A program made the translations under genes and the position numbers. A model generated the notes under the pieces. The model worked only from the letters and a program-made list of their open reading frames with translations, was not told where the DNA came from and made no database searches. Source: Pseudomonadota bacterium (GTDB lineage: Bacteria > Pseudomonadota > Gammaproteobacteria > Competibacterales > Competibacteraceae). From it: a stretch of 33,528 nt of DNA. The stretch is taken from the NCBI GenBank assembly GCA_018240295.1, contig JAFEGB010000348.1:1-33528 (forward strand), written 5' to 3'. Below, in pieces: positions 1 through 33,528 of this stretch. Position 1 is the first letter of the stretch; every line of letters begins with the position of its first letter.

Positions 1-8
1 CTCCAGCG

Positions 9-50
9 CAAGCACCCACACAAACTACTCAGTCAAGCTGTCAAAGAACT
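9..50 (-). promoter_or_regulatory. rRNA operon leader with boxA-like antitermination element
   Basis: Read on the minus strand, bases 50 to 35 give GTTCTTTGACAGCTTG, close to the rrn boxA consensus (TGYTCTTTAACA). Bases 22 to 9 give TGTGTGGGTGCTTG, a string typical of the leader just before 16S rRNA (or the 16S-23S spacer) in beta- and gammaproteobacteria. It lies about 25 bases downstream of the predicted start from the nearest of three rrn-like promoters. Transcription runs left, so the 16S gene should begin shortly beyond base 1. The family resemblance is from memory; the rRNA gene itself is not in the window. Confidence 0.78.
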
Positions 51-80
51 CCGCCGACCCGTTCGTTCGGCGAGGCGCGC

Positions 81-108
81 ATTCTACACGCCTTCTTCAA
101 TTCCGCAA
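81..108 (-). promoter_or_regulatory. rrn-type promoter, proximal copy
   Basis: On the minus strand: -35 TTGCGG (108-103), 16-bp spacer, -10 TAGAAT (86-81), then the GC-rich discriminator GCGCGCC. Predicted start is near base 74. The 16-bp spacer and GC-rich discriminator are features of stringently controlled stable-RNA promoters. The -35 is the weakest of the three copies. Confidence 0.75.
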
Positions 109-194
109 GCAGTGTTTTCACCGCTTTGCCGGAAGACTGCAACGATCAACCATTACCGCCAGTCAATCATTCCCGCCTTCCAGCGAGGCCGCGC

Positions 195-222
195 ATTCTA
201 CTGACCGTTTTCATCCCGTCAA
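195..222 (-). promoter_or_regulatory. rrn-type promoter, middle copy
   Basis: On the minus strand: -35 TTGACG (222-217), exactly 16 bp, -10 TAGAAT (200-195), discriminator GCGCGGCC. Same architecture as the copies at 81-108 and 318-345. It points left toward the predicted rRNA operon. Confidence 0.82.
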
Positions 223-317
223 GCGTCCGTATGACGCATATGCAAGAGAAATCTTCGTCAATCCGCGCCGCCTGCTGCAGGCCCCGGTTTGACCCGGCTG
301 ACTGCAGCGAGCCGCGC

Positions 318-345
318 ATTCTACGAATCGCGATCCGGTCGTCAA
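318..345 (-). promoter_or_regulatory. rrn-type promoter, distal copy
   Basis: On the minus strand: -35 TTGACG (345-340), 16 bp, -10 TAGAAT (323-318), discriminator GCGCGGC. It is the outermost of three tandem stable-RNA promoters, spaced 114 and 123 bp apart. A fourth, poorer match (TTGACC at 441-436) has no good -10 and is not called. Confidence 0.82.
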
Positions 346-433
346 GCCCGGATTCGCAATCAAAGTGCAACCAGGCTGCCCGGAGTACCCGGTTCCACCG
401 GGAGTTCAGCAGGTCTTATTCCGATGAAAACAC

Positions 434-462
434 TTGGTCAATCGCGCAGATACATGGATACT
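434..462 (+). promoter_or_regulatory. Candidate promoter for rhlE
   Basis: TTGGTC (434-439), 17-bp spacer, GATACT (457-462). This would give a transcript start near 469 and a leader of about 95 bases before the RhlE start at 565. It fires away from the leftward rrn promoters. The match to the sigma-70 consensus is moderate. Confidence 0.4.
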
Positions 463-564
463 GCGCGGTTCCCGGCGGAGGGGCGATCCGCCACCGAGTC
501 TGGTCCGCCTGTCCCTCGTCTCCCGGACCTGATGGCCTGAATGCCGTACAACGGATGCCTGCAC

Positions 565-1908
565 ATGTCCTTTTCCGAGCTGGGGCTTGCCCCTGAAATC
601 GTCCGTGCCGTGGCCGAGCGTGGCTATGACACGCCGACACCGATCCAGCGCCAGGCGATCCCGGCGGTGCTGTCCGGCGGAGATCTGCTTGCCGGCGCCC
701 AGACCGGCACCGGCAAGACGGCCGGTTTCACGCTGCCGATCCTGCAGCTGCTGTCGACCCGCCCCAGCCGTCATCCCGGACCCCGCGCGCCGATCCGCGC
801 GCTGATCCTGACTCCGACCCGGGAGCTGGCCGCCCAGGTCGAGGACAGCGTGCGTGCCTACGGGCGTCATCTGCCCCTGCGCTCGATGACGGTGTTCGGC
901 GGGGTCGGCATGAATCCGCAGGTCGAACAGCTGAAGACCCGCATCGACATTCTGGTCGCCACGCCCGGGCGACTGCTCGATCATGTGCAGCAGCGGACCG
1001 TCGAGCTCGGGCATGTCGAGATCCTCGTGCTCGACGAAGCCGACCGCATGCTCGACATGGGCTTCATCCGCGACATCCGCCGGGTTCTCGCACTGCTGCC
1101 GAAGCAGCGTCAGAACCTGCTGTTTTCAGCGACGTTTTCCGACGATATCCGCAAGCTCGCCGATGGTCTGCTCGATCGACCGGCCATGGTCGAGGTCGCG
1201 CCGCGCAATGCCACGGCCGATCGGGTCGAGCAGCAGGTATACCGGGTCGAGCGGGCGAGCAAGCGTCATCTGCTCGCCCATCTGGTCCGCAGCCAGGACT
1301 GGCATCAGGTGCTGGTGTTCGTGCGTACCAAGCATGGCGCCAACCGCCTCGCCGAGCAGTTGTCAAAGTCCGGCCTGCCGGCCCTGGCCCTGCATGGGGA
1401 CAAGAGCCAGTCGGCCCGCACCCGGGCGCTGGCCTCGTTCAAGGACGGTTCGCTGCGGATTCTGGTGGCGACCGACATCGCGGCCCGCGGCATCGACATC
1501 AGCGAACTGCCGCACGTGGTCAATTTCGACCTGCCGAACGTGGCCGAGGATTACGTGCACCGCATCGGGCGCACCGGCCGTGCCGGCAGCAGCGGGGCTG
1601 CGGTGTCGCTGGTCAGCGCCGAGGAGCAGCCGCTGCTCGCCGCCATCGAGAAGCTGATCCGTCGCCCGCTGCCAATCCAGGTTCATCCGGAGTTTGAAGC
1701 GGACGATGCGCCGGAGGCTGCCGCGCCGCCCGCGCGTACCCAGCGTGCTGCCCCCGTGCCCGGCAAACGCGTGCCTGCCACCCGGGCCCGGGCGCCGCAG
1801 GGGCGTGACGGCGGCGGCCGGCCAGCGGCGGCCCGCCCGGAGCCGTCGGCGCGTGCCGACGGTCCGCGCCGTGCGGATCGCGGTGACCGGCGCCGGCGGC
1901 CGGCCTGA
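565..1908 (+). CDS. rhlE: DEAD-box ATP-dependent RNA helicase, RhlE type
   Basis: Cytoplasmic helicase that unwinds short RNA duplexes using ATP; RhlE proteins act in ribosome assembly and RNA turnover. All family motifs are visible in 447 residues: Q motif [11 protein letters not shown] (about 20-30), Walker A AQTGTGKT (45-52), [17 protein letters not shown] box VLDEAD (about 154), SAT, ARGID and HRIGRTGR. The first residues, [12 protein letters not shown], match the usual RhlE start, so ATG 565 is preferred over the in-frame ATG at 541. After the second RecA-like domain (about residue 375) there is a basic Pro/Ala/Arg-rich tail, as expected for RNA-binding tails of this subfamily. It converges on the exonuclease gene 26 bp away. 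The RhlE assignment is firm; distinction from other RhlE paralogues is not possible here. Confidence 0.95.
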
Positions 1909-1934
1909 ACCGGGGATCGGCCCGGCCCTTCAGC

Positions 1935-2597
1935 TCATGCACGCACGATTTCGACTGTCTGACTGCGCAGCCAGGTGTCGGCGCTGCGCGGTGACCGGTC
2001 GATGAGTTTCTGCAGCCAGGCAAGCGACACCTGGCTGAAGCCATAGCGCTGATCGAGCACCTGATGCAGATGCAGCCACAGGTGCGCGGTCATCTCGGCA
2101 TCGGCGAGTGCACGGTGATGAACGCCGTCACTCGGTAGTCCGAGCCAGCTCACCAGCGCTCCGAGGCTGTGGCTTGGCGCCTGCGGCAGCAGCCGGCGGG
2201 ACAGCAGCACCGTGCAGAACACCGGCTGGAGACGCACTGCCCCGATCAGCGCCAGTTCGGCATCGAGGAAACGCCGGTCGAAGCTCGCGTTGTGTGCGAC
2301 CAGCGCGTCCCGGCCGATGAACTCGACGAGTTGCGCCAGGACCTCTTCTGCCGGCGGTGCCCCTGCCAGCATCGCATCGCTGATGCCGGTCAGCTGCCGG
2401 ATGAACGGCGGCACCGGCACGCCGGTGCGCACGAGACTCTGGAAGCGTGCCGTGATGCAGCCGTCCTCGATGCGCACGGCACCGACTTCGGTGATGCGGT
2501 CGCCGTGGCCCGGGTTCATGCCGGTCGTTTCGAAGTCGAGCACCACGACCGGCGCGCACGAACGCGCCGCGGGCGGATTCTGTGCTTCGGCCGGCAT
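1935..2597 (-). CDS. DnaQ-like DEDDh 3'-5' exonuclease
   Basis: A 220-residue exonuclease of the Pol III epsilon superfamily that removes nucleotides from DNA or RNA 3' ends with two metal ions. The catalytic set is intact: ExoI VVLDFETTG (Asp and Glu), ExoII VAHNASFDRRFL (Asn..Phe-Asp) and ExoIII HHRALADAEMT (His and Asp). There is no obvious polymerase-binding tail, so it may be a stand-alone epsilon paralogue rather than the replicative proofreader. The start at ATG 2597 overlaps the stop of the upstream DUF3011 gene as TGATG, suggesting translational coupling. An extension upstream to 2684 in the same frame is possible but would lie inside the DUF3011 gene and carries no recognisable sequence. 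The function beyond exonuclease activity is inferred. Confidence 0.88.
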   Translation of the reverse strand: MPAEAQNPPAARSCAPVVVLDFETTGMNPGHGDRITEVGAVRIEDGCITARFQSLVRTGVPVPPFIRQLTGISDAMLAGAPPAEEVLAQLVEFIGRDALVAHNASFDRRFLDAELALIGAVRLQPVFCTVLLSRRLLPQAPSHSLGALVSWLGLPSDGVHHRALADAEMTAHLWLHLHQVLDQRYGFSQVSLAWLQKLIDRSPRSADTWLRSQTVEIVRA

Positions 2598-3175
2598 CAG
2601 CGAATGATCACGAATTCGGCACGGCAACCGCCATCGACCCAGATCTGGCGGCGGTCGTAACCCCAGCTGCGGTCGTACCGACAATCCTCGTCCGAGAACT
2701 GGCGCACCAGTTCGACGCGCCCGTTCCCGATATCGATACGACAGCTCGTATAGCGGTGCCGGTCGGACTCGCAGCGCACGCGCACATCCTCGCGCGGGCC
2801 GCGGCCATAACCCCGACGCTCATCATCCCAGCCCCCGTGTCGACCACGATCACCGCGCCCGCCCCAGTCATCGTCCGGATAGCCCCGACCTCTCGGTTCG
2901 AACACGATGAACTCGGCCCGGCAGCCTTCGCTGACCCAGACCCCGCGCCGGTCATAACCCCAGGTGCGTCCTTCGTAGCAATCACTCCTGCTGAGCTGGC
3001 GAGCCAGCCGCACACCTCCACGGGTATCCGCCGAGCAGTAATTCTGGCGTCCATCGACAGATTCGCAGCGAATGCGCTGATCGGCGATCGCCGGGCCGGT
3101 CCAGAGCACACCGGCCAGCATGGCGCCGAGGAGGGTGGCAAGCCGGAAGGCCGGCGGATGGCTGCGGCGGATCAT
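2597..3175 (-). CDS. Exported protein with two DUF3011 repeats
   Basis: A 192-residue protein with a signal peptide (basic start, hydrophobic stretch LATLLGAMLAGVLW, likely cleavage after AIA). The mature part has two copies of the DUF3011 unit, about residues 33-92 and 130-191. Each has four cysteines and the signatures RCES, LxRQxS, SWGYDRR or TWGYDRR, and GCRAEF. The repeats are joined by a Gly/Arg/Asp-rich linker. The four cysteines per repeat suggest two disulfides per domain in the periplasm. The molecular role of DUF3011 is not established. A ribosome site AAGGAGA lies 8-9 bases before the start. Its stop overlaps the exonuclease start by one base, an odd pairing of a secreted protein with a nucleic-acid enzyme. 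Confidence 0.85.
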   Translation of the reverse strand: MIRRSHPPAFRLATLLGAMLAGVLWTGPAIADQRIRCESVDGRQNYCSADTRGGVRLARQLSRSDCYEGRTWGYDRRGVWVSEGCRAEFIVFEPRGRGYPDDDWGGRGDRGRHGGWDDERRGYGRGPREDVRVRCESDRHRYTSCRIDIGNGRVELVRQFSDEDCRYDRSWGYDRRQIWVDGGCRAEFVIIR

Positions 3176-3300
3176 CGTTCAGTTCTCCTTGAGAACGGTC
3201 ATTTTCTGAATGCTTTGGAATACCTGGAATCCGGTCCGGCGCCGGGGAGGGTCTGCCGCATCGGCATTCTGGTAGATCATGGACAGGAAGAGGAATTCAG

Positions 3301-3316
3301 CTGACCGGTCGGTCAG
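3301..3316. promoter_or_regulatory. Operator-like palindrome CTGACCGGTCGGTCAG
   Basis: Two 7-bp arms (CTGACCG / CGGTCAG) around a 2-bp centre. It lies in the 309-bp gap between the divergent DUF3011 and DUF59 genes, about 125 bp from the first and 170 bp from the second. Its size and symmetry suit a TetR-family dimer, but no regulator gene adjoins it. The rest of this gap (3176-3484) shows no other gene or clear promoter. Confidence 0.4.
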
Positions 3317-3484
3317 CGATGCCACCACCTGATCGAATGATTCCGGCAAGCTCCAGCCCCATGCCCATGCGTGGCCACCCCGGCTGGCCGCCCGACCGGG
3401 TTACTCCCTGTGCATCAACGGGTGCCGGGCCGGGGACGCTAGCATGCAGGCTGTTTCCCGAGCATTCATCCGTTGAGGCCGGCC

Positions 3485-3802
3485 ATGCATGTCCGCAGCC
3501 CCACCGATGCCGAGGTGCTGGCACGACTCGAACGCGTCATCGACCCCGAAACCGGCATCAGCATCATCGAACTCGGTCTGGTCCATGGCATTTTCAGGGA
3601 AGAAGACCGCCTGCGCATCTGCATGACGATGACGACCCCGGCCTGTCCGGCAGGCACCACGATCATCGAGGCCGTCCATTGTGCGCTGGCCCCGCTGCTG
3701 CCGGCGGGCACGGCGATGCAGGTCGAACTGTGCCGGTCACCGGTCTGGACGCCGGAGCATGCCACGCCTGCCGCCCGGGCCCGGCTCGATCAGGGCCGGT
3801 GA
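3485..3802 (+). CDS. MIP18/DUF59 family iron-sulfur assembly protein
   Basis: A 105-residue single-domain protein of the MIP18 (DUF59) family, which includes SufT and PaaD and helps Fe-S cluster assembly or maturation of client proteins. Family marks are DPETGISIIELGLV near residue 20 and the conserved cysteine in the TTPACP motif (residue 54) within a beta-strand/loop. ATG 3485 is preceded by GAGG at 3475-3478; an earlier TTG at 3473 is less likely. The next gene is a flavoprotein that would pass electrons to a rubredoxin or ferredoxin, so a link with iron-protein metabolism is plausible but unproven. A 28-bp palindrome separates them. PaaD proper acts with other paa genes, which are absent here. 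Confidence 0.83.
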   Translation: MHVRSPTDAEVLARLERVIDPETGISIIELGLVHGIFREEDRLRICMTMTTPACPAGTTIIEAVHCALAPLLPAGTAMQVELCRSPVWTPEHATPAARARLDQGR

Positions 3803-3930
3803 CAAATTACCTGATCACCCGTTTGCGGCGGTTCACCATCGCCCGGATGCCCTGCCTGCCCTGCTGCACGCCGGTGCCGCAGACATCCTCCCGCGTACAG
3901 CCTCATGCGCTCACCTAAGCTGCCGGGGTT

Positions 3931-3958
3931 GCCGGGGCGATCCGCGGATCGCCCCGGC
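3931..3958. terminator. Perfect 28-bp palindrome, possible hairpin terminator
   Basis: Arms GCCGGGGCGATCCG and CGGATCGCCCCGGC pair completely and would form a very stable RNA hairpin. It lies 129 bp after the DUF59 stop and 41 bp before the flavoprotein start. No T-run follows, so it is not a standard intrinsic terminator. It may instead protect a 3' end or bind a protein. Confidence 0.4.
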
Positions 3959-3998
3959 ATATCAACGAATGATCAGCACAGCGTCGGGAGCCCGGCAC

Positions 3999-5147
3999 AT
4001 GCATCCCATCGTCATCGTCGGAGCCGGCATCGCCGGGTATGGACTCGCCCGAGAGCTGCGCCGCCGCGATGCGCAGATCGACATCACGCTGATCGCTGCC
4101 GATCGTGCCGACTTCTATGCGAAGCCGATGCTGTCCAACGCGCTGACACGCGGGCAGACCCCGGAGACGTTGATCGCCTCGACTCGCGCCGACATGGCGC
4201 GGCAGCTTGGCATCACCATCGTGCCGCACACCTGCGTAGAGCGCATCGATCCGGACTCGCGCACGCTGCTGAGCAGCAGCGGGCTGTATCACTACCGCTC
4301 CCTGGTGCTCGCGATCGGCGCCGAACCGGTGCGGCTGCATTTCTGGGGCGATGCCAGCGACGAGGTCCTGTCGATCAATCACCTCGACGATTACCGCCGT
4401 TTCCGGGAACGACTGCCTGCATCCGGACACGTGGCCCTGCTCGGTGCCGGCCTGATCGGCTGCGAGTTTGCCAATGACCTGACCGCATGCGGATACCGGG
4501 TCACGGTGATCGATCCGGCACCGCGCCCGCTCGCCGGCCTGCTGCCCGTACCCGCGAGTACACAGCTGGCCGAGGCGCTGGCCGCGACCGGCGTGCAGTG
4601 GCGTTGCGGACATCGGGTCCGGGCCATCGACAGGCGGGCCGGTCGATATCGCCTGAGCACCGAAGACGGCGACACGCTCGATGCCGATCTCGTGCTGTCC
4701 GCAGTCGGCCTCAGGCCACAGACCGCTCTGGCAGCCGGTGCGGGACTGATCTGTGAACGTGGCATCGTCGTGGATCGTCAGCTTCGCACTTCAGCCGCAG
4801 ACATTCATGCACTCGGCGACTGCGCGCAGATCGACGGCATGGTGCGGCCATACGTCATGCCGGCCGTGCAGGCCGCCCGCGCACTGGCTTCGACGCTGAC
4901 CGGCAAGCCGACCGAAATGTCCTTGCCGCCGATGCCGGTCACGATCAAGACGCCTGCCTGCCCGATCGTGACCTGCCCGCCGCCCCCGACACTCACCGGC
5001 GTCTGGCGGGAACTCACCGAGGACGGAATACGAATCCTGCGCTTCGAATCGAATGACGCGGGGCTGGCCGGTTTCGTCGTGATCGGCGGCCATTCCCTGG
5101 CCCGCCAGCAGGCGCTGCTCAGGGAAATGGCGGAGTCCGGACGCTGA
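3999..5147 (+). CDS. FAD/NAD(P)H oxidoreductase, rubredoxin reductase-like
   Basis: A 382-residue flavoprotein with two Rossmann folds. The FAD-binding motif GAGIAG is at residues 8-13, the NAD(P)H motif GAGLIG near 147-152, and the second FAD motif ALGDCAQ near 269-275. The C-terminal part (MPVTIKTPACPIVTCPPPP region) resembles AlkT/RubB-type NADH:rubredoxin reductases, which feed electrons from NADH through rubredoxin to alkane hydroxylases or to oxygen-detoxifying enzymes. No rubredoxin gene is within the window, so the partner is unknown. ATG 3999 has GGGAG eight bases upstream; an in-frame ATG at 3969 is an alternative. Nitrite-reductase-like or ferredoxin reductases of the same fold are possible alternatives, though the C-terminal motif favours rubredoxin reductase. 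Confidence 0.82.
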   Translation: MHPIVIVGAGIAGYGLARELRRRDAQIDITLIAADRADFYAKPMLSNALTRGQTPETLIASTRADMARQLGITIVPHTCVERIDPDSRTLLSSSGLYHYRSLVLAIGAEPVRLHFWGDASDEVLSINHLDDYRRFRERLPASGHVALLGAGLIGCEFANDLTACGYRVTVIDPAPRPLAGLLPVPASTQLAEALAATGVQWRCGHRVRAIDRRAGRYRLSTEDGDTLDADLVLSAVGLRPQTALAAGAGLICERGIVVDRQLRTSAADIHALGDCAQIDGMVRPYVMPAVQAARALASTLTGKPTEMSLPPMPVTIKTPACPIVTCPPPPTLTGVWRELTEDGIRILRFESNDAGLAGFVVIGGHSLARQQALLREMAESGR

Positions 5148-5155
5148 GGTCGTAC

Positions 5156-6352
5156 TCAGAACCGGAACGACAGTTCCAGCATGCCGAGATTCCAGCGCCG
5201 GTCCGTCTCGCGCAGATTTGCCTCGGCCGGACTCAGCCAGCCCGTGCCTTCGACATGATGCCATTCGGCACGCACGGTGAGATCCGGACTCAGATCCCAG
5301 TTGATGCCGAAGGTCAGATCCTTCGCATAGCGATTGTGTGCCGGTCCCCTGCCCTGGCGTTCGTATTCATGTCCCCAGCGGTCCTCCACGTCGACGATCA
5401 TCAGGTCATAACGCAGGAAGGATTCCAGCGTCGGACTCAAGCGGTAGGCACCCTGCAGATAGGCACTGAAGCGATCGATGTTGTCGAAGGCCTGTCCATA
5501 GCCGGCTTCCGACGTGATCCGCCAGTCCGGCGTCGAATACTGCAGTGAGGCGGCCATGACCCGGAAGGAAAAGTTGAAAGCATCACGCCCCAGCGAGCGG
5601 GGTCGACTGAAGTCATACGAGTAGTACAGATAGCTCAGGGCAGCACTCCAGCCTTCAGTGTTGCCAGCACCATCGTAGCGCACCTGAGCCGTCACCGCCT
5701 TGTCCGGATCGAACTGACCGCTGAGATCATTCCCGAACAGGATGTATTCCAGCGATGCACCGCCGGGTATCGGTTCACCGAATGATGCCTTCAGCGCCAG
5801 AGTGCCGGTATCCGTGAAGAAATCCGCATGTGCCAGTACTCCCTGCGACGCCATCGCAAACGGCCGTCCCCGTTCGGTATACAGGGATTGCGGCAGCAGC
5901 ACGCCTGGGCGGGTGAAAGGCACATCGCGCGTTTCATTGAAGAATCCGAAGGGATTCTTGAAACGTCCGATCGTGACGCCGTAATTCTGATTGCCGCTGA
6001 CGGCGGCCTGACTGTAGTCAATGAAGCCATAATCCAGCCTCACCCCGTCGTCATTCGCCACCGGCACATCCCGATACAGCAGTTGCGCTGCCATGGACAG
6101 GCGATCATTGACCTGCCAGCGGGTGTTGACCGCAGCCTCCCGCAGATCGAAGGATCCACCCTGCTGATTGCTGGAATTGAAACGATTGGTATTGGACAGA
6201 GAATAACCCTGACTCAGAAAGCCGTTGAACGTCCATTCTCCCGGCCATGCGTCCGTTGCATCCTTGGCTGATGCGACCAAAACCGGCAGGAACCACATCA
6301 GCCCCAGCAATGCCAGCGCTCCAGGCCGGTCCGAGACAAGCATCCTGTTCAT
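5156..6352 (-). CDS. Outer-membrane porin-like beta-barrel protein
   Basis: A 398-residue protein with an N-terminal signal sequence (GALALLGLMWFLPVLVASA) and alternating hydrophobic/polar beta strands throughout, rich in Tyr, Trp and Phe. It ends in LELSFRF, and the final Phe is the usual insertion signal for outer-membrane barrels. Trp-Gln/Leu-Tyr strands (VNTRWQVNDRLSMAAQLLYR; YSTPDWRITSEAGYG) suggest a 14-18 stranded general or anion-selective porin. It begins 4 bp after the stop of the PstS-like gene, so the two form an operon. Such pairs recur in gammaproteobacteria, which points to a phosphate- or anion-related envelope role, but the substrate is not shown by the sequence. Its 3' end lies 8 bp from the flavoprotein stop on the other strand. 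Confidence 0.8.
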   Translation of the reverse strand: MNRMLVSDRPGALALLGLMWFLPVLVASAKDATDAWPGEWTFNGFLSQGYSLSNTNRFNSSNQQGGSFDLREAAVNTRWQVNDRLSMAAQLLYRDVPVANDDGVRLDYGFIDYSQAAVSGNQNYGVTIGRFKNPFGFFNETRDVPFTRPGVLLPQSLYTERGRPFAMASQGVLAHADFFTDTGTLALKASFGEPIPGGASLEYILFGNDLSGQFDPDKAVTAQVRYDGAGNTEGWSAALSYLYYSYDFSRPRSLGRDAFNFSFRVMAASLQYSTPDWRITSEAGYGQAFDNIDRFSAYLQGAYRLSPTLESFLRYDLMIVDVEDRWGHEYERQGRGPAHNRYAKDLTFGINWDLSPDLTVRAEWHHVEGTGWLSPAEANLRETDRRWNLGMLELSFRF

Positions 6353-6356
6353 TGCA

Positions 6357-6833
6357 TCACCGTTCCCGTGTGATTGGCAGAATCTTGACGCCAGGCGTCA
6401 CCGCCTTGCGGTGTACATATCCGATGGCCTGCGGCGAGCTGGCTATGGCCGCAACCATGGCTTCTTCCGTGGCTACCTGGATGGCTGGCGAGGCAATGCC
6501 GGTATAGGCAACCCGGTCCCAGGCAAGCCGCAGGGAAGCCGGGTAGGTTCCGAGTACATGACGACAGAATTCACCATGTGTCTCATTGTCATCGGGCAAG
6601 GCATAAACGCGAATCCTGCTGCCATCGGGCCAGTTGCGCAGGCGCAGGGAATAGATATATCGCAGTCCGTTCGGTGTCAGGCTCAGGATGTTCACGTCAC
6701 TGGAAACAATGACGACAATCTCGTCGTCCTGGGCCATCAGGGACTGGCCGAGAGTCGCTGCCAGCAGCAGACCTCCGGCCAGCAGCCAGCGCAGCCAGAA
6801 GCTGATCTTGGGATTGGAGATTCGATCCATCAT
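6357..6833 (-). CDS. Small PstS-like periplasmic substrate-binding protein
   Basis: A 158-residue exported protein with a signal peptide (LRWLLAGGLLLAATLG, cleavage near SLMA-QDD). The mature part resembles the C-terminal half of phosphate-binding PstS: a segment on the pattern of IYSLRLRNWPDGSRIRVYALPD is followed by a region ending in QAIGYVHR. Full PstS proteins are about 320 residues, so this is a one-domain form. It is unlikely to feed an ABC importer by itself, and no pst permease or ATPase is nearby. It is the first gene of an operon with the porin. Two ATG codons (6833, 6830) are adjacent and no good ribosome site is seen. A sensory or capture role near the outer membrane is a guess. 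Confidence 0.72.
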   Translation of the reverse strand: MMDRISNPKISFWLRWLLAGGLLLAATLGQSLMAQDDEIVVIVSSDVNILSLTPNGLRYIYSLRLRNWPDGSRIRVYALPDDNETHGEFCRHVLGTYPASLRLAWDRVAYTGIASPAIQVATEEAMVAAIASSPQAIGYVHRKAVTPGVKILPITRER

Positions 6834-7162
6834 CAGCCGATCACGGAATCATGCCGGTTGACAACATCCGGATGCCCCGATGCGGGCAGGAAGCATCACA
6901 CGCAGCGGAATGAAGTCCGGAAGCGAGCCTTGCACTGCCTGATGCTGCTTGGGATCCGGGCATCAATGCCTCCCTGCCTTTCTGACGCTGGATCGCCAGT
7001 GATGCGATCAGAGCGTCACCAGCTCTGGTGCGATCGGGGTGACCTGATCGATATGAACGCTCAAGTCAATGATTTGCAATGCAACCCTTGATGTTATGGC
7101 ATGGGTTGGTGCAGCCCGGCAGTGTACTGCTTTTTTCCATCTGCTGGCGGGACAGGATATGA
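6834..7162. other. Intergenic stretch with no recognised gene
   Basis: These 329 bp separate the PstS-like gene from the permease. No convincing coding sequence is seen on either strand. A pair of 7-base arms (TGACGCT at 6982-6988 and AGCGTCA at 7012-7018) could fold, with an interrupted middle. A minus-strand TTGACT (7069-7064) lacks a good -10. The promoter for the PstS-like/porin operon probably lies here but cannot be placed. Confidence 0.4.
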
Positions 7163-7181
7163 ATGTAGCAACTTGCTACAT
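7163..7181. promoter_or_regulatory. Palindrome TGTAGCAACTTGCTACA, copy 1 (putative parS)
   Basis: Nine-base arms around a single central C. The 17-bp core is identical to those next to parB (11998-12024) and parA (13880-13904). This copy covers the TAG stop codon of the AapM-like gene (7178-7176). Shared exact sequence at three places around a ParAB locus is the reason for calling it a centromere site. Confidence 0.65.
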
Positions 7182-8207
7182 GTGATGAGTCAGCGTTGTT
7201 TCCAGGTGTCGAGCAGTCTGCGACGCCCCCCAGGCCATCACCCCGTAGAGAACCATGGCAAACCCGTAGGCTTCGAGCGGGTGGCCCAGCCATTGCGGAT
7301 CGCTCAGCGCAGCCCGGGTAGTGGTCATCAAATCCAGCAAGCCGATGACCAGCACCAGCGATGTGTCCTTGAACGTGCCGATGGCGATACCGGTCAGGGC
7401 CGGTATCGCCGTACGCATTGCCTGTGGCAGTGCAATCAGCCATGCATAGGAACGTCTGCCAAAGCCCAGAGCCGCTGCAGCTTCCCGTTGTCCGGCCGCA
7501 ATGGCGACCAGTCCTCCGCGAATGGCCTCCGCCATGTAGGCAGCAACGAACAGGATCAGGGCACCGAGGGCCCGCAGCATCTTGTCGGGAGCAGAAGTTT
7601 CCGGCATCAGCAGCGGCAGCATCACCGATGCCATGAACAGCACGCTGATCAGTGGCACAGCCCGCAATGTTTCGATGTAACACATGGCGAATGCACGCAG
7701 GACATATATCCGGCTGGTTCGTGCAAATGCCAGTGCAATGGCCAGAGGTAATGCTCCCAGCAGGGCACCCAGTGTGAGCAGCAAGGTCAGCGGCAAGCCA
7801 CCCCACAGGGCCACAGGAATGGATGGCAGAAGGCCACCACCGGCGATCAGCCAGACATCCAGCAGCAGGATCAGCAGTCCCGCCGGGTATTTCGTGCGGC
7901 CTGGCTGACGTATCAGCCAGAAAAAGCCGGGCAACATCAGCAGCGCGACAGTCGGTCGCCATTGTTCGGATGGTGGATAAAGACCGAATAGAATGAATCT
8001 CCATTTTTCGGCAATGAATATCCAGCAGGCCCCAGCTTGTGAATGGCAGGATTTTGATTCGCCTGACCAGACGGCATCAATGATTGCCCAGCGGATCAGA
8101 AAATACAGCGCCGTTGCCAGCAGGGCACACAACAGAACGAATATTGCACTGGCAGAAAAAGACTTGGATTGCTGGATCTGCCGGTAGATTCGCCATAAAC
8201 CCGGCAT
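7176..8207 (-). CDS. aapM: Polar amino-acid ABC transporter permease, AapM/BztC type
   Basis: An inner-membrane permease subunit of about 343 residues for general L-amino-acid import. The N-terminal part has the AapM/BztC-specific block ACWIFIAEKWRFILFGLYPP and WGGLPLTLLLTLG. The C-terminal core has five or six membrane helices and the EAA loop EAAAALGFGRRSYAWLIALP that contacts the ATPase, followed by GTFKDTSLVLVIGL. Aap systems normally need AapJ (binding protein), AapQ (second permease) and AapP (ATPase), and none of these is within the window. It begins 22-28 bp after the stop of the plasmid initiator gene on the same strand. ATG 8207 is preferred to TTG 8213; neither has a clear ribosome site. 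An orphan permease would need subunits from elsewhere, or it is a leftover of a rearranged operon. Confidence 0.87.
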   Translation of the reverse strand: MPGLWRIYRQIQQSKSFSASAIFVLLCALLATALYFLIRWAIIDAVWSGESKSCHSQAGACWIFIAEKWRFILFGLYPPSEQWRPTVALLMLPGFFWLIRQPGRTKYPAGLLILLLDVWLIAGGGLLPSIPVALWGGLPLTLLLTLGALLGALPLAIALAFARTSRIYVLRAFAMCYIETLRAVPLISVLFMASVMLPLLMPETSAPDKMLRALGALILFVAAYMAEAIRGGLVAIAAGQREAAAALGFGRRSYAWLIALPQAMRTAIPALTGIAIGTFKDTSLVLVIGLLDLMTTTRAALSDPQWLGHPLEAYGFAMVLYGVMAWGASQTARHLETTLTHHM

Positions 8208-8235
8208 CTTCAAGGAGAATCAGCAAGGCAATGGA

Positions 8236-9147
8236 TCATTGGTCAGAATCCGGTAGAACGCGTTTTCCCTTGCGAGGCTTTGCCGTCGCGAGTGCCTGCA
8301 ATTCGAGCATTGGCAGCTCCGTAGCGACCGTGGAGGACTGTGTCCTGCGCACGTGTACGAGATCGTTGTCGTCAATCTGGAAATGCTCGATGAAACCTAC
8401 CCGCTGTAATTCTTCGAGCGCTTCACGCAGACTGACGCGGAAGTTTCGCAACTCCCGCATGTCCGAACCACAACCTTCAAGAATCGTAGCCACCTTGTAT
8501 GGATAAGGTTGAGCGTGGCTGGAATATACGCCGTGCAGATGTTTGGCAAGATTGCCCTTGATCTTGACCCGTTGCTGCCAGTCGATGCGGGTATAATAGA
8601 CATCGCCGAACAATGCCTTGACTTCCGGTTCTATCCAGATGCGCCAGCGTTCGAGTTTTTCTCCGTCCCGACCTTCACATTCGTATTTGCGAATCATTGA
8701 AACACCGATTTCACGTCCCAGTCTGGCAGAGTTGACTACCAGCATCGTGAACTTCATGCGTTTCAGGTGTTCCCGAAGTTTCTTGTAATAATAACCGGTT
8801 GGTGACCAGCGCAAATCCTTCAGGAATTCATAGGGCTTGATTTCGACGCATTGACCGAGAGGCTGGCGGCGGGCCTCGTGCAGCAGTTGCATCCAGACGT
8901 CCATGTCGTCCTGACGCAGCTCGGTACCCGAGTAGGTGATGCAGATGTCGCCACTCAGCACCGCGATGACTTCATCCTTGAATTCGCGACGTGCCACACA
9001 GCGGTTACGGACGTTGAACAGTGCCGAGCGCACGACTTCGTTCGGGACGCCACGCTTTTCCTCATGCCAGAGCGGCAGTTGCAGCGGGTTGTCGATCTGT
9101 GTCGCACGTTGCTGCAACTGATTGAGCTTACGGACAGGATCGGACAC
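8236..9147 (-). CDS. trfA: Plasmid replication initiator, TrfA family
   Basis: A 303-residue initiator that binds origin iterons and recruits the host helicase. It matches TrfA of IncP plasmids along its length: PLWHEEKRGVPNEVVRSALF (residues 25-44), then NVRNR, ITYSGTELRQDDMDVWMQLL, QPLGQCVEI, GYYYKKLREHLKRMKFT and the C-terminal winged helix LREALEELQRVGFIEHF. The start is GTG 9147 with GGAG about nine bases upstream. Iterons lie directly upstream in both orientations, which supports the assignment. Three inverted iterons sit just before its promoter, so it may control its own synthesis. The base composition looks less GC-rich than that of flanking chromosomal-type genes, suggesting acquisition. 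It appears full length with no frameshift. Confidence 0.95.
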   Translation of the reverse strand: MSDPVRKLNQLQQRATQIDNPLQLPLWHEEKRGVPNEVVRSALFNVRNRCVARREFKDEVIAVLSGDICITYSGTELRQDDMDVWMQLLHEARRQPLGQCVEIKPYEFLKDLRWSPTGYYYKKLREHLKRMKFTMLVVNSARLGREIGVSMIRKYECEGRDGEKLERWRIWIEPEVKALFGDVYYTRIDWQQRVKIKGNLAKHLHGVYSSHAQPYPYKVATILEGCGSDMRELRNFRVSLREALEELQRVGFIEHFQIDDNDLVHVRRTQSSTVATELPMLELQALATAKPRKGKRVLPDSDQ

Positions 9148-9176
9148 GTCGGTGACTCCATCTCGCGATGTCTTGC

Positions 9177-9205
9177 AGCATAGGCAATAGCGTGTCGGGG
9201 GTCAG
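9177..9205 (-). promoter_or_regulatory. Candidate promoter of the trfA-like gene
   Basis: On the minus strand: CTGACC (9205-9200), 17 bp, TATGCT (9182-9177), giving a start about 25 bases before GTG 9147. The match is modest. The first inverted iteron begins 4 bp upstream of the -35, so initiator bound there could affect RNA polymerase. Confidence 0.4.
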
Positions 9206-9208
9206 TAA

Positions 9209-9264
9209 CGTAACAAGACCAGCAGGGACGAAAGATGGCCAGCAAGGCACGAAATATGACCAGC
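9209..9264 (-). repeat. Three inverted iterons upstream of the initiator gene
   Basis: Read on the minus strand: GCTGGTCTTGTTACG (9223-9209), GCTGGCCATCTTTCG (9243-9229) and GCTGGTCATATTTCG (9264-9250), at 20-21 bp pitch. They match the direct iterons at 9621-9764 in the opposite orientation. The last one runs into the 14-bp palindrome ACCAGCATGCTGGT (9259-9272). Confidence 0.85.
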
Positions 9265-9395
9265 ATGCTGGTTTGAAGACCATCGATCGACTGTTAGACC
9301 CTGATCTTGGCTATGAAGGCGGCATGCGCTCGCGTCGTGGTGGTTAACTTTGGAGCCGGTCCACGATTCTTCGGCTTGCAGGTTATGACTTGTTC

Positions 9396-9410
9396 GCTGG
9401 CCTTCTTACG
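9396..9410 (+). repeat. Isolated iteron
   Basis: GCTGGCCTTCTTACG differs at one position from the iterons at 9621 and 9728. It stands alone between the inverted and direct clusters. Confidence 0.7.
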
Positions 9411-9513
9411 TGATCCAGATATCCGTGAGTCTTGTGAAGATGGGTGTTAATAATGTAAGCGTTTGATTTTAAAGAATAAAACAAGCCTGATTCGTTGTCG
9501 TTCGCGAATCTGC

Positions 9514-9557
9514 GGTTAAAGATTGGTTAAAGATCGGTTAAAAGACGGTTAGCATTG
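9514..9557 (+). repeat. Four tandem AT-rich 11-mers, likely unwinding element
   Basis: GGTTAAAGATT (9514), GGTTAAAGATC (9525), GGTTAAAAGAC (9536) and a partial copy GGTTAGCATTG (9547) are spaced exactly 11 bp. The even pitch of about one helical turn and AT content next to iterons fit a DNA-unwinding element, like the 13-mers of other plasmid origins. Confidence 0.7.
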
Positions 9558-9620
9558 ATGCGTCATTCCTGAATAATCCAATTGAATCAGTCGATTGCAG
9601 ATGAATATTTACTAGTGTCT

Positions 9621-9764
9621 GCTGGCCTTGTTACGAAAAAGCGCTGGTCAAGTTTCGCGTGCCTGCTGGTCATCTGACGAGGATTTGCTGGCCATCTGAC
9701 GTGTCTGCTGGTCATGTTCCGTGCCCTGCTGGCCTTGTTACGTGGCAGTGCTGGCCATCTTGCG
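9621..9764 (+). repeat. Seven direct iterons, 20-22 bp pitch
   Basis: Units begin at 9621, 9643, 9665, 9687, 9707, 9728 and 9750, with 15-bp core GCTGGYCATSTKRCG (for example GCTGGTCATCTGACG at 9665). The first 5 bases and the terminal CG are invariant. Pitch and count resemble TrfA iterons of IncP plasmids, though the sequence differs. The last two lie over the stop codon and 3' coding end of the GIY-YIG gene. Confidence 0.9.
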
Positions 9765-11336
9765 AATCCCGCCGGGCGGCAGACGCCATACCCGGCAGCC
9801 GTTCTGGCGCAGTCGCGTGAGTTCGCCGGCGAGCACGGAAGCCAGGTCCCAGTCGATGGCTGTCATCGGTCGGTTGAGGGAGGTCGCATCCGCTTCGCCC
9901 TCGCTCTCACCCTCGGTCAGGTGAATCGACAGGAGTTGCCCGCCCTCCTCCCATTGCCAGTGGCGTTTGCGCAGGCGCAGCAACTGTCGGGACCGGATGT
10001 GCAGGCTGGCGATCGTGGCCAGTGCCCGGGCACTGCAGGTGACTGGATCGAAGGTCTCCAGGCGGTGTTCGGTCGCTCCGGCCGATGCCTCTGGTCTGCG
10101 GCCTTGCTCTGATGCATGCCCTTCGCTTTCTTCCGCAGCCGGACCGGTTTCGGTGGACCGATCGTGACGATGGCGTCGGATGGCGCGCGCGAGCAGGCTG
10201 CGCCGGTCTGGCGGATGCTGCCACGCCGCCAGCAGCACGGTTCGCACGGCGTCCGGTTGCGGGGTTTCATCGCTCCGCGCAGCGGTGATCCCTTGCAGCC
10301 TGCGAAGGTCGCCGTCGAACACGGCCTCGCAGGCGCCGAGCCAGAGTTCGACATTCCAGCTCCCGCTCCACGGACCGATCCGGTATCGCTGGTCGTGCCC
10401 GGTCGCGACCATACCCAGCTCGTGATCGAGCCAGTACAGCGGACGCCGGGATTGCTTCAGCGCGGTGTTGAACGGCGGGTCGAGATGCTGGATTTCGCGG
10501 CATTCGAGGATCGCGGCATGCACGGCGCTCGCACAGACCGTGGTTTCGATCCCGGTCGCACGGGTCAGCAGTTCGCGGATTGCGGCGCTATCCCCCCGGC
10601 GCTTGCGGAAATAGCTGTTTACGCGCTTGTGCAGGGATGTGGCCTTGCCGACGTACAGCACCTGCCCGCGGGCATCGAGATAGCGATAGACCCCCGGGGC
10701 ATCCGGCAGGGCCAGTCGCAGCCGGCGATCGAGGCCGTATTCGCGTGCTCCGGTGCTGGCTGGTCCGCTCGGTTCGCTCAGCCAGGCCAGCAGCGCCGGC
10801 AGGGTCCGGATGCCGTGGTCCGCGAGTTCGGCCAGCATGGCGCGCCAGATCGCCCGTGTGGCGGCAACGTGATCGGTGGCGCGATGGCGCTGTGCCGGTT
10901 CGCTGCCCAGGCGGCCTGCCAGGGCAGCGAGCGAATGGCTGGGCAGGCGCGGATGCAGGCGTCTGGACAGGGCGTGCAGACAGATCAGCGGCGGCAGCTC
11001 GTCACCGAACCAGGCACGCAGCCAGGCCGCTTCGAAGCGCAGGTAATGCGCGACGATCGCAGCCGAGGCTCCCAGCACCGGCGCGAGCCGTTCGCGGGCG
11101 GCGAGCGCTGACAAAGCTCCCGCCGTGCCGGGTTCACAGCCGCGCCGGCGCAGGATCGCGGGCAGGCGCGCCAGGGCCGGCAGCGCGATCGGGCAGGACT
11201 CGATGGCCTCTCCGGCCGAAGTCTGCAGCCACCAGGCGAGATCGAAGGGATGATCGACGTCCGGGCGGGGACCGGTCGCCTGCAGATCGAGCAGCAGCAG
11301 CGGCAGGGTTTCGAGCCGCTGTTCCTGCGTGCTCAT
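9738..11336 (-). CDS. DEDD exonuclease-like / GIY-YIG endonuclease fusion (Cho/UvrC-like)
   Basis: A 532-residue two-domain protein. Residues about 10-170 have a DnaQ-like fold, but the active site is altered: LLLDLQATG has Gln where DxE needs Glu, and ExoII reads HYLRFEAAWL with Glu where Asp is expected. The ExoIII His and Asp (HRATDHVAAT, 151-155) remain. Residues about 208-295 are a UvrC-like GIY-YIG nuclease with an intact set: GVY (215-217), LYVGKA (227-232), Arg238 and Glu278. The remaining 230 residues are an uncharacterised tail. Related fusions are known near Cho and UvrC, which cut damaged DNA 3' of lesions. Here the nuclease probably survives while the exonuclease domain may only bind. 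It overlaps the DUF4202 gene by 4 bp (ATGA) and its 3' end contains two origin iterons. Confidence 0.82.
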   Translation of the reverse strand: MSTQEQRLETLPLLLLDLQATGPRPDVDHPFDLAWWLQTSAGEAIESCPIALPALARLPAILRRRGCEPGTAGALSALAARERLAPVLGASAAIVAHYLRFEAAWLRAWFGDELPPLICLHALSRRLHPRLPSHSLAALAGRLGSEPAQRHRATDHVAATRAIWRAMLAELADHGIRTLPALLAWLSEPSGPASTGAREYGLDRRLRLALPDAPGVYRYLDARGQVLYVGKATSLHKRVNSYFRKRRGDSAAIRELLTRATGIETTVCASAVHAAILECREIQHLDPPFNTALKQSRRPLYWLDHELGMVATGHDQRYRIGPWSGSWNVELWLGACEAVFDGDLRRLQGITAARSDETPQPDAVRTVLLAAWQHPPDRRSLLARAIRRHRHDRSTETGPAAEESEGHASEQGRRPEASAGATEHRLETFDPVTCSARALATIASLHIRSRQLLRLRKRHWQWEEGGQLLSIHLTEGESEGEADATSLNRPMTAIDWDLASVLAGELTRLRQNGCRVWRLPPGGIRKMASTAT

Positions 11337-11923
11337 GCCTGCGTCGGTGCCAGCGCCTGCGCGACGATCGATTGCGCGTAGTCCGACAGGGACAGCGTCA
11401 GCGCAGCCGAGCGGCCGTGTTCGGACATCTTCGCCCAGGTCTTGCGCACGATGGCGATGACCTTGGCCGGATCGTGCTGCGGACCGAAGTTATCGAAGTC
11501 GTGTTCGAGGAAGGCCAGGCAGATGGCGTCCTCGAGCGCCTGCGCTTCCGGGTCGAGCTTCAGCCGCTCGCGCCGGATCAGGGCGCCGACCCGGCTGATC
11601 AGCTCGGGCTCGTAGCCAAGCGCGCCCAGCACGCCGGCGGCGACCTCGGCATGGATGCGCTTCAGCTCCAGGCGCCAGCGCAGATAGCCTTCGCGCGTCA
11701 TCGGCCATTGCGAACGCGGGTGTTCCCAGCGGCGCAGATGATGGGCGCGCGCTGCGAGCAGCAGGGCTTCGCTCGCCTGCGGATGCAGGCGTTCGATCCA
11801 TTGCGAAACGCTGCGGGCGTGGACCAGCGTGCGCGGGGTCGGCACGCCGGCTACTTCGATGCGCTGCGGATCCTCGGCGTTGATGGCGTCGAAGGCAGCG
11901 AGAGCGTCGGCGGTTCGGGACAT
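11333..11923 (-). CDS. DUF4202 family protein
   Basis: A 196-residue soluble protein matching DUF4202. Visible family blocks are AINAEDPQRIEVAG near the start, AARAHHLRRWEHPRSQWPMTREGYLRWR (about 57-84), LEDAICLAFLEHDF (about 130-143) and a C-terminal IVRKTWAKMSEHG. Paired histidines in the AHH segment and the KRIHAEVA segment, with the later Asp/Glu-rich helix, recall an all-helical HD-like metal-site protein, but no activity is established for the family. It overlaps the start of the exonuclease/GIY-YIG gene by four bases, so the two are probably co-translated. It lies downstream of parAB on the same strand, separated by a parS-like palindrome. Whether it serves the replicon or is cargo is unknown. 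Confidence 0.85.
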   Translation of the reverse strand: MSRTADALAAFDAINAEDPQRIEVAGVPTPRTLVHARSVSQWIERLHPQASEALLLAARAHHLRRWEHPRSQWPMTREGYLRWRLELKRIHAEVAAGVLGALGYEPELISRVGALIRRERLKLDPEAQALEDAICLAFLEHDFDNFGPQHDPAKVIAIVRKTWAKMSEHGRSAALTLSLSDYAQSIVAQALAPTQA

Positions 11924-11997
11924 GGCGGCGGTTCGGGTCAGGAAGGGGGAAACGCAGCGTAACCCGCTGCAGGCTCACCCGTCCGCCCTGTGCAGGC

Positions 11998-12024
11998 CGC
12001 GGTGTAGCAACTTGCTACACCGCG
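11998..12024. promoter_or_regulatory. Palindrome TGTAGCAACTTGCTACA, copy 2 (putative parS)
   Basis: Thirteen-base arms around one central C; the core is identical to copies 1 and 3. It lies 11 bp beyond the parB stop and 75 bp before the DUF4202 start. Confidence 0.7.
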
Positions 12025-12034
12025 CAGGCCGGGT

Positions 12035-12958
12035 TCAGGTGCCTGATTCGTTGCGGTCCGGGCCGGATTCCGCCAGCAGGGCTTCGACGAAGCTTCGCAG
12101 TCGCTGTTCCTGCGCGCCGCTGAGGGCGTCGACCTTCAGGCGGATCACGAAGTGTGCGGCGTCCCGCGAGACGGTGCCGACGTGCTGCCCTTCGCGCGTG
12201 AAGCGATGCAGCGCGCGTTCGACAGCCTTGCGCTGCGGGGCGGGTTCAGCCTTGCCGAGACCGGCGGCGACAAAGGCGGCGAGCCGGGTCTGCTGCAGCT
12301 CGCCGGCTTCGAGCTTCGTCCAGGCCTCGCGCAGCAGCGGCAGGGCGCGTTCATCGGCCAGCATGCGTTTCACGTCGGCCGCCGCCGCCCGCGACAGCAG
12401 CCGGGGCTGTGCATCGAGCCGGGCCCGCAGATCCTCGGGCAGCGCCTCGAAGGCCAGATACTTGTAGAGGTCCTCGCGGGTGCGACCCAGGGCTTCGGCA
12501 AGCTTGGCCTTGGAGGGAAACTGATCCTCGATGCGGCGGATGGCGATGCCGATCTCGTAATCGCTGAGATCCTCGCGCTCCATGTTCTCGGCCAGCGCCG
12601 TGACCGCCATGCGCGCATCGTCGGCGTCCTGCACCAGCGCCTCGATGGTGGGCTTGCCGAGCAGCCGGCAGGCCCGCCAGCGGCGTTCACCGGCGACCAG
12701 CTGCCAGCGCTCGCCCGCCGGGCGCACGACGACCGGCTGGTGCTGGCCGAGTTCGGCGATCGAGCCGGCGAGCCGGCGAAGCTCGTCCTCGTCGAACACC
12801 TTGCGCGGCTGGAACGGATTCGGATCGATCGCATCGACCGGCAGCATCAGGTGGCGGCGACCGGCGTCGAAACCGAGCTCCTGACGGGCGCTGCTGTGAC
12901 GCTGATGGTTCTCTTCGAGCCGGCGGGCCAGCTCGGCCTTGCGGTCACGCGGGCTCAT
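12035..12958 (-). CDS. parB: ParB-type partition protein
   Basis: A 307-residue centromere-binding protein and probable CTP-dependent clamp. The N-terminal domain has the family blocks NPFQPRKVFDEDELRRLAGSI (about 47-67), QPVVVRP, VAGERRWRA with the GERRxRA nucleotide motif (about 90-96), and ENMEREDLSDYE (about 127-138). A helix-turn-helix follows, PSKAKLAEALGRTREDLYKYLAF (about 149-171), for parS recognition. The C-terminal part would dimerise. Its ATG overlaps the parA stop by four bases, the usual parAB operon form. Palindromes sit immediately beyond both ends of parAB, consistent with its binding sites. It is closer to plasmid-type ParB than to the chromosomal protein near gidAB, whose parS (TGTTNCACGTGAAACA) is not seen here. 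Confidence 0.93.
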   Translation of the reverse strand: MSPRDRKAELARRLEENHQRHSSARQELGFDAGRRHLMLPVDAIDPNPFQPRKVFDEDELRRLAGSIAELGQHQPVVVRPAGERWQLVAGERRWRACRLLGKPTIEALVQDADDARMAVTALAENMEREDLSDYEIGIAIRRIEDQFPSKAKLAEALGRTREDLYKYLAFEALPEDLRARLDAQPRLLSRAAAADVKRMLADERALPLLREAWTKLEAGELQQTRLAAFVAAGLGKAEPAPQRKAVERALHRFTREGQHVGTVSRDAAHFVIRLKVDALSGAQEQRLRSFVEALLAESGPDRNESGT

Positions 12959-13770
12959 TCGTCCTCCTCCCCGCTCACGCTCAGCTGCAGTTCGGCGGCC
13001 AGCGCCACGGCCAGCTGATGGAATTCGCGCGAGACCTTCGCGCTCCGGTCCCAGCGGTGCAGGCTGGCATTGGCCATCGCCGCCTGCTCGACCTTGGTGC
13101 TGGTCGAGATGCGCACCGGCAGCAGCCGGCCGATCTCGGCCCTGGCCGTACCCTCGATCAGCTTGCAGACGGTCTGGCGTTCGTCGTGACGCATCAGCAG
13201 CGCACCGAGCAGCGCCAGCCCGGGGTTGATGCGCCGGATCATGCCGACGTGATGCATCAGGTCGGTGACGCCGTACATGCCGTACTGCGAGCCGGAGATC
13301 ACCGGGATGATCAGATGCGTGGCAGCGGCCAGCGCGTTGCTGGTCAGCAGCTTCAGGCTGGGCGGGCAGTCCATCAGCACCACGTCGTAGATGCCATCGA
13401 GCGGCGCGAGCTTGCTGCGCAGTTCCTCGGCCGGGCGGGGCGTGCGTTCGCGCAGCTGGTCCTCGGTGCGCCCGAGCGCCAGCGAGCCGTAGATCAGCGC
13501 CACGCCCTCGATGTTGGTGTCGTCATGGATCGCCAGCGGCAGTTTTTCCGGCTCGGCGAGCAGCAGTTCGGCGCAGGTGACGGGCACCTCGCTCGGGTGC
13601 TTGCGTCCGACGTGCAGGCTGGCATTGGCCTGCGGATCGAGATCGACGATCAGCACCGACAGGCCGAGGCGCGCGAATTCGGCCCCCAGGTGCACGACGG
13701 TCGTCGTCTTGCCGCAGCCGCCCTTGTGGTTGGCGACGGCGATGAAACAGGTCCGGCGTTCAGCTGCCAC
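12955..13770 (-). CDS. parA: ParA-type partition ATPase
   Basis: A 271-residue Walker-type ATPase that positions replicon copies on the nucleoid with ParB. The deviant Walker A motif NHKGGCGKTTT is at residues 14-24 with the signature lysine (KGG). The second motif VDLDPQANAS is near 43-52, and Walker B VVLMDCPPS near 130-138. There is no N-terminal helix-turn-helix, so it is a short ParA, like chromosomal Soj or small plasmid ParAs, and would not repress its own operon in the manner of P1 ParA. The start is GTG 13770, preceded by a strong GAGGAGG site nine bases upstream. A good promoter lies at 13807-13835 and a palindrome at 13880-13904. Confidence 0.95.
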   Translation of the reverse strand: MAAERRTCFIAVANHKGGCGKTTTVVHLGAEFARLGLSVLIVDLDPQANASLHVGRKHPSEVPVTCAELLLAEPEKLPLAIHDDTNIEGVALIYGSLALGRTEDQLRERTPRPAEELRSKLAPLDGIYDVVLMDCPPSLKLLTSNALAAATHLIIPVISGSQYGMYGVTDLMHHVGMIRRINPGLALLGALLMRHDERQTVCKLIEGTARAEIGRLLPVRISTSTKVEQAAMANASLHRWDRSAKVSREFHQLAVALAAELQLSVSGEEDE

Positions 13771-13806
13771 GGGTACGGTCCTCCTCGATTCCGTGCACGA
13801 TGGCGG

Positions 13807-13835
13807 CTTATAGCATCGTCATTTCAGGTGACCAA
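13807..13835 (-). promoter_or_regulatory. parAB promoter
   Basis: On the minus strand: TTGGTC (13835-13830), 17 bp, TATAAG (13812-13807), giving a start near 13800 and a 30-base leader to GTG 13770. The palindrome copy 3 is 44 bp upstream of the -35, so ParB spreading from it could repress the operon. Confidence 0.65.
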
Positions 13836-13879
13836 ACCGTGTGGGCTGCGGACCGCTTCCCGGCCGGTGCGTGCGCGGA

Positions 13880-13904
13880 CGGGTGTAGCAACTTGCTACA
13901 CCCG
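13880..13904. promoter_or_regulatory. Palindrome TGTAGCAACTTGCTACA, copy 3 (putative parS)
   Basis: Twelve-base arms around one central C, between parA and the hybrid kinase gene. Core identical to copies 1 and 2; the flanks differ (here GGG/CCC), so the 17-bp core is the conserved unit. Confidence 0.7.
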
Positions 13905-13921
13905 CCGGCGGCCGCTCCCGG

Positions 13922-16900
13922 CTACACGGCACGGCCGGAGTCGCCACCGGACGACTTGTCATCTGCCAGCAGATCATCGAACAGGCGGGCCGCCTGCACG
14001 TAGCGGAACGCGGCGGTGAGCAGCAGCGCTTCCCGCAGCTTCGGCTGCAGCTGGCGTTCGTCGATGCGTTCGAGCAGGTTGCGGGCCCGGTCGGCAATCT
14101 GGGTCGTCGGCTCATGCAGCTGCTGACGCAGTTCCCGCAGCACCGGCAGCAGGCCGGGATCGATGAGGGCTTGCCCGGTGGGCAGCGAGGCCGGGGCACC
14201 GCCGCTGCCGAGGGCATGCCGGCGCACGGTCTCGATCAGCGACTGCTGGTCGATGGGCTTGTTCAGGCAGTCGTTCATGCCGGCTGCGCGACAGCGTGCG
14301 GATTCCTCGGGCAGTGCATGGGCGGTCAGCGCGATGATCGGCAGGCGATCGAAGCGCGGCTGCTGGCGCAGGCGCCGCGTGGCCTCGATGCCATCGAGCT
14401 TCGGCATCTGCACGTCCATCAGCACGAGATCGAAGCTGTCATCGGGCAGGCGTTCGAGCAGATCGAGCGCTTCCTGGCCGTCGCCGGCCAGGCTCACCTC
14501 GGCTCCGGCCTCCAGCAGCATGTCCTCGGCCACCATCTGGTTGACCGGATGGTCCTCGACCAGCAGCACGCGCAGCCCGGCGGGCAGCGGCTGCACGCGC
14601 GCCGGGCCGGACATCTGCGCGGCATGACTGCCGGCCAGCGCGGCCGCGAGTTCGTTGGGCAGCCACGGCAGCGGCAGCCAGCCGGGGGACAGCGCATGCA
14701 GCGCGGCCGGCACGTCCTCGGGCAGCAGTTCGCGGCGCAGGGCCACGACCGTGCGCGGCGCGGTGGCCGCGGCGAGCAGCGCGTCGAGATCGGCCTGCGG
14801 CTCCCACAGCAGCACGACCAGATCGGCCGGCGACGACGCAGCGACCGGGGCATGACCGGCCCCGCTCAGGGCGCCGGTCAGCGCCGCGCGGGCCCGGTGG
14901 CTGCCCCCGGCAACGCGCACGACGAAGGGGGCCGGCACGGCAGGGTCGCTGCCGTTGATCCCGAGCTTCACGTGCAGCCGGAAGGTGCTGCCGTGGCCCG
15001 GCACCGAATGCAGGTCCAGCCGGCCTTCCATCAGGCTCGCCAGCCGGCGGCAGATCGTGAGCCCGAGGCCGGTGCCGCCGTAGCGCCGGGTCGTCGAGGG
15101 GTCGGACTGTTCGAAGGGCTGGAACAGGCGCTGGCGCTCCTCCGCTTCGATGCCGATGCCGGTGTCCGTGACCTCGAACACGAACTCGCGCTGCAGCGTG
15201 GTCGCCCGCGGGCTGCCGCCCGGCCGGATCGACAGCACGATGCCGCCCTGCGGCGTGAACTTGACGGCATTGCCGAGCAGGTTCAGCAGCACCTGCTGCA
15301 GGCGCAGCGCATCGCCGGTCAGGGCATCGGGTACGCGCGGATCGACGCTGGCGTACAGGTACAGCCCGCGCGTGTGGGCGTTGCCGGCGACCAGATCGAG
15401 CACGTCGCGCAGCAGCCGGCCGAGCGAGAACGGTGCCTGCTCGATCGACAGCTTGCCGGCCTCGATCTTCGAGAAGTCGAGGATGTCGTTGACGACGCCG
15501 AGCAGCGACACGCCGGCCTGATGGATGCGCTGCACGTACTGGTGCTGGCGCGGCGGCAGCTCGCCGTGCAGCGCGAGTTCCGACAGGCCGATGATGGCGT
15601 TCATCGGCGTGCGGATCTCGTGGCTCATGTTGGCGAGGAATTCGGACTTGGCCCGCGCGGCCGACTGCGCGGCCAGCATCGCCTGTTCGAGGCGCTGCAT
15701 GACCTCGCGCTGCTCGGTGACATCGCTGAACACCGCATAGATGCCGTCGTACGGCCCGCTGCCGCCCCGTGCGAGCGCAATCTCGACGCTGCGCAGGTTG
15801 CCGTCGCGGCAGCGGATCTGCTGCTCGCGGGCCGGAGTGTCGAGGCCGAGGCGTTGCGCGCGCAGGTCCTCCTGCCACTGCTGGCGGGCCCTGGCCCGTG
15901 CGTCGGCGTCCGGCCACGCGAGCCGGTACCAGTCCTCGACGGTGGGGATGTCCTCGATCGAGTAGCCGAACAGCTGCGTGAAATACGGGTTCAGGAAGCG
16001 CACGTCGCCATTGGGGTCGTGCTGCGCGATGCCGACCGGGATCGGCTCGACGATGCGCTGGAAGCGGTTCTCGCTCTCGCGCAGGCGCTCCTCGCCGATC
16101 TGCTGGGCGCGCCGGGCACTGCGCAGCGCCGTCGTGTCGGTGGCACCGAGGATCAGCCGGCGCGTGGCCGCGCTCTTGCCGACCGGGGTGATCTGCAGCA
16201 TCAGCGCGCGGTCGCCGGCGTCGATCTCCTCCATCAGCGGCAGCCCCGTGCTCAGCACCCGGCGCAGCCGCGCGTCGAGTCCGGGCAGGGGCTCGATCGG
16301 CTGCACCAGCGCCAGCGGCCGGCCGATGTCGTTCTGGTCGAGCGCGTACAGGCGCGTCGCGGACGGGCTGAAGCGGCAGACGCGCAGGTCGGCATCGAGC
16401 ACGATCTGCATCTGGCCGGCCGAGCCGAGAATCTCGTTCAGCTCGGCGTTGAGCACCGCCAGTTCGTTGAGCCGGATTTCCAGCTCGGTGTTGGTGCTTT
16501 CCAGCTCCTCGTTGGCCGCCTGCATTTCCTCGGAGGTGGCTTCGAGCTCCTCGTTGGCGGCCTGCATTTCCTCATTGGTGGCCTGCAGTTCGTCGTTGAC
16601 GGTGGCGGCGGCGGCGAGCGCTTCCTGATAGCGGCGGTTCAGGTCATCGAGCTCGCTTTCGAAGCCGATGTTGCCCTCGATGCCGGAGTTGTGCGCCGGG
16701 TCCTTCGCCAGCACCGACTGGGCCTCGAAGCTCACCAGCCAGCCATGGCCGAGCTCCTCCCCGTGCAGCGGCCGGATGCTGAGCTGCCAGCGGCCGGTGG
16801 CCGAGCCGTAGCCGGTGATCTGCGGCAGATCGACACTGTCGATGCCGTCCTTGACGGTGGCGCGCCGGGCCCGGCTCAGCGCCACCTGATAGGCCGGTCG

Positions 16901-17962
16901 CCACGGTTCCGGCAGCAGGTTCGCGAGGCGCAGGTCGGGTTCGTTGCGCACGAAGCCGAGAAAGCTCCTGACCTCGCCGAAGAAGTGCAGGCAGTTGCCG
17001 GTCTCGTCGATCACCACCGCATTCGGGGCCAGCGCCGTGATCACGGCCCCGTACAGCCCGAGCCGGTTTCTGGCCGCCGCCGGCAGCGTCGGCAGCGTCG
17101 GCGTACAGCGTGCTCCGGTCGGGGGATGGGCCCGGGCGGGCCGGCGCACGAACAGCCGGGCACTGCCATCGAGCGGCGTGAACAGCGGGCTTTCGGTGCG
17201 GATCGATTCGCGCCGCCCGAGCAGCAGCAGGCCTTCGCTGCCGAGGGCGGCATGGAAGACGGCGAGCAGCCGTTCCTGGGCGGCGGGGCGCAGGTAGATG
17301 AACAGGTTGCGGCAGGTGACGAGATCGAGGTTCAGGAACGGCGGGGCCGAGAGCACGTCATGGCGTGCGAACACCATGCGCGCCCGGATCGCCGGAGCGA
17401 TCACGTAGCCGCCGGGCACCTCGGTGAAGTGCCGGGCGAGGATATCGGCGGGTACGCGCCGGCGCACCGCTTCGGTGGCGTAGCGCCCGCGGCGCGCGAT
17501 CGCGATGGCTCGCGCATCGATGTCGGTCGCGAAGATCTTCCAGTCGAGCGGCTGGCCGCTGCCCGTGCGCAGCCCGGAGAGCATCAGGGCCAGCGAATAG
17601 GCTTCCTCGCCGGTGCAGCAGGCCGGCACCCAGACCCGCAGCGTGTGTCCGTCCGGCAGGCGCCGGGTGGTCGTTTCGAGGGCGCTGGCCAGCGCCGAGA
17701 AGGCGCGCCGGTCGCGGAAGAAGTGCGTGACGCCGATCGAGAAGGATTCGGCCAGCCGCCGCCGCTCGATCGGGTCGGCGGCGAGGCGTGCTTCATAGGC
17801 GCTGAGCGCCGCCTGCGTCCGCCCGCCCGCGCAGCGCAGCACCTGCCGGCGCAGCGTGCCGGACTTGTAGTCGGTGAAGTCGTGCCCGTCTTCGGTCAGG
17901 CGCTCAAGGATGCGCTCCAGGGTGGCCGTCGCGGCCTGATCGAACGGAAACGAATCGGACAT
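13922..17962 (-). CDS. CheR methyltransferase / PAS / hybrid histidine kinase
   Basis: A 1346-residue cytoplasmic signalling protein. In order: CheR N-terminal helices and SAM-dependent methyltransferase domain (about 10-275; THFFRD, ACCTGEEAYSLAL, RNLFIYL); a PAS-like domain (about 300-410); a long coiled coil built on NEEMQAANEELEAT-like repeats (about 455-510); a second PAS (about 515-610); a third PAS (about 630-750; FLNPYFTQLFGYS); HisKA with phospho-acceptor His771 in SHEIRTP; HATPase (NLLGNAVKF, DTGIGI, GGTGLGL); a degenerate receiver-like stretch (about 1015-1110); a true receiver with Asp1183 in LMDVQMP and KPID; and a helical tail. Related proteins usually begin with CheB, which is missing here. 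ATG 17962 has GGAG eight bases upstream. It lies just upstream of parA but has its own direction of signal; its target is unknown. Confidence 0.9.
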   Translation of the reverse strand: MSDSFPFDQAATATLERILERLTEDGHDFTDYKSGTLRRQVLRCAGGRTQAALSAYEARLAADPIERRRLAESFSIGVTHFFRDRRAFSALASALETTTRRLPDGHTLRVWVPACCTGEEAYSLALMLSGLRTGSGQPLDWKIFATDIDARAIAIARRGRYATEAVRRRVPADILARHFTEVPGGYVIAPAIRARMVFARHDVLSAPPFLNLDLVTCRNLFIYLRPAAQERLLAVFHAALGSEGLLLLGRRESIRTESPLFTPLDGSARLFVRRPARAHPPTGARCTPTLPTLPAAARNRLGLYGAVITALAPNAVVIDETGNCLHFFGEVRSFLGFVRNEPDLRLANLLPEPWRPAYQVALSRARRATVKDGIDSVDLPQITGYGSATGRWQLSIRPLHGEELGHGWLVSFEAQSVLAKDPAHNSGIEGNIGFESELDDLNRRYQEALAAAATVNDELQATNEEMQAANEELEATSEEMQAANEELESTNTELEIRLNELAVLNAELNEILGSAGQMQIVLDADLRVCRFSPSATRLYALDQNDIGRPLALVQPIEPLPGLDARLRRVLSTGLPLMEEIDAGDRALMLQITPVGKSAATRRLILGATDTTALRSARRAQQIGEERLRESENRFQRIVEPIPVGIAQHDPNGDVRFLNPYFTQLFGYSIEDIPTVEDWYRLAWPDADARARARQQWQEDLRAQRLGLDTPAREQQIRCRDGNLRSVEIALARGGSGPYDGIYAVFSDVTEQREVMQRLEQAMLAAQSAARAKSEFLANMSHEIRTPMNAIIGLSELALHGELPPRQHQYVQRIHQAGVSLLGVVNDILDFSKIEAGKLSIEQAPFSLGRLLRDVLDLVAGNAHTRGLYLYASVDPRVPDALTGDALRLQQVLLNLLGNAVKFTPQGGIVLSIRPGGSPRATTLQREFVFEVTDTGIGIEAEERQRLFQPFEQSDPSTTRRYGGTGLGLTICRRLASLMEGRLDLHSVPGHGSTFRLHVKLGINGSDPAVPAPFVVRVAGGSHRARAALTGALSGAGHAPVAASSPADLVVLLWEPQADLDALLAAATAPRTVVALRRELLPEDVPAALHALSPGWLPLPWLPNELAAALAGSHAAQMSGPARVQPLPAGLRVLLVEDHPVNQMVAEDMLLEAGAEVSLAGDGQEALDLLERLPDDSFDLVLMDVQMPKLDGIEATRRLRQQPRFDRLPIIALTAHALPEESARCRAAGMNDCLNKPIDQQSLIETVRRHALGSGGAPASLPTGQALIDPGLLPVLRELRQQLHEPTTQIADRARNLLERIDERQLQPKLREALLLTAAFRYVQAARLFDDLLADDKSSGGDSGRAV

Positions 17963-18103
17963 CGGTGCAACTCCATGCTGCAACGGCAAGGGCGGTGAAA
18001 CGGGAATATGACCAGAAGACAGACAGGCACGCGAGACGGCGGATGTTCCGTCCTGTCCGGTGCACTCCGGCGAGCGCTGCCATGATCCCGCGCCCGCCGG
18101 GTT

Positions 18104-19009
18104 TCAGTCACCCTTGTCATCGGCCAGCGTCCGGATCAGGGCTTCGACGAAGGCGCGCGTCTTCGCCGGCATCAGGCGCCGGCCCGGCATCACGGCCCAG
18201 GCCGTCACCGGTGGCAGTGTCCAGGCCGGCAGCACCGGCAGCAGGGTGCCGGCGGCGAGATGGGGGCGCACGAAGCGTTCGTCGATCGCGACCAGTCCGG
18301 CACCGGCGAGCGCCATGCGCACCAGCAGTTCCACCGAATTGGCGCCGAAGCGCGAGGCCCAGGGGCCGTGCCATTCCTGCAGGCCGTTCTGCAGGCTCAT
18401 CGGCAGCGGCCGGCCGGCCTGCGGGGCGAGCAGCAGCGCATCGTGACCGGCGAGCTGCTCCGGGGCCTGCGGCGTGCCGCGCCGGGCGAGGTAGTCGGGA
18501 CTCGCGTACAGGCCGCGCGCGAAGCTGCCGAGCCGGCGCGCGACGAGGCTGGCGTCCTCGGCCAGCGGTCCCATGCGCACGGCGAGATCGAAGCCGCCGG
18601 CGATCAGATCGACCTGGTGCGGCGACAGATCGAGCTCGACGCTGACCGCCGGATACCCGGCGCCGAAGCGCGCGAGCATCGGCACCAGCATCAGCACGGC
18701 CAGATCCGGCGGCATCGTCACGCGCAGCCGGCCCTGCGGCACGGCCTTGCGCCGTTCGGCGAGCTGCACGGCGGCCTCCATCTCCTCGGCGAGCCGGTGC
18801 GCGTGTTCGAGCAGCGCCTCGCCGAACTCCGTCAGCACCAGCCGGCGCGTGGTGCGCGTCAGCAGCCGCTCGCCGAGCGTGGTCTCGAAGGCGGCGAGCC
18901 GGCGCGACACGGTCGACTTCGGCAGACCGAGTGCGGCCGCCGCCCGGCTGAAGCTGCCGGCATCGGCAATGCGCGCATACAGCAGCAGGTCATCGGCAGC
19001 GAGGTTCAT
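18104..19009 (-). CDS. LysR-family transcriptional regulator
   Basis: A 301-residue regulator. The N-terminal winged helix-turn-helix has the family pattern [23 protein letters not shown] (about 20-42) and [19 protein letters not shown]. The rest is a periplasmic-binding-like effector domain beginning near residue 90 (GRLRVTMPP). Sequence in this domain ([21 protein letters not shown]) is typical of the LysR group that controls divergently placed oxidoreductases. It is transcribed away from azoR with 147 bp between them, so azoR and perhaps pirin are its likely targets; effector probably a quinone or other electrophile, which is inference. Confidence 0.93.
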
Positions 19010-19041
19010 CGGCGGTCTCCGGCATGCGGTAATTGTCCTGA

Positions 19042-19058
19042 ATATGGAACATTCATAT
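19042..19058. promoter_or_regulatory. Inverted repeat ATATG-N7-CATAT, probable LysR site
   Basis: Symmetric arms ATATG (19042-19046) and CATAT (19054-19058) lie in the divergent lysR-azoR gap, 33 bp from the LysR start. Spacing contains the T-N11-A pattern of LysR-type sites. A rightward TTGTCC (19033-19038) overlaps its edge. No clear -10 is seen. Confidence 0.45.
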
Positions 19059-19156
19059 CCGGATTACCGGCTTCTGGCGCATGGATGGAACCAATACAGT
19101 CTGCTTCACCCGCAGACCGCCCTGCGCCGAACCCCCAGCCGACCGGAGATGCCGCG

Positions 19157-19831
19157 ATGAGCCAGAACCAGCACCCGAATGCGAACCCGACCGCGAACCC
19201 GACCGTCACCCGCATCCTGCAGATCAATGCCAGCATCCAGCTCGATGCCTCGCAGTCGACGCGGCTCGCCGACGCCATCGTCGCCCGTCTGCAGCAGGCG
19301 CATCCGCAGGCCGTCGTGCAGCGGCGTGATCTCGGCCGCGCACCGGTGCCGGCCCTCGATGCCGCAGCGCTGGCCGCGCTGTTCACGCCCGAAGAGGCGC
19401 GTACGCCGGAGCAGGCCGCACGCGTCGCGGCCGACGATGCGCTGATCGCCGAGCTGCAGGCCGCCGACGTGATCGTGCTCGGCGTGCCGATGTACAACTT
19501 CGGCATGCCGGCGCAGCTGAAGGCCTGGCTCGATGCCGTGACCCGCGCCCGCGTCACCTTCCGCTACACCGAGCAGGGACCGGTCGGGCTGCTGACCGGC
19601 AAGCGTGTCTATGTCGCCCACGCCCGCGGCGGTCGCTACCGCGGCACGGCGCTCGATCACGTGACGCCGCAGCTCGACACGCATCTCGGCTTCATCGGCC
19701 TCGGCGATGTACGCCACGTCTACGCCGAAGGCTTCGCGATGGGCGACGAAGCACGCGCGGCCGGTCTTGCCGATGCGGCGCGACAGCTCGCGGCGCTGTT
19801 TGACGAAGCTGCGGATGCCGTCGCCGCCTGA
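19157..19831 (+). CDS. azoR: FMN-dependent NADH-azoreductase / quinone reductase (AzoR)
   Basis: A 224-residue flavodoxin-like enzyme that reduces azo compounds and quinones by two electrons with NAD(P)H. Family blocks are [20 protein letters not shown] (about 19-38, the phosphate-binding loop for FMN), [21 protein letters not shown] (about 112-132) and [12 protein letters not shown] (about 152-163). The first 17 residues ([13 protein letters not shown]) are a low-complexity extension absent from typical AzoR, and a later start is not available in frame with a good site. ATG 19157 follows GGAG by eight bases. Divergent from a LysR gene and 128 bp upstream of pirin, it is probably part of a quinone/electrophile response. 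Confidence 0.92.
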
Positions 19832-19959
19832 AGCCGGCACCCGGCGGGCCCTGGAGCGGCCTGCATGCGGGCAGCACGATCGTCCGGCGTGCTGCCCGGT
19901 GCGCCCACCCCGGTGCTGCGCAATCCCCGACCCCCAGAACCCCGCCCGGAGGCCTCGCC

Positions 19960-20859
19960 ATGAACCTGCCTGCTGCCGATTCCCCCGTCATCCGTCATCC
20001 GCGCCGCGTCGAGGGCATCGTCGCCGGTCAGGCGACTTCGGACGGCGCCGGTGTGCGCCTCGTGCGCCTGCTCGGGGCCGAGCTGCAGCGGCGGCTCGAT
20101 CCCTGGCTGATGGTCGATGCCTTTTCCAGCGACCGCCCGGACGATTACCTGGCCGGCTTCCCGTCGCATCCGCACCGCGGCTTCGAGACCGTCACCGTCA
20201 TGCACGCCGGGCGCATGCGCCACCGCGACAGTGCCGGTCACGAGGGCCTGCTGCGCGGCGGCGACGTGCAGTGGATGATCGCCGGGCGCGGCCTCGTGCA
20301 TTCGGAGATGCCGGAGCAGGAGGACGGGCTGATGGCCGGCTATCAGCTCTGGCTGAACCTGCCGGCGGCCGACAAGCTGCGCGCCCCGGCCTGGCGCGAC
20401 ATCCCGGCGGCGGCGATTCCGCAGGTGCGCACCGCCGCCGGCGTGCAGGTGCGCGTGATCGCCGGTGCGAGCCACGGGGTCGAGGGCGCCGTGCAGCGGC
20501 CGCACACCGCACCGCTGCTGCTCGACCTGAGCCTGCCGGCCGGCAGCCGCTTCGCGCAGCCGCTGCCGGCGGCGCACCACGGCTTCGTCATCGTGCGCCG
20601 CGGTCAGCTGGCGATCGGCTCCCGCACGGTCACGGCCGGCCGTCTGGCGCTGCTCGCGCAGGAGGCCGACAGCGACGGCGTCGTGCTGAACGCGGGGCAG
20701 GAGGATGTCGAGGCGCTGCTCGTCGCCGGCCGCCCGCTCGGGGAGCCGATCGTGCAGCACGGGCCGTTCGTGATGAACACGCGCGCCGAGATCCTCGCGG
20801 CCTTCGAGGACTACGCGCGCGGCTCGTTCGACACGGTTTCGCCGCAGCCTTTCGACTGA
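19960..20859 (+). CDS. Pirin family protein (bicupin)
   Basis: A 299-residue pirin. The N-terminal cupin has the metal-binding motif FPSHPHRGFETVT (about 67-79), with the His pair and the later HSEMPE (His and Glu near 113-115). The C-terminal cupin (about 170-285) is the usual second domain. Bacterial pirins include quercetinase-type dioxygenases and redox-sensing partners. GGAGG lies seven bases before ATG 19960. It follows AzoR on the same strand, as pirin commonly does with quinone-reducing enzymes. Its last 49 bp overlap the tail of the convergent GGDEF/EAL gene. Confidence 0.92.
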   Translation: MNLPAADSPVIRHPRRVEGIVAGQATSDGAGVRLVRLLGAELQRRLDPWLMVDAFSSDRPDDYLAGFPSHPHRGFETVTVMHAGRMRHRDSAGHEGLLRGGDVQWMIAGRGLVHSEMPEQEDGLMAGYQLWLNLPAADKLRAPAWRDIPAAAIPQVRTAAGVQVRVIAGASHGVEGAVQRPHTAPLLLDLSLPAGSRFAQPLPAAHHGFVIVRRGQLAIGSRTVTAGRLALLAQEADSDGVVLNAGQEDVEALLVAGRPLGEPIVQHGPFVMNTRAEILAAFEDYARGSFDTVSPQPFD

Positions 20860-23800
20860 GCCTGCCGGCGCCCGGCGGAGGGCGGGTGCGTCGTGCCGCG
20901 GGCGAGCAGGGCATGCAGTTCCGCCGGTGCCCGCGGCGGCGCGAACAGATAACCCTGCACCTCGTCGCAGTCCTGGCCGAGCAGGAATTCGAGCTGGGCC
21001 TCGTCCTCGACGCCCTCGGCGATGACGCTGAGGCCGAGCGTGTGGGCGAGGGCGATGATCGCCTGCACGATCGCCGCCGAATCCGAGTTGTCGGGCAGGT
21101 CGCGCACGAAGGCCCGGTCGATCTTCAGCCGGTCGAGCGGGAAGGTCTTCAGGTAGGAGAGCGACGAATAACCGGTGCCGAAGTCATCGATCGCCACGCC
21201 GACGCCGGTGCGGCGCAGCGCCATCAGCACCCCGACGGTGCGTGCCGGGTTGTCCATCAGCAGCGATTCGGTGATCTCGATCTCCAGCTGCGCCGGCGGC
21301 AGGCCGCTCGAGTGCAGCGCATGCGTGATCCCCGTGATCAGCCCGGGATCGGTGAACTGGCGCGCCGACAGGTTGACGGCCACGCGCGGTGGCCGGGGGC
21401 AGTGCCGCTGCCAGCCGGCGGCCTCGTGGCAGGCCGTGTCGAGCGCCCAGGCTCCGAGCGTGCGGATCAGGCCGGTCTCCTCGGCGATCGGGATGAACTC
21501 GGCCGGTGACACGGCGCCGAGGCGCGGATGATTCCAGCGCATCAGGGCCTCGACGCCGATCACGCGCTCATCGGCCAGCGCGATCTGCGGCTGGTAGACC
21601 AGGGACAGCTCGCCGCCGCTGATCGCCGTGCGCAGCGAGCGTTCGAGCAGCGCGCGACGCTGCATGCGCTGGCCGAGCTGCGGATCGAAGCCGAACCAGC
21701 CCTCGCCGGAAACGCGCGCCTGGCGGGCGGCCGCGACCGCGTGGCGCAGCAGCGTCTCGCCGTCGCGACCATCGCGCGGGGCCAGCGCATAGCCGATGTC
21801 GACGCTGACGCTGACCGGCTCGGGCAGCACCGGCAGCGGTTCGGCGAGGCGCGTGTGCAGGCCGGCGACGAAGCGCCCGGCGGCCTGCTCGTCGGGCAGC
21901 CCGGTCGCTGCCAGCGCGAACTCGTCGCCGGCGATGCGTGCGAGCAGGCAGGCCGGGCGGGCGGCGAGGGCGTTCAGGCGCTCGGCCAGCGCCTGCAGCA
22001 CGCGGTCCCCGCCGCTGCGCCCGAGCGTCTCGTTCAGGCGCTGGAAGCGGCGCAGGTCGAGGTTCAGCACCGCGCAGCAATGCCCGGGCGCCATGCGCTG
22101 CAGCAGCCCCGGCAGCGCCGCGATGAAGCTCGCGCGATTCGGCAGGCCGGTCAGCGCGTCATGGCTCGCCAGCCAGTCGATGCGCGCGCGCATCGCCGTG
22201 TGCTCGGACAGGTCGGCGAACACCGCGACGTGGTGCATGATCACGCCGGCGGCATCGCGCACGACGCTGATGCTCAGCCATTCCAGGTATTCGCAGCCGT
22301 CCTTGCGCCGGTTGCAGATCTCGCCGCTCCAGCTGCCGGTGTCCTGCAGCGAGCGCCACATCGCCGTGTAGAACTCGCGGCCGTGGCGGCCGGAGGCGAG
22401 CAGCGCCGGCGTCTGTCCGATGACCTCGGACGGCTGGTAGCCGGTGATGGTCGTGAACGCCGGATTGACGCGCAGGATGCGGTTGTCGGCATCGGTGATC
22501 ACCGCCGCCTCGCGGATGTTCTCGAACACGCTGGCGACCAGGCGCAGGTCGGTTTCGGCGGCGTTGCGCCGGCTGCGATCCTCCATGCGCACGAGGGCGT
22601 GGCTGATGTCCTGCGCGATGCGCGTGATCAGGCGGCGCGATGCCGCATCGGGCGGCGGAGTCCCGAGCTGGCGGAACCACAGCACGGCGACCGGCTGGCC
22701 GTCCGGCGCGGACACCGGCAGCAGCGCATCGACGCTGCCGTCGCGGTTTTCGTCCCAGCGCGCCGCGCCGCCGCTCAGCACCTGCTGCGCGCGTTCGCGC
22801 GCGAGCGGATCGGCCAGATCAGCGGCCCGGGTCGCAAGCGCGGTCTGCACGCCCGGCACCGGCTCGGCCAGCGTGCGGGCGAGGCTGTCGTGCAGCCGGT
22901 CCGGATCCTCGCAGTCGAACATGGCCTGATCGACGCGTCCGATCAGCGCCTGCAGGCGATCGAGCCGCTGCTGGCGGCGTCCGGCGCTGGCGCGGAAACG
23001 CTGCAGCAGCGCGGCGGTCGCCGCCAGTGTCAGCGTCAGCACCCCGCCGATCAGCAGCAGCTGCAGCGCGAACTGATCGAGCGGGGCGGCGATGCGCCGG
23101 TATTCGACGGCACTGGCGAGCACGAGGCCGCCGGCTTCGGCCGGCAGCGCCGCGAAGCCGACCAGCTGGTCACGGGCATGCGCCTGCGCATCGCGCCAGA
23201 CCTGCAGCCGGAACAGGCCGCTGCCGGCGGTTTCCCGGCGCAGCCGTTCGCGCAGCACGCCGAAGTCATCGGCGGTGGGGGAGGAGGCCGCTGCCGCCGG
23301 AACCGCTCCGGCCGGGTGCGCCTGCCAGAGCACCCGACCCTCGGCGTCGAACAGCCAGCCCTCGACATCGTCGCGTTTCGTCAGCGCCCCCAGGGCGCGG
23401 CTGGCCAGCGTCGTCAGATCGAGCGCGAGGCGCAGCCGGGCGGTTTCGCCGGCTGCGGACGTCAGCGGTTCGGTGAGCACCAGGACGGTGCGCCCGGCGA
23501 GCTGCAGCAACAGCGCCGCGGCGGTGTCGTCCTGCGCCGGCGGCGGCAGGGACAGGCCGGCGTGGGCGTCCAGCCGTGCATCGGCGGCACGCCGTTCGAT
23601 GGCGACGACCGTGCCGGCGTGGATGAAGCGGTAGTGATCCAGCAGGGCCGCAAGCATGTCCGGCGGGGTGTCGGTCGCATCCAGCCGTGCGGAGCGCACC
23701 GCCAGCCATTTCAGCGACTCGCGATACTCGCGCAGCAGTTCGGCGAACTGGCTGGCGCCGGCGACGGCATCGATGCGCATCTGCTGGCCGGCCCGATCGA

Positions 23801-23921
23801 GCAGCGTGCTGCGAAAGTCCGTGTAAGCCTGATACAGCATCACCGCCAGCGTCAGCAGCAGCAGGGGCAACAGCATCCGGATCAGGAACAGCAGGCGGGA
23901 GGCTTCGCTCTCACGCATCAT
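20811..23921 (-). CDS. Membrane-anchored PAS-GGDEF-EAL c-di-GMP phosphodiesterase
   Basis: About 1036 residues. A transmembrane helix (LLFLIRMLLPLLLLTLAVML) is followed by a periplasmic region of about 250 residues, a second helix (LLLIGGVLTLTLAATAALL, near 290), a GAF-like region, a PAS domain (about 455-575), GGDEF and EAL. The GGDEF loop reads IAGDEF, with Ala for the first Gly, so cyclase activity is doubtful. The EAL domain is intact: EALMRW, NLSARQF, EITES, DDFGTGYSSLSYLK and EGVE. It is therefore probably a phosphodiesterase that hydrolyses c-di-GMP in response to an extracytoplasmic signal. The start could be GTG 23933, ATG 23921 or ATG 23918; all lie inside the end of a small upstream reading frame. 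The 3' end overlaps pirin by 49 bp on the opposite strand. Confidence 0.9.
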   Translation of the reverse strand: MMRESEASRLLFLIRMLLPLLLLTLAVMLYQAYTDFRSTLLDRAGQQMRIDAVAGASQFAELLREYRESLKWLAVRSARLDATDTPPDMLAALLDHYRFIHAGTVVAIERRAADARLDAHAGLSLPPPAQDDTAAALLLQLAGRTVLVLTEPLTSAAGETARLRLALDLTTLASRALGALTKRDDVEGWLFDAEGRVLWQAHPAGAVPAAAASSPTADDFGVLRERLRRETAGSGLFRLQVWRDAQAHARDQLVGFAALPAEAGGLVLASAVEYRRIAAPLDQFALQLLLIGGVLTLTLAATAALLQRFRASAGRRQQRLDRLQALIGRVDQAMFDCEDPDRLHDSLARTLAEPVPGVQTALATRAADLADPLARERAQQVLSGGAARWDENRDGSVDALLPVSAPDGQPVAVLWFRQLGTPPPDAASRRLITRIAQDISHALVRMEDRSRRNAAETDLRLVASVFENIREAAVITDADNRILRVNPAFTTITGYQPSEVIGQTPALLASGRHGREFYTAMWRSLQDTGSWSGEICNRRKDGCEYLEWLSISVVRDAAGVIMHHVAVFADLSEHTAMRARIDWLASHDALTGLPNRASFIAALPGLLQRMAPGHCCAVLNLDLRRFQRLNETLGRSGGDRVLQALAERLNALAARPACLLARIAGDEFALAATGLPDEQAAGRFVAGLHTRLAEPLPVLPEPVSVSVDIGYALAPRDGRDGETLLRHAVAAARQARVSGEGWFGFDPQLGQRMQRRALLERSLRTAISGGELSLVYQPQIALADERVIGVEALMRWNHPRLGAVSPAEFIPIAEETGLIRTLGAWALDTACHEAAGWQRHCPRPPRVAVNLSARQFTDPGLITGITHALHSSGLPPAQLEIEITESLLMDNPARTVGVLMALRRTGVGVAIDDFGTGYSSLSYLKTFPLDRLKIDRAFVRDLPDNSDSAAIVQAIIALAHTLGLSVIAEGVEDEAQLEFLLGQDCDEVQGYLFAPPRAPAELHALLARGTTHPPSAGRRQAQSKGCGETVSNEPRA

Positions 23922-24042
23922 CGCCGCCCGCACGTGGCGGAGCGGCGCCGGCGACGGCGCTCGCGACGGCGGCCGGGGCGGGGCCGGGCAGTCGCACGCA
24001 GATCAGGGCAGAAGGAGGGGAGTGCAGCTTGCGCTCGCTCAT
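23911..24042 (-). CDS. Possible 43-residue small protein ahead of the GGDEF/EAL gene
   Basis: Starts MSERKLHSPPSALICV and ends in an Ala/Pro-rich stretch GAAPPRAGGDDA. ATG 24042 has a good ribosome site, AAGAGG, nine bases upstream, better than any before the GGDEF/EAL gene. Its stop TGA lies a few bases past the two candidate ATG starts of that gene, so ribosomes ending here could restart there. No family is recognised. A minus-strand TATGAT (24130-24125) may be the -10 for this transcript. It could be a leader peptide, a small protein, or simply an untranslated leader. Confidence 0.42.
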   Translation of the reverse strand: MSERKLHSPPSALICVRLPGPAPAAVASAVAGAAPPRAGGDDA

Positions 24043-24352
24043 CGTGGTGTCCTCTTTTTGATCAGCGCGATGGAGCCTGCAACGGTCGCGGATACCCGCC
24101 GGCGACCGCAGCCCGGAGGCTGCAATCATAATGCGGCAGGTCTGCACCGTAGCGGTAGATGGACAAGCGCAAGGCCGGTTTCATGGGTATCGAAACCATG
24201 TTCCGCTGCTGGACAACTGGCGGTAATGCTGGCTCTGGCAGGAATTGCGCTGTGCATCCGCGGCCGCTCCTGCTATGCAATGTCAAGCAAACTTGACAAC
24301 AATCGAGGTCAATGGAAACGATGCTTACCTTTTCGATCCCATCGGCGGTCCG
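24043..24352. other. Divergent intergenic region
   Basis: Holds the leaders of the leftward small protein/GGDEF-EAL genes and of the rightward uracil-DNA glycosylase. TTGACA (24293-24298) on the plus strand is a good -35, but the best -10 at 18 bp (AACGAT) is poor. Nothing else is recognised. Confidence 0.4.
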
Positions 24353-25075
24353 ATGAGTGCAGCCGATCTGATGGCGGCGGCGCAAGGCTTGTCGGCGGCC
24401 CTGGCGCCGCTGCATTTCCGGGCGCCCGTGACCCATGTCTACAACCCGCTCGGCTATGCTGGTTTGGCATATGAGCAATACCTGCAACGCTGGGGAGACG
24501 GTCGCCGGCGCGTGCTGTTCCTCGGCATGAATCCGGGACCCTTCGGCATGGTCCAGACCGGCGTGCCGTTCGGTGAAATCCACGCCGTGCGCGACTGGCT
24601 GGGCATCGACGCCCCGATCGGTCGCCCCGCCGTCGAGCATCCGAAGCGGCCGGTCGAAGGCTGGGCCTGCCGGCGTTCGGAGGTCAGCGGCCGGCGGCTG
24701 TGGGGCTTGTTCGCCGGGCGTTTCGGCACGCCGCAGGCCTTCTTCACCGGACATTTCGTGCTGAACTGGTGCCCGCTGGCCTTTCTTGCCGACGGCCGCA
24801 ACCTTACGCCCGACAGGCTGCCGTCCGATGAATTCGCGCCGCTGGCAGCGGCCTGCGACCGGCACCTGCGGGAAGCCTGTGCCGCGCTCGAACCCGAATG
24901 GCTGATCGGCGTCGGCCGCTTTGCACGCCTGCGCGCGCAGCAGGCGCTCACCGGGCCTGCTGCGCCGCGCATCGGCGAGATCCTGCATCCGAGCCCGGCC
25001 AGCCCGGCGGCCAATCGTGGCTGGGCGGCGGCGGCGAGTGCACAGCTGCAGGAACTCGGGGTCTGGGGCGCCTGA
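24353..25075 (+). CDS. Uracil-DNA glycosylase, SMUG1 type
   Basis: A 240-residue base-excision repair enzyme that removes uracil and oxidised pyrimidines from DNA. The signature motif 1 is GMNPGPFGMVQTGVPFGEI (about 58-76); motif 2 HPSPASPAANRGW (about 211-223) carries the catalytic/intercalating His. A central RRLWGLFAGRFGTPQAFF and FVLNWCPLAFL complete the SMUG1 pattern. The homology begins near LSAALAPLHFRAPVTHVYNPL, so ATG 24353 fits. An in-frame open stretch back to 24245 adds residues not typical of the family. No strong ribosome site is seen. It lies alone between two c-di-GMP genes with no obvious link to them. Confidence 0.88.
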   Translation: MSAADLMAAAQGLSAALAPLHFRAPVTHVYNPLGYAGLAYEQYLQRWGDGRRRVLFLGMNPGPFGMVQTGVPFGEIHAVRDWLGIDAPIGRPAVEHPKRPVEGWACRRSEVSGRRLWGLFAGRFGTPQAFFTGHFVLNWCPLAFLADGRNLTPDRLPSDEFAPLAAACDRHLREACAALEPEWLIGVGRFARLRAQQALTGPAAPRIGEILHPSPASPAANRGWAAAASAQLQELGVWGA

Positions 25076-25149
25076 TCAGGCGTTGTCAGCGTTTCACGAT
25101 GCGCAGTGCCATGGCAGGACTATGCTGCGCTGACCGTGCATGCCGGTGA

Positions 25150-26685
25150 ATGTCCCAGCCGATGATGAGCGCCACCTCCGAGCTGCCGAGCAATGTCGTC
25201 GCAGAAGCCCGCCTGCCGGCGGTGCTGCTGGCGATCGTGCTGGGCTGGGCAGCGCTGATCGGGGCGCTCGCGTATTTCACCGAGCGCGACATCGCCGGAG
25301 ACCGGGCGCAGACCCTGGAAACCGCTGCGCAGCGCGCCGAAACCCTGCTGCCGCTGTTCGGCAACAGCGTGCAGCGCGCGCTCGACGATACCCGGCTGCT
25401 GCTGTCGGCGCTGGAACTGGCGCTGGAGTCCAACGGCGGCGATGGCGCGGCCCGCGACCTGCTGCAGCGCTTCGGCGCACCGCAGGACGGCATGCGCCAG
25501 CGCATCAGCATCGCCGATGCCCGTGGCCGCCTGATCGCCTCGACCGCCGACCTGCCGGCCGCCAGCCTTTCAGTGGCCGATCGCGATTACTTCCAGCGGC
25601 TGGCGGCCCCGGATGCGCCGGGCTGGATCCTCGGCAAGCCGGTCATCAGTCATGTCACCGACGACTGGACCATTCCGCTTGCCGTGCGTCGCGTTGCCGC
25701 CGATGGCCGTTTTACCGGCGCGCTGATCACCGCCATCGATCCGCAGTGGCTGCTGACGATGGCCGGCTCGATGGACCTCGGCCGCACCGGCACGGTCGGC
25801 GTCGTCGATTTCGATGGCACGGTCTACCTGCGCCGCGACATCGACCTGCACCATGCCGGGGCCGCCAGCACGATCGGCACCACCAATCCGAGGCTGATCG
25901 TGCTCGAACCGGCGCGCACCGCCCCGTCCGGGCGCTTCAGCGGCACCTCGGCGCTCGACGGCCTGCGCCGGCTCGGCTCCTACCGCGTGCTGCCGCAGTA
26001 CGGGCTGATCGTCGCCTACGGTCTCGGCGAGGACGAGGTGCTGACCCAGCACATGCGCCGCGCCGGTGCCGAGCGCCGGCTGGCGCTGCTCTCCGGCGTG
26101 CTGCTGACCGCGATCGCCGGCGGACTGTTCCTGTGGCGGCTGCGGGACTGGCGCCAGGCGCGGCAGCTGCTGGCGGCCTGGCGCCAGGCGCACACCGCCG
26201 CGCGCACCGACGTGCTGACCGGCCTCGGCAACCGCCGCGGCTACGAGGAACACATCGGGGCGCTGCTCGCGAGCCGTCCGCCGATGCCGTCGAGCCTGCT
26301 GTACATCGACTGCGACGACTTCAAGCGCATCAATGACAGCGCCGGCCACGAGGCCGGCGATGCCGTGCTGTGCGCACTCGCCGCCAGCTTCAGCGACAGC
26401 GTGCGCGCCAGCGATTACGTCGCGCGCCTCGGCGGCGACGAGTTCGTCGTGCTGCTCGCCAATGCCGGCGAGGTGGCGGCCGCGGCGATCGCCGGCAAGC
26501 TCAAGAGCCGCGCCGAGGCTGCCGTCGCCGCCATCGGGCTGCCGGTGACGCTCAGCATCGGCCAGATCACCTTCCGCCGGGTCCACGACGCCGCGGCGCT
26601 GACCCGCGAGGTCGATGCCGCGATGTACAGCGCCAAACGCGAGGGCAAGAACCGCATCGTGCGCGTGACTTCGATCGGCACCTGA
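25150..26685 (+). CDS. Membrane diguanylate cyclase with periplasmic sensor (dCACHE-GGDEF)
   Basis: A 511-residue sensor that makes c-di-GMP. A first helix (LPAVLLAIVLGWAALIGALAYF, about 22-43) and a second (LALLSGVLLTAIAGGLFLW, about 310-330) flank an extracytoplasmic domain of about 265 residues with Cache features (SVADRDYFQRL, GWILGKPVISHVTDDWTIPLAVR). The cytoplasmic GGDEF domain (about 350-505) is intact: DVLTGLGNRRGYEE, YIDCDDFKRINDSAGHEAGD and RLGGDEFVVLL, with no inhibitory RxxD visible in the usual place. ATG 25150 is taken; a nearby ATG at 25162 is possible. Paired with the phosphodiesterase on the other side of the glycosylase gene, it could supply opposing c-di-GMP activity. Confidence 0.92.
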   Translation: MSQPMMSATSELPSNVVAEARLPAVLLAIVLGWAALIGALAYFTERDIAGDRAQTLETAAQRAETLLPLFGNSVQRALDDTRLLLSALELALESNGGDGAARDLLQRFGAPQDGMRQRISIADARGRLIASTADLPAASLSVADRDYFQRLAAPDAPGWILGKPVISHVTDDWTIPLAVRRVAADGRFTGALITAIDPQWLLTMAGSMDLGRTGTVGVVDFDGTVYLRRDIDLHHAGAASTIGTTNPRLIVLEPARTAPSGRFSGTSALDGLRRLGSYRVLPQYGLIVAYGLGEDEVLTQHMRRAGAERRLALLSGVLLTAIAGGLFLWRLRDWRQARQLLAAWRQAHTAARTDVLTGLGNRRGYEEHIGALLASRPPMPSSLLYIDCDDFKRINDSAGHEAGDAVLCALAASFSDSVRASDYVARLGGDEFVVLLANAGEVAAAAIAGKLKSRAEAAVAAIGLPVTLSIGQITFRRVHDAAALTREVDAAMYSAKREGKNRIVRVTSIGT

Positions 26686-26766
26686 GCCGCGCCGGCGCGA
26701 TCCGGTCGCGGTCCAGCGGTTAAGCTGCGCGCCGCCCGGCCGCTGCCGGTCCGCGGAAGCCCGTGC

Positions 26767-27909
26767 ATGACGACGTACCCGATGCCGAACCGAAATCTCC
26801 CGGCCCGCCCGGCGCCCTGGCTGCTGCTGGTGCTCTGCCTGCTGGGCGGTCTCGGCGCCTGCGGCGAACGCCGCGCCGAACCGGCCGCGGCGGCCGCAAC
26901 GGCGGCAGCCCCGATCCAGGTCGGACCCGAGAACCTGTGGACGGTCGTGCGCGCCCGCGTGCAGTCCGGACCGCTGCTCACCGGCACGCTGCGCCCGGAG
27001 CGGCGCGCCGAGGTGCGCGCCGAGATCGGCGGCACGCTGCGCGAGGTCAGCTTCGAGCCGGGTCAGGCGGTGGCGGCCGGGGCCGTGCTGGCGCGGCTCG
27101 ATGAACGCGCCGTGCGCGATGCCCGCGATTCGGCGCTCTCGGCGGTCGGCTCGGCCGAGCGCGCGGCGCTGCTGTCGCGGCGCAACGCCGAGCGCGGCGA
27201 CGAGCTGCTGCGCACCGGCGCCTGGACGCGCCGCCAGCAGGAGGATGCCTGGGCGGCGTCGATCACCGCCGATGCCACGCTCGCCGATGCCCGCGCGCGG
27301 CTGGCCGCAGCCGACAAGCAGCTCGCATACACCGTCGTGCATGCGCCGATGGCCGGGCGCGTCGCCGAGCGGCCGGTCGCGGCCGGCGACGTGGTGCCGG
27401 CCGGTGCGACGCTGTACGTGCTGGTCGATCCGGCCAGCATGCGCCTCGAAGCCGCGGTGCCGGCCGCCGAGCTGCCGCGCGTGCAGGCCGGCGCGGCCGT
27501 GGAGTTCACGGTGCGCGGCTATCCGGACCGGCGCTTTCGCGGCACGATCGAGCGCATCAATCCGATGGCCGACCCGGTCACCCGGCAGGTGACGCTGTAC
27601 GTGGCGCTGCCGAACGCCGACGGCGCGCTGCTCGGCGGCCTGTACGCCGAAGGCCGCGTCGCCGCCGACGTGCGCGAGGCGCCGGTGCTGCCGATCGATG
27701 CGGTGCCGGCCGGGGCCGCGCAGGCGAGTCTCTGGCGCGTGCGCGAGGGCCGGCTCGAAAGTGTCACGGTCGAAACCGGGCTGCGCGACGCCGAGGCCGG
27801 ATACGTCGAGATCCGCTCCGGGCTCGAGGTCGGCGACCGCATCCTGCTGCGCCCGGCGCGCACGCTGCAGGCCGGCACGCCGGTCGAGATCCTGCCGGTG
27901 CTGCGCTGA
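26767..27909 (+). CDS. RND efflux periplasmic adaptor lipoprotein
   Basis: A 380-residue membrane-fusion protein linking an RND pump to an outer-membrane channel. The leader ends in the lipobox LGGLGAC, so it is probably lipidated at Cys35. A split lipoyl domain flanks an alpha-helical hairpin (AERAALLSRRNAERGDELLR and later QEDAWAASITADATLADARARLAAADKQ), followed by the beta-barrel (MRLEAAVPAAELPRVQAGAA) and membrane-proximal domain. The second half-lipoyl motif VHAPMAGRVAER is intact. Its stop overlaps or abuts the pump start (TGATG), so both are co-expressed. GGAAG is eight bases before the start. The substrate is not indicated by the sequence, and no outer-membrane factor gene is near. 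Confidence 0.93.
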   Translation: MTTYPMPNRNLPARPAPWLLLVLCLLGGLGACGERRAEPAAAAATAAAPIQVGPENLWTVVRARVQSGPLLTGTLRPERRAEVRAEIGGTLREVSFEPGQAVAAGAVLARLDERAVRDARDSALSAVGSAERAALLSRRNAERGDELLRTGAWTRRQQEDAWAASITADATLADARARLAAADKQLAYTVVHAPMAGRVAERPVAAGDVVPAGATLYVLVDPASMRLEAAVPAAELPRVQAGAAVEFTVRGYPDRRFRGTIERINPMADPVTRQVTLYVALPNADGALLGGLYAEGRVAADVREAPVLPIDAVPAGAAQASLWRVREGRLESVTVETGLRDAEAGYVEIRSGLEVGDRILLRPARTLQAGTPVEILPVLR

Positions 27910-27944
27910 TGGAGGGCAGGGACGGGGCAGGGCAGGGGCGCGGC

Positions 27945-30900
27945 ATGCGCATCTCGGATTTCAGCATCGAGCAGCCGATGGTGACGGTGGTCGCGATGCT
28001 GGCGCTGGTGCTGTTCGGCTTGTTTGCGCTGCTCGCGCTGCACACCGACGAATTCCCGGACATCGAGCAGCCGGTCATCGTCGTCGGCATCCCGTACCCA
28101 GGCGCCTCACCCGAGGGCGTCGAGCGCGAGATCCTGGAGCGCGTCGAGGAATCGATCACCGGCATCGCCGGCATCCACGAGCTGCGTTCGAGCGCGAGCG
28201 ACGGCTATGCGCAGCTGATCGTGTTCTTCGAGTTCGGCAAGAACATGCTCGAAGCCGGGCAGGAGATCCGCGACCGCATCTCGGCGGTGCGCGACCGCCT
28301 GCCCGACGAGATGAAGGAGCCGGTGCTGACCCGGGTCGATCCGGCCGACATCCCGGTGGTGTCGCTGACGCTGGCCTCGGACCGGCTGACGCCGGTCGAG
28401 CTGACCCGGCTCGCCGATCCCGGCATCGTGCGCGAGCTGCGTCAGGTGCCCGGCGTCGCGCAGGTCGATGTTGCCGGCGGCCAGACGCGCGAGCTGAACG
28501 TGCAGCTCGATCCGGCCGCGCTCGCCGAGGCCGGGGTCACGCTCGCCGAACTCGTGCAGGCGCTGAACGCGCAGAACCTCGCCGCGCCGGTCGGGCGCCT
28601 GACGCACGGGGCCGGCGAGCAGACGCTGCGCCTGCGCGGCCGGCTCGACGGCCCGGAGGCCTTCGCGCAGCTCGTGGTCGCGCGCCGCGGCGAGCGCGTG
28701 ATCCGGCTCGGGCAGCTCGCGCACGTCAGCGACGGCGCCGAGGAGGCGCGTTCGCTCGCCTTCTACGACGGCCGCCCCGCGATCGGCATCGGCGTGCTGA
28801 AATCGCGCGGCGCCAGCACGACGGCGGTCAGCGCCGCGCTGCGCGCGCAGGTCGCGCAGGTGCAGGCGACGCTGCCGGCCGGCGTGGAGCTGCGCATCGT
28901 GCAGGACGCCGGCGAGCGCGTCGGCCATTCGGTCGCCAACGTCGGCGAGCACCTCGTGCTCGGCGCGCTGCTGACGGTGCTGACCGTGTTCCTGTTCCTG
29001 AACTCGTGGCGCTCGACCGTCATCACCGGTCTGGCGCTGCCGGTGTCGGTGCTCGCGGCCTTCGTCGCGGTCTGGGCCTGCGGCTTCACGCTGAACCAGA
29101 TGTCGCTGCTCGGGCTGTCGCTTGCGATCGGCATCCTGATCGATGACGCCATCGTCGTGCGCGAGAACATCGTGCGCCATGTGCACCTGGGCCGTTCGCA
29201 CCTCGATGCCGCGCGCGCCGGCACCGCCGAGATCGGGCTGGCGGTGACCGCGACCACGTTTTCCATCGTCGCGGTGTTCGTGCCGGTGGCGTTCATGTCC
29301 GGCGTCGCCGGACAGTGGTTCAAGCCCTTCGCGCTGACCATCGCCTGCGCGGTGCTGGTGTCGCTGTTCGTGTCGTTCTCGCTCGATCCGATGCTGTCGG
29401 CCTACTGGCCCGATCCGCAGCCCGACGCGCAGCGGCGCGGCTGGCTGACGCGCGCGCTCGATCGCTTCAACGCCGGCTTCGACCGGCTGACCGGACGCTA
29501 CGTGCGCGTGATCGGCTGGGCGCTCGATCACCGGCTGGTGATGACGGCGCTCGCGCTCGGCAGCTTCTTCGGCGCGCTGTGGCTGCAGGCGCAGTTCGGC
29601 GGTGCGGCCTTCGTGCCGCCGAGCGACCGCAGCGAGCTGCGCATCGTCATCGACACGCCGCCCGGCTCCAGCCTCGAACACACGCGCGTGCTGGCCGAGC
29701 GCGTCGCCGGGCTTGCCCGCGCGCTGCCCGAGGTTCGCTACACCTATACGCGCGCCGGCAGCGCCGGCGATTTCACGGTCGGCGGCGTCGATACCGCGAC
29801 CGTCTACGTGCGCCTGAAACCCAAGTCCGGACGCTCGCGCACGCAGGAGCAGATCGGCAACGCACTGCGCGCGCAGGCGCAGCAGCTCGCCGGCGCCGAG
29901 GTCGCGGTGTTCTCGGGCGGCTTCGGCGGCGCCTACAAGCCGATCCAGCTCAGACTGATCGGCCCGGATGCGCGCGAACTCGCCGAGACCGCCCAGCGCC
30001 TGCTCGCGGCGGCGCGCGAGGTACCGGGCATCGTCGATGCGAACCTCTCGACGCGCGGGCGCAAGCCCGAGTACGAGCTGACGGTCGATCGCGGGCTCGC
30101 CGGTGCGCTCGGCATCACGGTCGCCGACATCGGCCAGGGTCTGCGCGTCGCCTATGCCGGACTCGAAGCCGGCGACTGGATCGACCCGGACGGCGAGACC
30201 CGCGACGTGACCGTGCGCCTCGCTCCCGAGTACCGCGAACTCGCCGCCGGGCTGGCGCGCCTGCCGGTCGCTGCACACGCCGCCGACGGGCGCACCGTGT
30301 CGCTGCCGCTCGGGCAGATCGTCACCGTCACGCCCGGGCTCGGGCCGCGGCGCATCGATCACTTCGACACCGAGCGCGTGATCGTCATCGAGGCCGCGAC
30401 CCAGGGCGTGCCGCTCGCCGAGGCCGTGCGCCGGCTCGACGCGCGGCTGGCGCGTGAGCCGCTGCCGCCGGGCCTGCGGCTGCAGCACGGCGGCGAGGCC
30501 AAAGATCAGGCCGAGGTGTTCGGCAACATCTTCTCGGCGCTCGGCATCGCGCTGCTGCTGATGTACCTGATCCTGGTGCTGCAGTTCGGCAGCTTCCTCG
30601 ATCCGGTGCCGATCATGGCCTCGCTGCCGCTGTCGCTGATCGGCGTGGTGCTGGCGCTGCTCGTGACCGGCGACACGCTGAACATCATGAGCCTGATCGG
30701 CGTGATGCTGCTGATGGGCGTGGTCGCGAAGAACGCGATCCTGCTGATCGACTTCGCCAGGCAGGGCCGCGCGCGCGGGCTGGCGCTGCGCGAGGCGCTG
30801 ATCGAGGCCGGGCGCGTGCGGCTGCGCCCGATCCTGATGACGACCTTCGCGCTGACCGCCGGCATGATCCCGGTCGCGCTCGGCCACGGCGAAGGGGCGG

Positions 30901-31040
30901 ACTTCCGCGCGCCGCTCGGGCGCGCCGTGATCGGCGGCACGCTGACCGCGACGCTGCTGACGCTGCTGGTGATTCCGACCTTCTACGAGCTGACCGACGA
31001 ATGGCGGACGCGGGTGCAGAGCTGGTGCCGGCGACGCTGA
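27945..31040 (+). CDS. RND efflux pump permease (AcrB/HAE1 superfamily)
   Basis: About 1031 residues, typical length, for a proton-driven trimeric exporter in the inner membrane. Twelve membrane helices are expected: one at the N-terminus (MVTVVAMLALVLFGLFALLAL), two loop regions and two sets of helices around residues 340-520 and 870-1020. The proton-relay pair is present in SLAIGILIDDAIVVRENI (Asp-Asp near 400). A second family block, MSLIGVMLLMGVVAKNAILLIDFA, is near the C-terminus. MRISDFSIEQPM at 27945 matches the family start better than ATG 27909, which adds a Gly-rich extension and overlaps the adaptor stop. No heavy-metal signature (DFG) is obvious, so a drug or hydrophobic substrate is favoured, without proof. 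Confidence 0.95.
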   Translation: MRISDFSIEQPMVTVVAMLALVLFGLFALLALHTDEFPDIEQPVIVVGIPYPGASPEGVEREILERVEESITGIAGIHELRSSASDGYAQLIVFFEFGKNMLEAGQEIRDRISAVRDRLPDEMKEPVLTRVDPADIPVVSLTLASDRLTPVELTRLADPGIVRELRQVPGVAQVDVAGGQTRELNVQLDPAALAEAGVTLAELVQALNAQNLAAPVGRLTHGAGEQTLRLRGRLDGPEAFAQLVVARRGERVIRLGQLAHVSDGAEEARSLAFYDGRPAIGIGVLKSRGASTTAVSAALRAQVAQVQATLPAGVELRIVQDAGERVGHSVANVGEHLVLGALLTVLTVFLFLNSWRSTVITGLALPVSVLAAFVAVWACGFTLNQMSLLGLSLAIGILIDDAIVVRENIVRHVHLGRSHLDAARAGTAEIGLAVTATTFSIVAVFVPVAFMSGVAGQWFKPFALTIACAVLVSLFVSFSLDPMLSAYWPDPQPDAQRRGWLTRALDRFNAGFDRLTGRYVRVIGWALDHRLVMTALALGSFFGALWLQAQFGGAAFVPPSDRSELRIVIDTPPGSSLEHTRVLAERVAGLARALPEVRYTYTRAGSAGDFTVGGVDTATVYVRLKPKSGRSRTQEQIGNALRAQAQQLAGAEVAVFSGGFGGAYKPIQLRLIGPDARELAETAQRLLAAAREVPGIVDANLSTRGRKPEYELTVDRGLAGALGITVADIGQGLRVAYAGLEAGDWIDPDGETRDVTVRLAPEYRELAAGLARLPVAAHAADGRTVSLPLGQIVTVTPGLGPRRIDHFDTERVIVIEAATQGVPLAEAVRRLDARLAREPLPPGLRLQHGGEAKDQAEVFGNIFSALGIALLLMYLILVLQFGSFLDPVPIMASLPLSLIGVVLALLVTGDTLNIMSLIGVMLLMGVVAKNAILLIDFARQGRARGLALREALIEAGRVRLRPILMTTFALTAGMIPVALGHGEGADFRAPLGRAVIGGTLTATLLTLLVIPTFYELTDEWRTRVQSWCRRR

Positions 31041-31556
31041 GCCCGAAGCGGCCTGCACGCGCTCGGATGAGCTGATGCGAAGCCGTAGGGGCTTTGGCCG
31101 GCGATGCGCACATTGCATGGCTGCGTTTCAGAAATCGGAGGACTTGCGGGCATCCGGTGCCGCAATGGAGCAACCGGCGCCGGATCGGCAGGTCATGGCC
31201 AGCCGGCCGCGATTGCGCATCGGCCGGATCGTGCGCCGGAAGCCTGCGACGAAATTCGACGGATCAGGCGCTTGACGGTCGTTTCCGGCCGAAATCCGGG
31301 CTTTCCGGGCAAATTCCGGGCTGTGCCGCGCTCCCGGCAGTTTCCTGCTGCAGGGAATTCTTGCGGTGCAGCAGCGTCTGAGCTCGGCGTCGTGCCTGGG
31401 ATCGCTTCGCAGAGCGGTCCCGCAAGCGCATGATCCGGCCTGCCGTGATGGCCGCATAAGATGCCTTATGTCAAATGAAAACCATGTCAATGACCGAGCG
31501 CATCCGGACCGTCTCACGGTAGAATTTTCCATTCCGCCGATCCTCCGGAGCGCAGC
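31041..31556. other. Intergenic region after the pump gene
   Basis: No gene is recognised in these 516 bp. A weak hairpin (AAGCC-N5-GGCTT, 31080-31094) might end the pump transcript. Three CCGGGC units follow one another near 31295-31320. An inverted repeat is at 31455-31470. TAGAAT at 31520-31525 is a likely -10 for the transpeptidase gene, though no -35 is visible at 16-18 bp. Confidence 0.4.
31455..31470. promoter_or_regulatory. Inverted repeat CATAAGATGCCTTATG
   Basis: Six-base arms CATAAG / CTTATG around ATGC, about 50 bp upstream of the TAGAAT that probably drives the transpeptidase gene. Position suits an activator or repressor site; no regulator is implicated. Confidence 0.35.
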
Positions 31557-32813
31557 ATGCGTCCCTTCCTCCTGCCCTCGCTGTTCGCCTTCGTGGCTTC
31601 CCTGCCGTTTGCTGCGCTGGTTCACGCCGATGAAGTCGTCATCGATCCGATCCAGCGCGAACACGATCGCCTGCAGGCGCTGACCACGCCGGAACCGCCG
31701 ACCCCGGGCAGCTGGCACATGGGCGCCGGTCCGAAGGCCGCCGAGCCGCTGCGGGCGCGGCTGGCGGAATGGGGTTACGACGTGCCGCGCGGCGATGACA
31801 ACGCGCTGGCCGCGGCCCTCGTCGATTTCCAGCGCATCAACGGCCTGAAGGAAACCGGCAGCCTCGACAAGTCCACGGTCGCGAAGCTGTCGATGTCGCG
31901 CGAGGATCGTCTGGTGCGCCTGCGCTACACGCTGGCGGCGGAAACCGCGCAGCCGATCGATCGCACGGTCCCGCGGCTGGTGATCGTCAACATCCCGTCC
32001 TACAAGCTGCGCGCCTTCGAGTCCGGTCAGCTTGCGCTCAGTTCCAACGTCGTCGTCGGTCGGCCCAAGCGCCCGACGCCGGAGCTGTCGGTGTTCATGA
32101 AGGCGGTCAAGTACAACCCGACCTGGACGCCGCCGCCGACCATCATCAAGGAAGACCTGATCCCGCTGTTCGGCCGTGATCCGTCGGCGGTCACGCGCAA
32201 GGGGCTGGTCGTGCTCGATCGCGGCGGCCGCCAGATTCCGCCCGATGCGATCGGTCCGATCAGCGCCGCCGGCTTCCACGCCGCCGGCTACCGCATGTAC
32301 CAGCCGGCCGGGGATTCCAACGCGCTCGGCAAGCTGAAGTTCGAGATCACCGACACGCCGAGCGTCTACCTGCACGACACCAACCACCGCAACGACTTCG
32401 GCAAGCCGGTGCGGGCGCTGTCCTCGGGCTGCGTGCGCGTGCACCAGTACCGGCCGCTCGCCGCCTGGCTGATGGGCCTGAGCGAGGATGAGATCCAGAA
32501 GCGCATCAACCGCCGCCGCACCGTCGTCGAGCCTTCGCCGCAGATTCCGATCTATCTGGTCTACCGCCCGGCCGAGGCCATCGACGGTCACGTCGTCTAT
32601 TACAGCGACATCTACGGCAAGCTGAACGGCCCGCTGCCGAAACCGAAGCCGATCCCGGTCATCGAGCCGGCGCCGGCCCCGGAAGCCACGCCGGCGGCGC
32701 CGTCCGCCGATCCGTCGGTACCGCCGGTCGCGCCGGTGACGCCGGCCGCCGTGCCGGTGGCGACGACGCCGGCCGTGGCTACGGCGAGCGAGCCGGCGCC
32801 GGCGACGCGCTGA
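31557..32813 (+). CDS. L,D-transpeptidase (YkuD, with peptidoglycan-binding domain)
   Basis: A 418-residue exported enzyme that makes 3-3 crosslinks in peptidoglycan or attaches proteins to it. Signal peptide MRPFLLPSLFAFVASLPFAALVHA. A peptidoglycan-binding helical domain (LRARLAEWGYDVPRGDDNALAAALVDFQRINGL, about 63-95) precedes the YkuD catalytic domain (about 141-325), with the active-site motif HDTNHRNDFGKPVRALSSGCVRVH and Cys near 300. This order matches YcbB/LdtD-like enzymes but without the large capping subdomain being clear. The last 60 residues are a Pro/Ala/Val repeat tail of unknown use. GGAG lies six bases before ATG 31557. A strong terminator follows. Confidence 0.93.
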   Translation: MRPFLLPSLFAFVASLPFAALVHADEVVIDPIQREHDRLQALTTPEPPTPGSWHMGAGPKAAEPLRARLAEWGYDVPRGDDNALAAALVDFQRINGLKETGSLDKSTVAKLSMSREDRLVRLRYTLAAETAQPIDRTVPRLVIVNIPSYKLRAFESGQLALSSNVVVGRPKRPTPELSVFMKAVKYNPTWTPPPTIIKEDLIPLFGRDPSAVTRKGLVVLDRGGRQIPPDAIGPISAAGFHAAGYRMYQPAGDSNALGKLKFEITDTPSVYLHDTNHRNDFGKPVRALSSGCVRVHQYRPLAAWLMGLSEDEIQKRINRRRTVVEPSPQIPIYLVYRPAEAIDGHVVYYSDIYGKLNGPLPKPKPIPVIEPAPAPEATPAAPSADPSVPPVAPVTPAAVPVATTPAVATASEPAPATR

Positions 32814-32835
32814 AAACCCGGCCTCTGCCAGAAGA

Positions 32836-32879
32836 CGAAGGCCGCACCGGTCCGTGCCCGATGCGGCCTTCGTTTTTTT
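32836..32879 (+). terminator. Intrinsic terminator
   Basis: Eleven-base stem CGAAGGCCGCA / TGCGGCCTTCG with a 15-base loop, then seven Ts (32873-32879). It ends transcription of the L,D-transpeptidase gene, 23 bp after its stop. Confidence 0.93.
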
Positions 32880-32916
32880 ACGGTCTCCGGCAAAAAAGGA
32901 CGCGCGGCCGCAGGCG

Positions 32917-33528
32917 TCAGGCCGGACGTTCGAGGCCGGCGAAGAACAGATCGACCAGCGGGCCGGCCTCGTCGGCGAGCCGGTAGCGCAGGTCCGGCGC
33001 GAACAGCCAGTCGCTGATCGTGCCGAGCATGTAGTTATGCAGCGCGATCGCCGCGCGCCGCGGTTCGACACCATCGCGCAACTGCCCGAGCGCGTGCGCG
33101 CGTGCGAGCACGGTTTCACTGTGCTCGACGAAACACTTGTTCTGCTGGTCGAAGCGCAGGCACAGCTCGCCGAGTTCGTCGACGTACTCGCACTTGTGCA
33201 GCAGCACCGCCAGCACCTGCTGCAGTTGCGGGCAGGCGGCGATGTCCTGCAGGTCGAGCACGCAGCGCTCGCGCAGCGCCGCCAGCGGGTCTTCGGCGTG
33301 CAGCAGCTTTTCCATCGCCTCGGTGAACGGCAGCGCGACGCGTTCGTGCATCGCGTTGAACAGTTCGAGCTTGTTCGCGAAATGCCAGTAGATCGCGCCG
33401 CGCGTCAGCCCGGCGGCCGTCGCGATCTCGGCGAGCGTGGTGCGCGAGACGCCCTTCGTGAAGAACAGGCGTTCGGCGGTGTCGAGGATCAGCGAGCGCG
33501 TCTGCTCGGCCTCGGCCTTGGTGCGTCT
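32917..33528 (-). CDS. TetR/AcrR-family repressor, 5' end cut by window
   Basis: At least 203 residues; the reading frame is open to the window edge, and the first visible residues RRTKAEAEQTRSLILDTAE match the start of AcrR/TtgR-like regulators, so only a few codons are missing. The helix-turn-helix TTLAEIATAAGLTRGAIYWHF is intact (about 30-50 from the visible start), followed by the FANKLELF linker and a helical ligand-binding domain. The closest kin normally repress RND pump operons. The pump genes in this window are 1.9 kb away with a transpeptidase between them, so control of that pump is possible but not shown; its own divergent partner would lie beyond base 33528. Confidence 0.92.
   Translation of the reverse strand, partial: RRTKAEAEQTRSLILDTAERLFFTKGVSRTTLAEIATAAGLTRGAIYWHFANKLELFNAMHERVALPFTEAMEKLLHAEDPLAALRERCVLDLQDIAACPQLQQVLAVLLHKCEYVDELGELCLRFDQQNKCFVEHSETVLARAHALGQLRDGVEPRRAAIALHNYMLGTISDWLFAPDLRYRLADEAGPLVDLFFAGLERPA

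Follow-up and report, generated by a model that had tools for sequence, protein, structure and literature searches.

An opposed iteron array beside a trfA-like initiator gene in a Competibacteraceae genome: a recurrent layout with a probable role in copy-number control

The DNA analysed here (the window) is the whole of contig C275, 33,528 bp, from a Competibacteraceae genome of 350 contigs and 4.06 Mb (G000). A trfA-like replication initiator gene with a GTG start lies on its minus strand at 8236–9147 and encodes a protein of 303 amino acids. Residues 22–268 of the protein match PF07042 (TrfA; E = 1.5e-49, 169 bits against a cut-off of 22), and 625 plasmid records match as well, the closest being TrfA of Nitrosococcus watsonii plasmid pNWAT01 (48% identity); together these place the product in the TrfA family. 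A comparison with solved structures returned no sequence match at E 0.1. Near the N terminus the protein carries QLPLW; a QLxxW motif occurs in 10 of 17 aligned TrfA proteins, with the tryptophan in all 17, and we take the clamp-binding motif of RK2 TrfA to lie near this position. The same genome encodes DnaA on another contig, C15, and a second TrfA on contig C330 (L013, G000:C330:15471-17132) that is 54% identical to the one in the window. The C330 gene has its own array of eight exact AACTCAAAACCCGAA copies in both orientations, one in the gene end and seven downstream, and, with iterons so dissimilar, the two TrfA replicons of this genome are expected to be compatible with each other. Elsewhere in the class, two TrfA-like readings with internal stops (G338:C36:10459-11253 and G197:C303:738-1514) appear to be decaying copies. 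An Rfam scan of the window gave no matches at the gathering score.

Eleven iterons fitting a single matrix lie upstream of the gene: seven forward, one solitary forward and three reverse. The 17-bp matrix was built from the seven forward repeats at 9619–9764 only and scanned across the window, and its chance level was set by 20 first-order Markov sequences of window length, whose maxima were 11.6–18.9 bits. The seven forward iterons (plus strand; starts 9619, 9641, 9663, 9685, 9705, 9726 and 9748) score 18.2–24.1 bits, being the ones that define the matrix, and are 20–22 bp apart, forming a direct-repeat array with steps of about two helical turns near the initiator gene. The solitary forward iteron (9394–9410, plus strand) scores 20.1 bits. 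The three reverse iterons, on the minus strand at 9209–9225 (CTGCTGGTCTTGTTACG, 23.8 bits), 9229–9245 (TTGCTGGCCATCTTTCG, 21.7 bits) and 9250–9266 (ATGCTGGTCATATTTCG, 17.0 bits), are spaced by 20 and 21 bp. The first two each exceed the chance maxima. The third falls inside the chance range when taken alone and is comparable to a background site at 24206 (16.9 bits); we accept it on the strength of its 21-bp register. A sequence-only reading of this DNA had proposed three iterons in reverse orientation here, and the matrix recovers all three. A de novo repeat search found 10 repeats at the locus versus 3 in its simulated sequence.

The outermost reverse iteron had also been described as running into a palindrome. 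This palindrome, ACCAGCATGCTGGT, is present and perfect over 14 bp (9259–9272), where the outer half of reverse iteron 3 meets an adjacent half-iteron in inverted orientation, but the window holds nine palindromes of 14 bp where 8.2 are expected. At chance frequency the feature carries no weight by itself, and we rejected it as evidence for a separate operator.

Between the main array and the solitary iteron, the stretch 9420–9618 is AT-rich (57–68% A+T in 40-base steps) and is probably an unwinding element; 9001–9600 is the 600-base step with the lowest G+C content of the contig. An 11-bp repeat, CGGTTAAAGAT, is present there in 3.5 copies (9513–9551, plus strand; Tandem Repeats Finder score 55), so that the array adjoins AT-rich DNA containing short repeats, the predicted unwinding region. 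DnaA boxes were set aside as support, since a single DnaA-box-like sequence within one mismatch was found, the weak site TTATTAACA at 9445–9453 (minus strand). The TrfA family assignment, the 11 iterons and the AT-rich stretch with its 11-bp repeats lend good support to the earlier claim that the iterons belong to the adjoining initiator gene. We conclude that the region 8236–9764 is a TrfA-type (IncP-like) theta replicon, complete with its replication origin. A distant DNA search of plasmids with 9140–9780 returned a single short match, covering 6% of the query at E 0.05, on an E. coli plasmid, and scans of viral contigs for the iteron pattern and for the protein pattern were both empty.

A candidate trfA promoter is predicted on the minus strand at 9177–9205, with CTGACC as the -35 element (9205–9200), a 17-bp spacer and TATGCT as the -10 element (9182–9177). 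At 8 of 12 matches it is weak, with a chance expectation of 0.08 per 66 nt and 0.24 per 141 nt; it is the sole candidate with at least seven matches on the minus strand from 9280 to 9140, and a stricter scan requiring at least 9 of 12 does not return it. Its position agrees with the transcript start near 9170 implied by the sequence-only reading. The iterons do adjoin the predicted -35 as that reading held, although the gap is 3 bp (last iteron base at 9209, -35 start at 9205) and not 4 bp, and they do not overlap the core promoter.

The last forward iteron lies within the 3' end of a gene at 9738–11336 whose product is an exonuclease-like and UvrC-like GIY-YIG protein; its matches in 38 other genomes of the family span parts of the protein only. 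Beyond it, on the minus strand, are a parB-like partition gene (12035–12958; PF02195, 2.2e-25; TIGR00180) and a parA-like partition ATPase gene (12955–13770; PF13614, 1e-37). Close relatives of this ParAB pair (12035–13770) occur in G007:C222 and G018:C58 (ParA 76–77%, ParB about 55%), two family genomes in neither of which TrfA was found. The ParB type is present at more than 50% identity in 3 of 38 other family genomes, one of these being a fragment.

In the metagenome-assembled genome SZAS-76, a contig of 3,661 bp (L018) matches window positions 7770–11430 at 98.55% identity. Of 53 differences, 43 fall in the nuclease-like gene 9738–11336 or beyond; the remainder comprise three in the 590 bp between genes, two in trfA and five in a permease gene. 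None lies inside an iteron, and none within 9206–9272; these 67 unchanged bases mean little, because identity with SZAS-76 is too high to test constraint. The uneven distribution, with 43 of 53 differences at 9738 or beyond and 10 elsewhere, is what a recombination boundary at the origin might produce.

The arrangement was compared across 23 TrfA loci: the window, C330 and 21 plasmids hand-picked among the 625 matching records. The search unit was the largest family of 15-mers with up to three mismatches on both strands within 1.5 kb of trfA, and for each locus a single first-order Markov sequence served as control, the largest simulated family being five. Plasmid pALTS32 (L146) was excluded because its record ends at trfA; L005–L007, L009 and L011 were part of a first survey only, and L008 and the TrfA loci L094–L100 of neither. 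Arrays above the simulated maximum of five were found at 20 of the 23 loci, whereas L077 and L078 (five repeats each) and L144 (three) do not exceed it. At least two iterons in each orientation are present in 12 of these 20 (window, C330, L081, L082, L084, L086, L087, L088, L089, L140, L143 and L145), a count that overstates independence, as do the others here, because the related pairs L089/L140, L084/L145 and L142/L143 were counted separately. Several Pseudomonas-type iterons are partly palindromic, making individual orientation calls at these loci less secure; L081 is affected most, with 6 of its 10 copies ambiguous. With the ambiguous copies set aside, all 12 loci retain at least two clear iterons each way. 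A single inverted iteron occurs at two loci (L083 and L142) and iterons all in one orientation at six (L076, L079, L080, L085, L093 and L139), so that a TrfA replicon can do without opposed sets. A literature search for TrfA iterons in opposite orientation found nothing.

The array lies upstream of trfA in 6 of the 20 loci (window, L079, L082, L086, L089 and L140) and downstream, away from the promoter, in the other 14. Four of the six upstream loci (window, L086, L089 and L140) share one layout, consisting of a distal array, an AT-rich spot (58–68% A+T in 60-base steps), an opposed proximal array, a promoter-like sequence and trfA. In all four, the last proximal iteron ends 44–61 nt before the start codon and the promoter-like sequence begins 3–10 nt past it. 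Since L089 and L140 are related, the shared layout represents at best three independent cases. A fifth replicon whose upstream iterons are opposed, L082, lacks any 8/12 promoter candidate within the final 120 nt, and an additional 8/12 candidate lies inside the proximal array of L086 and of L089. We regard the locus as a further member of the TrfA iteron replicons, one with a recurrent layout.

The three other plasmids with this layout are TrfA plasmids of Burkholderiales, from C. metallidurans ZM16 (L086) and Burkholderia (L089 and L140, the latter pTGL1). The Burkholderia iterons are CATCGCTGGAGGAACGA-like and have the GCTGG...ACG polarity in common with the window. The Burkholderiales plasmids differ from the window in having 7–12 proximal iterons where the window has three, in a stronger promoter-like sequence (9/12) that starts 10 nt from the last iteron, and in their TrfA proteins, which are 40–42% identical to that of the window. 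With RK2 and the IncP-1 plasmids the window shares a TrfA-family initiator and an iteron array, with steps of 22–23 bp in the IncP-1 records L142 and L143. The 17-bp length is also shared, as is a mostly direct orientation with inversion: eight direct iterons and one inverted are given for IncP-1 sigma plasmids (PMC3960245). RK2 likewise has outlying iterons, i1 and i10, single copies that flank oriV on both sides, are mutually inverted and have a role in copy control; copy number roughly doubles when either is removed, and a negative action of TrfA dimers via all iterons is also reported (PMC6961859). There are also differences. The window iteron is TGCTGGYCWTSTTACG-like and not TGACA...GAGGGGC, there is one weak DnaA-box-like site only, the array is upstream of and adjoins trfA whereas those of L142 and L143 are downstream, and the window TrfA is only about 36% identical to IncP-1 TrfA (L142, L143). 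Assignment of the window replicon to the IncP-1 (RK2) incompatibility group was accordingly rejected, given the differing iterons and the low TrfA identity.

The sequence-only reading had proposed that the opposed iterons serve copy-number control by self-repression or handcuffing. Copy control is a fair reading, given opposed sets at 12 of 20 loci and the inverted-iteron data for RK2 (PMC6961859), and an opposed-iteron layout of this kind is known and ordinary and probably helps to hold copy number in check. Self-repression fares less well. Initiator sites at the initiator's own promoter, along with separate control iterons, are also found in the F plasmid with RepE and in V. cholerae with RctB, initiators that we take to belong to families other than TrfA. 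As described, RepE represses its own gene through an operator between promoter and gene (PMC13028717) and RctB represses its own gene through a site in its promoter (PMC6090056), whereas the window sites are upstream of the predicted -35. An auto-repressor would be marked by an initiator site on the promoter core, the place where a simple repressor would sit; in the window the sites end 3 bp short of a weak predicted -35, leaving the predicted core promoter uncovered, which weakens the case for simple repression as far as this weak prediction can be relied on. Copy control is thus our best reading of the opposed iterons, and repression of trfA is put forward as a proposal.

In the full proposal, the initiator encoded at 8236–9147 would bind the 17-bp iterons, namely the main seven, the solitary one and the opposed three beside its own promoter. 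By analogy with RK2, we infer that initiator monomers on the main array would open the AT-rich stretch and start replication. Once initiator became plentiful, initiator bound to the opposed array would link to the main array, either on its own molecule or on a sister, and initiator bound beside the -35 may lower trfA transcription. Both the coupling and the lowered transcription would keep copy number down. We lean modestly towards this combined account.

The principal competitor, which we consider unlikely yet the most credible of the alternatives, is that the reverse array forms a second working half of the origin that opens the AT-rich stretch or loads helicase for bidirectional initiation, any effect on trfA being incidental. 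The polarity of the arrays is consistent with it: the iterons of both arrays turn their GCTGG end towards the AT-rich spot in the window and in the two Burkholderia plasmids, so that the arrays diverge from it, the corresponding CATCGGTAG end does so in L086, and the proximal and distal iterons of L086, L089 and L140 are mirror images around that spot. The solitary iteron of the window is the exception; it has the other polarity and lies between the reverse array and the AT-rich stretch, which, along with the small size of the reverse array (just three iterons) and its distance of about 150 bp from the AT-rich stretch, argues against a second half-origin. Strand composition also bears on the matter. 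Cumulative G–C skew reaches its minimum around 9 kb, where trfA and the iterons lie. Third-codon-position skew, read on the plus strand for 13 genes, is negative for three of the four genes to the left of trfA and positive both for trfA itself and for seven of the eight to the right of the origin, a change of sign expected if forks leave both ways; however, the signal is small, and it is confounded because all eight genes to the right are on the minus strand.

A simpler account, in which the reverse iterons merely soak up initiator as a titration site with no effect on promoter or coupling, would fit the frequency of iterons outside the main cluster across the survey. Against it counts the placement directly before a promoter-like sequence, which recurs in every replicon with opposed upstream iterons except L082 (four of five), and we consider titration alone quite improbable. 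Least probable by a clear distance is that initiator on the reverse array activates trfA transcription, in a positive feedback limited by titration. In its favour, the sites span roughly -39 to -96 relative to the predicted start, stop short of the -35 where an activator would sit, and leave free the core of a weak promoter; against this, we know of no iteron initiator that activates its own gene. The precedents found are of repression (RctB, PMC6090056; RepE, PMC13028717).

Evidence on the larger molecule comes from the contig ends and the flanking genes. The left end (1–127) is a repeat with two copies each in G000 and the related genomes G022 and G023, and at least four of the six copies are at a contig end. 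No RNA genes were found in the first 6–8 kb beside the repeat (C30, G022:C1 and G023:C7), so that its flanking an rRNA operon is a guess. The right end (33405–33528) overlaps contig C349 by 124 identical bases. From the end repeat and this overlap, the contig probably belongs to a larger molecule. Several genes outside the trfA and par blocks have 67–80% identical DNA in G022 and G023, scattered over large contigs. With 40 candidates scored per genome, none of the matches listed for these two genomes extends over trfA and the iterons, and a syntenic empty site lacking trfA was not found in the G022 and G023 stretches around the permease relatives. Together, the end repeats, the overlap, the skew and the flanking-gene matches fit a replication origin within a larger molecule, whether plasmid, chromid or integrated replicon.

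The chromid-like reading is supported, not conclusively, by the 67–80% identity of flanking genes in relatives, by the left-end repeat at contig ends of two relatives and by the skew turn at the origin. Its fullest form, in which the TrfA origin drives a chromid-like replicon with ordinary chromosomal genes and two arrays of mirror polarity flank one unwinding region and serve both initiation and control, is in our judgement a long shot, on a level with titration alone. A literature search, judged by titles and abstract openings, showed no apparent TrfA origin on a chromid.

Returning to the reading we prefer, copy control by opposed iterons, the window presents a compact TrfA replicon whose iteron sequence and layout differ from those of IncP-1. 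The 67 bp at its initiator promoter offer a case for telling apart repression, coupling and a second half-origin. The nature of the molecule, be it plasmid, chromid or chromosome with an integrated replicon, may be of greater interest still; if the chromid reading were true, this would be a TrfA origin carrying chromosomal genes.
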